Origin: Sulfurospirillum diekertiae
GTDB taxonomy: Bacteria > Campylobacterota > Campylobacteria > Campylobacterales > Sulfurospirillaceae
Direction: 5' to 3'
Length of the DNA: 64,000 nucleotides
Assembly (NCBI RefSeq): GCF_011769985.2
Contig: NZ_CP039734.2
Coordinates: 1,488,001-1,552,000 of the forward strand
Shown: positions 1-64,000 of the stretch, in pieces
How the letters are laid out: each line of letters opens with the position of its first letter
Position numbering within the stretch: the stretch's first letter is position 1
Position numbers and translations under genes: made by a program
Notes under the pieces: model-generated
The model's input: the letters and a program-made list of their open reading frames with translations, nothing else
What the model was told of the DNA's origin: nothing
Databases searched by the model: none

Positions 1-1258
1 CATATTTTTGTCCCAGTTGGAAAATGTGCCCTACTTCAATGCCTTTGGTAACGCCTAGTTCACCGCCACAACAAGCGCATTTGTCACCCGCTTTGACACT
101 CGCAAGATCTTTGTAGCGATCTTCGTTGAAATTAAACATGGAGACACCTACCATGTGAAAGTCTGTTTCATTGGCACCACAGATAATATTTTTAGCCTCT
201 TTAAGTTCTAAATCTATGTAAAATTTTACACATTCTAGTCCGACAGGTCCAATAAAACCTGCTTTGAGCCCTGCACGTTCAACCTCTTCTAAAGAAGCGT
301 CTAAAAGATCAAGTGCACCACAGGCATTTTGGGCTTTGGTCTCTTGAAGCTCATCATTGCCTCTAACAAAGAAAACAATCACCTCTTCTTTATCCACATA
401 GACCGCTTTTTTTACTACCGCTTTAATGCTGTAAAACGGATCGACTTTAAAGAAATTACAGACATCTTCAATGGTTTTCATATCAGGCGTTTTAAATTTG
501 GAAAGATTCGCTTCAGGAGCTTCAGATGGGGCAAGTCTAGGAGCACGTTTTGCCGCTTCGATATTGGCAGCATAGGAGCATTTTTGACAGACAACAATGT
601 CATCTTCGCCATTTTGCGCCAGTACCATAAACTCTTTACTACCACTTCCCCCAATAGCACCACTATCAGCATCTACCGCTCTAAAATCAAGTCCTAAACG
701 CGTAAAGATTTTGGTGTAGGTCTTCTCCATCACATCAAACTCTTTTTTCATACACGCTTCATCTTCATGGAAACTATAACCATCTTTCATCGTAAACTCA
801 CGACCTCGTAGAAGTCCAAAACGAGGACGTGCTTCATCACGGAATTTGGTGGTAATTTGGTACAAATGCAATGGTAATTGTTTATAGCTATTGATGCGGT
901 TGCGAACAATATCCACCACTACCTCTTCATGGGTTGGTCCTAAAACAAATTCATTTTCTTTTCGATCTTTAAAGCGACACAACTCTTTGCCAAAAACATC
1001 ATAACGTCCACTTTGTTTCCACAGTTCTGCAGGAGTGACCACATCCATTTGGATCTCTTGCGCACCCGTTTCATCCATCTCTTCTTTAACAACATTTTTA
1101 ATTTTATCAAAAACGATTTTTCCCATCGGCAAAAAGTTATACAATCCGCTACCTACTTGAGAGATAAAACCGCCACGCACCAAAAATTGATGGCTTGGAA
1201 GTGTTGCATCTTTAGGCGCATCTTTGGTTGTTGGTGCATATAATTTTGAAAACTTCAT
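1..1258 (-). CDS. proS: Prolyl-tRNA synthetase, 5' part (cut by window start)
   Basis: Class II aminoacyl-tRNA synthetase that charges tRNA-Pro in the cytoplasm. The minus-strand reading frame is open from an ATG at 1258 to the window edge, giving about 419 residues; the C-terminal anticodon-binding part lies outside. The N-terminus begins [15 protein letters not shown]. Class II motifs are visible: a GPTHEEVV loop, and [16 protein letters not shown] leading into [10 protein letters not shown]. The region after about residue 220 contains the ProX-like editing insert of bacterial-type enzymes. The start codon overlaps the stop of hemA (TAATG), so the two are probably translationally coupled. 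Confidence 0.95.
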
Positions 1259-2559
1259 TACTTAACTCCCATTTGGTATTCACATTTATACATATTCATT
1301 CGTTTGGTTTGATCTTCATTAATGTTAAAAATATATTGAACCGCTTGTACAATCGTATCGGCTTCAGGTTTTTCCGCGACTTCTTTGAGGTTTTTAGTGG
1401 GTGAGTGTAAAAAAGAGTTAAATGCATGATGCAAGAGTTTTTCTACCTGCTCTTGCAACTCTTCAGGAATATACCCTTTTTTAACTGCTTTTTCTAACTC
1501 TTGCAAGGAGCACTCTTTGGCGTGATCGCGAATCTCTTTGATGATAGGGTCGACACACATACTTTGCAACCATTTAAAAAAGTCCATCGTAGCTCGACCC
1601 ACAATAGAATAAGCAATTTTGGCTTGCTCTTCACGAAGAGACATGTTTTGATTTACAATCTCTTCCAAATCATCAACCGCAAAAATATGGAGATCCTTAT
1701 GCTCACTCACGTCAATATCACGAGGTACCGCTATATCAAACCAATACCGTGAGAACTCACGCTCTTCAACCATATCATCGGTAATAACACTATGAGGCGC
1801 TCCCGTAGCTGTAAAAACGAGGCGGTAACGATTAATAAATTCTGTCAATTTTGAGTAAGGTGCAATCGTTGCCAATTCACCTAATTCTGTGGCTAAAGCT
1901 TGGGCATGTTCCAAATTACGGTTGATAATAATAATGTTAACGCCACTGGAAATTAAATGTTTTGCTGCTAATTGACTCATCTCACCAGCCCCCACAACCA
2001 AAGCGGTTAAGCCTCCAATATTGCCTAGTAAATCTTTGGCTTTACTCACCGCAACACTTGAAACCGAAACAGGACTTTTTGAAATATCGGTTCGACTACG
2101 TACTTCAGCGGCACAGCGAAAAGCATGGTGCATCGCACGTCCTAGTTTTTGTGCGCAGTAGTTATTTTCAAAAGCAAATTTAAATGCTTCTTTAAGCTGA
2201 CCCGCAATTTGAGTCTCACCAATGACTAAACTATCAAGAGAAGAACAAACGGTAAAGAGATGATGGATCGCACCATTATCCTCATAAACATCTGCCCTAT
2301 CCTCTAATTCTTCACGCGGAATGCTCGAAACGCGACTGACAAGATCAAACATATCGTTCAGTGCTGATTCACACTCTGACACACTCGCAATCACTTCAAC
2401 ACGATTACATGTAGAGAGTAAGATCACTTCGTTCACTGCGGCACAACTTGTCAATGTTCCCATAAACGTACGGCATTTTTCTTCTGAATTAAAAGCCAAT
2501 TTCTCACGAATACTAATATCTGTGTTCTTATGTGTAAAACTCATAGTGAGGTAATGCAT
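1258..2559 (-). CDS. hemA: Glutamyl-tRNA reductase
   Basis: Reduces glutamyl-tRNA to glutamate-1-semialdehyde with NADPH, the first committed step of C5-pathway tetrapyrrole synthesis. The 433 residues match the family length. Visible are [15 protein letters not shown] at the start, the catalytic cysteine in LSTCNRVEV (Cys51), the [13 protein letters not shown] segment and the NADPH-binding [15 protein letters not shown]. The C-terminal helical dimerisation domain is present. It is packed between a polyprenyl synthase gene and proS with touching ends, so the three genes are likely one transcript. Confidence 0.97.
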
Positions 2560-3455
2560 TAAAAATTCCTCTCAATCATCTCTTTAATAATAGTGTTCAA
2601 ACCCACATCTTCTTCTTTTTCAATGACCTCTAACGCTTCCAAGCCTAACTTCCGTGCATACGAAATGGAGTCTTCCAATGCTTTTGTTTCATTCATTTTT
2701 GTTTTAATCCACACTTTTTGTGTTTCATCGAGTTCTTGCTGGAACAAAGAGAGCAGTTTTGTCTGATCAGAGGAAGAGAGTTTACGGTACATGTAAAGAT
2801 AAGGCAAGGTTGTTTTTCCCTCTTTAAAATCATTTAATGAAGGTTTTCCAAGCGTTTCACTGCTTTGAGTAATATCTAAAATATCATCGATTATCTGAAA
2901 AGCAAGCCCTAAATTTTTGCCATACAGAGCATAAATAGTAGCATCTTTGCCAGCAAGTAATGCCGCAGCTTTAGCGGAAGCTTCGATTAGGGAAGCTGTT
3001 TTTTTATAAATCATATCAAAATAACGCTCTTCACTGTCATTAAAAGCATGGGAAAGTTCAACATCTAATAGTTCACCAACAGAAAGAAGTGCAACAGCGT
3101 GAGAAACACTATAAGCCACATCATTAGGCATAAATGTCAATTCGCTAAAGCCTTTTGAGTAGAGTATATCGCCTAGCATTATGGCTGTTTTATTGCCAAA
3201 AAGCGCATTAATGGAGTCTTCCCCTCGTCTCGTGAAAGCATCATCAATGACATCATCATGTAACAAGCTTGCCGCATGAATAAGCTCAACAATAGCAGCG
3301 AGCTTAAGAGAGTTATCTGTAACTCCAGCAATCTTTAAAATGAGTTTTGCGCGTAAACGTTTACCTTTCGGAACTCTATGAAAGAGTTCAACACTGCGTG
3401 CGTCGCCTAAAGAAGCGACCATTTCTACCATCAAATTTTCAACTTTTCCTAACAC
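2559..3455 (-). CDS. ispB: Polyprenyl diphosphate synthase (octaprenyl type)
   Basis: Trans-prenyltransferase that extends farnesyl diphosphate with isopentenyl units, probably to make the quinone side chain. Both aspartate-rich motifs are visible: LLHDDVIDDAFTRRG and IIDDILDIT. I placed the start at a GTG at 3455, preceded by AGGA at a good distance just after the stop of the upstream gene. A longer reading from a TTG at 3494 would overlap that gene by 29 bp and adds residues unlike the family. The resulting length of about 298 aa fits Campylobacterota homologues. The exact chain length of the product cannot be read from sequence. Confidence 0.9.
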   Translation of the reverse strand: MLGKVENLMVEMVASLGDARSVELFHRVPKGKRLRAKLILKIAGVTDNSLKLAAIVELIHAASLLHDDVIDDAFTRRGEDSINALFGNKTAIMLGDILYSKGFSELTFMPNDVAYSVSHAVALLSVGELLDVELSHAFNDSEERYFDMIYKKTASLIEASAKAAALLAGKDATIYALYGKNLGLAFQIIDDILDITQSSETLGKPSLNDFKEGKTTLPYLYMYRKLSSSDQTKLLSLFQQELDETQKVWIKTKMNETKALEDSISYARKLGLEALEVIEKEEDVGLNTIIKEMIERNF

Positions 3456-3465
3456 CTGTGCGATC

Positions 3466-3930
3466 CTACGGTTTCTTTTTGGGTTTAAATTCAACTTCTA
3501 TACGTTGTAAATTATCTTCTATAAATATATCTAAAATTGCCTCTTTATTTCTTTGATCGAAGTCATTAAAAACAATCTTCAGATACGTTTGGGCAAGCAT
3601 TTTGTTGTCACCATCAGGTAACAATGGAATAATCACTGTCTCTAGAGGATGTTTCTTCTGCATTATATATTGCATGGGATAGCCTCTATAGTTGACTAAT
3701 ACTGTCAACATATTATTCGTATACAGTGTCCAACGTAAGCGTAAAATGTACTCATTGTTGGGATTATCTGCTGTAGGTTTTTTTGTAACCTCTTTATGGT
3801 TAATTAAAACCAACCCTATTTCATCTTTTTTAAGAATAAATTGATGGGTGTATTCGTAATTAATCCCTGCTGAGAGAGCATATGTGCACGCTACTACCCA
3901 ACAAACAAATCCTAGCCCTATTTTACTCAT
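3466..3930 (-). CDS. Hypothetical secreted protein, 154 aa
   Basis: I do not recognise a named family. The protein starts MSKIGLGFVCWVVACTYALSAG, a convincing Sec signal peptide with cleavage probable after Ala-Leu-Ser-Ala, so the mature product of about 130 residues is likely periplasmic. The body is rich in beta-strand-like segments and ends in a basic EFKPKKKP tail. It overlaps the end of the DUF2018 gene by 8 bp and lies 10 bp before the polyprenyl synthase start, so it belongs to the hemA-proS transcription unit. No catalytic motif is visible. Confidence 0.8.
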   Translation of the reverse strand: MSKIGLGFVCWVVACTYALSAGINYEYTHQFILKKDEIGLVLINHKEVTKKPTADNPNNEYILRLRWTLYTNNMLTVLVNYRGYPMQYIMQKKHPLETVIIPLLPDGDNKMLAQTYLKIVFNDFDQRNKEAILDIFIEDNLQRIEVEFKPKKKP

Positions 3931-4201
3931 TTTGAGTTAATATTTCTCCCATTGTGCTAATAAAAAGATCATTATTGTGCTCAACAACAGAATCTGTCTC
4001 ATCCATTAACACCGTAGAAATCAATCCTTCAAGAGCATCGATTCCAAACTGTTTTTCAAGTAAAATCTCCATGGCACTGTAACGATCTACGATTTGTAGA
4101 AGCTTCATTTTGACTAAATCTTGGTTAGCATGAAAGAGAATATCAAAAAATTTACTTTTGGGGCTTCCCATAAAAAAGTCATCTTCATCTTCGTACAACA
4201 T
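3923..4201 (-). CDS. DUF2018 family protein
   Basis: Small acidic protein of 92 residues, typical of the DUF2018 family of Campylobacterota, whose function is unknown. The start was set at an ATG at 4201 (MLYEDEDDFFMGSPKSKFF) because AGGAGAAT lies at ideal spacing; an in-frame ATG at 4258 would add an unrelated hydrophobic stretch and has no ribosome site. It is the first gene of the leftward unit that runs to proS, and its promoter should lie in the 4202-4633 gap. Coordinates follow the family's usual length of about 90 aa. Confidence 0.85.
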   Translation of the reverse strand: MLYEDEDDFFMGSPKSKFFDILFHANQDLVKMKLLQIVDRYSAMEILLEKQFGIDALEGLISTVLMDETDSVVEHNNDLFISTMGEILTQNE

Positions 4202-4299
4202 CAAATTCTCCTGTGCTTTTAAAAAGATACGATTATAGCACACTAAAACTTGTCTCATCTAAAATAGCTACTTTCATAGATCATTTTAACAATGAATAT

Positions 4300-4320
4300 T
4301 GACTAACAAAGTGTTAGTCA
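4300..4320. promoter_or_regulatory. Perfect inverted repeat TGACTAACA-AAG-TGTTAGTCA
   Basis: A 9-bp perfect inverted repeat with a 3-nt centre, about 100 bp upstream of the DUF2018 start and 310 bp upstream of metY. No run of T follows on either strand, so an operator is more likely than a terminator. No regulator can be assigned from the sequence. Confidence 0.5.
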
Positions 4321-4373
4321 TTGTCGTATTTTCTCCATTAAATATCCTCATTAAACACACCATAAAATAGATA

Positions 4374-4395
4374 TTTACATATAATTATATGTAAA
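4374..4395. promoter_or_regulatory. 22-bp perfect palindrome in the metY upstream gap
   Basis: TTTACATATAA is followed directly by its reverse complement. Its ends (TTTACAT and ATGTAAA) are the same as those of the iterated TTTACATGTAAA 12-mer, one copy of which lies 77 bp downstream at 4472. The surrounding 4202-4633 gap holds no credible gene. The palindrome could be an operator or a spread version of the iterated motif. Confidence 0.5.
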
Positions 4396-4471
4396 ATAAT
4401 CTGTTAAATTTGTACTGTTAGTATATACAATATAAATAGAAATTTACGTATTATTTGTTACATTTACATCT

Positions 4472-4483
4472 TTACATGTAAAA
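4472..4483. repeat. TTTACATGTAAA iterated palindrome (first of 26 copies)
   Basis: Representative entry for a motif scattered through the window. Exact 12-mers start at 4472, 10820, 11614, 12202, 14153, 18540, 19711, 27086, 31017, 36447, 40273, 41578, 43907, 44701, 46924 and 48357. Copies with the TTACATGTAA core but a changed flank start (core or 12-mer position) at 10908, 13979, 14538, 30096, 35432, 35709, 41598, 48489, 52599 and 57354. Degenerate versions lie at 18562 and 15381. Eight of the 26 are between genes. The positions come from reading by eye, so a copy may have been missed. The function is unknown. Confidence 0.9.
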
Positions 4484-4574
4484 CATATAAACACTCTTTA
4501 TTGGTATATGCCCTACCGTTTTCTTGATATGCCAATCTCTACTTTTTTAATCATTAGTTGCTTGATAGAGTTAC

Positions 4575-4603
4575 TTGACATTTAAAAATATTTAGTCTAT
4601 ACT
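4575..4603 (+). promoter_or_regulatory. Sigma-70 promoter of metY
   Basis: A consensus TTGACA (4575-4580) and TATACT (4598-4603) are separated by 17 bp, 31 bp before the metY start. This is the best -35/-10 pair in the window. It should drive metY and, with short gaps, the Rrf2 gene and cysK. Confidence 0.75.
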
Positions 4604-4633
4604 TTCATCAACACAACATCAAAAGGATGAAAG

Positions 4634-5896
4634 ATGAATCAAGAAACCCTCGCCTTACATTACGGATATGATAAGCAACACTTTGGAACAATGTCAGTAC
4701 CAATCTATCAAACCACTGCCTATGACTTTGGAAGTGCAGAGACTGCTGCCAATCGTTTTGCCCTTCGCGAACTGGGACCTATTTACACACGTCTAAACAA
4801 TCCAACAACAGACGTCCTTGAAAATAGAATTGCCGCTGTTGAAAATGGTGAAGCAGCGATTGCAACTGCAACGGGACAAGCGGCTATCTTTTTCGCTATT
4901 GCAAACTTGGCAGAAGCTGGAGATAACATCATTGTTGCTAAAAAAATCTATGGTGGGGCAACGACATTACTCACACACACGATTAAACGTTTTGGTATCC
5001 AAGCAAAACTCTTTGAGAGCGATGATGCCAATGATTTGGAAGCATTGATTGATGACAAAACTAAAGCAATCTTTTTTGAATCACTGTCAAATCCACAAAT
5101 TGCAATTCCAAACATTGAAAAAATCGTTGCTGTAGCTCAAAAATACAACATTATTACCGTATGTGATAACACCGTTGCAACACCAATTCTCTTCCAACCA
5201 CTCAATCATGGCATAGATGTCAGTGTTCACAGTGCAAGTAAATACATCTGCGGTCAGGGCAGTGCAATGGGCGGATTGGTTGTTGAAGCCAAAGGACTTA
5301 ATGCTAAACTTATCGGTAATCCACGCTATCCACAATTCAATGAACCCGATGAAAGTTACCATGGCTTAGTTTATGCAACATTACCATTCCCTATTTTTTC
5401 ACTTAGGATTCGCCTCTCACTCATCCGTGATATTGGAGCAACTATTGCGCCATTTAACTCTTGGTTATTGATTCAAGGGTTAGAGACGTTATCACTACGT
5501 GTGAAAGAGCATTCACGGAATGCTTATAAAGTAGCTAGTTTTTTAAAAGCGCACCCTAAAGTAAAAAAAGTCTCTTACCCTGCTTTAGAGAGTGACCCTT
5601 TACACAGTAGAGCGAAACAGTATTTTAAAGAGGGCCAAACATCTGGACTGTTAAGTTTTGAAGTTGATGATTTTGAATTTGCAAAACACATTCTTAATTC
5701 CACAAAAATATTTTCCGTTGTTGTGAATATTGGTGATTCAAAATCGATCATTACCCATCCTGCAAGTACAACCCATCAACAACTTTCTGTTGAAGAATTA
5801 GAGCTTACGGGTGTTAAAGCTGGACTTATTCGACTCAGCATTGGACTTGAAAATGCAGATGATCTTATTGAAGATCTTAAAATTGCTTTAGGTTAA
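4634..5896 (+). CDS. metY: O-acetylhomoserine aminocarboxypropyltransferase (sulfhydrylase)
   Basis: PLP enzyme of the Cys/Met metabolism family that makes homocysteine from O-acetylhomoserine and sulfide, for direct sulfhydrylation into methionine. The 420 residues match the family. The PLP lysine is Lys203 in SASKYICGQGSAMGG, and the cofactor aspartate lies in VCDNTVATPILFQPL. ATGAATC at 4634 follows AAAGGATGAAAG. It is first in a tight plus-strand set with an Rrf2 regulator (9-bp gap) and cysK (10-bp gap). A cystathionine gamma-synthase role is possible, but the long insertion typical of MetY favours the sulfhydrylase. Confidence 0.92.
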   Translation: MNQETLALHYGYDKQHFGTMSVPIYQTTAYDFGSAETAANRFALRELGPIYTRLNNPTTDVLENRIAAVENGEAAIATATGQAAIFFAIANLAEAGDNIIVAKKIYGGATTLLTHTIKRFGIQAKLFESDDANDLEALIDDKTKAIFFESLSNPQIAIPNIEKIVAVAQKYNIITVCDNTVATPILFQPLNHGIDVSVHSASKYICGQGSAMGGLVVEAKGLNAKLIGNPRYPQFNEPDESYHGLVYATLPFPIFSLRIRLSLIRDIGATIAPFNSWLLIQGLETLSLRVKEHSRNAYKVASFLKAHPKVKKVSYPALESDPLHSRAKQYFKEGQTSGLLSFEVDDFEFAKHILNSTKIFSVVVNIGDSKSIITHPASTTHQQLSVEELELTGVKAGLIRLSIGLENADDLIEDLKIALG

Positions 5897-5905
5897 GGAA
5901 GCAAT

Positions 5906-6319
5906 ATGTCATTACTCTCAACCAAAGGAATGTATGGTTTAAGTGCCATGTACCAACTCTTTTTATCAAAGAGTGTGAAACCTTTGCAAATTAAAGAGAT
6001 CTCTGCACGTGCTGAGATTCCACAAAACTACTTGGAGCAACTTTTGATTCTATTGCGTCAAGCAGGTTTAGTCAGTAGTGTTAGAGGTGCCTATGGCGGT
6101 TATCTTCTAGCCAAGAATGCTCAAGATATTTTGATTAAAGATATTTTGATCGCCCTTGAGGGAAATCTTGTCGTTACAGAAGGAGAAGTAAAAGACCCTG
6201 TACTTCGCATTTTCTATGAAGAAAGCAATGCCAAGATACAAGAGATTTTTAATTTACCGCTTTCTGAGTTTGACGTTTATGCACAACGTCTTAACAATCA
6301 ATTAAATTATAACATCTAA
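5906..6319 (+). CDS. Rrf2 family transcriptional regulator (CymR-like position)
   Basis: Winged-helix regulator of 137 residues. The Rrf2 signature is visible: STKGMYGLSAMYQLF, IKEISARAEIPQNYLEQLL, and the wing SSVRGAYGGYLLAK. It contains no cysteine, so it cannot bind a Fe-S cluster like IscR or NsrR and resembles cysteine-responsive CymR in that respect. It sits between metY and cysK in one operon. The inference is autoregulated control of sulfur amino-acid synthesis, perhaps through cysteine synthase itself as in Bacillus, but no effector can be seen. Confidence 0.88.
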   Translation: MSLLSTKGMYGLSAMYQLFLSKSVKPLQIKEISARAEIPQNYLEQLLILLRQAGLVSSVRGAYGGYLLAKNAQDILIKDILIALEGNLVVTEGEVKDPVLRIFYEESNAKIQEIFNLPLSEFDVYAQRLNNQLNYNI

Positions 6320-6329
6320 GGAGATTATT

Positions 6330-7259
6330 ATGTATGCACACAATGTAACTGAACTAATTGGCAACACTCCTCTTGTCAAACTAACCCGTGCCTCAGAAGC
6401 TTCCAATGCTTTGGTACTAGGAAAATGTGAATTTCTAAACCCTTCACATTCGGTGAAAGATCGTATCGGATTCAATATGATTAAAACAGCACTTGATAAA
6501 GGATTAATTGATCTCAATTCAATTATCATCGAGCCAACAAGTGGTAACACGGGTATTGGACTTGCGACCGTATGTGCAAGTTTAGGGCTTAAACTGATAC
6601 TTACAATGCCTAGTTCCATGAGTTTAGAAAGACGTAAACTTCTAGCAGCATTAGGTGCAGAACTTGTACTAACAGAACCTGCATTAGGAATGAAAGGTGC
6701 TGTCGAGAAAGCAACTGAACTCTCAAAAGAGATACCAAATTCATTTGTGCCACAACAATTTTCCAATGAATCAAACCCAGCCATTCACTATGCGACCACC
6801 GCTGAGGAGATTTGGAAAGATACCGATGGTAAAGTCGATATTTTTATAGCGGCTGTTGGTACCGGTGGAACCATTACGGGTACAGGGAAAAGACTAAAAG
6901 AGCTAAATCCTAATATCCAAATTATTGCAGTTGAACCAGAAACATCTCCTGTTCTTTCAGGTGGAAACCCAGGACCGCACAAAATCCAAGGAATTGGTGC
7001 TGGATTTATTCCTTCAGTCCTTGATACAAAATTGTATAATGAAGTGGTTAAAGTCAGCTATGAAAATGCTATTGAGACTTCTCGCAATCTTGCAAAACAA
7101 GAAGGCTTATTGGTAGGTATTTCAGCAGGTGCAAACGTTTATGTTTCATCCCAAATAGCACTTAAACCTGAGAATAAAGGTAAAACAATTGTTACTATTT
7201 TATGTGACACTGGCGAGCGTTACTTAAGTGCAGGATTATATGAGTATAAAGAGTCGTAA
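6330..7259 (+). CDS. cysK: Cysteine synthase
   Basis: O-acetylserine sulfhydrylase; forms L-cysteine from O-acetylserine and sulfide. The 309 residues are typical for CysK. The PLP lysine is Lys43 in NPSHSVKDR, the substrate-binding loop is PTSGNTGIGLA, and the phosphate-binding loop is GTGGTITGTGK. AAGGAGATTATT precedes the ATG. It is last in the metY-rrf2-cysK unit; its stop codon lies inside a terminator hairpin. CysK and CysM cannot be separated with certainty. Confidence 0.95.
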   Translation: MYAHNVTELIGNTPLVKLTRASEASNALVLGKCEFLNPSHSVKDRIGFNMIKTALDKGLIDLNSIIIEPTSGNTGIGLATVCASLGLKLILTMPSSMSLERRKLLAALGAELVLTEPALGMKGAVEKATELSKEIPNSFVPQQFSNESNPAIHYATTAEEIWKDTDGKVDIFIAAVGTGGTITGTGKRLKELNPNIQIIAVEPETSPVLSGGNPGPHKIQGIGAGFIPSVLDTKLYNEVVKVSYENAIETSRNLAKQEGLLVGISAGANVYVSSQIALKPENKGKTIVTILCDTGERYLSAGLYEYKES

Positions 7260-7270
7260 AACGACTCTTT
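7248..7270 (+). terminator. Rho-independent terminator of the metY-cysK unit
   Basis: AAAGAGTCGT and ACGACTCTTT form a 10-bp perfect stem around a 3-nt loop, followed by ATTTTATTTC. The stem overlaps the cysK stop codon. Confidence 0.8.
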
Positions 7271-7341
7271 ATTTTATTTCTTCCTCTTTTATTCATTTTT
7301 ATGGTACTATTTTCTCAACATAAAAGGGGTACAGGTACGTT

Positions 7342-8127
7342 ATGAAACGAATCCCACGCATTCTTCTTAAAAAGCCTATTTTACTTGGTTCAATAACATT
7401 TGTTGTGAATCTTGTCATTAGTATGTCACCTGTTCTATACCTTCATGGGAAACATGTAGAACACTACAAAAGTATCCCTTCTTTCAATACGCAACTCCTT
7501 ATCGAAGAGCAGGACATTGTTTACAGTGCCCTGCTCTATTCCTTTATTTTTGCATTTATTATTTCCATTCTTATCACACTTCTAGCCTTTTTTTTAAAAA
7601 AATCTTACCTTGAAGTTGAAAACTTATCACATTTTGATGGTCTAACAGGACTGTATAATCGTCTGATGTTTATGAATGTCTTTCAAAAAGAAATACAAAA
7701 AGTAAAACGTAACCGTGATTATCTTTTTTTAGTCATCTTGGATATAGATGATTTTAAGCCTATTAATGACACTTATGGACATCTTATAGGGGATGAGGCA
7801 ATTAAAATAACGGCTAGTACGTTACAGCAACTTCTTCGTGCCTCTGAATCCATTGCACGTTTTGGTGGAGATGAATTCATTATCTCCATTGTTGATCAAG
7901 ACAAAAACGCTGCTTCAACGATTGTCAATCGTATTTTAAATGAATTTAACAACAAAACAATTCCCGTTTCTCGTAATCACGATCATCAAGAACTTCAAAT
8001 CAATCTCAGTATTGGATACACACTTTATAGAAGTGATGATGATTTTAAAACAATGCTACAACGTGCCGATCAAGCCCTGTATATCTCTAAAGAGGCCGGT
8101 AAAAACACCGCGACATTCCTAGCTTAA
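7342..8127 (+). CDS. Membrane-anchored diguanylate cyclase (GGDEF)
   Basis: Likely makes cyclic di-GMP from two GTP. Of 261 residues, the first 85 or so hold two hydrophobic helices (about residues 12-35 and 58-80) flanking a short periplasmic stretch. The rest is a complete GGDEF domain: HFDGLTGLYNR, the metal-binding DIDDFKPINDTYGH, and an intact RFGGDEF active site. No RxxD inhibitory site was seen upstream of the GGDEF motif. It stands alone between the cysK terminator and valS. The short periplasmic part is too small to name a ligand. Confidence 0.88.
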   Translation: MKRIPRILLKKPILLGSITFVVNLVISMSPVLYLHGKHVEHYKSIPSFNTQLLIEEQDIVYSALLYSFIFAFIISILITLLAFFLKKSYLEVENLSHFDGLTGLYNRLMFMNVFQKEIQKVKRNRDYLFLVILDIDDFKPINDTYGHLIGDEAIKITASTLQQLLRASESIARFGGDEFIISIVDQDKNAASTIVNRILNEFNNKTIPVSRNHDHQELQINLSIGYTLYRSDDDFKTMLQRADQALYISKEAGKNTATFLA

Positions 8128-8180
8128 ACCAAGTCTTACTCCTATTTTTGTATAATCTAACAAAAATTTATAAGGTATAG

Positions 8181-10817
8181 ATGACTATGAGTGAAAAAAG
8201 CACCGTTTATAACCCAAAAGAAATAGAAGAGAATTATTACAAAATTTGGGAAGATAGAGGCTATTTTGAAATTGACGGCAATAAAGCCATTCAAGAGCAA
8301 GGCAAAAACTTCTGTATCATGATGCCACCTCCCAATGTTACGGGAAGTCTCCATATCGGACATGCACTTACGTTTACACTTCAAGATATTATCACCCGCT
8401 TTAAACGCATGGATGGATTTAAAACACTTTGGCAACCAGGAACTGATCATGCGGGAATTGCCACACAAAATGTGGTTGAAAAACAACTCCTTGCTCAAGG
8501 TATTAAAAAAGAAGAGTTGGGACGTGAGAAGTTTCTAGAGAAAGTTTGGGAGTGGAAAGCGTACAGTGGCGGACAGATCGTTCACCAAATGCGTAAACTT
8601 GGTGTCTCTCCTGCATGGAGCAGAGAACGTTTTACGATGGATGATGGACTTAAAAATTCTGTTAAAAAAGCGTTTGTTAAATACTATAAAGAGGGACTTA
8701 TTGTTCGGGGTAACTACATGGTAAACTGGTGTACTCATGATGGTGCGCTGAGTGACATTGAAGTAGAGTATGAAACCAACAAAGGCAAACTGTATCATTT
8801 AAAATATTTTCTCAAAGATTCTAAAGAGTTTTTAGTCGTAGCGACCACTCGTCCTGAAACCTATTTTGGGGATACTGCTGTTATGGTTCACCCTGAAGAT
8901 GAACGTTATAAGCACCTTGTAGGTCAAAAAGTGATTCTTCCACTCATTGGTCGTGAAATTGAGATCATTGCTGATGAACATGTCGATATGAGCTTTGGAA
9001 CAGGCTGTGTTAAAGTTACACCTGCGCATGACATTAATGACTATGAAGTCGGTAAACGTCATGATTTGGAGTTTATCACGATTTTTGATAGCAATGGTAT
9101 TCTTAACAATTACTGTGGTGAATTTAAAGGGTTAGAACGCCTTGAAGCACGTGCGCCTATTATGGCAAAACTACAAAGTGAAGGGTTTGTCGATAAAGTC
9201 GAAGATTATGAAAACCAAGTGGGTCACTGCTATCGTTGTAAAAATGTGGTGGAACCTTACATTTCCAAACAGTGGTTTGTTAAAAAAGAGATTGCGGAAG
9301 GTGCTATTGCAAAGGTCAATGAGCACCTAGCCGAATTTTACCCAAGCCACTGGCTTAATTCCTACAATGCATGGATGAAAGAGCTTCGTGATTGGTGTAT
9401 TTCGCGTCAGCTTTGGTGGGGACATCAAATTCCTGTTTTTTATTGTAATGCGTGTGGACATGAATGGGCAAGTGAAGCGGAGAGTGAGTCAGAATGTCCT
9501 AAGTGCTACAGCAACAAGCTTCACCAAGACCCTGATGTCCTTGATACATGGTTTAGCTCAGGTCTTTGGCCTTTTTCAACACTCGGCTGGGGAAATGGCG
9601 ATGCTTACAAAGATGAAAAATGGGATGAAAGCGACTTAAAAGATTTTTATCCTAATACCCTGCTCATTACAGGCTTTGATATCCTCTTCTTCTGGGTAGC
9701 ACGTATGATGTTTTCGGGTGAACACACCCTTGGAAAACTTCCCTTTAAAGATATTTATCTCCACGCTCTTGTCAAAGATGAACACGGTCAGAAAATGAGC
9801 AAAAGCAAAGGAAACGTGATCGATCCACTGGATACTATTAACGAATACAGTGCAGATACTTTGCGCTTTACCCTCGCCATTCTTGCAGTTCAAGGTCGTG
9901 ACATCAAACTGAGCGGTGAAAAATTAGAGCAAATTCGTAACTTCACCAACAAACTTTACAACGCTTCACGCTTTTTGTTGATGAATGCAAACTCATTTGA
10001 AGATTTAGACAAGATCGAAATTAAAACCGCTCTTGGTTTATACATGAAAAGCCGTTTAGCTGTGGCAACGGAAGAAGTACGTGCTCACTTTAGCGATTAC
10101 CGCTTTAATGACGCAGCCACCACACTGTACCGCTTCTTGTGGGGTGAATTTTGTGATTGGGGTATTGAGCTGAGTAAAGCAGACAAACCTGCTATTTTGG
10201 AGCTTGGAGCTATCTTTAAAGAGGCAATGAAGCTTATTCATCCCTTTATGCCATTTATCTCTGAATTCCTCTACCAAGAACTTTCCGATAAAACACTGGA
10301 AGACAATGAATCCATTATGGTCAAACGCTATCCTCATGCACTCAAACAAGACGAAAAAATTGAGAAGACCTTTGAACTTGTTATCGAAGCGATTGTAGGC
10401 ATTCGACGTGCCAAGGCCAATATTGATCTTGGAAACAAAAAAATAGAGCACGCTTTTATCAAAGTTTCTGATGCTACAAACCTAAAAGATGCGTTGAAAT
10501 ACATTAGCTTATTGGCAAAAGTTGAAAATATCGACTTTACTGAGGTTAAGATCGCTAACTCAGCCACCGACGTGGGCGATAACGTTGAGGTGTTTATTCC
10601 ACTCGATGGTGTTGATTTGGGCCCCATCATTGAGCGCCTGAACAATCAAAAAATCAAGCTTGAAAAAGAAATCATGAAACTCTCAAGTATGCTCTCTAAC
10701 GAGCGCTTTGTTGCCAATGCGCCAAAAGAAGTTATAGCAGAAAATCAAAAAGGGTTGGATGATGCTAAAGCTAAAATGGTCAAAATTGAAGCGGAACTCA
10801 TTTCACTCGGTATTTAA
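8181..10817 (+). CDS. valS: Valyl-tRNA synthetase
   Basis: Class I synthetase charging tRNA-Val. The length of 878 residues is normal. The ATP-binding HIGH motif is in PPNVTGSLHIGHA (residues 58-61) and KMSKSKGN lies near residue 538. The editing domain follows TTRPETYFGDTAV. Zinc-binding-like CxxC pairs occur at CYRCKN and in the CNACGH/CPKC stretch. The C-terminal 60 residues are the coiled-coil tRNA arm typical of ValRS. The start ATG at 8181 follows AAGG; a second ATG two codons later is possible. It is monocistronic, ending in a strong hairpin. Confidence 0.97.
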   Translation: MTMSEKSTVYNPKEIEENYYKIWEDRGYFEIDGNKAIQEQGKNFCIMMPPPNVTGSLHIGHALTFTLQDIITRFKRMDGFKTLWQPGTDHAGIATQNVVEKQLLAQGIKKEELGREKFLEKVWEWKAYSGGQIVHQMRKLGVSPAWSRERFTMDDGLKNSVKKAFVKYYKEGLIVRGNYMVNWCTHDGALSDIEVEYETNKGKLYHLKYFLKDSKEFLVVATTRPETYFGDTAVMVHPEDERYKHLVGQKVILPLIGREIEIIADEHVDMSFGTGCVKVTPAHDINDYEVGKRHDLEFITIFDSNGILNNYCGEFKGLERLEARAPIMAKLQSEGFVDKVEDYENQVGHCYRCKNVVEPYISKQWFVKKEIAEGAIAKVNEHLAEFYPSHWLNSYNAWMKELRDWCISRQLWWGHQIPVFYCNACGHEWASEAESESECPKCYSNKLHQDPDVLDTWFSSGLWPFSTLGWGNGDAYKDEKWDESDLKDFYPNTLLITGFDILFFWVARMMFSGEHTLGKLPFKDIYLHALVKDEHGQKMSKSKGNVIDPLDTINEYSADTLRFTLAILAVQGRDIKLSGEKLEQIRNFTNKLYNASRFLLMNANSFEDLDKIEIKTALGLYMKSRLAVATEEVRAHFSDYRFNDAATTLYRFLWGEFCDWGIELSKADKPAILELGAIFKEAMKLIHPFMPFISEFLYQELSDKTLEDNESIMVKRYPHALKQDEKIEKTFELVIEAIVGIRRAKANIDLGNKKIEHAFIKVSDATNLKDALKYISLLAKVENIDFTEVKIANSATDVGDNVEVFIPLDGVDLGPIIERLNNQKIKLEKEIMKLSSMLSNERFVANAPKEVIAENQKGLDDAKAKMVKIEAELISLGI

Positions 10818-10828
10818 TCTTTACATGT

Positions 10829-10862
10829 AAAGCAGTTGGAGCTTTCAAGCTTCAACTGCTTT
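10829..10862 (+). terminator. Long hairpin terminator between valS and mog
   Basis: AAAGCAGTTG...CAACTGCTTT closes a stem that continues inward through GAGCTT/AAGCTT, about 16 bp in all with a 2-nt loop and one G-T pair. CTCTTTTT follows on the plus strand. Its outer end overlaps a TTTACATGTAAA copy (10820). It lies between convergent genes and may act in both directions. Confidence 0.75.
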
Positions 10863-10870
10863 GCCTCTTT

Positions 10871-11401
10871 TTACGCCTTTGGACGAAAAAGTTTGATCAC
10901 ATCCTCATTACATGTAAGAAAAGGTCCTTCTAAAAGATCAATGCAATACGGCACAGCAGGAAAGACTGCATCTAAACATTCACGTATGGATTTAGGTTTT
11001 CCAGGAAGATTGATAATCAAACTACGACCACGAATACCTGCCGTTTGTCGTGATAAAATGGCGGTAGGTACATACTTAAGACTCACTTGACGCATCAATT
11101 CTCCAAAGCCTGGCATCATCTTCTCGCAGACAGCCTCCGTAGCTTCAGGCGTTACATCTCGAATAGCTGGGCCTGTGCCTCCTGTAGTGACGATTAAACA
11201 GCATTCATCATGATCTGCCATGTGTTCAAGGGCTGCTTCAATGAGTGGCTGTTCATCAGGAATCACTTTGTACACGCTCTCCCACTCACAGCTTAGATAC
11301 TCACTTAAGACTTGAATAATTGCTTTGCCTGAAAGGTCCTCATAAATACCTGCGCTGGCACGATCAGAGATCGTAAGAATACCAATTTTAATCTGTCTCA
11401 T
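10871..11401 (-). CDS. mog: Molybdopterin adenylyltransferase
   Basis: MogA/MoaB family enzyme that adenylates molybdopterin before molybdate insertion, a step needed for molybdoenzymes. The start ATG at 11401 (MRQIKIGILTISDRAS) was preferred to an upstream in-frame start at 11458 because GGAGCAATAAT precedes it and the extension is foreign to the family; this gives 176 aa. Family motifs visible are TTGGTGPAIRDVTPEA and the PGF/PGKP loops. It follows panE closely. One TTACATGTAA copy codes for Leu-Thr-Cys near the C-terminus. Confidence 0.92.
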   Translation of the reverse strand: MRQIKIGILTISDRASAGIYEDLSGKAIIQVLSEYLSCEWESVYKVIPDEQPLIEAALEHMADHDECCLIVTTGGTGPAIRDVTPEATEAVCEKMMPGFGELMRQVSLKYVPTAILSRQTAGIRGRSLIINLPGKPKSIRECLDAVFPAVPYCIDLLEGPFLTCNEDVIKLFRPKA

Positions 11402-11402
11402 A

Positions 11403-12338
11403 TTATTGCTCCATGTTAAATTCGAGTAACGCTTTAATCGTTTTGGTATAAGGAGCATCGACGCCTATTTGATGAAGAGCTCGAATGACAACACCACAAA
11501 TTTCTTCTATTTCTAACGTTCTACCATGTTCTAAATCAACCAACATAGATGGCTTAATCGAATCAAACTGCTTAATTAAGGCAAACATGGCATCCACATC
11601 TTCTTGCGAAATCTTTACATGTAAACTACGTGCAGCATAGGCGGTTTCTTGCATAAGTCCATAAACCACTTCGCTAAGAGGACTTTTCTCAAACAAAACA
11701 CCTGTTTTAACACGCAGTAACGCGCAAAGTGCATTAACCCCATTGTTAATAATCAGTTTTTTCCACAGTTCTTGTTTGATGTCATATGTCGTTTGGGTTG
11801 GAATCCCTGCATGATTTAAAACAAGCGACAATGCTTCCAAAAAACGCTCATTTTCCATCGTTGTATGCATCATACCTAAAATAGTTTCCGCACTGCCAAC
11901 CGCTTCTACATATCCAGGAGAAACCACATGTGCCCCAATTTTTCGTGTCAATCCGCCCATAATATACTCTTCGGCAAAATAGTCACATAAGATAGCTTCA
12001 TTTTCAACACCATTTTGCAAAGAGAGAATATACGGTGGTTTCATTTGAGCTCGAAGCCATTGCGCAAGTTGAATGGAGACTTCACGTGTTGCAATTGATT
12101 TAGTTGCAAGAATAATAAGATCAAATGAAGTAGCATCTAATTCAGATAAACTCGGTAAATCAAGTGCTTGAATTTTTTGATCAAATTCTAAACTCGGATG
12201 CTTTACATGTAAACCCTCAGTTTGAAGCGCTTCAAGGTGTGCCCCTCGTGCAATAAAGACGACGTGATGACCATCTTGGAGAAGTTTGGCACCAAAATAG
12301 CTTCCAACTCCTCCTGCACCAAGAATGATAATATTCAT
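11403..12338 (-). CDS. panE: 2-dehydropantoate 2-reductase (ketopantoate reductase)
   Basis: NADPH-dependent reduction of ketopantoate to pantoate for pantothenate and CoA. The 311 residues are typical. The N-terminal nucleotide-binding loop GAGGVGSYFGAKL (GxGxxG) is clear, as are a SLQNGVENE segment and the catalytic-lysine region KLIINNGVNALCAL. It overlaps the hisD stop by 4 bp (ATGA). Two TTTACATGTAAA copies lie inside and read Leu-His-Val-Lys at both places. Other members of this reductase family exist, so substrate identity is inferred. Confidence 0.88.
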   Translation of the reverse strand: MNIIILGAGGVGSYFGAKLLQDGHHVVFIARGAHLEALQTEGLHVKHPSLEFDQKIQALDLPSLSELDATSFDLIILATKSIATREVSIQLAQWLRAQMKPPYILSLQNGVENEAILCDYFAEEYIMGGLTRKIGAHVVSPGYVEAVGSAETILGMMHTTMENERFLEALSLVLNHAGIPTQTTYDIKQELWKKLIINNGVNALCALLRVKTGVLFEKSPLSEVVYGLMQETAYAARSLHVKISQEDVDAMFALIKQFDSIKPSMLVDLEHGRTLEIEEICGVVIRALHQIGVDAPYTKTIKALLEFNMEQ

Positions 12339-13636
12339 TTTTTTGATTGAGAAAGACGCACACGAACACTCGCTTCATGCGCACCCAGACCTTCAGTGTG
12401 AGCAAGCAATGCGCACGCTTCACCAATTTCATCAATGCCTTGTTTGCTCATACTGATGATAGAAGAACGCTTCAAGAAATTTTCAACGCCAAGCGGCGAG
12501 TAAAACTTAGCTGTTCCACCCGTTGGAAGGGTATGATTGGGTCCTGCGATATAATCTCCAATCGGTTCAGGCGTATACGAACCCATAAAAATAGCACCTG
12601 CATGGTGAATCTTTGGCAGGAGATCAAAAGGATGAGACGTAACCACTTCTAAGTGTTCAGGCGCAATTTGGTTCATCAAATTCACCGCTTCATCCATATC
12701 ACGCGTCACAATAATCGCCCCACGCTCTTTGATCGAAACTTCGGCAATCGCTTTGCGGTCTAATGTCTCAAGCCACATATAAATTTCGGTACGTGTTTTT
12801 TCCGCAATTTCAAGCGAAGGTGTAATCAAAATAGAACTTGCCATTTCATCGTGCTCCGCTTGTGAAAGCAAATCAATCGCTAAGAGGTGTGGGTTGGCAG
12901 TTGTATCGGCTAAAACACCAATTTCACTTGGTCCTGCAATCATGTCAATGTTCACTTCACCAAAAACGAGTTTTTTTGCCGTTGCTACGAAGATATTACC
13001 CGGTCCCGTGATCACATCGACTTTTGGAATACTCTGCGTGCCGTATGCCATTGCCGCAATCGCGCTCGCACCACCTACTTTAAAAGCCTTTTTGATGCCA
13101 CATAAATGCATCGCCGCCAAAAGCAATGGATTGAGTTCATTATTAGGAGCAGGCGTACAAACAACAACCTCTTTCACCCCTGCGACAAGTGCGGGAATTG
13201 CATTCATCAAAAGACTACTGGGGTACGCCGCTTTTCCACCCGGTATATAAAGCCCTGCACGATCCACTGGCGTTACTTTTTGCCCCAAGACAGTGCCATT
13301 CTCTTCAAAATCAAGCCACGATTTTGGCATGAGCTTTTCATGGTATGTATAAATGCGTTTATACGCTAGCTCTAATGCCTCTTTGAGTTTAACATCAAGA
13401 GCATCGTACGCTTTTTTCATATCACTTGTTTTGACTTCAAGTGCTTCATCGTTTGCAACATGCCATTTATCAAATTTTTCAATATGATTTTTTAAAGCAC
13501 CATTACCATCGGCTTTAATCTCTGCAATTATAGTCGAAACAATTTTTGAAACATTGTCCATATCCATATTTCCACGACGCAAAAGTGCATCGAACTGGAC
13601 TTGAAAATTTTGTTCGCTGGTTTTTAAAAGCAACAT
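12335..13636 (-). CDS. hisD: Histidinol dehydrogenase
   Basis: Zinc- and NAD-dependent enzyme oxidising L-histidinol to L-histidine, the last two steps of histidine synthesis. The 433 residues are full length. Visible are PVDRAGLYIPGGKAAYPSSLLM, the NAD-binding GGASAIAAMAYGT, ITGPGNIFVATAKKLV, the zinc ligands in LLSQAEHDEMASSI, and the catalytic Glu-His pair in IAPEHLEV. It heads a hisD-panE-mog unit with 4-bp and short spacings; the other his genes are not in this window. Confidence 0.97.
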   Translation of the reverse strand: MLLLKTSEQNFQVQFDALLRRGNMDMDNVSKIVSTIIAEIKADGNGALKNHIEKFDKWHVANDEALEVKTSDMKKAYDALDVKLKEALELAYKRIYTYHEKLMPKSWLDFEENGTVLGQKVTPVDRAGLYIPGGKAAYPSSLLMNAIPALVAGVKEVVVCTPAPNNELNPLLLAAMHLCGIKKAFKVGGASAIAAMAYGTQSIPKVDVITGPGNIFVATAKKLVFGEVNIDMIAGPSEIGVLADTTANPHLLAIDLLSQAEHDEMASSILITPSLEIAEKTRTEIYMWLETLDRKAIAEVSIKERGAIIVTRDMDEAVNLMNQIAPEHLEVVTSHPFDLLPKIHHAGAIFMGSYTPEPIGDYIAGPNHTLPTGGTAKFYSPLGVENFLKRSSIISMSKQGIDEIGEACALLAHTEGLGAHEASVRVRLSQSKK

Positions 13637-13662
13637 CGTTAATCCTCTTTATAAGTGCTTTA

Positions 13663-14535
13663 TTATAGCATATTTGCCTTACGCACATACCGAGCAATCA
13701 TGGAGCTATTGCCCAAAATCCCTCCTTGATGCAAGTAAATAGGCGTTCCATCCAGTGAAGCGATATGTTCCAATAGCACTTTCCAACCCACAGGATCGTA
13801 CACCAAATCAAATGTTACACCCATCTCATCTTTTAAAGATTTCCATAACTCAAAAAGCTCTGGGTACAATTTGCCATAGTGATATTTTTTCTTGGTCTCT
13901 AGAATGGTGGGGACACATGTCAGATCAGGTTCAACCATCTTCCACTGCTTTTGTAAATACATACTATCTCCCACGGTATTACATGTAAAGACAGGAAAGG
14001 GAAGATGCTTTTGTAAAAACAGTGCTGTTGTACCTGTTCCTGAGGGTAAAAAAAGATAAGGGTTTTGAATGGAATGTGTTTGTATGTCCGATAGAAGCTC
14101 ATTGGCTAAAATTTTCATTCCCTCTTCTGCTTCAAGCTGCCTGCCCCCTTCCTTTACATGTAAACTTGTTTCATCAAGCCACTTTTTAGCTTCTTCTTCG
14201 CGCAGATGTGATTCGATGATGTTCATTCCATTCACAAGTGCCTCTTTATAATTACCGATAGGATTTTCTTTAAGAAAGTGTGGAATATGATCGCATACAT
14301 AGATGAACTCCCACCCTTTAAGGCGGGCTAAAACAGAGAGAGAATACATCGCGTTGGACTGATTTGATCCAGAACTTACCACACGCTTAATATGAGGAAA
14401 ATCATGCGTTAAAAAGTAGTAAAATTTACGTGCTTTATTACCAGAAAAATCTTTATCCAACAGATCATCGCGTTTAATATAAAAAATATGGTTCTTAAAA
14501 GTTTGTTTTTCAAAAGGAGAAGGAGGAAAAAACAT
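13663..14535 (-). CDS. PLP-dependent ACC deaminase / D-cysteine desulfhydrase family protein
   Basis: Fold-type II PLP enzyme of 290 residues. The cofactor lysine is Lys34 in SGNKARKFYYFL, and SSGSNQSNAMYSLS is the phosphate-contacting loop. Family members either desulfhydrate D-cysteine or open 1-aminocyclopropane-1-carboxylate; the sequence alone does not decide. It is somewhat shorter than the characterised enzymes (around 330 aa). Two palindrome copies lie within it, one reading Phe-Thr-Cys and one Leu-His-Val-Lys. It lies just upstream of hisD with a 26-bp gap. Confidence 0.8.
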   Translation of the reverse strand: MFFPPSPFEKQTFKNHIFYIKRDDLLDKDFSGNKARKFYYFLTHDFPHIKRVVSSGSNQSNAMYSLSVLARLKGWEFIYVCDHIPHFLKENPIGNYKEALVNGMNIIESHLREEEAKKWLDETSLHVKEGGRQLEAEEGMKILANELLSDIQTHSIQNPYLFLPSGTGTTALFLQKHLPFPVFTCNTVGDSMYLQKQWKMVEPDLTCVPTILETKKKYHYGKLYPELFELWKSLKDEMGVTFDLVYDPVGWKVLLEHIASLDGTPIYLHQGGILGNSSMIARYVRKANML

Positions 14536-14554
14536 CGTTACATGTAAAAAGAAG

Positions 14555-14574
14555 GAGACCTCAAAAGAGGTCTC
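14555..14574 (-). terminator. Terminator of fbaA
   Basis: GAGACCTC and GAGGTCTC form an 8-bp perfect stem with a 4-nt loop. On the minus strand it is followed by CTTCTTTTT, then by a TTACATGTAA copy at 14538. It lies 8 bp beyond the fbaA stop. Confidence 0.8.
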
Positions 14575-14581
14575 TTAAGGA

Positions 14582-15658
14582 TTATAAGCGATTGAGACAA
14601 TTAAGATCTTCAAAGGCTTTAAGTAAGCGGCTTTTAATAGCCTCTTCACCTGAGCGAAGCCATTTGCGTGGATCATAATATTTTTTATTCGGTTTATCGT
14701 CACCCTCTGGATTACCAATTTGACCTTGAAGATACGGTGCATATTTTTCAACATACCCTTTGACGCCTTCCCAAAATGCCCATTGCGTATCCGTATCGAT
14801 GTTCATTTTAATGACACCGTACCCTACCGCTTCACGAATGTCGGAGAGTTCACTGCCACTGCCACCGTGAAATACAAAATTGACAGGTTTGGCATTGGTT
14901 TTAAACTTCTCTTGAATGTATTTTTGAGAATTATCTAAGATTTTTGGTGTCAAGTTGACGTTGCCTGGTTTATACACACCATGTACATTGCCAAAAGAGG
15001 CAGCAATGGTAAAATTAGGGCTAATTTTTAAAAGCTCTTCGTAGGCATAAGCGACATCTTGGGGCTGCGTATAAAGAGCTGAATTATCCATACTGGTATT
15101 GTCCACACCATCCTCTTCGCCACCCGTACAACCAAGCTCAATTTCCAATGTCATGCCCATTTTACTCATGCGTTTGAGGTAAGAGACACACGTGTGTACA
15201 TTTTGCTCTAGTGGCTCTTCTGAGAGATCCAACATATGAGAACTAAAAAGTGGTTTGTGTGTTTTAGCAAAATGCATCTCGCTAGCGCTTAAGAGCTCAT
15301 CAATCCACGGAAGAAGTTTACGTGCAGCATGATCCGTATGCAAAATCACGGCTACACCATAGTATTCAGCAAGTGTATGGACATGTAAAGCACCACTAAT
15401 GGCGCCAAGAACTCCTGCTTTAAGACCATTTACACCTTTACCTGCATAAAATTCAGCCCCACCACTGGAAAACTGAATAATAACTGGTGAATTAGCCGTT
15501 TTGGCTGCCTCTAAAACAGCATTAATAGAATTTGTTCCCACAACATTGACAGCAGGGATTGCAAATTGATTGGCTTTTGCAATTGCAAAAACTTTCTGCA
15601 CATCATTACCCGTAACAACACCCGGTTTTACAAAATCAAAAATTTTCGCATTCAACAT
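14582..15658 (-). CDS. fbaA: Fructose-bisphosphate aldolase, class II
   Basis: Zinc-dependent aldolase interconverting fructose 1,6-bisphosphate with dihydroxyacetone phosphate and glyceraldehyde 3-phosphate. The 358 residues match type A. The catalytic Asp and zinc His are in ILHTDHAARK; the other ligands are in ELGCTGGEEDGVDN, NVHGVYKPGN and FHGGSGS. The ATG at 15658 follows AAAGGGCG. It is a single gene between the PpiC-type isomerase and its own terminator. Its 5' region carries sequence related to the dispersed leader element described separately. Confidence 0.97.
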   Translation of the reverse strand: MLNAKIFDFVKPGVVTGNDVQKVFAIAKANQFAIPAVNVVGTNSINAVLEAAKTANSPVIIQFSSGGAEFYAGKGVNGLKAGVLGAISGALHVHTLAEYYGVAVILHTDHAARKLLPWIDELLSASEMHFAKTHKPLFSSHMLDLSEEPLEQNVHTCVSYLKRMSKMGMTLEIELGCTGGEEDGVDNTSMDNSALYTQPQDVAYAYEELLKISPNFTIAASFGNVHGVYKPGNVNLTPKILDNSQKYIQEKFKTNAKPVNFVFHGGSGSELSDIREAVGYGVIKMNIDTDTQWAFWEGVKGYVEKYAPYLQGQIGNPEGDDKPNKKYYDPRKWLRSGEEAIKSRLLKAFEDLNCLNRL

Positions 15659-15683
15659 GAAAACGCCCTTTATTTCAATTTTT

Positions 15684-15746
15684 ACATACTTTTATAGGCA
15701 AAGCTCAAAAAGATTACATTACGCTATGCTCTAAAGCTTAACTCTT
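15684..15746 (-). repeat. Diverged copy of the dispersed leader element, upstream of fbaA
   Basis: In the fbaA direction it reads AGCGTAATG...GAGCTTTGCCTATAAAAGTATG, which lines up with TAGCGTAGC...GAAGCTTTGCTTTAAAAGCGTG of the copy upstream of hspR. Only the 3' half is recognisable. The conserved core also resembles an extended -10 promoter (TGCCTATAAA), so it may simply be the fbaA promoter. Confidence 0.4.
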
Positions 15747-15818
15747 GAAGTAAATGTAACATAATTTTATAGTGTAAGGCTTTTAGCCTCTATTTTAAAA
15801 AACAAGATTTTTGTGAAA

Positions 15819-15844
15819 AGCCTTACCTTTTTTGGGGTAAGGCT
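15819..15844 (-). terminator. Hairpin after the PpiC-type isomerase gene
   Basis: AGCCTTACC and GGTAAGGCT form a 9-bp perfect stem 15 bp past the stop of the minus-strand isomerase gene. The minus-strand T-run after it is short (TTTT); the longer T-run is on the plus strand, where no gene leads into it. Confidence 0.65.
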
Positions 15845-15858
15845 CTCTTTTTTTGGGG

Positions 15859-16672
15859 TTATTTAATGGTTACTTTTGCGTTTTTTCTAAGTGTTTGTGC
15901 TTTATCTTGTACTTGAATACGGAATTTTTCCATTTTCAAGCCATTTTCAATTTGTGGTTTTACTGTTTCAAATGTTGCTTTCTCAGCTGGTTTTGTATCT
16001 TCAACTAAGATAACATGGTAACCAAATTGTGTTTGAACAGGCGTTTTAGTAATTTCACCTTTTTTAAGTGCAAATGCTGCATCTGAGAAAGGTTTTACCA
16101 TTTGATTTGCAGCAAACCAACCAAGTTCACCGCCACCTTGACCGCTAGGTCCTGTAGATTTTTGTAGTTGCAAGCTCAACAAATTTATCATTGAGTTTTT
16201 GACCTGTCAATCCATCAAGTTCTTTGATAACATCTTTAGCTTCTTGCTCTGTTTTTACAAGCACGTGTCTTGCTTTAACGGTTGCTGGTTGCATAAATTT
16301 GTCAGCATTTTTGTCATAATAGTCTTTAACATCTTTTGGATCAACTTTAACAGCATCAAAGATTTTTTTCATCCAGACTTCAAGAGCAAGATCTGCTTTG
16401 ATTTTTTTCAAAGCTTCCGTATAATCTTTCTCTTTTTCTACACCACTTTTCATTGCTTCCGTAGTCAAAAGTTTACGCTCAACTGCTTGCTCAACAATTT
16501 TTTGTTTTGCATCAGCAGGAAGTTCTTCAAACTTTGCGCCTTGCATAGCACGCATAAGAACAGCAATGTCTTGTTCATTGACATCTTCACCATTAACGGT
16601 TGCATATGTTGTCGCATTTAAACTTACACCTAGTACTGCAGCTGCAATACTACTTAGAATAACTTTTTTCAC
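15859..16672 (-). pseudogene. PpiC-type peptidyl-prolyl isomerase (PEB4-like), frameshifted
   Basis: Periplasmic parvulin-type foldase related to Campylobacter PEB4 (Cj0596), which helps outer-membrane proteins fold. The N-terminal frame (16672 to 16145) has a Sec signal peptide, MKKVILSSIAAAVLGVSLNA, then the SurA-like helical part and KARHVLVKTEQEAKD. The C-terminal frame (to 15859) has STGPSGQGGGELGWF and FGYHVILVED, the rest of the rotamase domain. The frames join if one T is dropped from the T5 run at 16159-16163 (A5 on the coding strand); the gene would then be 813 bp, 270 aa. All else looks intact, so sequence error, recent mutation or slippage are all possible. Confidence 0.85.
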
Positions 16673-16785
16673 TAAAATCCTTTATTGAAGTAATTCGCGT
16701 ATTGTACCCCAAATCTTATTACTATTTCTTAAATGAAATGTTAATTTTAAGGATTGTCGGTATAATTTTCAAAAAAATAAGGTAG

Positions 16786-17430
16786 ATGATGAAAAAGGCC
16801 ACACAAAAAGAGGTTGTAATTATTAAAGCTCTTTTTTTGGAACATTACCCCAAAGCGGTTACTGAACTAAAATATAGCTCTTTGTATGAGCTTCTTGTCT
16901 GTGTCATGCTCTCAGCCCAATGCACCGATAAACGCGTCAACCTTATTACGCCTGCCCTATTTGAACGTTATCCTCATGCAAAAGAGCTTGCAGAGGCGAA
17001 TCTCGATGAGGTCAAATCATTCATTGCTTCGTGCTCTTTTTTCAACAATAAAGCCGTGAATCTTCTTAAAATGGCACAAAAAGTCGTTGAACTGTACGAT
17101 GGAGAGATTCCTTTGGATGAGCAAAAACTCATGGGACTCGCAGGTGTGGGACAAAAAACCGCTCATGTGGTGATGATCGAATATGCTTCTGCCAACCTCA
17201 TGGCAGTCGATACTCATGTTTTTCGAGTCGCACACCGTCTAGGACTTTCGAGTGCTAAAACAGCCATTAAAACGGAAGAAGAGTTAACCAAAATTTTTAA
17301 AAATGATCTTGCTACGCTACACCAAGCGATGGTACTTTTTGGCAGATATACCTGTAAAGCAGTCAATCCCTTGTGTGAAACGTGCTTTTTAACAGAACAT
17401 TGCAAAACAAAACAGACATTTAAAGTTTAA
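16786..17430 (+). CDS. nth: Endonuclease III
   Basis: DNA glycosylase/AP lyase that removes oxidised pyrimidines. The 214 residues are full length. The helix-hairpin-helix and catalytic lysine are in LAGVGQKTAHVVM (Lys124), the catalytic aspartate in VDTHVFRVAHRLG (Asp142), and the 4Fe-4S ligands are Cys190, Cys197, Cys200 and Cys206 with the exact C-x6-C-x2-C-x5-C spacing. The start at 16786 follows AAGGTAG. It is convergent with the next gene, with 1 bp between the stops. Confidence 0.97.
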   Translation: MMKKATQKEVVIIKALFLEHYPKAVTELKYSSLYELLVCVMLSAQCTDKRVNLITPALFERYPHAKELAEANLDEVKSFIASCSFFNNKAVNLLKMAQKVVELYDGEIPLDEQKLMGLAGVGQKTAHVVMIEYASANLMAVDTHVFRVAHRLGLSSAKTAIKTEEELTKIFKNDLATLHQAMVLFGRYTCKAVNPLCETCFLTEHCKTKQTFKV

Positions 17431-17431
17431 C

Positions 17432-17995
17432 TTAGCCCGTAACGGTATCAATCCATTTAATGGAACATCCTTGTGAAGGATGCTGAATTTTAGGTGCATC
17501 TTGCTTACTAAACAGTAACATGATTGCCTCTCTTAAATCTTCCTCTTTCACACTACGCGCATCTTGCCAATTATCATCCAATCTTCCATGATAATAAAGT
17601 TTCTCTTCACTATCAAATAAAAAAATATCAGGAGTGCAGACAGCACCAAGATGTTTTGCCACACTTTGATTTTCATCAATAAGATAAGGAAACTCTAGGC
17701 CCATCTCTTTGATTTTATCGAGCATATGAGCGGGTGAATCTTCTGGGTAGTTAGGATGAATGTTTGGGTTGATCGCAACCGTGGTGATGTCAAGTTTTTT
17801 GGCAAACTCCGCAACGGCATTCAACCTCTTCCAAATAGCATTAGAGTAAGGGCAGTGGTTGCACATTACAGCAATCATAAATCCACCTTTACCAAACAGT
17901 TCTTTGCTTTTAAAAATTTTTCCATTTGGATCTTCAAGTTCAAAATGTTCCAGTTTATGACCTAGTTCCACTAAAGAGGAATGTATTAATGACAT
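17432..17995 (-). CDS. Thioredoxin-like (redoxin/AhpC-TSA family) protein
   Basis: Cytoplasmic protein of 187 residues with a redoxin fold: ELEDPNGKIFKSKELFG, then VMCNHCPYSNAIW carrying a CNHC pair in the peroxiredoxin/thioredoxin active-site position, and later VCTPDIFLFDSEEKLYYHGRLDD. No signal peptide is seen. This matches a widely spread thioredoxin-family group with CxHCPY motifs whose substrate is unknown. GGAGTAAGTC precedes the ATG. It follows pepD with a 3-bp gap, so they are co-transcribed. Confidence 0.82.
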   Translation of the reverse strand: MSLIHSSLVELGHKLEHFELEDPNGKIFKSKELFGKGGFMIAVMCNHCPYSNAIWKRLNAVAEFAKKLDITTVAINPNIHPNYPEDSPAHMLDKIKEMGLEFPYLIDENQSVAKHLGAVCTPDIFLFDSEEKLYYHGRLDDNWQDARSVKEEDLREAIMLLFSKQDAPKIQHPSQGCSIKWIDTVTG

Positions 17996-17998
17996 GAC

Positions 17999-19288
17999 TT
18001 ACTCCTTATAGGTATTAATGATATTTTGAACAATGAACGCTGTATTTGAAACAGAATTCATGTCACACTCTTCTCTTTGAGAATGAGGATAGCGAATCGT
18101 CGGTCCAATAGAAACTGCTTCTATTTTTTTAGCTTGACGCATGATCAACTCACCACACTCAAGTCCTGCATGAATCGCTTTAAAGGTGGCATGAGGATAA
18201 AACTCTTTCATCACACCTTGAACGCGTTGTGCGAAAAGTGTCATTTCAGGCTTCCACGCTCCATGCCATCCTTCTTGTACGGCATCAAAACCAAGCGCTT
18301 TAAAGAAGGCAACAGTTTCATGTGCCAGTATAGCCAAATTTTCATCATCCATTGCACGTGCTGCACAGTCAAATCGAAGCACACCTTCAAAATCGGAAAC
18401 AATACCAAGGTTGATACTCATAGAAGGAATATCAAGCTCTCGATCCCATTCACGAACACCTTGGGCAAAGGCACCCAAAGCCTTTATAATAGAGCTTGAT
18501 TGAGCAATATACTTTGTGTGTGAGCCCTTCTCCAAACTCTTTACATGTAAACGTGTATCTTCTACATGTAACGGTGTTTTGGATGCGACAATGGCTGTTG
18601 CACTTTTAGGAATGGCATTGCGCCTCTCCCCTCCATGCAATGAGACTAAAAGAACCTCGTGTTTCAAAAGCTCATACCCTAAAGCTTTAATTGCCGAAGG
18701 GATTTTTTTATCAATATCGACCCCTGAATGTCCCCCCGTAAAGTTAAACGCACTGATTTCATAGAGTTTAATCTCTTCATCCAATGGCATATACTGTAGT
18801 TTTAAAGAGGCAATGACATCCATGCCACCTGCACAGCCAATGTAAATTTCACCCTCTTCTTCTGCATCAAGATTGAGTAGATAGGAAGATTTTAAAGGAA
18901 GACGAAACTGCATAGCACCAATAAGCCCAACTTCTTCATCAACCGTAAAAAGGCACTCTAAATTTTCATTATGCTCCATGGCCCAAAACATAATGGCCAT
19001 GCCCATGCCATTATCAGCTCCCAGTGTAGAGTTCTTAGCTTTGACAAGCGTACCTTCCATGACAATCTCTATGGGATGGGTATTGCCAATACAGACCATA
19101 TCGTAGTGCGCTTGTAAGCAGACTTGAGGTGCCCCTTTATGGCATAAAATATTTCCTACATGATCTTCATGTACACCAAAACCAAGGGAATGGGCAAACT
19201 CACAGATATACTCTTTCATCTTTGTCGTATGATAGCTGCAACGCGGAATGGCAGTAATTGCTTTAAAATGCTCTAATATTGACTCCAT
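17999..19288 (-). CDS. pepD: Aminoacyl-histidine dipeptidase (M20, PepD-like)
   Basis: Metallopeptidase cleaving dipeptides such as Xaa-His. Metal ligands in order: LQAHYDMV (His61, Asp63), STLGADNGMG (Asp92), VDEEVG (Glu118/Glu119). The lid-domain segment FTGGHSGVDI and the C-terminal HAGLECG are also present. With 429 residues it is shorter than Escherichia coli PepD (about 485 aa), mostly in the dimerisation domain. Two palindrome copies (18540 and the degenerate 18562) lie 22 bp apart inside it, reading Leu-His-Val-Lys and Leu-His-Val-Glu. Confidence 0.9.
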   Translation of the reverse strand: MESILEHFKAITAIPRCSYHTTKMKEYICEFAHSLGFGVHEDHVGNILCHKGAPQVCLQAHYDMVCIGNTHPIEIVMEGTLVKAKNSTLGADNGMGMAIMFWAMEHNENLECLFTVDEEVGLIGAMQFRLPLKSSYLLNLDAEEEGEIYIGCAGGMDVIASLKLQYMPLDEEIKLYEISAFNFTGGHSGVDIDKKIPSAIKALGYELLKHEVLLVSLHGGERRNAIPKSATAIVASKTPLHVEDTRLHVKSLEKGSHTKYIAQSSSIIKALGAFAQGVREWDRELDIPSMSINLGIVSDFEGVLRFDCAARAMDDENLAILAHETVAFFKALGFDAVQEGWHGAWKPEMTLFAQRVQGVMKEFYPHATFKAIHAGLECGELIMRQAKKIEAVSIGPTIRYPHSQREECDMNSVSNTAFIVQNIINTYKE

Positions 19289-19333
19289 CTAAACCCTTGA
19301 AAATTTAATAAACGAAATGCTATTATACAACCC

Positions 19334-19564
19334 ATGAAAACAATATTAATTTTACTCACTGCCATACTTTTACAAGGCTGCGTCTATTTTAATGACCGAG
19401 GCGTATCGGGACGCTATTATAATGATTGCACAGAATATTACGATGGTATGGGTATTTACCATAAAGATTGTGATGAAAATATTGTCGACTATAAAACCGT
19501 AACAGATGGTGTTTCAAAAGGGGTCGATAAGAGTGTTAATGCTACCAAAAGCCTTTTTGAATAA
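19334..19564 (+). CDS. Small lipoprotein, 76 aa
   Basis: Starts MKTILILLTAILLQGCVYF: a short hydrophobic signal ending in a lipobox (LQGC), so lipid is likely attached at Cys16. The mature part of 60 residues is tyrosine- and aspartate-rich with four more cysteines or near-repeats of YDG/YND, and has no known domain. It lies 6 bp before cmoB and is divergent from pepD. Function unknown. Confidence 0.75.
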   Translation: MKTILILLTAILLQGCVYFNDRGVSGRYYNDCTEYYDGMGIYHKDCDENIVDYKTVTDGVSKGVDKSVNATKSLFE

Positions 19565-19570
19565 TCAGCG

Positions 19571-20471
19571 ATGAGTTTAGCAACAATCCGCCAAGAGCGT
19601 CTTGCTTGGCTAGAATGGAAAGATATTAAGCCGATGCGAGAGGCACTTACCTCTCTTCCTATGCTTGAAAATATCTCTTTTTCACTGGGCGATACTATCA
19701 CAATAAAAGCTTTACATGTAAAGTTTTTTGATCAAGAAAAAATTAGACAGTGTGCCCTCGCTCTCAGACCATGGCGCAAAGGTCCTTTTGAAATTCTTGA
19801 TACTTTTATTGATACTGAATGGCAAAGCTTCATCAAATACAATCTTTTAGAGCCTTACTTTAATCTCGAAGGAAAAGTCGTTGGTGATATTGGTTGTAAC
19901 AACGGCTACTATCTCTTTCGGATGCTTTCACAACGTCCTAAAAAACTCGTTGGTTTTGACCCTTCAGCCCTCTATAAAACACAATTTGATTTTATCAACC
20001 ATTTCATTCAAAGTGATATTGTCTATGAGATGCTTGGCGTTGAGCATCTGCCAGAGTATGAGCATAGATTTGACACGCTTTTTTGCTTAGGCGTTTTGTA
20101 CCATCGAAGCGATCCGATACAAACACTCAAAGCGCTCTACCAAGGTCTTAATCCTAACGGTGAGCTGATTTTAGATACCTTTATGATTGATGGAGACACA
20201 CCTGTGGCACTGTGCCCCTCAAAAACCTATTCAAAAATTCCTAATGTCTATTTTGTACCAACCATTCCAGCCCTTTATAACTGGCTAGAACGTGCAAAAA
20301 TTCAGAGATATTGAACTCTTGGAAATCAAAAAAACCGATGCCAATGAGCAGCGGAAAACAGAGTGGATTTATGGTGAAAGCTTGGAAGATTTTTTAGACC
20401 CAAATAACCCAGAACTCACTATCGAAGGATTTCCAGCACCCAAACGGGTTTATATTAAAGCAAAACGTTAA
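19571..20471 (+). pseudogene. cmoB: tRNA U34 carboxymethyltransferase, frameshifted near the end
   Basis: CmoB transfers carboxymethyl from carboxy-SAM to 5-hydroxyuridine-34 of tRNA, completing cmo5U. The first frame runs 19571-20314 and contains the methyltransferase motif [17 protein letters not shown] and [10 protein letters not shown]. It then ends with AKIQRY and a stop. Removing one A from the A5 run at 20296-20300 restores [17 protein letters not shown] and then KTEWIYGESLEDFLD to a stop at 20471, giving 299 aa, the normal size. cmoA, its partner, is intact at 41016-41726. The missing tail includes residues of the tRNA/substrate pocket, so the shortened form is probably inactive. Confidence 0.88.
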
Positions 20472-20483
20472 ATCCGTCGATTT
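20456..20483 (+). promoter_or_regulatory. Possible sigma-28 type promoter for the hotdog gene
   Basis: TAAA (20456-20459), 16 bp, then GTCGATTT (20476-20483) resembles the Campylobacter sigma-28 pattern TAAA-N15-GCCGATAA. The downstream gene resembles Cj0977, which is flagellar-regulated in Campylobacter jejuni. It overlaps the end of cmoB and would give a leader of about 140 nt. The match is partial. Confidence 0.3.
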
Positions 20484-20516
20484 GTTATCAATTATAAGTT
20501 TATTGTGGAAAATAAT

Positions 20517-20599
20517 TATAGCGCCTAGGTGCGCAGGCTCTCTGCCAAAGAGAACTCAATGTTAACGCAATTTTTAAAGCTTTGCATTAAAAGCGTGTC
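20517..20599 (+). repeat. Dispersed structured leader element, copy 1
   Basis: An 80-90 nt element between cmoB and the hotdog gene. It contains a GCGC...GCGC hairpin (20521-20534), a second hairpin with stem CTCT/AGAG around GCCAA, then AAAGCTTTGCATTAAAAGCGTGT. It aligns over its whole length with the sequence upstream of hspR (54685-54769, opposite strand), and the second stem changes on both sides between the copies (CTCT/AGAG here, TTCT/AGAA there). It lies about 30 nt before the downstream start codon. Confidence 0.65.
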
Positions 20600-20630
20600 A
20601 AAAAAATAAAAATAATAGCAAGGATGCTAA

Positions 20631-21176
20631 ATGGTAAAGAGTAAAGCGGGTTTAGTTCAAGAGATGCTTGACAACACCACTAATTTTGATGATGAGTCAG
20701 ACAATCAGGATGAAAGTTCGCTCGATTCTACCAATTTTTTAAATGATGATCTCAAAACTCACATTAAAATTAAAAGTACTCTTGTGGGAAACCTCACAGA
20801 ACTGAGTAAAAATAGCTCCAAAGTCCTTTTGCAAACAACCCATGAAATGAGTGTCGATGAATTTGGTTTGATTCACAGTGGTTTTCTTTTTGGTTCAGCA
20901 GAATATGCGGCTGTTGCGGCTGTTAATGAACCCAATGTTGTCGTCATTGGATGCCGTTCTAAATTTTTTGCACCTGCCAAAGTGGGCGATATTGTCAACT
21001 TTGAGGCTAAAGGTCGTTTTGAAGATGCCCGTAAAAGAGAGATCAAAGTTATCGGTACCATTAATGAAATAAAGGTTTTTGAAGGTATTTTTCAAGCCGT
21101 TTTATTAGAACACCATATTCTTGAAACCAAAATTGAAGAGCTTCAAGCAAGCTTCAGTCCCAAAGAGTTTTCATAG
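20631..21176 (+). CDS. Hotdog-fold (PaaI-like) protein, Cj0977-like
   Basis: A 181-residue protein with an acidic, probably disordered first 50 residues followed by a single hotdog domain: the helix segment DEFGLIHSGFLFGSAEYAAVAAV and the strands VVIGCRSKFFAPAKVGD and RKREIKVIGTI. It resembles Campylobacter jejuni Cj0977, a hotdog protein of the flagellar regulon needed for invasion whose ligand is thought to be an acyl-CoA. No clear thioesterase catalytic residue can be assigned. It converges with the next gene, stops overlapping by 6 bp. The 5' gap holds the dispersed element and a possible sigma-28 site. Confidence 0.8.
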   Translation: MVKSKAGLVQEMLDNTTNFDDESDNQDESSLDSTNFLNDDLKTHIKIKSTLVGNLTELSKNSSKVLLQTTHEMSVDEFGLIHSGFLFGSAEYAAVAAVNEPNVVVIGCRSKFFAPAKVGDIVNFEAKGRFEDARKREIKVIGTINEIKVFEGIFQAVLLEHHILETKIEELQASFSPKEFS

Positions 21177-21764
21177 AAAATTAAACCAATACGGCACGTT
21201 TTGTTGCTCAATTTTAAGTGTCGTACTTTCTCCATGCCCTGGAAAAATTTTCCAATCAGCATCAATTTTTAAAAATTTTTCCAGACTTTGACGCATTTGG
21301 TCAGCATTGCTGTACGGAAAATCATATCGACCAATCGAATTTTTAAAAATAAAATCTCCACTAAAAAGAGTATTATCAATTAAAATGGCACTGCAACCGG
21401 GTGTATGCCCTGGAAAATGAAAAAATTTGACACATATACCTTCAATATCAAAACTCTCATCACCCACAACTTTTACATTTGCATAACTAGGAGGCGTTCC
21501 TTGTCCAAAGGGATCATCTTCAAGCATAAAACAATCATCTACAGGCGCATAAATTGGGATGTTTAATTGAGCTGAAAGTTCAGCATTACTCCATACGTGA
21601 TCAAAATGACCATGCGTATTTAAAATAGCGATAGGATGATGCACATTGCGTAAAACCCAACTTGTTGCTTCCATTCCCGGGTCAATAATAAGCTCTTTGT
21701 CATAAATAGTAATGATATAACAATTGGTTCCGTATGCCCCACATGCTCTACTTTTGATTTGCAT
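21171..21764 (-). CDS. Metallo-beta-lactamase-fold hydrolase (glyoxalase II-like)
   Basis: Cytoplasmic hydrolase of 197 residues with the binuclear metal motif NTHGHFDHVW, later FHFPGHTPGCSAIL (third His), LFSGDFIFK (bridging Asp) and FPGHGEST. This is the layout of the short YcbL-type glyoxalase II relatives rather than the full GloB, which has an extra C-terminal domain. The substrate is unknown; thioester hydrolysis is the usual assignment. The ATG at 21764 lacks a strong ribosome site. Confidence 0.85.
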   Translation of the reverse strand: MQIKSRACGAYGTNCYIITIYDKELIIDPGMEATSWVLRNVHHPIAILNTHGHFDHVWSNAELSAQLNIPIYAPVDDCFMLEDDPFGQGTPPSYANVKVVGDESFDIEGICVKFFHFPGHTPGCSAILIDNTLFSGDFIFKNSIGRYDFPYSNADQMRQSLEKFLKIDADWKIFPGHGESTTLKIEQQNVPYWFNFL

Positions 21765-21898
21765 TAGCTACTTCTTTTATGAATTTCTAAAATTTTAACA
21801 CATCTCATCTTATTTTGCTTTAGAAGCTTAAAAGATTGCATTAATTTTAAGTTTAGTATAATTAATCTATTGCTTAAATTGATTACGAGGTTACTGCT

Positions 21899-22666
21899 AT
21901 GAATAAATACCAATCTATCGAAAATTATTTAGTTAAGTTTCTTCAAGATGAGGTGCGAAAAGCTGGTTTTTCCAAAGTCGTTTTAGGAATTAGTGGTGGC
22001 GTAGATTCGGCTGTTGTTGCCATTCTTGCCCACAAAGCTTTTAAAGATAATCTTTTAGGCATCATGCTTCCAGCCTCTACTTCAAGTAGTGCAAGCTTTG
22101 AACATGCAAGCGAACTTACTCAGAAATTTGGTATCAAAACTGAAAAAATCCCTGTTGGTCCTCTTGTTGATACCTACTTCCACGATAAAAAAGATGCTTC
22201 AAAACTTCGCATTGGTAATTTTAGTGCACGCATGCGTATGGCAGTTCTTTACGATATTTCTGCACGTGAAAATGCTCTCGTGTTGGGAACAGGAAACAAA
22301 AGTGAAATCTTACTTGGATACGGCACTATTTTTGGTGACCTTGCCTGCGCAATCAACCCCATTGGCGAACTTTATAAAACAGAAATATTTGAATTTGCAG
22401 CACACCTTGGTGTACCAAACTCTATTCTTACCAAGGCACCATCGGCTGATCTTTGGGAAGACCAAAGTGATGAGGGAGAGTTTGGATTTAGTTACGCACA
22501 AATTGACAAAGTGCTTTACGCTCACATAGAAGAACACAAAGATAAAGAAGCTCTCCTTGCTGCTGGCTTTGAAAAAGAGCTTGTTGAAATGGCATTAGAG
22601 CGTATTGCAAGCAATCTTTTTAAAGGAAAACTTCCAACCATTGCTGATTTATCAGCGGTAAAATAA
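21899..22666 (+). CDS. nadE: NAD+ synthase, ammonia-dependent
   Basis: Amidates nicotinic acid adenine dinucleotide to NAD+. The 255 residues correspond to the single-domain form without a glutaminase, so free ammonia is used. The P-loop GISGGVDSAVVA, the KIPVGPLVD segment and GTGNKSEILLGYGTIFGD are visible. A good -10 (TATAAT) lies about 40 bp upstream. It starts a plus-strand unit with the DegT-like gene (9-bp gap) and lpxK. Confidence 0.95.
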   Translation: MNKYQSIENYLVKFLQDEVRKAGFSKVVLGISGGVDSAVVAILAHKAFKDNLLGIMLPASTSSSASFEHASELTQKFGIKTEKIPVGPLVDTYFHDKKDASKLRIGNFSARMRMAVLYDISARENALVLGTGNKSEILLGYGTIFGDLACAINPIGELYKTEIFEFAAHLGVPNSILTKAPSADLWEDQSDEGEFGFSYAQIDKVLYAHIEEHKDKEALLAAGFEKELVEMALERIASNLFKGKLPTIADLSAVK

Positions 22667-22675
22667 AGGATAAAC

Positions 22676-23809
22676 ATGAAAGAAATACCATTTTATAAAC
22701 CATTTATCGATCAAAGAGAAAAAACACTTATCAATGAAGTTTTGGATTTGGAAAAAGCTAACAAAGTCGAAACACTCGAGAAAGAGTTTATAAAATATAC
22801 TAACTGTGGCGATGCCATCTCAACGGTGAATGGAACAGCTGCCATGCATCTTGCTATGTGTGCCTTAGATCTTAAACGCGGTGATAAAATTATCTGTTCG
22901 GTCAATGCTTTTCCTTCCGTTGCAGAAGTGGTTCGTCACTTTGACGCTGAACCTATTTTTGTGGACATTGATAAAGATGATTTCAACATCGATATTGAAC
23001 AATTAGAGAGTGTCCTTAAAAACAATAAAGCTAAAAAACTTAAAGGTGCATTCATCAGCCATATTGCTGGGCAACCTGCTGAACTTTCAAAAATCTATGA
23101 GTTAGCGAAGCAATATGACATTAAAATTGTCGAAGATGCAACAGCAGCACTAGGTGCTACGTATAAGGGGCAAAAAATAGGCGCTCTTGACGCCGACATT
23201 ACCGTTTTTCGTTTCAATCCACAATCTAATAATTCTGTATCCAGTGCGGGTATTATGACGACTAAAGATCCTGAACTTTCAGAACGTGCACGCCTTCTTC
23301 GTAACCATGCCCTTGTAGGAGACGGTTGGGACAAATTTGGTAACCTTGGTTATGTCTATGATGTGGTTGATATTGGATTAAAATATGACCTCAATGAACT
23401 TAATGCAGCTTTTGCAATCGGTCAATTGGAAAAAAATGAAAGCTTTATTGAGCGAAGACTCGAAATTGCTGATATTTATAACCGTGAGCTTGCCTCATGT
23501 CCACATGTTTCTACGCCGATTAAAAAACGTGATCATACTTATGCACAGTACATCATCAAAATTGATAAAAATAGAGATAATTTTGCAAAAGAGCTTAAAG
23601 AGCGAGGTATTTACACAGGGCTTCACTACATTCCATTACACCTTTTAAGCTACTATAAGCATAAATACAACTTGCGTGTCAATGATTTTCCAAAAGCACT
23701 CAGCAATTATCAACAAATTTTATCACTACCAATCTACTCAAGCCTCAGTGATAAAGATGTTCTTCACATTTGTGAACAAATCAAAGAGATTGCTAAGAAC
23801 CGTGTTTAA
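22676..23809 (+). CDS. DegT/DnrJ/EryC1/StrS family protein lacking the PLP lysine
   Basis: Sugar aminotransferase fold, 377 residues, between nadE and lpxK. The family's start FYKPFIDQREKTLINEVL, the nucleotide-sugar/PLP loop VNGTAAMHLA and the PLP aspartate in VEDATAALGATYKGQKIG are present. However, the usual FSFHPTKNITTGEGG motif reads FRFNPQSNNSVSSAG, so the Schiff-base lysine is Ser184. Normal transamination therefore seems impossible. In ColD-type dehydratases a His stands in this place; here it is Ser, so the reaction, if any, is unknown. The frame is intact and codon use is like its neighbours, which argues against simple decay. Confidence 0.85.
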   Translation: MKEIPFYKPFIDQREKTLINEVLDLEKANKVETLEKEFIKYTNCGDAISTVNGTAAMHLAMCALDLKRGDKIICSVNAFPSVAEVVRHFDAEPIFVDIDKDDFNIDIEQLESVLKNNKAKKLKGAFISHIAGQPAELSKIYELAKQYDIKIVEDATAALGATYKGQKIGALDADITVFRFNPQSNNSVSSAGIMTTKDPELSERARLLRNHALVGDGWDKFGNLGYVYDVVDIGLKYDLNELNAAFAIGQLEKNESFIERRLEIADIYNRELASCPHVSTPIKKRDHTYAQYIIKIDKNRDNFAKELKERGIYTGLHYIPLHLLSYYKHKYNLRVNDFPKALSNYQQILSLPIYSSLSDKDVLHICEQIKEIAKNRV

Positions 23810-24740
23810 CCGTTCACGTTTTGTTCTATGGGTAGAAGCCTATCTCTTCTACCCAACTTCTTTATTTCAACGATTTTTATCTTATCTGTTCCTACCATTA
23901 AGTGCCCTTTACTGCGCTATTGTTTTATCAAAGCGTTTCTTTGGCAGAAGAAGAAAGCTTTTTTTTACAATTCCTATCATCAGTATAGGCAATCTTACCG
24001 TTGGTGGCAATGGTAAAACACCTTTTTGTATCGCCTTAGCCAAAAATCGTGACCATGTTGCTATTGTTCTTAGGGGATATGGGCGTAAATCACATGGACT
24101 CATTCTTGTCTCAGATAATGGTCAAATTATGTGCGATGCACCAGCTAGTGGTGATGAAGCAATGCTGTATGCCAAATCTTTACCAAAATCAACCGTTATT
24201 GTGAGTGAAGATCGTGTGGAAGCCATTCGCTTTGCAAAGAAAAAAGGTGCAAAAATTGTCTTTTTGGATGACGGTTTTTCCAAAAGTTTTATTCATAAAA
24301 TTGATATTTTAGTCAAACCAAATCCCGAACCAGCAAACAATTTTTGTCTCCCCAGTGGACCATATCGTGAACCAAGATTTCTTTACCAATATGCTGATCT
24401 TGTTATCTCAGAAGATATGGATTTTAAACGTCATGTTGAGGTCATTAATCCTAGTGAAAGAATGCTTCTCGTAACAGCTATCTCCAAACCTAGTCGTTTG
24501 GATGCTTATCTGCCCGACAATGTTGTTGGAAAAGTTAGTTTTGAAGACCATTATATGTACTCAGAAAAAGAGCTTGAAATTCTCCTTCATGAACATAAAG
24601 CGACGACCATTTTAACCACACAAAAAGATGCCGTTAAAATGGCTACCTTTGACATCCCACTCTCTCTTCTTAAACTTGAAGTCGAAATCTTCCCTGAAAC
24701 ACTCGCAAAAATAAACACACTTTTAGCTCCTAAACGCTAA
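23802..24740 (+). CDS. lpxK: Tetraacyldisaccharide 4'-kinase
   Basis: Inner-membrane kinase phosphorylating the 4' position of the lipid A precursor. I chose the GTG at 23802, overlapping the upstream stop by 8 bp, because the product (312 aa) then begins FNRSRFVLWVEAYLF like Campylobacter LpxK. An ATG at 23676 would lie deep inside the DegT gene. A hydrophobic helix (about residues 24-42) anchors it to the membrane; SIGNLTVGGNGKTP is the P-loop, followed by RGYGRKSHG and DEAMLYAKSLP. Confidence 0.9.
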   Translation: MFNRSRFVLWVEAYLFYPTSLFQRFLSYLFLPLSALYCAIVLSKRFFGRRRKLFFTIPIISIGNLTVGGNGKTPFCIALAKNRDHVAIVLRGYGRKSHGLILVSDNGQIMCDAPASGDEAMLYAKSLPKSTVIVSEDRVEAIRFAKKKGAKIVFLDDGFSKSFIHKIDILVKPNPEPANNFCLPSGPYREPRFLYQYADLVISEDMDFKRHVEVINPSERMLLVTAISKPSRLDAYLPDNVVGKVSFEDHYMYSEKELEILLHEHKATTILTTQKDAVKMATFDIPLSLLKLEVEIFPETLAKINTLLAPKR

Positions 24741-24773
24741 AATAAGGCTTTAACCTTTATACAAGGATTTGCT

Positions 24774-25625
24774 GTGCAACATAAAATACACCAAGCACAA
24801 ATCTTGATGGACGCATTGCCGTACATTAAACTTTTTAATAAAAAAACCATCGTCATTAAATACGGTGGCGCCGCACAAATCAACCCCGAACTCAAAGAGC
24901 AGTTTGCAAAAGATATTGTCCTACTTTATCTTGTGGGAATCAAGCCTATCATTATCCATGGCGGCGGTAAAAAAATCAATGCCCTACTCGATAAACTTGA
25001 AGTCAAAAGTAGCTTTGTGGATGGACTTCGTGTGACAGATGACCAAGTGATGGAAGTGGTCGAAATGGTGCTCAGTGGAAGTATCAATAAAGAAATCACG
25101 ACCCTACTTAATCATCATGGCGCCAAAGCCATTGGCATTACGGGCAAAGATGCCAATTTTATCCATGCGCGCCCCATGGACGATGGTAAATACGGACTTG
25201 TAGGCGATATTACAAAGATCGACAAGAAAGTGCTCAAGCATCTTATGCGTGAAAAATTCATCCCTGTCATCGCCCCCATTGCAGCGGGTGATGATATCAA
25301 TCATCCCGGTTATAACATTAACGCAGATTTAGCCGCCAGTAAAATTGCTGTGGCAATGCAAGCCAAAAAAATCATCTTCCTCACAGACACCCCCGGTGTT
25401 TTAGATAAAGAGGGAAATCTCATCTCCAGCCTTGATAAAACCAAAATCAAAGCCCTTAAAAAAGATGGTACGATCAGTGGCGGAATGATCCCAAAACTAG
25501 ACGCGTGTTTAGAAACTGTGCGTGGAGGGGTTGAATGCGCACACATCATTGATGGAAGAGTTCAACACTCCATTTTATTAGAGCTCTTTACCAAAGATGG
25601 TATTGGCACGATTATTAAAGAATAA
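24774..25625 (+). CDS. argB: Acetylglutamate kinase
   Basis: Phosphorylates N-acetylglutamate in arginine synthesis. The 283 residues start at a GTG (24774) with AAGGATTT before it. Motifs: VIKYGGAAQ, IIHGGGKKINALL, NINADLAASKIAVAM and SGGMIPKLDACLETV, the last being the ATP/lysine loop. The N-terminal helix of about 20 residues resembles that of arginine-inhibited hexameric enzymes, suggesting feedback inhibition. No other arg genes are adjacent. Confidence 0.96.
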   Translation: MQHKIHQAQILMDALPYIKLFNKKTIVIKYGGAAQINPELKEQFAKDIVLLYLVGIKPIIIHGGGKKINALLDKLEVKSSFVDGLRVTDDQVMEVVEMVLSGSINKEITTLLNHHGAKAIGITGKDANFIHARPMDDGKYGLVGDITKIDKKVLKHLMREKFIPVIAPIAAGDDINHPGYNINADLAASKIAVAMQAKKIIFLTDTPGVLDKEGNLISSLDKTKIKALKKDGTISGGMIPKLDACLETVRGGVECAHIIDGRVQHSILLELFTKDGIGTIIKE

Positions 25626-25654
25626 AATTAAATTCTGTCAACATTGTTGGCAAG

Positions 25655-25705
25655 TTTCAGTGCCGAGAGGCTAACGTAGCTAAAAGAGCGTTGCTTTTTT
25701 AGTGT
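25655..25705 (+). repeat. Diverged copy of the dispersed leader element, upstream of thrC
   Basis: TGCCGAGAG...GCTAACGTAGCT...GAGCGTTGC...AGTGT aligns in order with TGCCGAAGA...GTTAGCGTAGCT...GAAGCTTTGC...GCGTGT of the hspR copy, but with a shortened middle. It has the same orientation relative to the following gene and ends 16 bp before the thrC start. GGCA...TGCC (about 25650-25664) can form a small hairpin. Confidence 0.4.
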
Positions 25706-25721
25706 ATAGAAATTAGTAAGG

Positions 25722-27215
25722 ATGAGTATGTTTATTGAAACCCGTGGAAATGATGGTATTAAACCAAACAAAGTTCCCTTTTCATTTGCTATTTTAAACC
25801 CAAGTGCAAGCTTTGGCGGACTTTATGTGCCAGAGAACCTCCCTAAAATTGACACAGACTTTTTAGAGAAGGCTTCAAAAAAAAGCTATAAAGAGATCAC
25901 GCTTGATATTTTAAGACTCTTTAAAATTGACATTGAAGAAGAGGTCATGCAAAAAGCTGTTGCATTGTATGATGCCTTTGATGATGCTAGCGAGCCTACA
26001 CCACTGGTTCAAATTGAAGATGACTTGTTTGTCAATGAACTTTACCATGGTCCAACACGTGCCTTTAAAGATATGGCATTGCAACCTTTTGGCTACATTC
26101 TTTCGCACCTTGCGCAAAAGTTAAACGAGCAGTATCTCATTCTTGCAGCAACCAGCGGCGATACGGGACCTGCCACATTAGATACGTTTGCCAATAAACC
26201 AAATATTAAGGTCGTATGTCTCTATCCTGATGGTGGAACAAGTGATGTCCAACGCCTTCAAATGACCACACAAAAGAGCCCAAATCTCAAAATCATTGGT
26301 ATTCATGGCAATTTTGACGATGCCCAAAATGCGCTCAAACGCTTGCTCGCATCGTCTAGCTTTAAAGAAGCATTGAGTACCAAAAATATTAAACTCAGCG
26401 CTGCTAACTCGGTCAATTTTGGACGTATTATTTTCCAAATCATTTACCATATCTACGCTTATGTCGCCTTGCTCAAACAAAAGAAAGTAGAACTTGGAAA
26501 GCCCTTTTATACGATCATTCCTAGTGGAAACTTTGGTAATGCCTTAGGTGCGTATTATGCGAAAAAAATGGGACTGCCGATTGAGAAAATTTTAATTGCT
26601 TCCAACATTAACAACATTCTTACCGACCTTATCACCACAGGTGTTTATGATCTTCGAAATCGAAGCCTCCTTCAAACAACTTCCCCTGCAATGGACATTT
26701 TGATCTCATCCAACGTAGAGCGTGTTTTGTTTGATAAATTTGGAGCCATTCGTACCAAAGAGCTTATGGAAGACCTTAAAGAAAACAAACTCTATATATT
26801 AAGCAAAGAAGAGTTAGCAAGCTTGCAATCAGATTTTGAAGCCGTTTACTCCGATGATACCTTTGGCAAAGATCAAATCAAACATTATGCCAACCAAGGC
26901 TACATCATGGATCCTCACACAGCAACGTGTCTTAAAGCCTATCAAGAACTCAAAGCCAAACCCCTTCCATGTGTCCTTTGCTCCACAGCTGAATGGACTA
27001 AATTTGCTCCAACGATGCTGAATGCTATTAACCAAAACAGCGTAAAATACAACGATAAAGAGGCACTTGAGGGCATCAGCAATGCTTTACATGTAAAGAT
27101 TCCAAATTGCATCAGCACTCTCTTTAATGAGCCCGTCATTCACGATAAAGTCGTTGCAAAAGAAGGCATTGAGGCAGAAATTTTTAATTTTTTAAATCAT
27201 AAGGCAAGTAAATGA
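25722..27215 (+). CDS. thrC: Threonine synthase
   Basis: PLP enzyme converting O-phosphohomoserine to threonine. At 497 residues it belongs to the long form common in Campylobacterota. The cofactor lysine lies in YHGPTRAFKDMALQ; AATSGDTGPATLD and IPSGNFGNALGAYYAKKMG bind phosphate. The ATG at 25722 follows AGTAAGG. A TTTACATGTAAA copy near the 3' end reads Leu-His-Val-Lys. It overlaps kdsB by 4 bp. Confidence 0.96.
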   Translation: MSMFIETRGNDGIKPNKVPFSFAILNPSASFGGLYVPENLPKIDTDFLEKASKKSYKEITLDILRLFKIDIEEEVMQKAVALYDAFDDASEPTPLVQIEDDLFVNELYHGPTRAFKDMALQPFGYILSHLAQKLNEQYLILAATSGDTGPATLDTFANKPNIKVVCLYPDGGTSDVQRLQMTTQKSPNLKIIGIHGNFDDAQNALKRLLASSSFKEALSTKNIKLSAANSVNFGRIIFQIIYHIYAYVALLKQKKVELGKPFYTIIPSGNFGNALGAYYAKKMGLPIEKILIASNINNILTDLITTGVYDLRNRSLLQTTSPAMDILISSNVERVLFDKFGAIRTKELMEDLKENKLYILSKEELASLQSDFEAVYSDDTFGKDQIKHYANQGYIMDPHTATCLKAYQELKAKPLPCVLCSTAEWTKFAPTMLNAINQNSVKYNDKEALEGISNALHVKIPNCISTLFNEPVIHDKVVAKEGIEAEIFNFLNHKASK

Positions 27216-27916
27216 TCATCATCCCTGCTCGCCTTGCTTCCACACGTTTTCCAGGTAAAATATTAGCCAATATCCATGGGCTTCCGATGGTCATTGCAAC
27301 CGCAAAACGTGTACAAAATCTTGATGATGTTGCCATCGCCGCAGATACGGAAGAAGTCGTTCAACTCGCTTCTGATTATGGGTTTAAAGCCATCCTCACC
27401 TCACAAGATCACCAAAGCGGAACAGATCGTATTAATGAAGCAGCTTCTAAACTCAATCTTTCAGAGAATGAAATTATTGTCAACGTACAAGCCGATGAGC
27501 CATTTATTGAAGAAGCTGTTGTCAAAAGTGTCATTGAGCGAGCGAAAAATACCGACGCGATGATTACTAGCGCGTGTAAGAAGATTGATCTTAACCATGT
27601 AAAAGATCCAAACCTCGTTAAAGTCATTTTAGATATTAACAAAAATGCTATTTATTTTTCCAGAAGTGTGATTCCCTATGACCGTGAAGGTGGATTTGAG
27701 GGCTATTTTGGGCATATTGGTCTTTATGCGTTTCGTAAAAAAGCACTTCAAACCTTTTGTACCCTACCCTATGCACCTCTTGAACATATTGAAAAACTAG
27801 AACAGTTGCGTGCTATTTACCATGGTTACACAATTGCAATGGTGGAAGTGGAAAGTCAAAGTTTCGGAATTGATACGCAAGAAGATTTAGAGCGAGCACT
27901 ACACTTTTTTCAATAA
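27212..27916 (+). CDS. kdsB: 3-deoxy-manno-octulosonate cytidylyltransferase
   Basis: Activates KDO as CMP-KDO for lipopolysaccharide core synthesis. The 234 residues are typical. The nucleotide loop IIIPARLASTRFPGKILA, NVQADEPFIE and the SQDHQSGTDRINEAA region are clear. The start overlaps thrC (ATGA), so expression is probably coupled, and the gene ends in a bidirectional hairpin. With lpxK 2.5 kb upstream it gives this region a lipopolysaccharide theme. Confidence 0.95.
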   Translation: MIIIPARLASTRFPGKILANIHGLPMVIATAKRVQNLDDVAIAADTEEVVQLASDYGFKAILTSQDHQSGTDRINEAASKLNLSENEIIVNVQADEPFIEEAVVKSVIERAKNTDAMITSACKKIDLNHVKDPNLVKVILDINKNAIYFSRSVIPYDREGGFEGYFGHIGLYAFRKKALQTFCTLPYAPLEHIEKLEQLRAIYHGYTIAMVEVESQSFGIDTQEDLERALHFFQ

Positions 27917-27952
27917 ACAATAAAGAGAGCTATGAATCTCTCTTTATTGTTT
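27915..27952. terminator. Bidirectional terminator between kdsB and a minus-strand hypothetical gene
   Basis: A 15-bp perfect stem (AAACAATAAAGAGAG and its complement) with an 8-nt loop overlaps both convergent stop codons. T-rich tails lie on both sides of the stem itself. Confidence 0.85.
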
Positions 27953-28241
27953 AAACGGCTACTTGCTCGAAAGTATCTTTTTCGTGGTCGAAAAGATACG
28001 CTTCCATTGGGTTTTCACCCACTTGAAAAATAATCCTACATGACTCAAAACCCGATTTTTTAAGCCCTTTTTCAACCACTTCTAAGATAAAGGCACGTGT
28101 ACTAAACATATGGGTAGTTGTGTTGCCTTCATAGGCAAATACTTCGTTAGGAATAGGTGTAAAGCCCTCTTTATTGAGATGTTTTTCAAAAACAGTTTTT
28201 TCATTTAAGCCTTCGACTTCGACAATCAAAATAACGTTCAT
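27951..28241 (-). CDS. Conserved hypothetical protein, 96 aa
   Basis: No family recognised. The protein (MNVILIVEVEGLNEKTVFEKHL start) alternates strand and helix segments in a ferredoxin-like pattern, is soluble and has one cysteine. It starts exactly where dsbD ends (adjacent bases), so it is co-transcribed with dsbD as the downstream gene. No catalytic motif is visible. Confidence 0.7.
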   Translation of the reverse strand: MNVILIVEVEGLNEKTVFEKHLNKEGFTPIPNEVFAYEGNTTTHMFSTRAFILEVVEKGLKKSGFESCRIIFQVGENPMEAYLFDHEKDTFEQVAV

Positions 28242-30005
28242 TTAAATTCCTATTTTTTCAAGATGCGCTAAAAATTCATCAGCATTTTTAAACCCAACCA
28301 GACGAAACTCTGCACTCTCTTTACCCTCTTTAAAAAACAAAATGGCAGGAGGACCGTAAATCGTAAAAGCTTTTTGCAAAGCTTTATCTTCTTCACTATT
28401 TTTTGTCACATCCACCTTTAAAAGCGTGAATTTTTCAAGTTTTTCTTTTACACTAGCGTCACTAAAGGTAAACTTTTCGAATTCAACACAATTCACACAC
28501 CAATCAGCATAAAAATCTACCATCACTGGTTTTGGGCTATTTTTAATGGCATTTTCAAGCTCATTTAGATTTTTAACCTTCGTAAAAGAGGAAGAAGATA
28601 ATGATGAAGGCACAGTCAAACTCTCTTTAGCTATAAATTTTTCAAAAGGTGCTAAAGGATTGCTTGCCCCACTTAAAAAGCCAATGAAAAGGGCTACACC
28701 ATATACAAGTATTATAAAGAGAAGGCTTTTAAATATTTTTTGCCACCCTTTTGTATGCTCGTTTAAAGGTTCAAGTGCACCAAAGTAAATCGTAGCGCTA
28801 ATAATCAATACTGCCCACAGAGCCATACTAACAAAGCTTGGGATAATGCGCGAAAGCATCCAGATAGCAACACCTAACAGCATCACACCAAAGAAGACAC
28901 TCACATTTCGCATCCACATGCCAGGACGTGGCATATATTTACCCGCCGTTGTACCCAACAGAAGCAGAGGAATTCCCATGCCAAGACTCATGACAAATAA
29001 AGCACTTCCACCAAGCAAGGCATCACCACTTTGCGAGATGTATATGAGAGCACCAGCAAGAGGTGCTGCCACACAAGGCCCTACAATGAGTGCGGATAAA
29101 AAACCCATAACCGCAATGCCAATAATTCCTTTAGCTTGCGCCTTTCCAGTTTTTTGACTTACTCTATTTTGAATAAAATTTGGCATCTTAATCTCATAAA
29201 AACCAAACATTGAAAGCGCCAAGATAACAAAAACTGCACTAAAAGCACCAATCACCCAAGGGTTCTGCATTGAAACTTGTATGTTCGCACCAAAAAGTGC
29301 TGCAAGGACACCCGCAATCGTGTAAGCCAAAGACATGGCTAAGACATACACTAAAGAGAGTAAAAAACCCTTTTTAGCGTTCATTGACATACTAGGCTGT
29401 GAGACAATAATGGAAGAGAGTATAGGCACCATCGGAAAGACACAGGGTGTTAATGAAAGTAAGAGTCCAAAACCAAAAAAGCTGAGTAAGACAAAAATGA
29501 TATTGTTATTCATAAAACTTTGTGCAATTTCATCTTGTTCTGAGAGAACCGTCTTATTTTGTGCGACAATAAGAGAGGAACCCATAAGATTAAATGTAAA
29601 TTCTTTGGTAAGGGGTTGATAGCAAATACCAAGTTCTGAACAACCTTGATAGGAAAGTTTGAGCGTAAAATTGCCTTTTTTGACCTGATCTTCCAATAAG
29701 CTTTGTGGGACAAAAAGCTCAAAAGACTTTCGTTGCGTTACATAGTCGTGAAAGTTCTCTGATTTAGGTCGTTCAATCCATCCGGTTATATCAACCACTT
29801 TAGGTTGAGTAAGTTCTAATTTGATCTTATCATCGTACATATAAATTTTATCGCCTAAAGCAATACTGATAATAGCACCATGAAGAGTGTGTGTTGCAGT
29901 GACTTTAAAAGCTTCTTCTGGCGTTAAAACCTTTGGCTTTTCGACACCAAAAAGAGAGACCATTAACAAAAAGAACAAAGCAGAATACCGTAAAATATGT
30001 TGCAC
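28242..30005 (-). CDS. dsbD: Thiol:disulfide interchange protein DsbD
   Basis: Carries electrons from cytoplasmic thioredoxin to periplasmic thiol proteins, for example in cytochrome c maturation. The 587 residues show a signal peptide (ILRYSALFFLLMVSLFG), an N-terminal DsbD-alpha domain with a cysteine pair in YQGCSELGICYQ, a central membrane domain (about residues 165-440) containing TPCVFPMVPI and VGPCVAAPLAG with the two reactive cysteines, and a C-terminal thioredoxin domain with DFYADWCVNCVEF. All three cysteine pairs are intact. It is divergent from ppk2. Confidence 0.95.
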   Translation of the reverse strand: MQHILRYSALFFLLMVSLFGVEKPKVLTPEEAFKVTATHTLHGAIISIALGDKIYMYDDKIKLELTQPKVVDITGWIERPKSENFHDYVTQRKSFELFVPQSLLEDQVKKGNFTLKLSYQGCSELGICYQPLTKEFTFNLMGSSLIVAQNKTVLSEQDEIAQSFMNNNIIFVLLSFFGFGLLLSLTPCVFPMVPILSSIIVSQPSMSMNAKKGFLLSLVYVLAMSLAYTIAGVLAALFGANIQVSMQNPWVIGAFSAVFVILALSMFGFYEIKMPNFIQNRVSQKTGKAQAKGIIGIAVMGFLSALIVGPCVAAPLAGALIYISQSGDALLGGSALFVMSLGMGIPLLLLGTTAGKYMPRPGMWMRNVSVFFGVMLLGVAIWMLSRIIPSFVSMALWAVLIISATIYFGALEPLNEHTKGWQKIFKSLLFIILVYGVALFIGFLSGASNPLAPFEKFIAKESLTVPSSLSSSSFTKVKNLNELENAIKNSPKPVMVDFYADWCVNCVEFEKFTFSDASVKEKLEKFTLLKVDVTKNSEEDKALQKAFTIYGPPAILFFKEGKESAEFRLVGFKNADEFLAHLEKIGI

Positions 30006-30120
30006 AAAAGCACCTTTTCTAAAATAATTGTTTATTGTATCAAAGAACTCTAAATGTTTTTTAAATTACAACGATTTTAAGAGTATTATAAAGCATTACA
30101 TGTAAAAGCAGGAGCAGAAT

Positions 30121-31014
30121 ATGGGTAAAAAGAAAAAAGAAAAAATAGTCCTCCAAAATGAAGAACTGATCATGGATAAAGAACCCATAAAAGAGAAAGA
30201 TGACAAAGTCCAAATTTGGGTTAAAAAAAGCGAACTCAAATACGAAAAAGATTTAAAGAGACTTCAAATTGAACTGCTCAAATTCCAAAATCACGTCAAA
30301 GATAAAGGGCTCAAAGTGCTTATTATTATTGAAGGGCGTGATGCTGCGGGGAAAGGTGGAACGATTAAACGTATTACAGAGCACTTAAACCCTAGAGGAG
30401 CTAGAATTGTCGCACTCTCTAAGCCTTCCGATACTGAACGCTCACAATGGTATTTCCAGCGTTATACAGAGCACCTACCTTCTGCTGGAGAAATCGTACT
30501 GTTTGATAGATCATGGTATAACAGGGCTGGTGTTGAGCCTGTCATGGGATTTTGTACCCAAGAAGAGCATAAAGAATTTTTGCGTGAAGTTCCCAAATTT
30601 GAAACCATGATCGCAAATGCAGGCATCATCTTTTTCAAATTCTATTTTTCAGTGGGTAAAGAAGAGCAAGCCAAACGTTTTAAAGAGCGCAAAACAGACC
30701 CTCTCAAACAGTTTAAACTCTCTCCCGTAGATGAGAAATCACAAGAACTATGGGATCAATATACGGTTGCAAAATACTCCATGCTTTTAGCTTCTAACAA
30801 TCCTAAATGCCCATGGACCATTATTCTCTCTGACGATAAGAAAAAAGCGAGGATTAACACCATTCGACATATCTTGCAAAATGTTGATTACCCCGATAAA
30901 ATCAAGAAAAAACACTTAGCAACCGACAACTCTATTGTACGTTCAGGTAAGCAAGAGATAGAGATTATGGAAAAAAGCTTACCAAGCGAAAACTTGTCTC
31001 ACTTGAATGGATAA
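30121..31014 (+). CDS. ppk2: Polyphosphate kinase 2
   Basis: Transfers phosphate between polyphosphate and nucleotides. The 297 residues form a single PPK2 domain: Walker A in IEGRDAAGKGGTIKRI, the lid segment PSDTERSQWYFQRYTEHLP and Walker B in GEIVLFDRSWYNRAGVE. The first 35 residues are very lysine- and glutamate-rich and probably disordered. Single-domain members often prefer one of GDP, ADP or AMP, which the sequence does not settle. AGGAGCAGAAT precedes the ATG; a palindrome copy lies 16 bp upstream of the start and another just past the stop. Confidence 0.93.
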   Translation: MGKKKKEKIVLQNEELIMDKEPIKEKDDKVQIWVKKSELKYEKDLKRLQIELLKFQNHVKDKGLKVLIIIEGRDAAGKGGTIKRITEHLNPRGARIVALSKPSDTERSQWYFQRYTEHLPSAGEIVLFDRSWYNRAGVEPVMGFCTQEEHKEFLREVPKFETMIANAGIIFFKFYFSVGKEEQAKRFKERKTDPLKQFKLSPVDEKSQELWDQYTVAKYSMLLASNNPKCPWTIILSDDKKKARINTIRHILQNVDYPDKIKKKHLATDNSIVRSGKQEIEIMEKSLPSENLSHLNG

Positions 31015-31038
31015 GCTTTACATGTAAAAAGGTTTGAG

Positions 31039-32070
31039 CTAGCGTAAGTGTTTGATGAGGAGTTTAATATAGTCTATATCAAGCTTATTTTTAGACTCTT
31101 CTTGAATTAAGGATAAAGCATTGTAGGTACTGTAAGCACCTCTGTAAGGTTTTAGTGTAATCAAGGCATCAAATATATCGCAAATAGCAATAATTTTTTC
31201 AAATGAACTGATACGAGAACTATCAATTCCACGAGGATAACCACTTCCATCTAACCTCTCATGATGCTCTTTGATTGCATTAATGACAATTCTATCTTTT
31301 AAGCCACTGCGTTTGACTAATGTGACACTCGCGTCAACATGTGTCTGAATTTTTTTAATTTCACTCTCACTCAAAAAATCAGGCTTATTCAACAATTCAT
31401 CATCTATCTCATATTTACCAATGTCGTGTAAAATTGCACCTAATACTAATTTTTTCTGATCCGTCATATCAATGCCAATTTGGCTTCCAAGAATCGAAGC
31501 AAAAAAAGCAACTTTAATGCAATGCGCGGATAAGGAATCTTTTTCATCTAAAAAGTCATTGAATTTTGAGAGTGTCACACGTTCTTGATTGACGACAAAC
31601 ACCAACTCTTCTGCTAAAATATCAATTGCTTCTATCGGGAGATATTTTTCTTCTTTATCCTTGATCCAGGCATCAAAAAGAGATTTAGAATGTGTATATA
31701 TCAGTTTTAATTTTTCAGTGATAGCTTGAGTTTTTAATACAATCTTATGAATATCAATACAATTTTTGACAGCTTCATCAAAACTATACAGCGTATCTTC
31801 TTCGGATACATTCCCTATTTTATGAATAGTTTCATCATGATATACCTTGTACTTTGGATAACTCTTATTTTCTACATAAATTTGCAAATCGGGGTTACTT
31901 AGCTTTTGATATATCTCTTCGTTTAAAAAAGTCCCACTTTCGATTAAAATGACAAAGCCATTGAATCGTTGAATGTAGCAATCAAAAGCCAAGACCGTTC
32001 CACGTCTAAAAGCCCTATTATCTATCGGAGTAAATCCATGATTTAAAAATATTTTAACTACTTTGCTCAT
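31039..32070 (-). CDS. HD-GYP domain protein (probable cyclic di-GMP phosphodiesterase)
   Basis: A 343-residue protein. The first 170 residues have no known domain and no membrane helix. The rest is HD-GYP: LGAILHDIGKYEID holds the HD pair, HVDAS gives a further ligand, and EHHERLDGSGYPRG has the complete GYP signature. These are the features of enzymes that degrade cyclic di-GMP to GMP. It may oppose the two GGDEF proteins of the window, though they are not adjacent. It stands alone. Confidence 0.87.
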   Translation of the reverse strand: MSKVVKIFLNHGFTPIDNRAFRRGTVLAFDCYIQRFNGFVILIESGTFLNEEIYQKLSNPDLQIYVENKSYPKYKVYHDETIHKIGNVSEEDTLYSFDEAVKNCIDIHKIVLKTQAITEKLKLIYTHSKSLFDAWIKDKEEKYLPIEAIDILAEELVFVVNQERVTLSKFNDFLDEKDSLSAHCIKVAFFASILGSQIGIDMTDQKKLVLGAILHDIGKYEIDDELLNKPDFLSESEIKKIQTHVDASVTLVKRSGLKDRIVINAIKEHHERLDGSGYPRGIDSSRISSFEKIIAICDIFDALITLKPYRGAYSTYNALSLIQEESKNKLDIDYIKLLIKHLR

Positions 32071-32200
32071 AACACGATACCTTAACCATTCACTCTTCAG
32101 CGCATTTCTATTTTTTGATGGCAGCTATTATATCATGCAAAAATGAAATAAATAGGATTATTTGTTTTGTTGAAAATAATGAAAGGGAAAGAACTTCTCC

Positions 32201-32232
32201 TAGCCGCATTTACTTACGTATAAATACGGCTA
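32201..32232 (-). terminator. Hairpin after dnaK
   Basis: TAGCCGTATTTA and TAAATGCGGCTA on the minus strand pair over 12 positions, with one G-T pair, around an 8-nt loop, 22 bp after the dnaK stop. Only a weak T-rich stretch (TTCTTT) follows, so it may protect the 3' end rather than terminate. Confidence 0.6.
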
Positions 32233-32253
32233 AGATAGTAAAAAAAGAGGTTA

Positions 32254-34140
32254 TTATTCTACTTCAGCGTCGATGACATCGTCATCTTTTTTAGCTTTTG
32301 GTTTTTCACCGCCAGCGGCACCCGCTTCACCTTGATCTTTTTTGTACATTGCTTCCGCAAGTTTATGGCTCGCTTCGCTTAGAGATTTGACTTTTGCATC
32401 GATTTGCTCTTTTGTTGCACTCTCGTTTGCAAGAACTTCTTTAAGTGCTTTAAGCTCTGCTTCGATTTTTGTTTTCTCCTCAGCACTGATGGCATCGCCC
32501 ATTTCGCCTAACGATTTTTCTGTTTGGTGAGCAAGTGCATCGGCTTGATTTCTAGCATCAACCGCTTCTTTACGTTTTTTGTCTTCTTCTTTGTGAAGTT
32601 CAGCATCTTTAACCATTTTCTCGATTTCAGCGTCATCCAATCCTGAACTACCAGAGATTTTGATCTCTTGTGCTTTTCCTGTTGCTTTATCTTTAGCAGA
32701 AACCGTCAAAATACCATTTGCATCGATGTCAAACGCAACTTCGATTTGTGGTACACCACGAGGGGCTGGTGGAATGCTTTCAAGATTGAACTGACCGAGT
32801 GACTTGTTATCTCTTGCAAACTCACGCTCACCTTGAAGCGCATGAATGGTAACCGCAGGTTGGTTATCTTCCGCAGTTGAGAACACTTGAGATTTTTTAA
32901 CAGGAATCGTTGTACCTTTTTCAATGAGTTTCGTCATGACACCACCCAAAGTCTCAATACCAAGGCTTAGAGGCGTAACATCTAAAAGAAGAATATCTTT
33001 GACATCACCCTTAATAACGGCACCTTGAATTGCTGCACCAATGGCGACAACTTCATCAGGGTTCACAGATTTATTAAGATCTTTTTCAAAGAATTCTTTG
33101 ACTTTTTGTTGAACCAAAGGAACACGCGTTGAACCACCGACCATAACGATCTCTTTAATTTCAGCTTTTTTTAAATCAGAGTCATTAACAACTTCTTTGA
33201 TTTTTTTAATCGTAAGTGCAACTAAATCTTCAATCATAGATTCAAATTTAGCACGAGTCAATTTTTTAACCAAGTGTTTAGGACCGGTTGCATCCGCTGT
33301 GATAAATGGTAAGTTAACTTCTGTCTCATTGGAAGATGAAAGCTCTTTTTTCGCATTTTCAGCTGCTTCTTTAAGACGTTGAAGTGCCATAACATCTGAT
33401 TTAAGATCAATACCATTGTCGTTTTTAAATTCAGAAACCAACCAGTCAATCAATCTATTATCAAAGTCATCACCACCTAAGAAGGCGTCACCACCAGTTG
33501 CTAAAACTTCAACAACATTATCACCTGTTTCAAGTACCGTAACGTCAAATGTTCCACCACCCAAGTCATAAACAACAATTTTCTCAGCTTCTTTTTTATC
33601 CAATCCGTAAGACAAAGCCGCTGCTGTTGGCTCGTTGATAATACGAAGAACGTTCAAGCCTGCAATCGTACCTGCTTCTTTGGTTGCTTTTCTTTGGCTA
33701 TCATTAAAGTACGCAGGAACAGTGATGACCGCGTCTGTTACTTCTTCACCAAGATACGCCTCAGCATCTTCTTTAAGTTTCATCAACACTTTTGCGCTGA
33801 TCTCTTGTGGCGTGTACACTTTACCATCGATTTCAATCGCACATGCGCCGTTTCTATCAACAATAGCATACGGAAGACGTTTTTTAGCTTCAATCGTTTT
33901 CTCTTCATTACTCATAAGACCCATAATTCTTTTAATAGAATAAATGGTTCTCTTTGGATTGGTGACTGCTTGACGTTTTGCTGTATCACCAACTAAAACC
34001 TCTTCTTTATCGGTAAATGCAACAACAGATGGGGTTGTGTTTTTACCCTCTTTATTAGGAATAACTTTACTCTCACCGCGCTCATAGACAGAGACACATG
34101 AGTTTGTGGTTCCTAGATCAATACCAATTACTTTTCCCAT
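32254..34140 (-). CDS. dnaK: Molecular chaperone DnaK (Hsp70)
   Basis: ATP-dependent chaperone working with DnaJ/CbpA and GrpE. The 628 residues are full length: [15 protein letters not shown] at the start, [14 protein letters not shown] and [11 protein letters not shown] in the ATPase domain, the hydrophobic [18 protein letters not shown] linker, then the substrate and lid domains. The C-terminus [10 protein letters not shown] is the conserved EEVD-like tail. It is third in hrcA-grpE-dnaK, with a 101-bp gap after grpE that may hold its own promoter or a processing site. Confidence 0.98.
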
Positions 34141-34241
34141 TTTTTATCCTTTGATTTTTATTTTTACTATTTTTTAAATGCGAACAGAGTCCATCTTCAA
34201 TTCATTACACTAAAGCACAACCTAACGGTCGTATTTTAATT

Positions 34242-34808
34242 TTATTTGACGATACTCACCATTGCTGGTCTTAAAATACGATCTTTAATCTTGTAACCCT
34301 TTTGGAAAACCTGTAAAATCTCGCCACTATTTTTCTCCGCGCTTTCTAATTGCATAACGGCTTCATGGAAATTTGGATCAAATGTTCCATCAATCGCAAC
34401 CAATTCAACACCGTGTTTTTCAAACGCTTTGCGAAATTGATCAATCGTAAGGCCTAAACCCTCTTTAACTTTTTCTAAAAGCTCACCACTCTCAATCTCT
34501 GTGTTACTTCCTGCCAAAATTGCCATTTCTAAAGAGTCAATGACAGGTAAAAGGTCCCGTGCAAACACCTCGTGTGCATACGAAATGGCTTGCATTTTCT
34601 CTTTTTCCAAACGTCGTTTCATATTGTCGAAATCAGCATTTGCTCGTAAATATCTATCTTCAAGTTCGGCAACTTTAGATTGGAGTTCTTCGAGTTCACT
34701 TTTTTGCTCACATTCGCATTCGTCGTCTTCTTGAGGCTCTGAACACTCAGGAACGATCTCAGCAGAAACATCAGAGACACCCTGTTCCTCTTTTAATTTT
34801 TCATCCAC
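34242..34808 (-). CDS. grpE: Nucleotide exchange factor GrpE
   Basis: Releases ADP from DnaK. The 188 residues begin with an acidic, cysteine-containing stretch of about 35 residues (ECSEPQEDDECECEQ), then the long dimerising coiled coil (SELEELQSKVAELEDRYLRANADF) and the C-terminal beta domain ending PAMVSIVK. The cysteine-rich acidic start is unusual for GrpE and might form disulfides or bind metal. It lies 3 bp after hrcA. Confidence 0.96.
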   Translation of the reverse strand: MDEKLKEEQGVSDVSAEIVPECSEPQEDDECECEQKSELEELQSKVAELEDRYLRANADFDNMKRRLEKEKMQAISYAHEVFARDLLPVIDSLEMAILAGSNTEIESGELLEKVKEGLGLTIDQFRKAFEKHGVELVAIDGTFDPNFHEAVMQLESAEKNSGEILQVFQKGYKIKDRILRPAMVSIVK

Positions 34809-34811
34809 GTT

Positions 34812-35615
34812 TTACTCCTTCACTTGATTAAAGAACTCTTCGAAATCACTCTCAATGCGACCAAAGCAGAAAAAATCTACTGTTGTATCTTCATCTTTGA
34901 GTTGTGCTTTTTGTTTGATTGCCATGCATCCTTGAGGAACAAAGCCATCAAAGTAGAGTCCATCGGTAATAGATTCTACAAAATGAAGCGTTTGAAACCG
35001 TTGGATAAACGCCTCATTTTGGAGTTCTTGTGCAATAGAGTACATTTCTTTCTCCCCTTCTCTCAAAATGGGTGCTTGGGAAAAAATAGCTGAGAGTTTT
35101 TCATGCAACTCATACAATCCTACTTGTGCTGAGATATCTTTGAGTTCGCGCATTTGACAGCCAACGAGTCGTTGTAAAAACTGCTCCACTTTAGCGTTAA
35201 ACTTTAAAACAACCTCATGTTCATCAAAGACTAAAATCAAAAAACGATTCTGCACCGTTACTAACTCCTTAAAAGGAGAATTGGCAGTTTTTTCAACAAT
35301 ACAAAAAAGATTGTGTTCGTGAGATGAGCGTTTAATTTTATCAATATTTTTAATTTCTAAAGGATGCGTTGGATCCAATTTTTCTTGCCAATATCCCATT
35401 AAAGCACGATGTGTTGGCACGCGGCCACCGCTTACATGTAATTGCTCAAGTGAACCCACATCAGAGAGCTTTTTAAAATAAATACGTATGGTTGAAGGAG
35501 AGATACCTAATGTCATCTTCATCTGTAATTCTAAAGATCCAATAGGCATTCTTGATTTAAGATAAGTTTGAATAATAGCATCTAAAATCAACTCTTGCTT
35601 CGAAAGTTTTTTCAT
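34812..35615 (-). CDS. hrcA: Heat-inducible transcription repressor HrcA
   Basis: Represses heat-shock operons by binding CIRCE. The start was placed at the ATG at 35615 (MKKLSKQELILDAI) with AAGAG eight bases upstream; the GTG three codons earlier lies inside the CIRCE half-site with no spacing for a ribosome site. The N-terminal winged helix (MPIGSLELQMKMTLGISPSTIRIYFKKL) is clear. At 267 residues it is shorter than Bacillus HrcA (about 340), as in Helicobacter and Campylobacter. One palindrome copy reads Leu-His-Val-Ser. Confidence 0.93.
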   Translation of the reverse strand: MKKLSKQELILDAIIQTYLKSRMPIGSLELQMKMTLGISPSTIRIYFKKLSDVGSLEQLHVSGGRVPTHRALMGYWQEKLDPTHPLEIKNIDKIKRSSHEHNLFCIVEKTANSPFKELVTVQNRFLILVFDEHEVVLKFNAKVEQFLQRLVGCQMRELKDISAQVGLYELHEKLSAIFSQAPILREGEKEMYSIAQELQNEAFIQRFQTLHFVESITDGLYFDGFVPQGCMAIKQKAQLKDEDTTVDFFCFGRIESDFEEFFNQVKE

Positions 35616-35617
35616 TT

Positions 35618-35644
35618 TTAGCACTCTTAATGTTTAATTGCTGA
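35618..35644 (-). promoter_or_regulatory. CIRCE operator (one degenerate half)
   Basis: TTAGCACTC is perfect, followed by 9 bp and AATTGCTGA, which matches 6 of 9 positions of GAGTGCTAA. It lies between the -10 box and the hrcA start and covers the expected transcription start, as expected for autorepression by HrcA. Confidence 0.8.
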
Positions 35645-35648
35645 AGAA

Positions 35649-35678
35649 ATTATACAACATTGAGTGTATTGATGTCAA
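35649..35678 (-). promoter_or_regulatory. Promoter of hrcA-grpE-dnaK
   Basis: On the minus strand TTGACA (35678-35673), an 18-bp spacer and TATAAT (35654-35649): both boxes match the sigma-70 consensus fully. The start point would fall in the CIRCE right half. So heat control here is by repression, not by an alternative sigma factor. Confidence 0.8.
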
Positions 35679-35780
35679 GTAGTAACTAAAAAGAGCATGG
35701 GTATAGGGTTTACATGTAAGGGCAAAGCCCTCTAAAAGGGAATAGTGATTTAATATGGAAAAGTTTAAAAGAAGTAGAAA

Positions 35781-35951
35781 TTAGCGAATGGGATGTTTAA
35801 GACGTTTTTTATTGCGCATTAAGAGAAGTTTGATGAAATGTTTGATTTCGCCTTTACTCTCTTTGAGCTTGGAGAAAAAAGTTTCTTTTTCAGTAATAGT
35901 AGTGAAGATGTCATTTAAAGCTTGTCTTTCATTTTGGGACAACGTACTCAC
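35781..35951 (-). CDS. Small basic protein of 56 aa coupled to an XRE regulator
   Basis: A short open frame starting with GTG at 35951 that overlaps the stop of the XRE gene (GTGA), with AAGGATGAAAA upstream as ribosome site. The product begins VSTLSQNERQALNDIF, has a predicted helical middle (TITEKETFFSKLKESKGEI) and ends in a strongly basic tail (MRNKKRLKHPIR). No family is recognised. Translation coupling to a regulator suggests a regulator/partner pair; a toxin-antitoxin pair is possible, but there is no toxin signature. Confidence 0.65.
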   Translation of the reverse strand: MSTLSQNERQALNDIFTTITEKETFFSKLKESKGEIKHFIKLLLMRNKKRLKHPIR

Positions 35952-36196
35952 TTTTCATCCTTTAGTTCATGTGCTATGCGTTGAATTAAACGCAAGGCAT
36001 CGCCCTCTTCCAGTTCACCAAGCATTTTAAAAATAGCTGATGCTGCTTGAGGTTGTGAATTACCAAGTTTCCAGTCTTGGTATGTTCGCATCGATACACC
36101 CAATTTATCTGCCATCTCACGCTGAGAAATCTTCTTGCCTAAAAATTTAGACTCAACAGCATTATGAAGGAGATTAAAAATATCGTTTGTTTTCAT
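35948..36196 (-). CDS. XRE-family helix-turn-helix regulator, 82 aa
   Basis: A small DNA-binding protein with a central HTH: KISQREMADKLGVSMRTYQDWKLGN, residues about 21-45, in the style of Cro/CI. The C-terminal helix (EEGDALRLIQRIAHELKDEK) probably dimerises. The upstream region has a TATAAT box (around 36227) in an AT-rich stretch with repeated TACATAAAT-like words that could be its operator. It is followed by, and overlaps, the 56-aa gene. Confidence 0.85.
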   Translation of the reverse strand: MKTNDIFNLLHNAVESKFLGKKISQREMADKLGVSMRTYQDWKLGNSQPQAASAIFKMLGELEEGDALRLIQRIAHELKDEK

Positions 36197-36446
36197 GTAT
36201 AGGATTCTAGCTAAGGCTGGTTTAATTATACATAAATACGATTATTTTATAAGTTATTATATCTAAAAAATATCATTTTAGTGTATTTTTACTACATAAA
36301 TTTGTTAAAAAATACTTTTATTTAAGTTTTTTACTCATTTAATGTTTATTTTTATACAGTTTTACGTATATTATATAGAAAAATATTGAAAGAGTAAAGC
36401 ATAAGAGTTAATTTAGATACTTAGATGTTAATGTGGTTAAAGCAAT

Positions 36447-36458
36447 TTTACATGTAAA
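36447..36458. repeat. TTTACATGTAAA copy in the 36197-36528 gap
   Basis: The 332-bp gap upstream of the XRE gene and downstream of rpsO is extremely AT-rich. Besides this palindrome and the rpsO terminator, I see no gene in it. Confidence 0.8.
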
Positions 36459-36492
36459 GAGGGGAAAGAAATGAAGGGTAAAAAGAAGAAAA

Positions 36493-36515
36493 GTAGGATG
36501 GAAATTCCATCCTAC
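36493..36515 (-). terminator. Terminator of rpsO
   Basis: GTAGGATGGAA and TTCCATCCTAC form an 11-bp perfect stem with a single-base centre, followed on the minus strand by TTTTCTTCTTTTT. It lies 14 bp after the rpsO stop. Confidence 0.9.
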
Positions 36516-36528
36516 TGTAAAGCACTGA

Positions 36529-36807
36529 CTATTTTTTATTATCTCTAATAGAAAGCTCTTTAATGATTTTGCTGTATGTTACAAAATCTTTACGTTTAAG
36601 ATATTGCATCAATCGTTTGCGTTGACCGACGAGTTTAAGAAGTCCTAGTCTTGAAGAGTGATCTTTTTTATTACTCTGAAGATGTTCTGTTAAATCAACA
36701 ATTCTTTTAGAAAGAAGCGCGATTTGTACCTCTGGAGAACCTGTGTCTCCCTCTTTTCTGCCAAACTGACTAACAATTACTTGTTTTTCCGCCGAACCTA
36801 AAGCCAT
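36529..36807 (-). CDS. rpsO: 30S ribosomal protein S15
   Basis: Binds the central domain of 16S rRNA early in small-subunit assembly. The 92 residues are slightly longer than the usual 88-89. The signature GSPEVQIALLSKRIVDLTEHL and the HSSRLGLLKLVGQRKRLMQYL segment are complete. AGGAGGTCATT precedes the ATG. It is a single gene with its own promoter and strong terminator. Confidence 0.98.
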   Translation of the reverse strand: MALGSAEKQVIVSQFGRKEGDTGSPEVQIALLSKRIVDLTEHLQSNKKDHSSRLGLLKLVGQRKRLMQYLKRKDFVTYSKIIKELSIRDNKK

Positions 36808-36858
36808 AATGACCTCCTGATTGGTATTTTATTTTTTGCTTTTAAACAAAAGCTTGAA

Positions 36859-36887
36859 ATTGTAGCTAAAAAAATTAAAATTGTCTA
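36859..36887 (-). promoter_or_regulatory. Promoter of rpsO
   Basis: On the minus strand TAGACA (36887-36882), a 17-bp spacer and TACAAT (36864-36859), about 50 bp before the start codon. One mismatch from consensus in each box. Confidence 0.6.
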
Positions 36888-37047
36888 TGGGCATTCTGCC
36901 ATCACCTTCTATCTTCAAAAAAGCATCTGAGACAACTTCAAGTCTATCAAGGATTTAGGAGTTATTTTCCTAATTAAAGCTAAATATAACGTTTATTTAG
37001 TACAATATTTATCTTATTTAACCAATAAATATGTTCGAGGGAAAACT

Positions 37048-37452
37048 ATGTTATTAACTAAAGCGAGTGAGTATGCACTGCTATCATTGATTATTATTTC
37101 TCAAAAGAATAGCCCACAAGATGTTGATACCCTCTCCAATCAACTCGGTATTTCCAAGAGCTTTTTAGCTAAAATCCTTCAAGCGCTTGCAAAAGAAAAC
37201 ATTCTCAGCTCTTTTAAAGGTGCTCATGGTGGTTTTATGCTTGCACAAAAGCCAGAAAACCTCACACTCAAAGTGATCGTCGAATGTGCTGAAAAAAAGC
37301 AAACGATGGTTTTTGAATGTTCTCCTTCAACACAAAAATGCCCTGGTGGCAAAGGGACATACTGTCGTGTTTGGCCAATTCTTAATAAGCTACAAACGAA
37401 AATTGATCTATTTTTGGATAATATGACACTTAAAGATATTATTGAAATTTAA
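37048..37452 (+). CDS. Rrf2 family regulator with cluster-type cysteines
   Basis: Winged-helix regulator of 134 residues, N-terminus TKASEYALLSLIIISQ and wing SFKGAHGGFMLAQ. Cys91, Cys98 and Cys106, with Cys80, lie in the position where IscR and NsrR bind a Fe-S cluster, so it likely senses iron-sulfur state, nitric oxide or oxygen. This separates it from the cysteine-free Rrf2 protein at 5906. It lies between rpsO and flhA, the same order as Cj0884-Cj0882c in Campylobacter jejuni, and 9 bp before flhA. Confidence 0.88.
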   Translation: MLLTKASEYALLSLIIISQKNSPQDVDTLSNQLGISKSFLAKILQALAKENILSSFKGAHGGFMLAQKPENLTLKVIVECAEKKQTMVFECSPSTQKCPGGKGTYCRVWPILNKLQTKIDLFLDNMTLKDIIEI

Positions 37453-37461
37453 GGGTGTTGA

Positions 37462-39654
37462 TTGGCTAAAAATCAAAATGCGCTCTTCGCTAGGGTTATT
37501 CCTTACTTAGAGCCTCTTGTCAAAGCAAAAGATCTTACTGTTGTTGTTTTTATCGTCTCTATTATGGCGATTATTATTGTTCCTCTTCCAAGTGCCATAC
37601 TCGATTTTTTCCTAGTTATTTCACTCTCTATTTCCGTTTTGATTATTCTGATTTCGCTTTATATTCCAAGGCCAACCGATCTTTCAACTTTTCCAACACT
37701 TATTTTGATCATCACGCTCTTCCGACTTTCTTTGAACATTGCAACCACGAGAATGATTCTTACCAATGGACATTTAGGGCCTGATGCTGTGAGTGAAATT
37801 GTCTCTAGTTTTGGGCAGTTCGTTGTCGGTGGTAATTATGTCATCGGTGTTGTTGTCTTTACCATTCTTGTTTTAATTAACTTTATGGTCATTACTAAAG
37901 GTTCTACAAGGGTTGCAGAAGTTGCAGCACGTTTTACACTCGATGCGATGCCTGGCAAGCAAATGGCGATTGATGCTGACTTGAATGCTGGCTTGATTGA
38001 TGAAAAAACGGCACGTAAACGTCGCGAAGATATTATTCAAGAAGCCAATTTTTATGGAGCCATGGACGGTTCGAGTAAGTTTGTTAAAGGTGACGCTGTT
38101 GCGGGTATCATCATCACTATTATTAACATTATTGGTGGTTTTTTAATTGGTTCATTCCAACATGGACTTGATCTTGGAACCAGTGCACAAACCTATACCA
38201 TTCTTACGATTGGTGATGGTTTGGTTTCACAGCTTCCTGCCCTCATTACTTCAACCGCTACAGGTATTTTAATTACGCGTGCCAATAAAGCAGATGATGT
38301 AAGCTTCTCTGATGGTGCTGTTCAACAACTTTTTGGTGAGCACAAAACACTACTGATTGTAGGTTTTATTTTGGTCTTATTTTCTCTTGTTCCAGGACTT
38401 CCAACGCTTTCGCTTATGTTTGTTGGAGCTATCTTTTTGGGACTTGGTTATCTTGTCAAACAAACCAATGATGGAAGCTTCTCATTTCAAAAATTCTTTG
38501 CTTCTACTCCTGTTGCTATGCAAAAAGCAAAACAAGAAGCCGACAGTAAAGCACAAGCCAGTGCAGCACCCAAGAAAAGCCCAGAAGAACTACGTAAAGA
38601 AGAAGAAACAACGCTTAATGATATTCTTAAATTGGAAATCTTGGAGCTTGATTTGGGTTATCAACTCATCAAATTGGCTGATCCTGCGCAAGGCGGTGAT
38701 CTTCTTGACCGCGTTAAAAGTATGCGTCGTAAAATTGCCTCTGATTTTGGCTATCTCATTCCACAAGTCAGAATTCGTGATAACTTGCATCTAAGCCCAA
38801 ATCATTACCAGCTCTTACTAAAAGGTATTGAAATTGGCAATGGGGAAATTTATCCTGATAAATTTATGGCAATGGATAGTGGATTAACGATCGACAAAGT
38901 GCAAGGAATTCCAACTAAAGAGCCTGCATTTGGGCTGGATGCCATCTGGATTGAAGCGGCATTAAAAGAAGATGCCATCATTAAAGGTTACACAACGGTT
39001 GATCCAGCAACCGTAATTTCAACCCACTTAAGCGAATTAATCAAAAAATATGCCGAAGAGCTTCTTACCCGTCAAGAAGTTCAAAGTCTTATTGATAAAT
39101 TGCAAAAAGATTATCCTGTGGTGGTCAATGACTGTCTCAAAGTGGCCAATGTTGGGCTTATTCAAAAGGTACTTAAAGCGCTTCTTCATGAGAAGATACC
39201 TATTAAAGATCTTCTTACCATTGTTGAGACCATCAGTGATGTCGCCGAAGTGACCAAAAATGTTTCAATCATTGTTGAGCAAGTACGTGCTAAACTTTCT
39301 CGTGTTATCACAAAGCAATATAAAGATGACAATGGTGTTTTAAAGCTTCTTACATTTAATGCAGGAACTGAACAAAAGCTTTTGGATGCTCTTAGAGAGC
39401 GTGATGGCGTACGTGATCTTGTCCTTAACATTGGTCAAATCAATACACTGGTTAAAGAGTGCAGCGATGAAGCAAGCAAACTACTGCATAAAGGCGTTGC
39501 TCCCGTTGTCATTATTGTTGACCCACTGCTTCGAAAGTCACTTTCTGATATTTTCGAAAAATTTGGACTTGATATCGTCGTTCTCTCCCATGCGGAGATT
39601 GATTCAAGTTCTAAATTTGAAGTCATGGGTTCTATCGAAATAGAAAAGCTCTAA
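37462..39654 (+). CDS. flhA: Flagellar biosynthesis protein FlhA
   Basis: Inner-membrane export gate of the flagellar type III system. The 730 residues have a hydrophobic N-terminal half with 7-8 membrane helices (about 22-345), the conserved cytoplasmic loop GSTRVAEVAARFTLDAMPGKQMAIDAD (given here in part: EVAARFTLDAMPGKQM) and a large soluble C-terminal domain that docks export chaperones. It starts with a TTG at 37462, with AAGGGTG before it. Expression of motility genes in this phylum depends on this gate. No other flagellar genes are in the window. Confidence 0.96.
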   Translation: MAKNQNALFARVIPYLEPLVKAKDLTVVVFIVSIMAIIIVPLPSAILDFFLVISLSISVLIILISLYIPRPTDLSTFPTLILIITLFRLSLNIATTRMILTNGHLGPDAVSEIVSSFGQFVVGGNYVIGVVVFTILVLINFMVITKGSTRVAEVAARFTLDAMPGKQMAIDADLNAGLIDEKTARKRREDIIQEANFYGAMDGSSKFVKGDAVAGIIITIINIIGGFLIGSFQHGLDLGTSAQTYTILTIGDGLVSQLPALITSTATGILITRANKADDVSFSDGAVQQLFGEHKTLLIVGFILVLFSLVPGLPTLSLMFVGAIFLGLGYLVKQTNDGSFSFQKFFASTPVAMQKAKQEADSKAQASAAPKKSPEELRKEEETTLNDILKLEILELDLGYQLIKLADPAQGGDLLDRVKSMRRKIASDFGYLIPQVRIRDNLHLSPNHYQLLLKGIEIGNGEIYPDKFMAMDSGLTIDKVQGIPTKEPAFGLDAIWIEAALKEDAIIKGYTTVDPATVISTHLSELIKKYAEELLTRQEVQSLIDKLQKDYPVVVNDCLKVANVGLIQKVLKALLHEKIPIKDLLTIVETISDVAEVTKNVSIIVEQVRAKLSRVITKQYKDDNGVLKLLTFNAGTEQKLLDALRERDGVRDLVLNIGQINTLVKECSDEASKLLHKGVAPVVIIVDPLLRKSLSDIFEKFGLDIVVLSHAEIDSSSKFEVMGSIEIEKL

Positions 39655-39693
39655 AACAACCAATACACACATCACTAAGCATTAAGGACTTTT

Positions 39694-40719
39694 ATGAACC
39701 ACAAAATACATCACCTTTCACACACCGATTTAGATGGCTATGGCTGTCAAATGGTAAGTGCCCATTATTTTAATTCAATCGCTTTTTATAACTCAAACTA
39801 TGGTAAAGAGATCAATGAATGTTTTAATCAAATCTTAAATAACATTCAAACCTCTCCACTACAAAAACATGTCATTCTTATTACCGACCTTAATCTTACT
39901 ATGGATCAGGCAAAAGAGTTTGAGTCCAAAGTCAGTATCTGTGATAAAGAGATTATGCTATTTGTTCTGGATCATCACAAAACAGGTCAAGAATGTGCGG
40001 ATGCTTTTGAATGGTACTTTTTAGATTCTAGCCGTTGTGCAACTAAAATCACTTATGACTTTTTCAGCGCCCTCTACGGTGCAGATGAGAAGCTAAGCAA
40101 ATTTGTTGATGTCGTCAATGCTGTGGATATTTGGCTTGAAAATGAACCAGAGTTTGAACTAGGAAAAGTATGTATGGGACTCGTTAGTGGCGCTAAAGAG
40201 GTGAACAAAGTGATGTTCCCTGAAGAGAATAGCCACTACATCTTTTCACTCCTAACAAAAGCGCAAGAATACTTTACATGTAAAGATGCTCATATTGCCT
40301 TAGATGATGCCATTCATAACATTAAAAAGCAGTTTTTTGTAACAACCACGAACAATACGCTCAGCAATTTAGTCTCTGCATACAATGTCATTTTACTCAC
40401 AAAAAATAGAGAGAGAATGCAAATTATGTATAAAGAAGCCAAGGGAATTTTAACGTACAATATTGGGAATGTTTCTGTTATTGGCAATGACTTTTTAACC
40501 GCCAATCCCGATCTTGACTTTTTTATGGATATTACCTCAAAAAAGACCATCAGCCTGCGTTCAAATGGTAAAGTAGATGTCAGTAAAATTGCCGCACAAA
40601 TCGCTAATGGTGGTGGTCACCACAATGCTAGCGGCGGACTTCTCAGCAATTTTAAAGATGCTTTTATCTATGATACTATCAAATCACAAGTGATGAGCAT
40701 CATCGCGAATAAAGGATAA
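39694..40719 (+). CDS. DHH family phosphoesterase
   Basis: Cytoplasmic metal-dependent hydrolase of 341 residues. The DHH domain has SHTDLDGYGCQ, the DLNLT motif and LDHHKTG; the DHHA1 part ends in NGGGHHNASGG, which binds the phosphate of the substrate. Relatives degrade short oligonucleotides (NrnA), cyclic dinucleotides or pApA. The sequence does not fix which one. It follows flhA at 39 bp and precedes the 88-aa gene by 2 bp. One palindrome copy reads Phe-Thr-Cys-Lys. Confidence 0.87.
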   Translation: MNHKIHHLSHTDLDGYGCQMVSAHYFNSIAFYNSNYGKEINECFNQILNNIQTSPLQKHVILITDLNLTMDQAKEFESKVSICDKEIMLFVLDHHKTGQECADAFEWYFLDSSRCATKITYDFFSALYGADEKLSKFVDVVNAVDIWLENEPEFELGKVCMGLVSGAKEVNKVMFPEENSHYIFSLLTKAQEYFTCKDAHIALDDAIHNIKKQFFVTTTNNTLSNLVSAYNVILLTKNRERMQIMYKEAKGILTYNIGNVSVIGNDFLTANPDLDFFMDITSKKTISLRSNGKVDVSKIAAQIANGGGHHNASGGLLSNFKDAFIYDTIKSQVMSIIANKG

Positions 40720-40721
40720 TC

Positions 40722-40988
40722 ATGGAAGCCAACAAACTCAAACAAGAGCTCGAGCGTGCGGAAATTGAGATCGAGGAGATGTCAATGCAACTGGCTGACA
40801 TGCTTGGCGCTGCACTCTACTTTGCAGGCGCAAAAAAAGAAGATTTACCCAAAGCCATTGATCTTTACCTTAAAGGACTGGATGAAGTGTTTGAGGATGA
40901 AGACGAAGATAGTGAGATGGGTTTTGAAGAAGTTGTTGAAGTCATTGAATATATCAAAGCTAAAAACCCTAAACTTTTTCAACACTAA
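40722..40988 (+). CDS. Small acidic hypothetical protein, 88 aa
   Basis: No family recognised. A coiled-coil-like start (LKQELERAEIEIEEMSMQLADML) is followed by a very acidic stretch (EVFEDEDEDSEMGFEEVVE). It begins 2 bp after the DHH phosphoesterase stop, so both are made together and it could be a partner or regulator of that enzyme. The terminator hairpin starts just after its stop. Confidence 0.7.
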   Translation: MEANKLKQELERAEIEIEEMSMQLADMLGAALYFAGAKKEDLPKAIDLYLKGLDEVFEDEDEDSEMGFEEVVEVIEYIKAKNPKLFQH

Positions 40989-40991
40989 GCT

Positions 40992-41014
40992 GTGTAGAGA
41001 ACTTTTCTCTACAC
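40992..41014. terminator. Bidirectional terminator between the 88-aa gene and cmoA
   Basis: GTGTAGAGAA and TTCTCTACAC form a 10-bp perfect stem with a 3-nt loop. On the plus strand a T8 run follows at 41023-41030. Confidence 0.85.
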
Positions 41015-41015
41015 T

Positions 41016-41726
41016 CTATACCTTTTTTTTAGCGATAAATGTCGCAAAATTCCCCCATTTAAAAATTGTTTCTATCGTTGAAAATCCCGCATTTTTGAGC
41101 ATAGCTTTGTTTTCTTCTTCCGTATAAGGAATCAGTACATTTTCTAATGCTTCACGTTTTTGAGCAATTTCAAATTCGCTATAACCTTGCTGACGTTTAA
41201 AATCATAGTAAAGATCTATCATCTGTTTGTTGAGTTCTTTATCTTCAAATACAATTTTTTCACTAAAAACAAACAGTCCATTGGGATTGAGCGCTTGATA
41301 AATTTTAGCCACAAAATCTGCACGTTGAAGTGGACGAATAAACTGAAGCATGTAATTGGCAATAACTGCATCCTTGGAGCCTAAATCAACTTGTGTCATA
41401 TCTGCTTGTATAAACTCCACTGTTGCCCCATACGCATGCACCTTTTGACGTGCCAAATTGAGCATTGCTTCGGCATTATCAATGCCTAAGAGATGGTAGC
41501 TTTTATCGCTTTTTTTATGGAGAGCCAAGAGTGTATTGGCTGTTGAACAGCCAAGATCGACAATCTGTGCTCCCTCCTTTACATGTAAACAAATCGTTTT
41601 ACATGTAAGATCAACGACCTCTTTATAAAAGGGAATTGAGCGCTCAAGCATATCGTCAAAAACGACGGCAACATCTTCATCAAACTCAAATTGTTTGGTA
41701 ATTGGTTTGGTAAATACTTTATCCAT
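41016..41726 (-). CDS. cmoA: Carboxy-S-adenosyl-L-methionine synthase
   Basis: Makes carboxy-SAM from SAM and prephenate, the donor that CmoB uses to form cmo5U34 in tRNA. I chose the ATG at 41726 because MDKVFTKPITKQFEFDEDVA lines up with the family start; an ATG at 41747 is also open. The SAM-binding motif IVDLGCSTANTLLAL and EFIQADMTQVDL are visible. Two palindrome copies lie 20 bp apart near the 5' end. Its partner cmoB at 19571 is frameshifted, which makes the pathway state uncertain. Confidence 0.92.
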   Translation of the reverse strand: MDKVFTKPITKQFEFDEDVAVVFDDMLERSIPFYKEVVDLTCKTICLHVKEGAQIVDLGCSTANTLLALHKKSDKSYHLLGIDNAEAMLNLARQKVHAYGATVEFIQADMTQVDLGSKDAVIANYMLQFIRPLQRADFVAKIYQALNPNGLFVFSEKIVFEDKELNKQMIDLYYDFKRQQGYSEFEIAQKREALENVLIPYTEEENKAMLKNAGFSTIETIFKWGNFATFIAKKKV

Positions 41727-41832
41727 TACAATCCATATCCATAGCATTAAATTCTTTTAAATTATAACAAAATATTAGTTAGTATTAAGCATTCACTTCT
41801 TATACTGTCACTACTTTCGCACAGGTACACCA

Positions 41833-42615
41833 ATGAACAAACAGCTCCAAGAACTTACCGATTTAACGATTAAAGAGATACTTAACCTTGAAATTGTTTT
41901 GCCTGAAATTTACCGTGACATTTTTTATACCAAAGCCAAAGAACTTGGTATCAAAGTGAGTGACATTGATAAAGAAGCCGCTTTGATCTACGCTTTGCAA
42001 AAAATTCAATATATTCAAAATGAGACTGAACGTTCAACATCAGCGCTCAAAGAAAATGTTGTCAATGCACGTATTGCCATTGAAAATAAAGACAATATGG
42101 CATTGCAATTTATTGAAAACAATATGATTGAGTTAGAATTCAAAATTGCTTCCTTGCAAGAGGAGCTTTATGTGGACGAGCTCACACGACTTTACAATCG
42201 AAGATGGCTTTTTGAAAAATTCCTCAAAGACGATCACTTTATCAGTAATGGTCTTTTAGCATTTATTGACATCAACGCCTTTAAAGCCGTCAATGACAAA
42301 TTTGGACATCTTGTGGGTGATAAAGTCTTACATGTCATGGGAAAAGTGCTTAAAAAAGTACACAATACAACTGCTATTCGTTTTGCAGGAGATGAATTTT
42401 TGATACTTCACAACAGCGAAAATGAAGAAGAAATACATAAAATTTTACATACTGTCAATCTTAACCTCAAAAAAACACCTTTTAAACACAATCAAGAAAT
42501 CTTTTATATTGATTTTTCATTTGGTGTTGCACCTTTTAAAGCCAAAGACTCTTTTAAAAGTGTGCTTGAAACAGCTGATCTTAAAATGTACGATTATAAG
42601 AAGTCATTTAAGTAA
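41833..42615 (+). CDS. Soluble GGDEF-domain protein (probable diguanylate cyclase)
   Basis: A 260-residue protein without membrane helices. The first 110 residues are helical with no known sensor domain; the GGDEF domain follows: YVDELTRLYNRRWLF, FIDINAFKAVNDKFGHLVGD and the active site FAGDEFLIL, a functional AGDEF variant. The length and helical start are like those of cytoplasmic cyclases with unknown input. Its 3' end overlaps ribF on the other strand by 22 bp. Confidence 0.83.
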   Translation: MNKQLQELTDLTIKEILNLEIVLPEIYRDIFYTKAKELGIKVSDIDKEAALIYALQKIQYIQNETERSTSALKENVVNARIAIENKDNMALQFIENNMIELEFKIASLQEELYVDELTRLYNRRWLFEKFLKDDHFISNGLLAFIDINAFKAVNDKFGHLVGDKVLHVMGKVLKKVHNTTAIRFAGDEFLILHNSENEEEIHKILHTVNLNLKKTPFKHNQEIFYIDFSFGVAPFKAKDSFKSVLETADLKMYDYKKSFK

Positions 42616-43416
42616 ACTTTGCACGTTCCCAGCTGTTTTCTAGCATCTTTGATGTCTTTTTCGATCTGAAGTTTGAGATCAGCAAGCGTATTGAATTTTT
42701 GATTATCGCGTAAAAACTCTACAAAAAAGAGTTCAATCGTTCCATGAATTTCCACAAGATTGTGATCTAAGATATGCGTCTCAACCGAAAACTGACTATC
42801 CGTACTGGTTCGCACACCAATAAACGAAACGGAATCATAAATGCTCTGGGCGATACGTGTACGTGTTGCGTATACACCTTCATGAGGGATGAGATACTCT
42901 AAGACTTTCATATTCAGTGTCGGAACCAGCTCTTTTTTTCCAAGTCCCTGCCCTGTAATCACATCGCCAGAGATAGCATATTCACGCCCTAAAAAGCGGT
43001 TCGCTTCTTCTAAACGTCCCTCTTGTAAATAAGTACGGATCAAGCTTGAATGCACCGAAATACCGTGGTAACAAAACTCATCGACAATCACCACTTCGCC
43101 ATCAAAAAATGTTTTGAGATCTTTTGCGGTGCATGAACGATGTTGTCCAAAGCAAAAATCATAACCGACAACAATCTTTTTAAGATTTTTAAATTCATGC
43201 TTTAAGAGCGCTACAAATTCAGCTCCACTGAGATGTTTTACTTTGAGAAAATGAAAAAACATGCACGGATACCCTGCATATTCGCTACGCTTAATCCCCG
43301 GTGTTAAATTTGCTTGGTCTTTGTCTATGACAAACAGTGCACCATTTTCACCCAATTGATTAAGAAGCTGCCTATGCCCTACATGAATACCATCAAAACT
43401 ACCGATGGCAAGGGTG

Positions 43417-46823
<3,407 letters not shown>

Positions 46824-46834
<11 letters not shown>

Positions 46835-47549
46835 CTTTTTTGATCTCCTCAGTCTGAATGCTTGCTTGTATTGTATCAGGCTCTTCTATCAGCTTGGGTA
46901 CTGTTTCCATCATTTCAGGGGCATTTACATGTAAAGATGTTTCTTCTTGCTCTTCAGCTTTATGTGAACTCTCTTGCGTACTCTCATTGACATCATTGAT
47001 TTCACTGCTTGGTAACGTACTGCTCTCTTCTGAGATGACCGGTATTTCATCACTTTGAATGTTGGTTTCTTCAAATTGCGCATAAAGTTCTAGCGCACCT
47101 TTGGTTGCAGCGGAAACTTCGTTGTAACTGCCATCACGGATATGTCGCCAAATATCGCGCCTTACCAAACTTAACACATAACGTCTGTCACCTCCGATAA
47201 CGCGTCCAAGCTCATTACCACCACATTCATGGCATACAAAATAAGTAATTTTATGTTGTAACGTCTCTTCAGAACGACAATTTTCATCATCAACCATCAG
47301 CATACTTTGACATTTTGGGCAATAGCACCAAAGTCCAACAACATCACCTTTTTTATACTTCCAACGCCAAAGCACTTTAAATAAAATGAGTTCACGAAAT
47401 TTAAAATATTTTGGGCGCATTAAATAACGAGCGACAAAAGGAAAGGCAACTAAAATAATACAAATGGTAATGGCACCGCTATTGACAATCCACTGCGGTA
47501 TGGCGTAAAGTTCACTAATACGTGTTAAAAGGCTCAGTATTTTTTCCAA
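46824..47549 (-). CDS. Membrane protein with zinc ribbon, 241 aa
   Basis: No named family recognised. One hydrophobic helix (about residues 19-41) is followed by WCYCPKCQSMLMVDDENC and later VCHECGGNELGRVIGG, four cysteines in a zinc-ribbon arrangement. The last 90 residues are acidic, serine- and glutamate-rich and probably disordered, containing one palindrome copy (Leu-His-Val-Asn). It follows folP at a 9-bp gap and overlaps the transporter gene. It could be a partner of the transporter; this is only inferred from position. Confidence 0.75.
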
Positions 47550-47558
47550 AAAAGATTC

Positions 47559-48704
47559 CTAAATAGTTGTTTGATTCAGTGCTTGAAGCACGCTTAGCGC
47601 TTGTACATGCGCTTTCACGTCATGGGCACGTATAATACTTGCGCCATGCTCATACGCTTTAAGATGAAGCGCAAGCGTTCCTGGTAAACGCTCATCAATC
47701 GGTGTGGGTATGATCTTATCGATCATCGATTTGCGACTCGCTCCCACAAGAAGGGGATAGCCAAAATGTAAAAAGTGTTCATGGTGTTTGAGAAGTTGTA
47801 GATTATGTTCTAAGCTTTTTCCAAATCCAATGCCCACATCCAGAACAATCTTCTTAATACCAAATTGCTGTGCTTTTGCAATACGTTCTTCAAAAAAAGC
47901 ATCGACTTCTAGCATAACATTATCATAGACAGGCTCATGTTGCATACTTTTAGGATCACCTTGCATATGCATTAAAATGACGGTTGCATCGTATTTTGCT
48001 GTAACACGAGCAACATCATCATTCGCAAGCGCTGTAATGTCATTAACAATACTAAAACCATGCGTCAAAGCATACTCCAAACACAATGGCGAATAGCTAT
48101 CAAGTGAAAATTGTGCCTTTTCAAACAGCTTATGCATGAAAATCAGATCAATGATAGGCTTCACGCGCGAAAGCTCTTCTTCATCACTCACACCAAGACT
48201 TCCAGGACGGCTTGAAACACCGCCTAAATCAATCATGGTAGCACCCTCTTCTATCATGGTTTCAATATGTTTGAGTGCCGCTTCATCTTTAAAACGACTG
48301 CCTTGAAAAAAGCTGTCTTCATTGGTGTTGATGATTCCCATCACTGTAAAATCATCTTTACATGTAAAGATAAATTCACTCAATTTTTGAGCAACCTCTT
48401 TTAAGCCAAAAGGTTGCATTTTCTCTTTACGTGCCAACTCTTTGAGCTGTTTATCATTCGCAATTAAAACCGCATCCACCAAAGGGACTTTACATGTAAT
48501 GGTATCTTTGGGAACGGCAAGATCTGCCCCAATGGACAGCGCATCTTGTTTGAGAATATTGGCAGCAGGTGCTTTTAAATCTTTGATGTAAATAAGATTC
48601 AGATGTGTTTTAGGGGTTAAAAGAGCACTCCCTTCATGCGTAACACCAACCATTTGAAACAATGCTTTAGCATCCAACTGGGATGAAAGTTTATACAGTT
48701 TCAT
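47559..48704 (-). CDS. folP: Dihydropteroate synthase
   Basis: Joins p-aminobenzoate to dihydropterin pyrophosphate in folate synthesis; the sulfonamide target. The 381 residues are about 100 longer than Escherichia coli FolP, with an N-terminal extension of unknown fold as in Helicobacter pylori HP1232. Core motifs are VMGIINTNEDSF, MIDLGGVSSRPGS (family pattern DIGGESTRPG), DVGIGFGKSLEHN and LVGASRKSMI. Two palindrome copies in the extension read Phe-Thr-Cys-Lys and Ile-Thr-Cys-Lys. It overlaps holB by 4 bp. Confidence 0.93.
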   Translation of the reverse strand: MKLYKLSSQLDAKALFQMVGVTHEGSALLTPKTHLNLIYIKDLKAPAANILKQDALSIGADLAVPKDTITCKVPLVDAVLIANDKQLKELARKEKMQPFGLKEVAQKLSEFIFTCKDDFTVMGIINTNEDSFFQGSRFKDEAALKHIETMIEEGATMIDLGGVSSRPGSLGVSDEEELSRVKPIIDLIFMHKLFEKAQFSLDSYSPLCLEYALTHGFSIVNDITALANDDVARVTAKYDATVILMHMQGDPKSMQHEPVYDNVMLEVDAFFEERIAKAQQFGIKKIVLDVGIGFGKSLEHNLQLLKHHEHFLHFGYPLLVGASRKSMIDKIIPTPIDERLPGTLALHLKAYEHGASIIRAHDVKAHVQALSVLQALNQTTI

Positions 48705-49321
48705 CGATATTTTCTCAGCATGATTGAAAGCAAAAGTGAAGTTAAAATTGTTTGTCCTCGTGTATTGAGCTCAACAAGATGCAAAAGCTTTTGAAAATGT
48801 TCCAATTCTTTTTCGCTAAATCGCAAATGGTGCTCGTTGATCGCTTCAAATACAATCGCTTGCACCAAATCTTTCAAAAAGTTTTTCTCTGCATTTTGGT
48901 GTTTCTGAATAAAAGGATAGATATCACCAAGATCAAGTTGTTTCAGGTTGAGTCCACTATGCGTTATCTCTTGTTCAATCACAAGCTCTTTTTGAAGTAA
49001 ACGTGAACGAATCGTTGGTAAAAACGCTGTTTTAGAAGGAGCCACTACGATAAAAATAATGTGGCGAGGAGGCTCTTCCAAAATTTTAAGCAGTGCATTT
49101 TGTGCTTCTACGCGATACCCTTTTGCCACTAAAATAAGATATTTGTTAGCAGATTCTGCGATATACGCTTCTTTGATGACTTCTTTGGCATCATCAATCA
49201 AAAACTCATCTTTACAAAAGAAGAGATGGCGCTCTTTGGCGTATTGTTCTTGCAAACTCTCTTTTGCTTTTTCCACATTTTTACAGATTAAAATATGGCT
49301 TAAGACCCCTTCGTCACTCAT
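48701..49321 (-). CDS. holB: DNA polymerase III delta' subunit
   Basis: Clamp-loader subunit. The start at 49321 (MSDEGVLSHILICKN) overlaps the hobA stop by 8 bp and matches homologues; an earlier in-frame start at 49354 would lie deep in hobA. The 206-residue product has the ARKYLILVAKGYRVEAQNALLKILEEPP-type sensor region (ALLKILEEPPRHIIFIVVA) and RSRLLQKELV. It lacks a functional P-loop, as usual for delta', and is short in the manner of Campylobacterota. It is between hobA and folP. Confidence 0.9.
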   Translation of the reverse strand: MSDEGVLSHILICKNVEKAKESLQEQYAKERHLFFCKDEFLIDDAKEVIKEAYIAESANKYLILVAKGYRVEAQNALLKILEEPPRHIIFIVVAPSKTAFLPTIRSRLLQKELVIEQEITHSGLNLKQLDLGDIYPFIQKHQNAEKNFLKDLVQAIVFEAINEHHLRFSEKELEHFQKLLHLVELNTRGQTILTSLLLSIMLRKYR

Positions 49322-49865
49322 TTTCAAAGGTAACCTCGGCAAAAAGCACGGCATCGATACTTTTATCGAGAAGTCTAAAAAGCTGAATTAATTTGATATC
49401 CAAACTATCATCATCACTTAAAAGATAAAAGCTATTTTGGACATGTTCATCCATAATCCAAAGGAAGCTATCGTCTTTACGTTTGGCAATTTGCATCTTG
49501 ATGTCACTGTTTTTACCTACATAAAAGAAGGTATATCCACTCGGAAAGGCTTGGGAAAGCATATTTTCTAAAAGTTCAATATCTTCTTTGGTTTTGACTT
49601 GATATAAATTGGGATAGAGCGTCTGCAGCGATAAAAATGGCAGAAGTGGTCTATTTTTTCGATGATTGTTGATGGCTCGCAACATATAGTGACAAAACCA
49701 TGCCCGATCATCATCGGTAATCACGATAAAGGTATGGCCATCAAGAAGATTTTTAAGCATGGAAGCAGCAAGAGGAACCCATTCGAACCTCTTCTCTTCC
49801 ATCCAACTCATCGAAGAGCCATCTTTGCGTATCTCTTCAAGTGTCCATTTTAAAAATTGTTGCAT
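49314..49865 (-). CDS. hobA: DnaA-binding replication initiator-associating protein HobA
   Basis: HobA (HP1230 in Helicobacter pylori) is a tetrameric scaffold that bridges DnaA domain I molecules at oriC; it is the Campylobacterota counterpart of DiaA. The 183 residues begin MQQFLKWTLEEIRKDGSSMSW and contain ITDDDRAWFCHYMLRAINNH, both typical of the family. It lies between lysC and holB, the same order as HP1229-HP1231. Its presence is one of the best markers for the phylum. Confidence 0.9.
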   Translation of the reverse strand: MQQFLKWTLEEIRKDGSSMSWMEEKRFEWVPLAASMLKNLLDGHTFIVITDDDRAWFCHYMLRAINNHRKNRPLLPFLSLQTLYPNLYQVKTKEDIELLENMLSQAFPSGYTFFYVGKNSDIKMQIAKRKDDSFLWIMDEHVQNSFYLLSDDDSLDIKLIQLFRLLDKSIDAVLFAEVTFENE

Positions 49866-49868
49866 AAA

Positions 49869-51071
49869 TTATTTATCCAATTGGTATGCGCTGTGCAATG
49901 CACGTACGGCTAATTCACCGTATTTTGCTTGAATAACCATAGAAATCTTAATTTCACTGGTACTGATCATCTCAATATTGATACCCTCTTTTGCCATCAC
50001 ATCAAATGCTTTACAGGCAACGCCACTGTGTGATTTCATACCCACGCCTACAATAGAAACTTTAACAATTTCACTATCGTATTCCATGACATCACTGGCT
50101 CTAAGCTCGCTCATAGCAGCTTTTGTTATATCAAGCTCATTTTGAGGAACCGTAAAACCGAGATTGGTGGTACCATCATGTCCCACATTTTGGATAATCA
50201 TATCAACGTTAACGTTACAATCAGAAAGTTTTTTGAAAATTTCAGCTGCAATACCAGGTTTGTCCGTAACACCACGAAGAGTGACTCTAGCTTGATTTTT
50301 ATCGAGTGCAATACCGCTAACTAATGGTTGTTCCATACTATTATCTTCCTTTGTAATAAGTGTTCCTTCATGGTTGTTAAAACTACTGCGTGTTACAAGA
50401 TTGACATTCAATTTTTTAGCCATCTCAACCGAGCGGCTTTGAAGCACTTTCGCTCCAAGACTTGCAAGTTCTAACATCTCATCGTAACTGATTTTATCCA
50501 GTTTTTTTGCTTTAGGTTCAATGCGAGGATCGGTGGTATAAACACCATCAACATCGGTGTAAATTTCACAAAGATCCGCCTCAAGTGCACCCGCAATAGC
50601 CACAGCAGAAAGGTCACTGCCTCCACGTCCCAAGGTTGAAACCTCACCCGCTTCCGTGACACCTTGAAAACCAGCCACCACGACAATTTTACCTGCTTTG
50701 AGTTCTTCTTGCATTTTGCTTGTATCAATGTATTCAATGTGTGCTTTGGTATGGATTTCATCGGTTACAATGCCAGCGCGTCTACCACTCATCGAAACGG
50801 CAGCATAACCTTCTGCTTCAAGGGCAATAGCAAGAAGCGCACTCGTTACGCGCTCTCCAGAGCTGAGTAACATATCGACTTCACGATGGTTAGGCGTTTT
50901 ACTAAAATAGCCCGCATAGTCTAATAGCTTATTGGTTTCACCACTCATCGCCGAAACGACAACGACAAGATCATGCCCTGCTTGTTTACTCTCAATAACT
51001 CTTTTAGCAACAGCTTCAATGCGTTCGACATTACCAACACTTGTGCCGCCATACTTTTGAACGATCAACAT
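49869..51071 (-). CDS. lysC: Aspartate kinase
   Basis: First step of lysine, threonine and methionine synthesis. The 400 residues start VQKYGGTSVGNVERIEAVA and have LGRGGSDLSAVAIAGAL and VDGVYTTDPRI in the catalytic domain, with two ACT domains at the C-terminus for amino-acid feedback (VTLRGVTDKPGIAAEIF and VSIVGVGMKSHSGVACKAF). It lies between rppH and hobA at 1- to 3-bp gaps. Confidence 0.96.
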   Translation of the reverse strand: MLIVQKYGGTSVGNVERIEAVAKRVIESKQAGHDLVVVVSAMSGETNKLLDYAGYFSKTPNHREVDMLLSSGERVTSALLAIALEAEGYAAVSMSGRRAGIVTDEIHTKAHIEYIDTSKMQEELKAGKIVVVAGFQGVTEAGEVSTLGRGGSDLSAVAIAGALEADLCEIYTDVDGVYTTDPRIEPKAKKLDKISYDEMLELASLGAKVLQSRSVEMAKKLNVNLVTRSSFNNHEGTLITKEDNSMEQPLVSGIALDKNQARVTLRGVTDKPGIAAEIFKKLSDCNVNVDMIIQNVGHDGTTNLGFTVPQNELDITKAAMSELRASDVMEYDSEIVKVSIVGVGMKSHSGVACKAFDVMAKEGINIEMISTSEIKISMVIQAKYGELAVRALHSAYQLDK

Positions 51072-51072
51072 T

Positions 51073-51543
51073 TTAAAGATACCCTTCTTTTTTGAAATAT
51101 TCTAACACCTGTTTATAGACGGGACGCTTGAAATAAGTAATAAAATCAAATACCTCTTCCAAACTAACAAATCGGTAGTCACAAAACTCTGGTTCTTTGG
51201 TAGCTATATTAATCTTTGCATCTTTTTTGAGTCTCACTAAAAAATACTTTTGGCTTTGTCCATCAAAAGGATACATTTTCTGAGCAATTTTTTGAGGGAA
51301 GTCGTATTGTAACCAGTGCGGATACTCTGCTATAATTTCGACATCACCTGTACCAATTTCTTCTTCAAGCTCTCGATAAAGAGCCTCTTGTGGTGTTTCT
51401 CCCTCATCAATTCCCCCTTGAGGAAATTGCCAAGCACCCTCTATATCGCTACGACTGGCAATAAAAAGTTGGCATTGAAAAGGGTATTTTGCAGAGACAA
51501 TCACAGCAGCAACATTAGGTCTGTATCGTTTTGGTGATTCCAT
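51073..51543 (-). CDS. rppH: RNA pyrophosphohydrolase (Nudix)
   Basis: Removes pyrophosphate from the 5' end of mRNA, starting decay. The 156 residues carry the Nudix box [22 protein letters not shown] (in part: [17 protein letters not shown]) and start [16 protein letters not shown]. The same gene stands next to lysC in Helicobacter (HP1228). It heads the leftward lysC-hobA-holB-folP run and is divergent from hemW. Confidence 0.93.
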
Positions 51544-51619
51544 AATTGCGCATTACCTCTATATTTTTGTTAAAATAGTATCTAAAAAGTCATTAAACTT
51601 GCTTGATATAAGGAATTTC

Positions 51620-52675
51620 GTGTTAGCTTATCTGCATATCCCTTTTTGCGATAGTAAATGCCACTACTGCGCCTTTAACTCTTATGAGAACAAGGGTACA
51701 CTGAAGCAAAACTATATGCACCATATCACCACCCAACTTCGTTTTGAACTTGAAAAGTTTAATGCCCAAAAAGAGAGTATTACCTCACTTTTTATTGGTG
51801 GAGGAACTCCTTCAACCATTCCAGCTTCGTGGTATGAATCATTTTTTAAGATGATAACGCCCTATTTAAGCCACGATGCCGAAGTCACTTCCGAGGCAAA
51901 CCCTCACTCTGCAACCCAAGAGTGGATAGCAGAAATGAAAACATTGGGCATCAATCGTCTTAGCTTTGGTGTACAGAGTTTCAATGAGCAAAAACTTACT
52001 TTTTTAGGTCGTAACCATTCACCCAAAATTGCACTTCAGGCCATTCATAACGCTTCAAAAGTTGGTATTCAAAATATTTCACTTGACCTTATTTACGGCA
52101 CAGCGTTGGACACACCTTCTTTACTTGAAAGAGACCTACATATTGCATCATCTTTGCCAATCAACCATTTAAGTGCTTATGCGCTTACACTAGAAGAAGC
52201 AACACCTTTTTACAAGAGAAATGATGTGACAAATGATTCAGAAGAACTGGCTAAAACGTTTGTGCAAGCAATTATTCAAGCAGGATTCCCACAATATGAA
52301 ATCTCTAATTTTGGAAGATACCAAAGCATTCATAACAAAGGATATTGGGAGCATCAAGATTATCTAGGTATTGGGGCAGGAGCAGTAGGATTTTTAAAAA
52401 ATAGGCGTTTTTACCCAAGCAAAGAGATTGAAACCTATATACAAAATCCTCTTTTTCAAGAAGTTGAGACATTAAGGAGAGAAGACTTACACAATGAAAC
52501 ACTTTTTCTTGGCCTTCGAAGCAATATTGGTATTGTTTTAGACGAATTTAGCCCAAAAGAGCGAGAAAGAGTCAACCTTTTGATAAGAGAAAACAAGCTT
52601 ACATGTAAAGATAATCGCGTCTTCAATAATGACTATTTTTTAAGCGATGAAATAGCCCTTTTTATTACTCAGTAG
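51620..52675 (+). CDS. hemW: HemW, radical SAM heme chaperone
   Basis: Heme-binding radical SAM protein that looks like coproporphyrinogen oxidase. The start is the GTG at 51620 with AAGGA five bases upstream; an in-frame TTG at 51599 lacks a ribosome site. The cluster motif is CDSKCHYC (C-x3-C-x2-C) without the fourth cysteine of HemN, which favours HemW. SLFIGGGTPSTIP and SFGVQSFNEQKL follow. The product is 351 residues. It converges with the antiporter gene, ends overlapping by 11 bp. Confidence 0.9.
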   Translation: MLAYLHIPFCDSKCHYCAFNSYENKGTLKQNYMHHITTQLRFELEKFNAQKESITSLFIGGGTPSTIPASWYESFFKMITPYLSHDAEVTSEANPHSATQEWIAEMKTLGINRLSFGVQSFNEQKLTFLGRNHSPKIALQAIHNASKVGIQNISLDLIYGTALDTPSLLERDLHIASSLPINHLSAYALTLEEATPFYKRNDVTNDSEELAKTFVQAIIQAGFPQYEISNFGRYQSIHNKGYWEHQDYLGIGAGAVGFLKNRRFYPSKEIETYIQNPLFQEVETLRREDLHNETLFLGLRSNIGIVLDEFSPKERERVNLLIRENKLTCKDNRVFNNDYFLSDEIALFITQ

Positions 52676-54275
52676 GATTTTCTTCGAGTGCGACATGGAG
52701 AAGTGCTTTGGCCGCTTCTCTTCCTTCATTCACGATATGTTTAACTTCTAAAGCTTTCAGTAGTTTTTTCTCATCATAATCACTTGCTTTTGCAACAATC
52801 TTAATCGGTGCATCAAATGACTTTAAGACCTCACACAGCAAGATCAATTTTTTTTCATTATTGATTGCAATAATGACCGATTTTGCATTTTCCACAAAAG
52901 CATTTTGCAGAATACTTTTTTCGGCAGCATTGCCAAAATAAACAGGCTCACCCCTATTTTGTCCTAGCTTAACCAGATTAATATCATGTTCTAAAACAAG
53001 GTAATTCACATTCATCTTCTTAAGGCGATAAACAATTTCTTGTCCAAGTTTTCCATAACCACATACAATAATGTGATCTTTAATACCAGAGGAATGAATT
53101 TTAAAATCGCCATTGTCTGGCTCTTTAGTAATTGAATTTACAATCTTTTTCATATTTTTAAGAATAAAAGGTGTCATAACCATGGACAGCACAACTGTCA
53201 CAATGAGAACTTGAGATGTATTGGTGCTTATCAAATGCGATGAGCTGGCTAGGGCTAAAATCGCTAAAGAGAACTCGCCTCCTTGACAGAGTGCCAATCC
53301 GGTTTTAAGCGCAACTCTCCCACCTACTGAGAAAAATAAAATAGTAAAAACTACCAATGTTTTAAATGCCATCATGACACCTAAAAACAGTAAAATCGTA
53401 GCGTAATTTTGTGCAATCAAACTAAGATCAATCTGCATTCCAACGGTGATAAAAAAAAGACCCAGGAGGATATCTCGGAAGGGGACAAGATCGGCTTCGA
53501 TTTGATGCTTGTACTGTGTTTCAGACATCATCATACCTGCCAAAAAAGCCCCTAACGAGTATGAAAAGCCTAAAGAGTGAGATAAAAAAGAAGCACCCAC
53601 AACCAGTAATAACACTGATGCAATAAAAATTTCTTGGGTATCCGCCCAAACAACAAGCGATAAAAAGCGATTGAGTAGATATTTCCCAATAATAAACATC
53701 AAGCCTAAAATAATCACTGCGCTGTAAAACGTTTGTAAAAGCAAAGAAGAAATAGAGCTGTTTTGATTGGAAAAGATATTAATCATCAATAAAATAGGAA
53801 TGACCGCAATATCTTGAAACAAAAGAATTCCCAGTGCTTTACGTCCATAAATTGTGTGTATTGTTCCACTATCATTCAAAATTTTTAGAACAATGGCCGT
53901 TGATGAAAGTGCGAGGGCATAACCAATAATAATGGCACTTTTTTTCTCAATTCCAAAGAAATACTCAGCACCTAACGCAATGACACCTCCTACAAGTAAA
54001 ACTTGTAAAAAACCATAAAAGAAAACATCCTTTTTCATACTCAAAAGATGTTTGATCGAAAACTCCAACCCAATGGTGAACATTAAAAAGACAATCCCAA
54101 ACTCGGCGATCTGTGTCAAAGAATCATTATTGCGACCTAATTTATACATGTAGGCAATGGCAAATCCCGTAATGATATACCCAATAATCGTTGGAATATT
54201 AAAACGCTTTAACAAAATATTAAAAATCGTTGCTATGGCCGTTGCGCTTAAAATAATCGCTAATATATTATCCAC
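52665..54275 (-). CDS. Kef-type cation/proton antiporter with RCK domain
   Basis: CPA2-family transporter of 536 residues. About 12 membrane helices span the first 385 residues, including IIGYIITGFAIAYM and LFQDIAVIPILLMI. The remainder is a TrkA-N (RCK) domain binding a nucleotide: HIIVCGYGKLGQEIVYRL and YFGNAAEKSILQNAFVE. Potassium or sodium exchange for protons is likely. It lies 2 bp after hspR, in the order cbpA-hspR-kef seen in Campylobacter (Cj1229-Cj1231). Confidence 0.9.
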   Translation of the reverse strand: MDNILAIILSATAIATIFNILLKRFNIPTIIGYIITGFAIAYMYKLGRNNDSLTQIAEFGIVFLMFTIGLEFSIKHLLSMKKDVFFYGFLQVLLVGGVIALGAEYFFGIEKKSAIIIGYALALSSTAIVLKILNDSGTIHTIYGRKALGILLFQDIAVIPILLMINIFSNQNSSISSLLLQTFYSAVIILGLMFIIGKYLLNRFLSLVVWADTQEIFIASVLLLVVGASFLSHSLGFSYSLGAFLAGMMMSETQYKHQIEADLVPFRDILLGLFFITVGMQIDLSLIAQNYATILLFLGVMMAFKTLVVFTILFFSVGGRVALKTGLALCQGGEFSLAILALASSSHLISTNTSQVLIVTVVLSMVMTPFILKNMKKIVNSITKEPDNGDFKIHSSGIKDHIIVCGYGKLGQEIVYRLKKMNVNYLVLEHDINLVKLGQNRGEPVYFGNAAEKSILQNAFVENAKSVIIAINNEKKLILLCEVLKSFDAPIKIVAKASDYDEKKLLKALEVKHIVNEGREAAKALLHVALEENPTE

Positions 54276-54277
54276 AC

Positions 54278-54652
54278 CTATTCCCCAAATAAAATGATCT
54301 CATAACTATTTTTATGTTTAACTAACGGATTTTTGGTTTGTGTACTTTTTTTAGTCAGCCCACTCAGCTCTAGTCGTAAATTTTCAACCAACAATTCAAA
54401 ATCATCAATTTTGTCTTTCAACTGCATGATAATATCAACACCTGCAAGATTCACACCAAGATCACGTGTGAGTCGTTGAATCATTTTGATCTTATCAATA
54501 TCGCGTTGTGAATAAAGACGCATTTTCCCATCGGTTCTTGAAGGTCTAACCAATCCTTCCCTTTCATACTGACGAAGCGTTTGAGGATGAATCGTTAAAA
54601 CTTTTGCGACTACACTAATCAAATAAACAGGTTCTTCATAATCATGGTGCAT
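54278..54652 (-). CDS. hspR: MerR-type heat-shock repressor HspR
   Basis: A 124-residue MerR-family repressor controlling heat-shock genes such as cbpA, hrcA and groE in Helicobacter and Campylobacter. The HTH AKVLTIHPQTLRQYEREGLVRPSRTDG (in part: LTIHPQTLRQYEREGL) and the following YSQRDIDKIKMIQRL are clear. It works beside HrcA, which is also present. I found no clear HAIR-type operator (CTTGAGT-N7-ACTCAAG) upstream of cbpA. A copy of the dispersed leader element lies in its 5' gap. Confidence 0.9.
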   Translation of the reverse strand: MHHDYEEPVYLISVVAKVLTIHPQTLRQYEREGLVRPSRTDGKMRLYSQRDIDKIKMIQRLTRDLGVNLAGVDIIMQLKDKIDDFELLVENLRLELSGLTKKSTQTKNPLVKHKNSYEIILFGE

Positions 54653-54684
54653 AAGAGGCTCCTCTTTTTTATTCCTAAATTCTT

Positions 54685-54769
54685 AACACGCTTTTAAAGC
54701 AAAGCTTCTCAAGCTACGCTAACGCTGAGTTTTCTTCGGCAGAAAGCCCACGCACCTTTGGCGCTTAGA
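54685..54769 (-). repeat. Dispersed structured leader element, copy 2 (upstream of hspR)
   Basis: Read in the hspR direction it has GCGCC-AAA-GGTGCG, TTTCT-GCCGA-AGAAA, GCGTTAGCGTAGCTT and GAAGCTTTGCTTTAAAAGCGTGT in order, matching copy 1 (20517-20599) throughout. The second hairpin keeps its pairing although bases differ between the copies. It sits 33 bp before the hspR start in the cbpA-hspR gap, which otherwise holds no gene. Confidence 0.65.
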
Positions 54770-54829
54770 TTTTTTACAAATCGAGTTTTGCAAGCAGTCT
54801 AAGCATTACACACATTTATCACACAAAAT

Positions 54830-55735
54830 TTATTGCGGTAGTTTTGCTTCCATCATTGCTTTAAGATCACTGTCTAATGAAGCAAGCGGAGGTAAAACAA
54901 TGTTGGCAACAAGGTACAAATCGCCTTTTGATTGATTTTTGCGATTGAGTGCGCCATACTCTTTAACTCTAAATTTTTGTCCGTTTTTCGTATCTTCTTT
55001 GACTTTTAATGTAATCTCTTTATAGAGCGTATCAACTGCTATTTTACCGCCAAAAAGTGCTGTTTTAAGAGGAATATCAATGCTCTTAACCAAATCATCT
55101 CCATCGCGTGTGTATTCAGGACTATCAGCAACTTCCACACTTAAGATTAAATCACCTTTTTGACCTTGATACGATTTACCTTTATCTTTAACACGCATCT
55201 TTTCACCATTTTTAATGCCTGCAGGAATCTTCACATCAAAGCTGTCATTGTTGTAGGAGAGTGAGTGCTTTCCACCCAAAATAGCAACATTAAAAGGAAT
55301 AATAATTTTGGCGCTTACATCCAAATCAGGTTCACTATAACCTCCAAATCCACCGCCGAAACCTGCATTTCCAAAACCACCGAATCCACCTTGTCCAGCA
55401 CGTCCACCGCTACTAAAACCACCAAATCCGCCGCCACCGCCGAAGATACTGCGCAAGATATCGTCTAAATTAGCACCGCCACCTTGTGAATTGGCAAAAT
55501 CATGGAAATTTTGGCCGCCAAACATGTTATCGCCATATTGATCGTATTGTTGGCGTTTTTGAGCATCACTCAAAATTTCATACGCAGCGTTAATCTCTTT
55601 AAATTTTTCTTCTGCCCCTGCATCTTTATTAATGTCTGGGTGATATTTGCGAGCTAAACGTCGATAGGCTTTTTTGATCTCTTCCGCACTTGCGTCTTGA
55701 GAGACGTCTAAGGTCTCATATAAACTCTTACTCAT
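54830..55735 (-). CDS. cbpA: DnaJ-like co-chaperone CbpA
   Basis: J-domain protein stimulating DnaK. The start at 55735 ([22 protein letters not shown]) is preferred over an in-frame ATG at 55777, because AAGG lies upstream and homologues begin there; 301 aa. The HPD tripeptide is in [11 protein letters not shown] glycine/phenylalanine-rich stretch (about residues 75-150) follows, then two CTD beta domains. The zinc finger of DnaJ is missing, hence CbpA rather than DnaJ. It precedes hspR in the same direction. Confidence 0.93.
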
Positions 55736-55765
55736 GACTTTAACCTTGTATAAATATTTATAGTG

Positions 55766-55795
55766 ATTATAACACAAAACTTTAGTCTAGGTCAA
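55766..55795 (-). promoter_or_regulatory. Promoter of cbpA(-hspR)
   Basis: On the minus strand TTGACC (55795-55790), an 18-bp spacer and TATAAT (55771-55766), about 30 bp before the start codon. The -35 has one mismatch. Confidence 0.6.
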
Positions 55796-55884
55796 TCAAC
55801 TTACTCTCTGTTTTCTTAATATTTACTTTATATTTACCTCTCTCCTTTATAATGCTTACTAAGAAACTATTAAGGAGTTTATCC

Positions 55885-57312
55885 ATGAAAAAGATTGTTT
55901 TTTTATCAATAATCGCATCGCTTTCTCTTTTTGGAGCGACCATAGAAATTGCTCAAATGCCTAAAGATTCTCAGCATGTTGATGCTACATCTCCTAATGT
56001 TATACTCTCATACAATAATGCTATTAAAGAGATCAAGAAGAGTGTTGTTAACATCGCAACAACGAAAAAAAGTAAACAAAATGACCAACTCAATGAACTT
56101 ATGCAAAATCCGTTCTTTAAAGACTTTTTTGGAAATCGTATCCCTGAACTGAAACAGCAGGAACGTAAATCACATTCACTGGGTTCTGGTGTTGTGATCT
56201 CTTCTAATGGTTATATCGTTACCAATTATCATGTTGTTGAAGGAGCAGAGGAGATTCTTATCACGCTTCCCGATGATGAAAAAGAGTACAAAGCAAAAGT
56301 AATTGGGGAAGATTCTAAAACCGATCTTGCCGTTGTAAAAATTGATGCCAAAGATTTACATGTCGCTCAATTTGGTAACTCATCAAATCTACTTGAAGGA
56401 GATGTAGTTTTTGCCATTGGTAACCCATTTGGTGTAGGTGAGACCATAACGCATGGTATTATCTCTGCACTTAACAAAAATAACGTTGGACTGAATCAAT
56501 ACGAAAATTTTATCCAAACAGATGCCTCTATTAATCCTGGAAACTCTGGTGGAGCATTAGTCGATAGTAGAGGTGCTCTTATTGGTATTAACAGTGCCAT
56601 TCTTTCTAAAAGTGGAGGCAATAATGGTATCGGTTTTGCCATTCCTTCTAACATGGTGCAAAAAATTGCAACAACACTGATCGAAACGGGGAAAATCGAA
56701 CGAGGGTTCATGGGTATATCAATCGCTGATCTCACCAATGATCTGAAAGAATTGTATGACAATAAACAAGGTGCACTGATCTTAATGATCGAGAAAAACT
56801 CACCTGCTGAAAAAGGTGGACTTCAAGTCTCTGACCTTATTATTGAAGTTGATGGTATAAAAATCAAAAACGCTAATGAACTTAAAAACACTGTTGCTGC
56901 TATCGCTCCTGATAAAACCATTACAATTACCTATGAACGTGATAAAAAAGAGAAATCAACTAAAATCAAACTAGCAAAAATGGAAGCAGACCAAACGACC
57001 AATAGTAATGGCGATGCTAAATCAACCACGTCTAGCCCAGTTGAGGGACTAAGCCTTTTAGAAATAAACGATAAAACAAGAGCCCAATATCAAATACCCA
57101 AAGAGATAGAAGGTGTACTTATCTTGGATGTCAAAGAAGATTCCAAAGCAGAAAAAATAGGCTTTCGAGAAGGTGATATCATCATTCAAGTAGAACAAAT
57201 GCACATCACATCTCTTAAAGATTTCAATAATGCTCTTAAAGAGTATAAAAACAGTAAAAAACGCGTTGTCATTAACCGTCAGAATTACCGTGCCATCCTT
57301 GTTATGCCCTAA
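55885..57312 (+). CDS. htrA: Periplasmic serine protease/chaperone HtrA (DegQ-like)
   Basis: Degrades or refolds misfolded periplasmic proteins; in Campylobacter it also cleaves host E-cadherin. The start at 55885 (MKKIVFLSIIASLSLFGATI, a signal peptide) has AAGGAG seven bases upstream. The triad is visible: His in TNYHVVEGA, Asp in KTDLAVVKID, Ser in NPGNSGGALVD. Two PDZ domains follow (GFMGISIADLTNDL and GVLILDVKEDSKAEK). The product is 475 aa. It stands before a two-component pair that in Campylobacter controls it. Confidence 0.95.
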   Translation: MKKIVFLSIIASLSLFGATIEIAQMPKDSQHVDATSPNVILSYNNAIKEIKKSVVNIATTKKSKQNDQLNELMQNPFFKDFFGNRIPELKQQERKSHSLGSGVVISSNGYIVTNYHVVEGAEEILITLPDDEKEYKAKVIGEDSKTDLAVVKIDAKDLHVAQFGNSSNLLEGDVVFAIGNPFGVGETITHGIISALNKNNVGLNQYENFIQTDASINPGNSGGALVDSRGALIGINSAILSKSGGNNGIGFAIPSNMVQKIATTLIETGKIERGFMGISIADLTNDLKELYDNKQGALILMIEKNSPAEKGGLQVSDLIIEVDGIKIKNANELKNTVAAIAPDKTITITYERDKKEKSTKIKLAKMEADQTTNSNGDAKSTTSSPVEGLSLLEINDKTRAQYQIPKEIEGVLILDVKEDSKAEKIGFREGDIIIQVEQMHITSLKDFNNALKEYKNSKKRVVINRQNYRAILVMP

Positions 57313-57314
57313 TA

Positions 57315-57338
57315 TTTAGGAGGCATTTGCCTCCTAAA
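57315..57338 (+). terminator. Hairpin between htrA and the response regulator gene
   Basis: TTTAGGAGGC and GCCTCCTAAA form a 10-bp perfect stem with a 4-nt loop right after the htrA stop. No T-run follows, so it may attenuate rather than end transcription. Confidence 0.6.
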
Positions 57339-57353
57339 TCAGCTATAATATCC

Positions 57354-57365
57354 TTTACATGTAAG
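57354..57365. repeat. TTTACATGTAAG copy overlapping a ribosome site
   Basis: The palindrome runs into the Shine-Dalgarno sequence (TAAGGAG) of the following response regulator gene, and a TATAAT box lies at 57344-57349. A protein or a structure at this palindrome could directly block translation or transcription of that gene. Confidence 0.6.
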
Positions 57366-57375
57366 GAGTGGGCGT

Positions 57376-58056
57376 ATGACACATATTTTGATGATCGAAG
57401 ATGATTTGGAACTTGCTGAAATTTTAATGGAGTATTTAGAGCAATTTGATATCGCTATTACGATTGCAGATGATCCCTACTTAGGTCTTTCAATACTTGA
57501 CACCCAAAAATTTGATCTTATTATCTTAGACCTTACCCTTCCAGGAATTGATGGACTTGAAGTATGCAAAGAAATTCGAAAACGTCACACCATTCCTATT
57601 ATTATTTCATCAGCACGGACAGATATTACTGATAAAGTCACTGCTCTTGAAAATGGAGCTGATGACTACTTGCCAAAACCCTATAACCCAAGAGAGCTAC
57701 AAGCACGTATTATGAGCTTATTACGTAGGCAAAAGGGAGTTGTTGCTACCGAACAAAGCATTCAAAAAATCAAAGATCTGATTTTGAATGAAGAACAAAT
57801 GATTATCATCTTACAAGGAAAGACACTTCATTTGACAGCTGCAGAGTACGGCATACTTGGTTATTTAATGAAAAAAGAAGGCGGTGTTGTCTCACGTGAA
57901 GAACTTATCTATAATATTGAGGCCATTAGCGAAGAGACAACCAACAAAAGTATTGATGTTATTATTGGACGTATTCGTCAAAAACTTGGTGAAAACCCCA
58001 AAGAGCCCAAATACATTCATGCCGTTCGTGGCGTAGGATATAAGTTTTTACAATGA
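57376..58056 (+). CDS. cprR: OmpR-type response regulator, CprR-like
   Basis: A 226-residue regulator: receiver domain with acidic IEDDLELAEIL, phospho-Asp in LIILDLTLPGIDG and Lys in YLPKPYNPRE, then a winged-helix DNA-binding domain (LTAAEYGILGYLMKKEGGVVSREEL and VDVIIGRIRQKLGEN-like). With its kinase next to htrA it matches Campylobacter jejuni CprR (Cj1227c), an essential regulator of envelope genes and biofilm behaviour. The gene name is by synteny and domain likeness. Confidence 0.85.
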   Translation: MTHILMIEDDLELAEILMEYLEQFDIAITIADDPYLGLSILDTQKFDLIILDLTLPGIDGLEVCKEIRKRHTIPIIISSARTDITDKVTALENGADDYLPKPYNPRELQARIMSLLRRQKGVVATEQSIQKIKDLILNEEQMIIILQGKTLHLTAAEYGILGYLMKKEGGVVSREELIYNIEAISEETTNKSIDVIIGRIRQKLGENPKEPKYIHAVRGVGYKFLQ

Positions 58057-59288
58057 CTAAATCTTCCATTTTTTACAGCATTACCTTTATTTTTGCCATC
58101 AGTATCGTGAGTATTTTTTTAGCATTACTCTTTTTATTGGAATATGACAAACAAAGCTATACCGATAAGCTCAATGCAAAATATTCTATTATCGCGCGTG
58201 CAACACTCTTTCATCTCAATAATTTTATTACCAATGATGAACTGAAAAGGCAGGTACAAGGGTACCAAATGCGTGAAATTACGGATAAAGAGACACAAAC
58301 ACTCATCATTCAAAATGCGCAAGTAATCCAAAAAATTTCTGATCGTATTGGTACCAGTGCCATTTTGCGCTACGATAATAACCACTATCTACATATTGAA
58401 ACAAAATACTCTTCACTACTCCTGAAAGATGAAGATTTTCAACCTTATCGTTATGATCTCATTAAAACAATCTTTGGCGTTGTTTTTGCCATTATTATTG
58501 TTGCTTATATTTTAACCATTCGTAAACTAAAGCCTCTGCGTAAGCTTAAGCGTCAAATGGACCGTTTTGCAAAAGGGGATCTTGATATTAATTGTAAAAC
58601 GGATGGTGAAGATGAAATTTCTCAGGTCGCCAATTCATTTCATAATGCGGTTGAACAAATCAATAAGCTTAACCACTCAAGACAGCTTTTCTTACGTAAC
58701 ATTATGCATGAGCTCAAAACACCTATTACGAAAGGACGGATTAGTGCTGAAATGCTTGAAAATGGGAAGCAACGCGATCGTTTAATCGGTACATTTGAAA
58801 AACTTGAACTGCTTATCAATGAGTTTGCATCAATTGAGCAGATTACTTCAGGCGAAGGTCTCAAAAACATCAAACCTTATCGCTTGGTTGATATGCTTGA
58901 TGAAGCTATTGATCTTGCAATGATTAATCCAAAACAGATCGAAATTGATATGATTGATGATGAAATTATTTTACATGTAGACTTTAGACTTTTCACCACT
59001 GCTATGAAAAATGTCATTGACAATGGTATTAAGTACTCTATTGATCAAAAGATAAGAATTATGGCAACTAAAGAAAAAATATCTTTCATCAGTCAAGGCA
59101 AACCTCTTACTTACGACCTTGAACATTATCTTGAGCCTTTTGTACAAGAAAAAAATTCACATCAAAGTTTTGGCCTAGGGCTTTACATTGTGCATCATAT
59201 TGTCAAGGCGCACCACGTTAACTTTACCTATGAACACAAAGATGGCTATAATTATTTTAATTTTGAACAAATCGAAACGCTTGCATAA
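58053..59288 (+). CDS. cprS: Sensor histidine kinase, CprS-like
   Basis: Inner-membrane sensor kinase of 411 residues. Two membrane helices (about residues 8-28 and 137-155) enclose a periplasmic sensor part of about 105 residues. A HAMP segment leads to the phospho-His in RNIMHELKTPITKGR and a C-terminal ATPase domain with NVIDNGIKYS (N box) and SFGLGLYIVHHIV (G2 box). It overlaps the regulator gene by 4 bp. It corresponds to Cj1226c; the signal is unknown. Confidence 0.85.
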   Translation: MTKSSIFYSITFIFAISIVSIFLALLFLLEYDKQSYTDKLNAKYSIIARATLFHLNNFITNDELKRQVQGYQMREITDKETQTLIIQNAQVIQKISDRIGTSAILRYDNNHYLHIETKYSSLLLKDEDFQPYRYDLIKTIFGVVFAIIIVAYILTIRKLKPLRKLKRQMDRFAKGDLDINCKTDGEDEISQVANSFHNAVEQINKLNHSRQLFLRNIMHELKTPITKGRISAEMLENGKQRDRLIGTFEKLELLINEFASIEQITSGEGLKNIKPYRLVDMLDEAIDLAMINPKQIEIDMIDDEIILHVDFRLFTTAMKNVIDNGIKYSIDQKIRIMATKEKISFISQGKPLTYDLEHYLEPFVQEKNSHQSFGLGLYIVHHIVKAHHVNFTYEHKDGYNYFNFEQIETLA

Positions 59289-59335
59289 ATTTTAGAGTAC
59301 AATTAAAATAAATCAGAATAATCAAAGGAGTTATC

Positions 59336-59737
59336 ATGTCTGGAATTGCTTTTTCGAAAATCAATCTAACAAATCTTATTGACCATCATATAGCACTATT
59401 AGAACGTTTTGGTATTAAAGATGAAGTTCCTTTCTCCTTGATTTTCTTTTCTCTTGAAGACCGTAAAGAGATTGATAGTTTAGAGATGTTCCAACGGATT
59501 TTAAGAAGAACAGATGCTATCTTTAATCATAGTAATCATTATGTCGTTATGCTGACAGGAACTGACTGGAATGGTGCAACAGAAGTACTTTCTGGTATTC
59601 AAAGCTTTTTAGATCAAAAACCGTATGATAATGTGGTTACTTACCCAGACGATGGGCTAGATGCTAAAACGCTTTTACATAAACTCAATAATATCGTTGA
59701 AGAGAACTGCAATATTACAACGGATTTATTTCAGTAG
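59336..59737 (+). CDS. Hypothetical protein, 133 aa, GGDEF-like remnant
   Basis: No exact family recognised. Part of the sequence (MFQRILRRTDAIFNHSNHY, then VVMLTGTDWNGATEVLSGI) follows the order of the second half of a GGDEF domain, but the GGDEF loop itself is replaced by HSNHY. It therefore cannot make cyclic di-GMP; a protein-interaction role is possible. AAAGGAGTTATC precedes the ATG. It follows the kinase gene at 47 bp and ends in a strong terminator, so it may belong to that operon. Confidence 0.7.
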   Translation: MSGIAFSKINLTNLIDHHIALLERFGIKDEVPFSLIFFSLEDRKEIDSLEMFQRILRRTDAIFNHSNHYVVMLTGTDWNGATEVLSGIQSFLDQKPYDNVVTYPDDGLDAKTLLHKLNNIVEENCNITTDLFQ

Positions 59738-59756
59738 GCTTTTTAAGCCTACTGAA
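59730..59756. terminator. Bidirectional terminator after the two-component operon
   Basis: TTCAGTAGGCTT and AAGCCTACTGAA form a perfect 12-bp stem with a 3-nt loop, including the stop codon of the 133-aa gene. It lies between convergent transcription units. Confidence 0.85.
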
Positions 59757-59765
59757 CATCTCATT

Positions 59766-60968
59766 TTACTCGTTTCTTAAGGTATCAAGTACATTAATTT
59801 GAGTTGCTTTATGCGCGGGATAATAGGAAGAGAGCGTTACAATAAAACTAGTTCCAATGACGATAAGCACAAAATCAAGCATTGAAAGATCTAATGGTAA
59901 TTTAGCTGTTCCATAGACATCTGCTGGTAAAGAGATAATATCAAACGAACCTAGCACAAAAAGTGCCAACCCGCCAAGCAAAATACCAAACAGCATTCCT
60001 CCACCTCCAATCACAAGTCCTAAATAGAAAAAGGTATTTTTGATCTCTTTTTTATACGCACCCAAGGAGAGTAATAAAGCAATTTCTTTACGCCTATTCA
60101 TAACTGTCATTAAAAGCGAGCTAATAATATTTAAAGAAGCAATTAAAATAATAAGCATCAAAACAATAAATAAAGCCCTTTTCTCAAGCGCTAAAGCTGC
60201 AAAAAAGTTACCATTCATCTGCCACCAACCCACAATGCCTAGATCATCAGGGAGAACTTTACGAATTTTTTCAATATCCACAAATGGTTCGTCCGAATAA
60301 ATATGAATCCCATCAAATTGACCAACTTCATACTGCATCACTTGCGCTAATGAATCAAGTGTTGTATACATATAAGCTTTATCATACGCCATTAAGCCAG
60401 AACGAAATGAGCCCTGAAAATTAAAACGTTTCATTTTAGGAATGAGGCTCATACCACCAGGATCATTTTTGGTAAAGATAAGTGTTGCTTTTTCATCTTG
60501 TGCAAAAAGATGTGTTTTAGCAATTTCACTCCCTGTAATCAGATCATATTTATCGAGCGTCTTTCCTTTAATAGCTTCAGCAACAATTGCATTAATTTTT
60601 GCTTCTTGTTCAAAATTAACACCAAAGAGCATGCCGCCTTCCAAACGATTACCTTTTTTGATAATCACTTGTGTCGAGATATAAGGACTAAATTTAAGTT
60701 TTGGAAACTGCTCTTGCAGTGCATTGAGTTGAGTTTGATCGACAGGAGAAAAACTTCGTGAATAGATAGAGAGTGGATAATTCATGGTAAAGAGTTTTTT
60801 TTCAAACTCTTTATCAAATCCATTCATAATCGCCATAGCAACCATAAGGACTGTCAATCCAATAGCTACGCCAAAAAAAGCAAGAAGTGAAATAACCGTA
60901 ATAAAAGGTTGTGACTTGTCAAAACGTAAATACTTTTTGACAAGGTAAAAACTAAGATTTTTTTGCAC
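59766..60968 (-). CDS. LolC/LolE-type ABC transporter permease
   Basis: Inner-membrane component of the lipoprotein-releasing complex, which passes lipoproteins to LolA. The 400 residues have one membrane helix near the start (ITVISLLAFFGVAIGLTVLM), a large periplasmic domain (about residues 50-260) and three helices at the end with the FtsX fold (NTFFYLGLVIGGGGMLFGILL and SFIVTLSSYYPAHKA). No ATPase gene is adjacent. It follows secA at 9 bp. Campylobacterota often have a single permease in place of separate LolC and LolE. Confidence 0.88.
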   Translation of the reverse strand: MQKNLSFYLVKKYLRFDKSQPFITVISLLAFFGVAIGLTVLMVAMAIMNGFDKEFEKKLFTMNYPLSIYSRSFSPVDQTQLNALQEQFPKLKFSPYISTQVIIKKGNRLEGGMLFGVNFEQEAKINAIVAEAIKGKTLDKYDLITGSEIAKTHLFAQDEKATLIFTKNDPGGMSLIPKMKRFNFQGSFRSGLMAYDKAYMYTTLDSLAQVMQYEVGQFDGIHIYSDEPFVDIEKIRKVLPDDLGIVGWWQMNGNFFAALALEKRALFIVLMLIILIASLNIISSLLMTVMNRRKEIALLLSLGAYKKEIKNTFFYLGLVIGGGGMLFGILLGGLALFVLGSFDIISLPADVYGTAKLPLDLSMLDFVLIVIGTSFIVTLSSYYPAHKATQINVLDTLRNE

Positions 60969-60977
60969 GCTAGGCCC

Positions 60978-63557
60978 TTATGCTAAAAGCCCTTTTTTAG
61001 GACCACTCTTACCACAACATTGTTTATATTTTTTACCACTTCCACACGGACATGGCTCATTACGTGCTGCTTTTTTATCTTTGTCATCTTCTTCATCTGC
61101 ATAGGGGCTTTGATGTTGAAGTGTAGCATTGGCATTTGCCTCTTCCATTCTTCGGATCATCTCATCCATAGCACGCTTTTCTTCTTCTTCTTTGTTGTCA
61201 CGAAGTTGAACAATATGCAATGTTCTAAAACATTCATATTTGATTTGTTCTACAAGCTCCATGAAAAGATTATAACTCTCTTTTTTATACTCAGTCAAAG
61301 GATCTTTTTGATTATACCCACGAAGACCAATACCTGTTTTTAAAATATCCATTTGGTATAAATGTGCTCTCCATGTATTGTCAAGAACCTGAAGGTATAA
61401 AATACGTTCAATTTCTTTACGTTGAGTCTCATCAACAACAGACATTTTGGCATCAAAACTCTCTTGAAGTTCTGCAACAATCACATCTTTCAGTTTTGTA
61501 AACTCTAAATTTTGTAAGTGTTGTGCATCAAATGAAGCATTTAATTCATCTTGAAGAATGGACACAAGGTGTTCAATGTTATATTCTGTTTCTGCAATTC
61601 CTTCGTAAATCTCAGCTTTATAAAGTAAATTTGTCACAAAATCCACGCGAATCTCTTTAATGCGTGTTTCAATATCAAAGTTAGGGTTTAAAAGATCATT
61701 TCTAAAGTTATAAATTGCTTTACGTTGTTTGTTCGCAACATCATCATATTCCAAAAGGTGTTTACGAGATTCAAAGTGAAGTGCTTCGACTTTTTTCTGT
61801 GCATTTTCAACGGCACGTGTCACCATTTTAGATTCAATATGTTCACCTTCTTCAATCCCTAGGCGCTCCATAATTGCTTTAATACGATCACTTCCAAAAA
61901 TTCGCAAAAGGTTATCTTCCAAACTTAAATAAAAACGGCTTTTACCATTATCGCCTTGACGACCTGAACGTCCACGAAGCTGGTTATCGATACGTCTACT
62001 TTCATGACGCTCTGTACCGATGATATAAAGACCTCCAAGGGCTTTAATTTCATCCTCAAGCTTAATATCAACACCACGTCCAGCCATATTGGTTGCAATC
62101 GTTACAGCGCCTTTGACACCTGCATCTTTAATAATTTGAGCTTCTTTTTCATGGTTTTTAGCATTCAAAACAGAGTGTGGTACTTTCTCTTTTTTCAACA
62201 GTGAATGGAGTAACTCACTTTTTTCAATGGATGCAGTACCTACAAGAACAGGTTGCCCTTTTTCATGGCATAGTTTGATATCTTTAATCACGGCTTCAAA
62301 CTTTTCACGTTCCGTTTTATAGATAAGATCATTCATATCTTCTCTGCGCATTGGGACATTTGTAGGAATTGAGATTACATCAAGATTATAAATCTGCGCA
62401 AACTCGGTTGCTTCTGTTTGTGCAGTTCCTGTCATACCTGCGAGTTTATTGTAAAGTCTAAAATAATTTTGGAAGGTGATGTCTGCGAGTGTTTGAGACT
62501 CTTCTTTAATCATCACGCCTTCTTTTGCTTCTAACGCTTGGTGCAATCCTTCACTAAAACGTCGTCCTTCGCTTAAACGCCCCGTAAACTCATCGACAAT
62601 AATAATTTCCCCATCACGTACCACATAATCAACATCAGCAACAAACAGATACCGTGCTTTAAGGGCTTGATCAAGATGATGCGATAGAACAGCATTGTCA
62701 AGGCTATAAAGGTTATCGACACCAAAAAGTTTTTCAGCATTACTGATGCCATCTTCAGTCATCAAAACAGTTCTATTTTTTTCATCAACCGTAAAATCTG
62801 CTTCTTTCGTAAGCTTTTGGGCAACACCATCTGCAATTTTATAGCCATCTAATGTACGATTGGCTGGACCAGAAATAATTAAAGGTGTTCTTGCTTCATC
62901 AATAAGAATTGAGTCCACTTCATCCACAATAACAAAATTATGGACACGTTGAACTTTTTCATCCACTGCATAACGCATATTGTCACGTAAATAATCAAAT
63001 CCAAACTCGTTGTTCGTTCCATACGTAATATCTGCATCATATTGTGCTTTACGTTTAGCGTCATTGTCCAAATCATTGGTGACAATACCGACAGTTAAAC
63101 CTAAAAAGTTATAGATACGGGACATATCAGCAGCATCTCTTTTTGCAAGGTAATCATTAACCGTTACAACATGAACACCTTCGCCAGACATTGCATTTAA
63201 AACAACAGGAAGCGTTGCCACAAGCGTTTTACCCTCACCTGTTTTCATCTCTGCGATATTTCCACCATGAAGCACTAAACCACCTACCATTTGTACATCA
63301 AAATGACGCATACCCGTTGTTCGTTTACTGGCTTCTCTCGTAATAGCAAAGACATCATTTAAAATAGTCTCAAGTGTTTTTGTTCCTGATCGAACGTCTG
63401 CTTTAAAAGCATTAAAGGCATCTTTTAAGGCTTCATCGCTTAATTTTTCATACACTGGCTCTAAGGCATTAATCTTTTGAACGCGTGCTTGAAGTTCTTT
63501 CACAACACGATCGTTTTTAGTGCCAAAAATTTTACGAACAATATTACTCAATAGCAT
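60978..63557 (-). CDS. secA: Preprotein translocase ATPase SecA
   Basis: Drives unfolded proteins through SecYEG. The 859 residues are full length: Walker A in [15 protein letters not shown], the DEAD-type [16 protein letters not shown], the second RecA domain with [11 protein letters not shown] and [12 protein letters not shown], and [13 protein letters not shown]. The C-terminus carries the zinc motif [14 protein letters not shown] that binds SecB/phospholipid. It is the first gene of the secA-permease unit, divergent from lolA, the order Cj0942c/Cj0943 in Campylobacter. Confidence 0.98.
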
Positions 63558-63682
63558 CTGATTCCACCTCTATTTTCATTACTTTTATACTATTAACTTT
63601 TCTTAAAACTTGGGATTTTATCATACTTTTACTATCTATTTGATAAAACTCCATATCTTATTATCTTTATGAGGAGTAATTT

Positions 63683-64000
63683 ATGCGATTTTTTTGGATG
63701 TTTCTCTGTTTGACAACACTCCTTTTTGCCAAAATTGATCACTTTAAAACCATTCAAAGTGATTTCACACAAAAAGTGACTAATGATCAAAATAAAACAA
63801 TAACCTATGAGGGGATGTTTTACGCCACAAATGATAAAAAGGCACTTTGGATTTACGAAAAACCTGTGGCTAAAAAAATTTACTTCAACAATACACATGT
63901 TTTGATTATTGAGCCAGAATTAGAGCAAGCAATTATTACGACACTTGACAATACTCCCAATATTGCACAATTACTACAAGATGCCAAAGAGATCGCTCCC
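63683..64000 (+). CDS. lolA: Outer-membrane lipoprotein carrier LolA, 5' part
   Basis: Periplasmic chaperone carrying lipoproteins from the LolCDE-type complex to the outer membrane. The frame opens with an ATG at 63683 after GAGGAGTAATTT and remains open to the window end (106 residues). A signal peptide (MRFFWMFLCLTTLLFA) is followed by the family pattern IQSDFTQKVTND and YEGMFYATNDKKALWIYEKP. It stands beside secA and a LolC/E-type permease, so two Lol parts are neighbours here. The remainder lies beyond the window. Confidence 0.9.
   Translation, partial: MRFFWMFLCLTTLLFAKIDHFKTIQSDFTQKVTNDQNKTITYEGMFYATNDKKALWIYEKPVAKKIYFNNTHVLIIEPELEQAIITTLDNTPNIAQLLQDAKEIAP

Follow-up and report, generated by a model that had tools for sequence, protein, structure and literature searches.

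An XRE regulator gene and its small cationic partner form a probably self-controlling pair behind a helically phased array in Campylobacterales

The window, the whole stretch of 64,000 nucleotides that was analysed, corresponds to positions 1,488,001-1,552,000 of a 2.74-Mb contig of Sulfurospirillum diekertiae. On its minus strand an rpsO-like gene, a hairpin, a 332-bp gap, a gene for an XRE regulator, a gene for a 56-aa protein (the partner), 156 bp and an hrcA-like-grpE-dnaK operon follow each other in this order. The gene names rpsO, hrcA, grpE, dnaK, HU, groESL and efp, as used here, are our provisional assignment from sequence and gene order. The features of the locus are:

34812-35624: hrcA-like gene, ahead of grpE-dnaK
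35649..35678, minus strand: separate promoter-like sequence of the hrcA-like-grpE-dnaK operon, TTGACA/TATAAT with an 18-bp spacer (by eye)
35781..35951, minus strand: gene of the 56-aa partner, its GTG start overlapping the XRE stop by 4 bp (GTGA); the N-terminal helix motif is conserved, the tail cationic
35948..36196, minus strand: XRE/HTH_3 regulator gene, 82 aa, ATG start
36197-36528: AT-rich upstream gap of 332 bp, from the XRE gene to the rpsO-like gene
36197..36386, minus strand: phased array of about nine degenerate 21-bp units, putative XRE operator
36204..36209, minus strand: -10 box TAGAAT, 7 nt ahead of the XRE ATG, predicted to give a leaderless transcript
36353..36370, no strand: TATAC-N8-GTATA, the distal palindrome, at -174 to -157 relative to the XRE ATG
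36480..36516, minus strand: terminator-like hairpin with a T-rich stretch behind it, separating the rpsO-like gene from the module (by eye)
36529-36807, minus strand: rpsO-like gene

Because of the terminator-like hairpin and the T-rich stretch, the two-gene module is probably a transcription unit of its own. The first-pass annotation had placed the pair apart from the heat-shock operon. In fact it lies on the same strand, 156 bp upstream of that operon, which has its own promoter-like sequence. A CIRCE-like sequence (TTAGCACTC) and HspR-like half-sites were also seen by eye ahead of the hrcA-like gene (window 35618-35680). The hrcA-like gene was missed by PF01628 (HrcA), which matched none of 24 Campylobacterales genomes, this one included; its product may be an HrcA that has diverged, or another regulator. 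With no match in any genome, PF01628 carries no weight for or against a replacement of HrcA, an idea that was also considered.

The 56-aa frame had been proposed to be a real gene, and its substitutions bear this out. Across nine close species the pooled pN/pS was 0.070 for the small gene and 0.052 for the XRE gene, indicating the synonymous bias expected of coding DNA; within the small gene the ratio was 0.036 for the N-terminal codons and 0.084 for the remainder. Evolution is faster in the partners of paralogue B, one pair of which had a dN/dS of about 0.3. The overlapping antisense ORF of 80 aa has lost its start codon in five of the nine close species, and in another it is interrupted by a stop codon. 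The GTG start overlapping the XRE stop was confirmed together with its ribosome site, the sequence AAAGGA preceding the GTG.

Coupling of the two genes was followed in two sets of loci, L031-L080 and L103-L182, which share some organisms and are therefore not independent. In the first set, 50 loci taken from a longer list of XRE matches in a 60-genome search, the partner lay directly downstream of XRE in 47; two of the three partner-less loci were contig ends and one was a divergent third XRE (L079). In the second set of 80 loci two were contig ends and could not be evaluated, and all 78 others carried the partner behind XRE. The strict N-terminal partner motif was found at 78/78 loci and at none of 499 control ORF ends, of which four had the loose form of the motif. 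The junction between the genes was a 4-base overlap in 49 of 97 distinct pairs, with a range of -41 to +6. L079 (G008 C1:1728675-1728890) belongs to a third, divergent XRE subfamily that had no partner at the one locus examined; weaker second matches in the phylum search also fell into this subfamily.

The XRE protein reached the curated cut-off of HTH_3 (PF01381) with 24.8 bits against 23, and 51 of the 53 aligned members matched this family at E<=0.01. (The alignments comprised 59 partner and 53 XRE sequences of 77 available rows.) Its closest named relative, at 100% identity, is from Sulfurospirillum diekertiae. The predicted structure has five helices (pLDDT 89). The fold search gave no Foldseek E below 0.2, and the best VIA Z was 5.6. 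When solved structures were searched by sequence, the best match (E 0.0052) was a flagellar-associated chain of 35 residues, probably a chance match.

In the partner only E8, L12 and F16 are invariant among 59 members, the remaining positions evolving fast, and the shortest member has 38 aa. The window member was predicted to form one helix (residues 6-51, pLDDT 81.5, pTM 0.38). Of 96 distinct partners, 95 have a net positive tail beyond the motif (mean +8.3); the amphipathicity of the tail exceeded that of shuffled sequences in 73% (mean z 0.65, window member 0.4). The window partner matched no family in Pfam, NCBIfam or PHROGs at E<=1, known toxin families included, and the search of solved structures by sequence gave nothing below E = 7. 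Among the 59 members family matches were scattered and weak (best E 0.00086; 25 of 36 Pfam families listed). The module adds to Campylobacterales a conserved small-protein family whose window member has no counterpart in the libraries searched. Two origins or functions of the partner were considered and rejected. The likeness of LSxxERxALxxxF and KRLKHP to region 4 of RpoD prompted the idea of sigma-4 mimicry; Smith-Waterman comparison with the genome's own RpoD was not significant (p = 0.12 for the window member; mean z 0.63 over 96 partners, 12.5% of them below p 0.05). Derivation of the partner from XRE was likewise dropped: the two profiles are unrelated (hhalign probability 0.3%), and alignments of cognate pairs had a mean z of 0.5.

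The order of an XRE regulator followed by a small partner is shared with the XRE-DUF397 pairs of Streptomyces (Scr1/Scr2), which are reported (PMC6262351) to act as regulator pairs after having once been proposed as toxin-antitoxin systems. The present partner differs in that DUF397 was neither matched by the window member in Pfam at E<=1 nor present among the 25 of 36 families listed for the 59 members. The phylum is also different, and the phased array and leaderless-type promoter belong to the window module.

The first-pass annotation had described a 332-bp AT-rich gap with repeated words. Length and words were as described, but it had gone unnoticed that the words form a phased, operator-like array. 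Of 128 module upstreams eight were too short to be used; among the remaining 120, 24 were left out for identity in their last 120 bases, leaving 96 distinct ones. Exact-word self-similarity in these peaked at lags of 10-11, 21, 31-32, 42, 52-53 and 63, with no peaks between, which corresponds to 10.5-bp helical phasing. The phasing extends from near the XRE ATG to about -190 and then fades, giving an array of ~190 bp. The mean phase score was 0.022 in the 96 upstreams (81% above 0.01) as compared with 0.001 in 195 controls (7%). Since the module upstreams, with an AT content of 0.81, are richer in AT than the controls, their own shuffles served as a second comparison: z exceeded 2 in 64% of the 96 upstreams and did not in 36%, the window module having a z of 4.7. 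When a 190-bp frame was slid along the 64-kb window, the highest scores came from frames starting at 36181-36221, in the XRE gap. The 21-bp unit is weakly conserved, with G and C concentrating about half a unit apart in the two Sulfurospirillaceae groups. The array is an unusually clean natural example of helically phased operator-like DNA. The second-best phased stretch of the window (about 15760-15990) consists of short G-rich repeated words (GGGGTAAGGCT-like) and is by eye unrelated to the XRE array.

The palindrome TATAC-N8-GTATA with its exact 8-bp spacer occurred in 62 of the 96 distinct upstreams, against an expectation of 0.04 computed from 588,601 bp of flanks; every other spacer from 0 to 20 was found in at most 2/96. 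This genome has two sites only, one before the module and one before its paralogue. Among 33 distinct sites the gene-side flank was phased (score >0.01) in 15 of 16 that belong to modules or orphan partners and in 1 of 17 others. Two orphan sites stand out, L190 being phased on both sides and L189 hardly phased, with a score that does not exceed 0.01; the sole phased site outside modules (G020 C6:54527, score 0.017) lies within an ORF. Only 5/17 upstreams of the f7-like group have the palindrome. Use of the palindrome as a genome-wide regulon marker was rejected: elsewhere in relatives it occurs at about background, and 16 of the 17 non-module sites lack a phased flank.

Instead of a protein-binding array, the phasing could represent the ordinary periodic sigma-70 signal of Campylobacterota in unusually AT-rich DNA. 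The promoter data of PMC3847290 describe, for C. jejuni, a sigma-70 signal of ~10-bp period near the start site (-7, -17, -27, -38). This signal may explain the proximal phasing, and among AT-rich controls (AT above 0.72, n=53; mean phase score 0.003) eight, or 15%, also scored above 0.01. It does not explain the distal phasing: the array reaches -190, the part from -190 to -60 scored 0.023 by itself as compared with 0.0005 in shuffles, an exact palindrome of fixed spacer stands at the far end, and phased flanks go with the palindromes of modules and with just 1 of 17 others. We consider the sigma-70 reading unlikely.

A -10 hexamer ending 6-7 nt before the XRE ATG was present in 64/96 modules and in 8/527 control ORFs, and Shine-Dalgarno words preceded XRE in 2/96 modules as compared with 54% of the controls; because the first ATG was taken as a guess at the start of each control ORF, the rates in the controls are lowered. 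The rule fails in the f7-like (3/17) and f10-like (0/7) groups. The combination of such a -10 box with the lack of a Shine-Dalgarno sequence is that of leaderless autoregulators, and judged by this sequence rule the XRE mRNA should be leaderless. The transcriptome study PMC3847290 reports poor conservation of leaderless status in this group: of 23 genes compared, one was predicted to be leaderless in all species holding it.

At E<=1e-8 the XRE profile had a match in 144 of 398 Campylobacterales genomes; the partner profile, at E<=0.01, had one in 156 of the 398, with about ten near the threshold. In a draw from the phylum 97/298 genomes matched; every genome matched or listed was of Campylobacterales, so that this fraction says nothing on other orders. 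Among the many Campylobacterales whose genomes hold the family are Sulfurospirillum, Sulfurimonas, Sulfuricurvum and some Campylobacter. The neighbours of the module vary by lineage: it stands before hrcA-like-grpE-dnaK, directly before grpE-dnaK, divergently, near groESL or before HU, and the paralogue B module stands beside efp. In many f7-like loci (L065, L131, L136-L140, L143, L145, L149, L151 and L176) the module directly precedes grpE-dnaK, and no hrcA-like ORF was detected between the two.

The recurrence of the chaperone operon beside the module in several families, in differing arrangements (upstream, directly before grpE-dnaK, divergent), might suggest that the module is a stress regulator that exists to control this operon. 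We regard this as distinctly improbable. In several of 13 loci the operon has its own promoter-like sequence (by eye), and the neighbourhood was therefore not read as function; in other families the module neighbours HU or groESL, paralogue B neighbours efp, and the only palindromes of this genome are those at the two module promoters.

Partners also occur alone. Two sister genera include eight genomes in which a paralogue-B-type partner has no XRE ORF ahead of it. By eye, efp-like upstream DNA was seen in six of the eight, as beside paralogue B. Each of the eight has GTATAAT, beginning 34-44 nt ahead of the start codon; the exact palindrome is present in seven, and a best-window phase score >0.02 in six. 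XRE-A is encoded elsewhere in seven of these genomes, the eighth (G030) being 81% complete. Because these orphans mostly keep the array in the absence of an adjacent XRE, the small gene looks like an output of the array. Two f4 orphans, which have neither palindrome nor array, come from genomes (100% and 80% complete) that yielded no XRE, a finding that also speaks against the sigma-70 reading. In G058 (100% complete) the partner is kept and no XRE was found at E<=1e-8. The f7 orphan L192 (G178) has no adjacent XRE apart from what may be a 17-residue tail, and it lacks the palindrome. Retention of the array seems to go along with retention of an XRE. Such orphan partners offer a ready comparison for the role of the small protein with and without the regulator. 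L192, L193 and L195 are partners without an adjacent intact XRE or palindrome, in f7 and f4 genomes in which no XRE was found.

The first-pass annotation had recognized the layout of either a regulator/partner or an antitoxin/toxin module. The former is supported by coupling in all evaluable loci and by purifying selection; the latter found no support, as the small gene was found without XRE and its window member has no family match. Both refuting conditions named there, homologous loci that keep XRE but lose the small frame and a lack of synonymous bias, were examined, and neither counted against the module. A toxin-antitoxin system, in which the basic helix would be a membrane- or nucleic-acid-active toxin and XRE its antitoxin and repressor, would agree with the layout, the gene overlap and the cationic, moderately amphipathic tail. 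HigA2 and HipB are among the weak fold matches of XRE, and PADLOC gave weak XRE matches to defence-associated models (24 of 53 members to PDC-M69A, best E 4.3e-4). Nevertheless this interpretation is very unlikely, because small genes persist without an adjacent XRE in the eight sister-genus genomes and without any XRE found in the two f4 genomes, and no close XRE relative appeared in viral, phage or plasmid collections: XRE, searched alone, had no match in viral contigs and phages and one distant match in plasmids. The window partner resembles no known toxin family, and the XRE tree, built on few alignment columns, largely follows taxonomy, with one branch separating paralogue A from paralogue B.

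On the sequence evidence the pair looks like a real and probably self-controlling unit. We interpret it as an autoregulated two-gene XRE/partner dosing module of Campylobacterales that is vertically inherited, and give this reading a probability of roughly 0.6. Nucleation of XRE dimers would take place at the distal palindrome (about -174 to -157). From there they would spread cooperatively on one face of the DNA, across some nine phased 21-bp units and as far as the -10 box, so that coating of the array would control, presumably repress, XRE's own promoter. The mRNA would begin at or beside the XRE ATG, and XRE would be made without need of a Shine-Dalgarno sequence; the small gene, with its own Shine-Dalgarno sequence inside the end of XRE, would be translated by coupling. 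Its product, a putative single cationic helix presumably docking through the E8, L12, F16 motif, would be the dosed output and probably feeds back on XRE. Since the partner occurs without XRE, it should have another target besides XRE. A stronger version is offered tentatively, at slightly less than even odds: that a one-sided XRE filament on the ~190-bp array, nucleated at the palindrome and extending as far as a leaderless promoter, serves only to dose a fast-evolving cationic single-helix effector which, with the operator, can outlive its regulator, and that such a system is spread through Campylobacterales and undescribed. A literature search returned nothing on the module, and the word undescribed is based solely on that search.

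SinI and SinR exemplify a small helical antirepressor beside an XRE repressor. A partner acting only on XRE, as antirepressor or corepressor, would break or build the XRE polymer in a feedback of the SinI/SinR kind. This explanation overlaps with the dosing module and differs from it by denying any other target; we judge it less likely than not. The coupling of the genes and the invariant helix-face residues of the partner are in its favour, as is the retention of orphan partners in seven genomes that still have XRE-A elsewhere. The ~57-aa helical partner adjoining an XRE repressor is a feature of SinI/SinR as well. However, the window partner follows XRE, shows no sequence relation to it and, unlike SinI, does not resemble XRE's own oligomerisation segment (hhalign 0.3%), and G058 (100% complete) has the partner and no detected XRE.

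Lambda CI and the controller proteins of restriction-modification systems are small HTH autoregulators with leaderless transcripts and two or three operators. They are fold neighbours of the window XRE, the best structural Z being only 5.6, and their two or three operators contrast with about nine phased units in the window. A multi-site operator in the same phylum is that of the Helicobacter pylori arsR promoter, where oligomerising Fur encases the start site (PMC5007355); oligomerisation of XRE on the window array would be a putative parallel. The two differ in that Fur, a metal regulator, belongs to another family, whereas the window has an 82-aa XRE, phased units of ~21 bp and apparent self-regulation.
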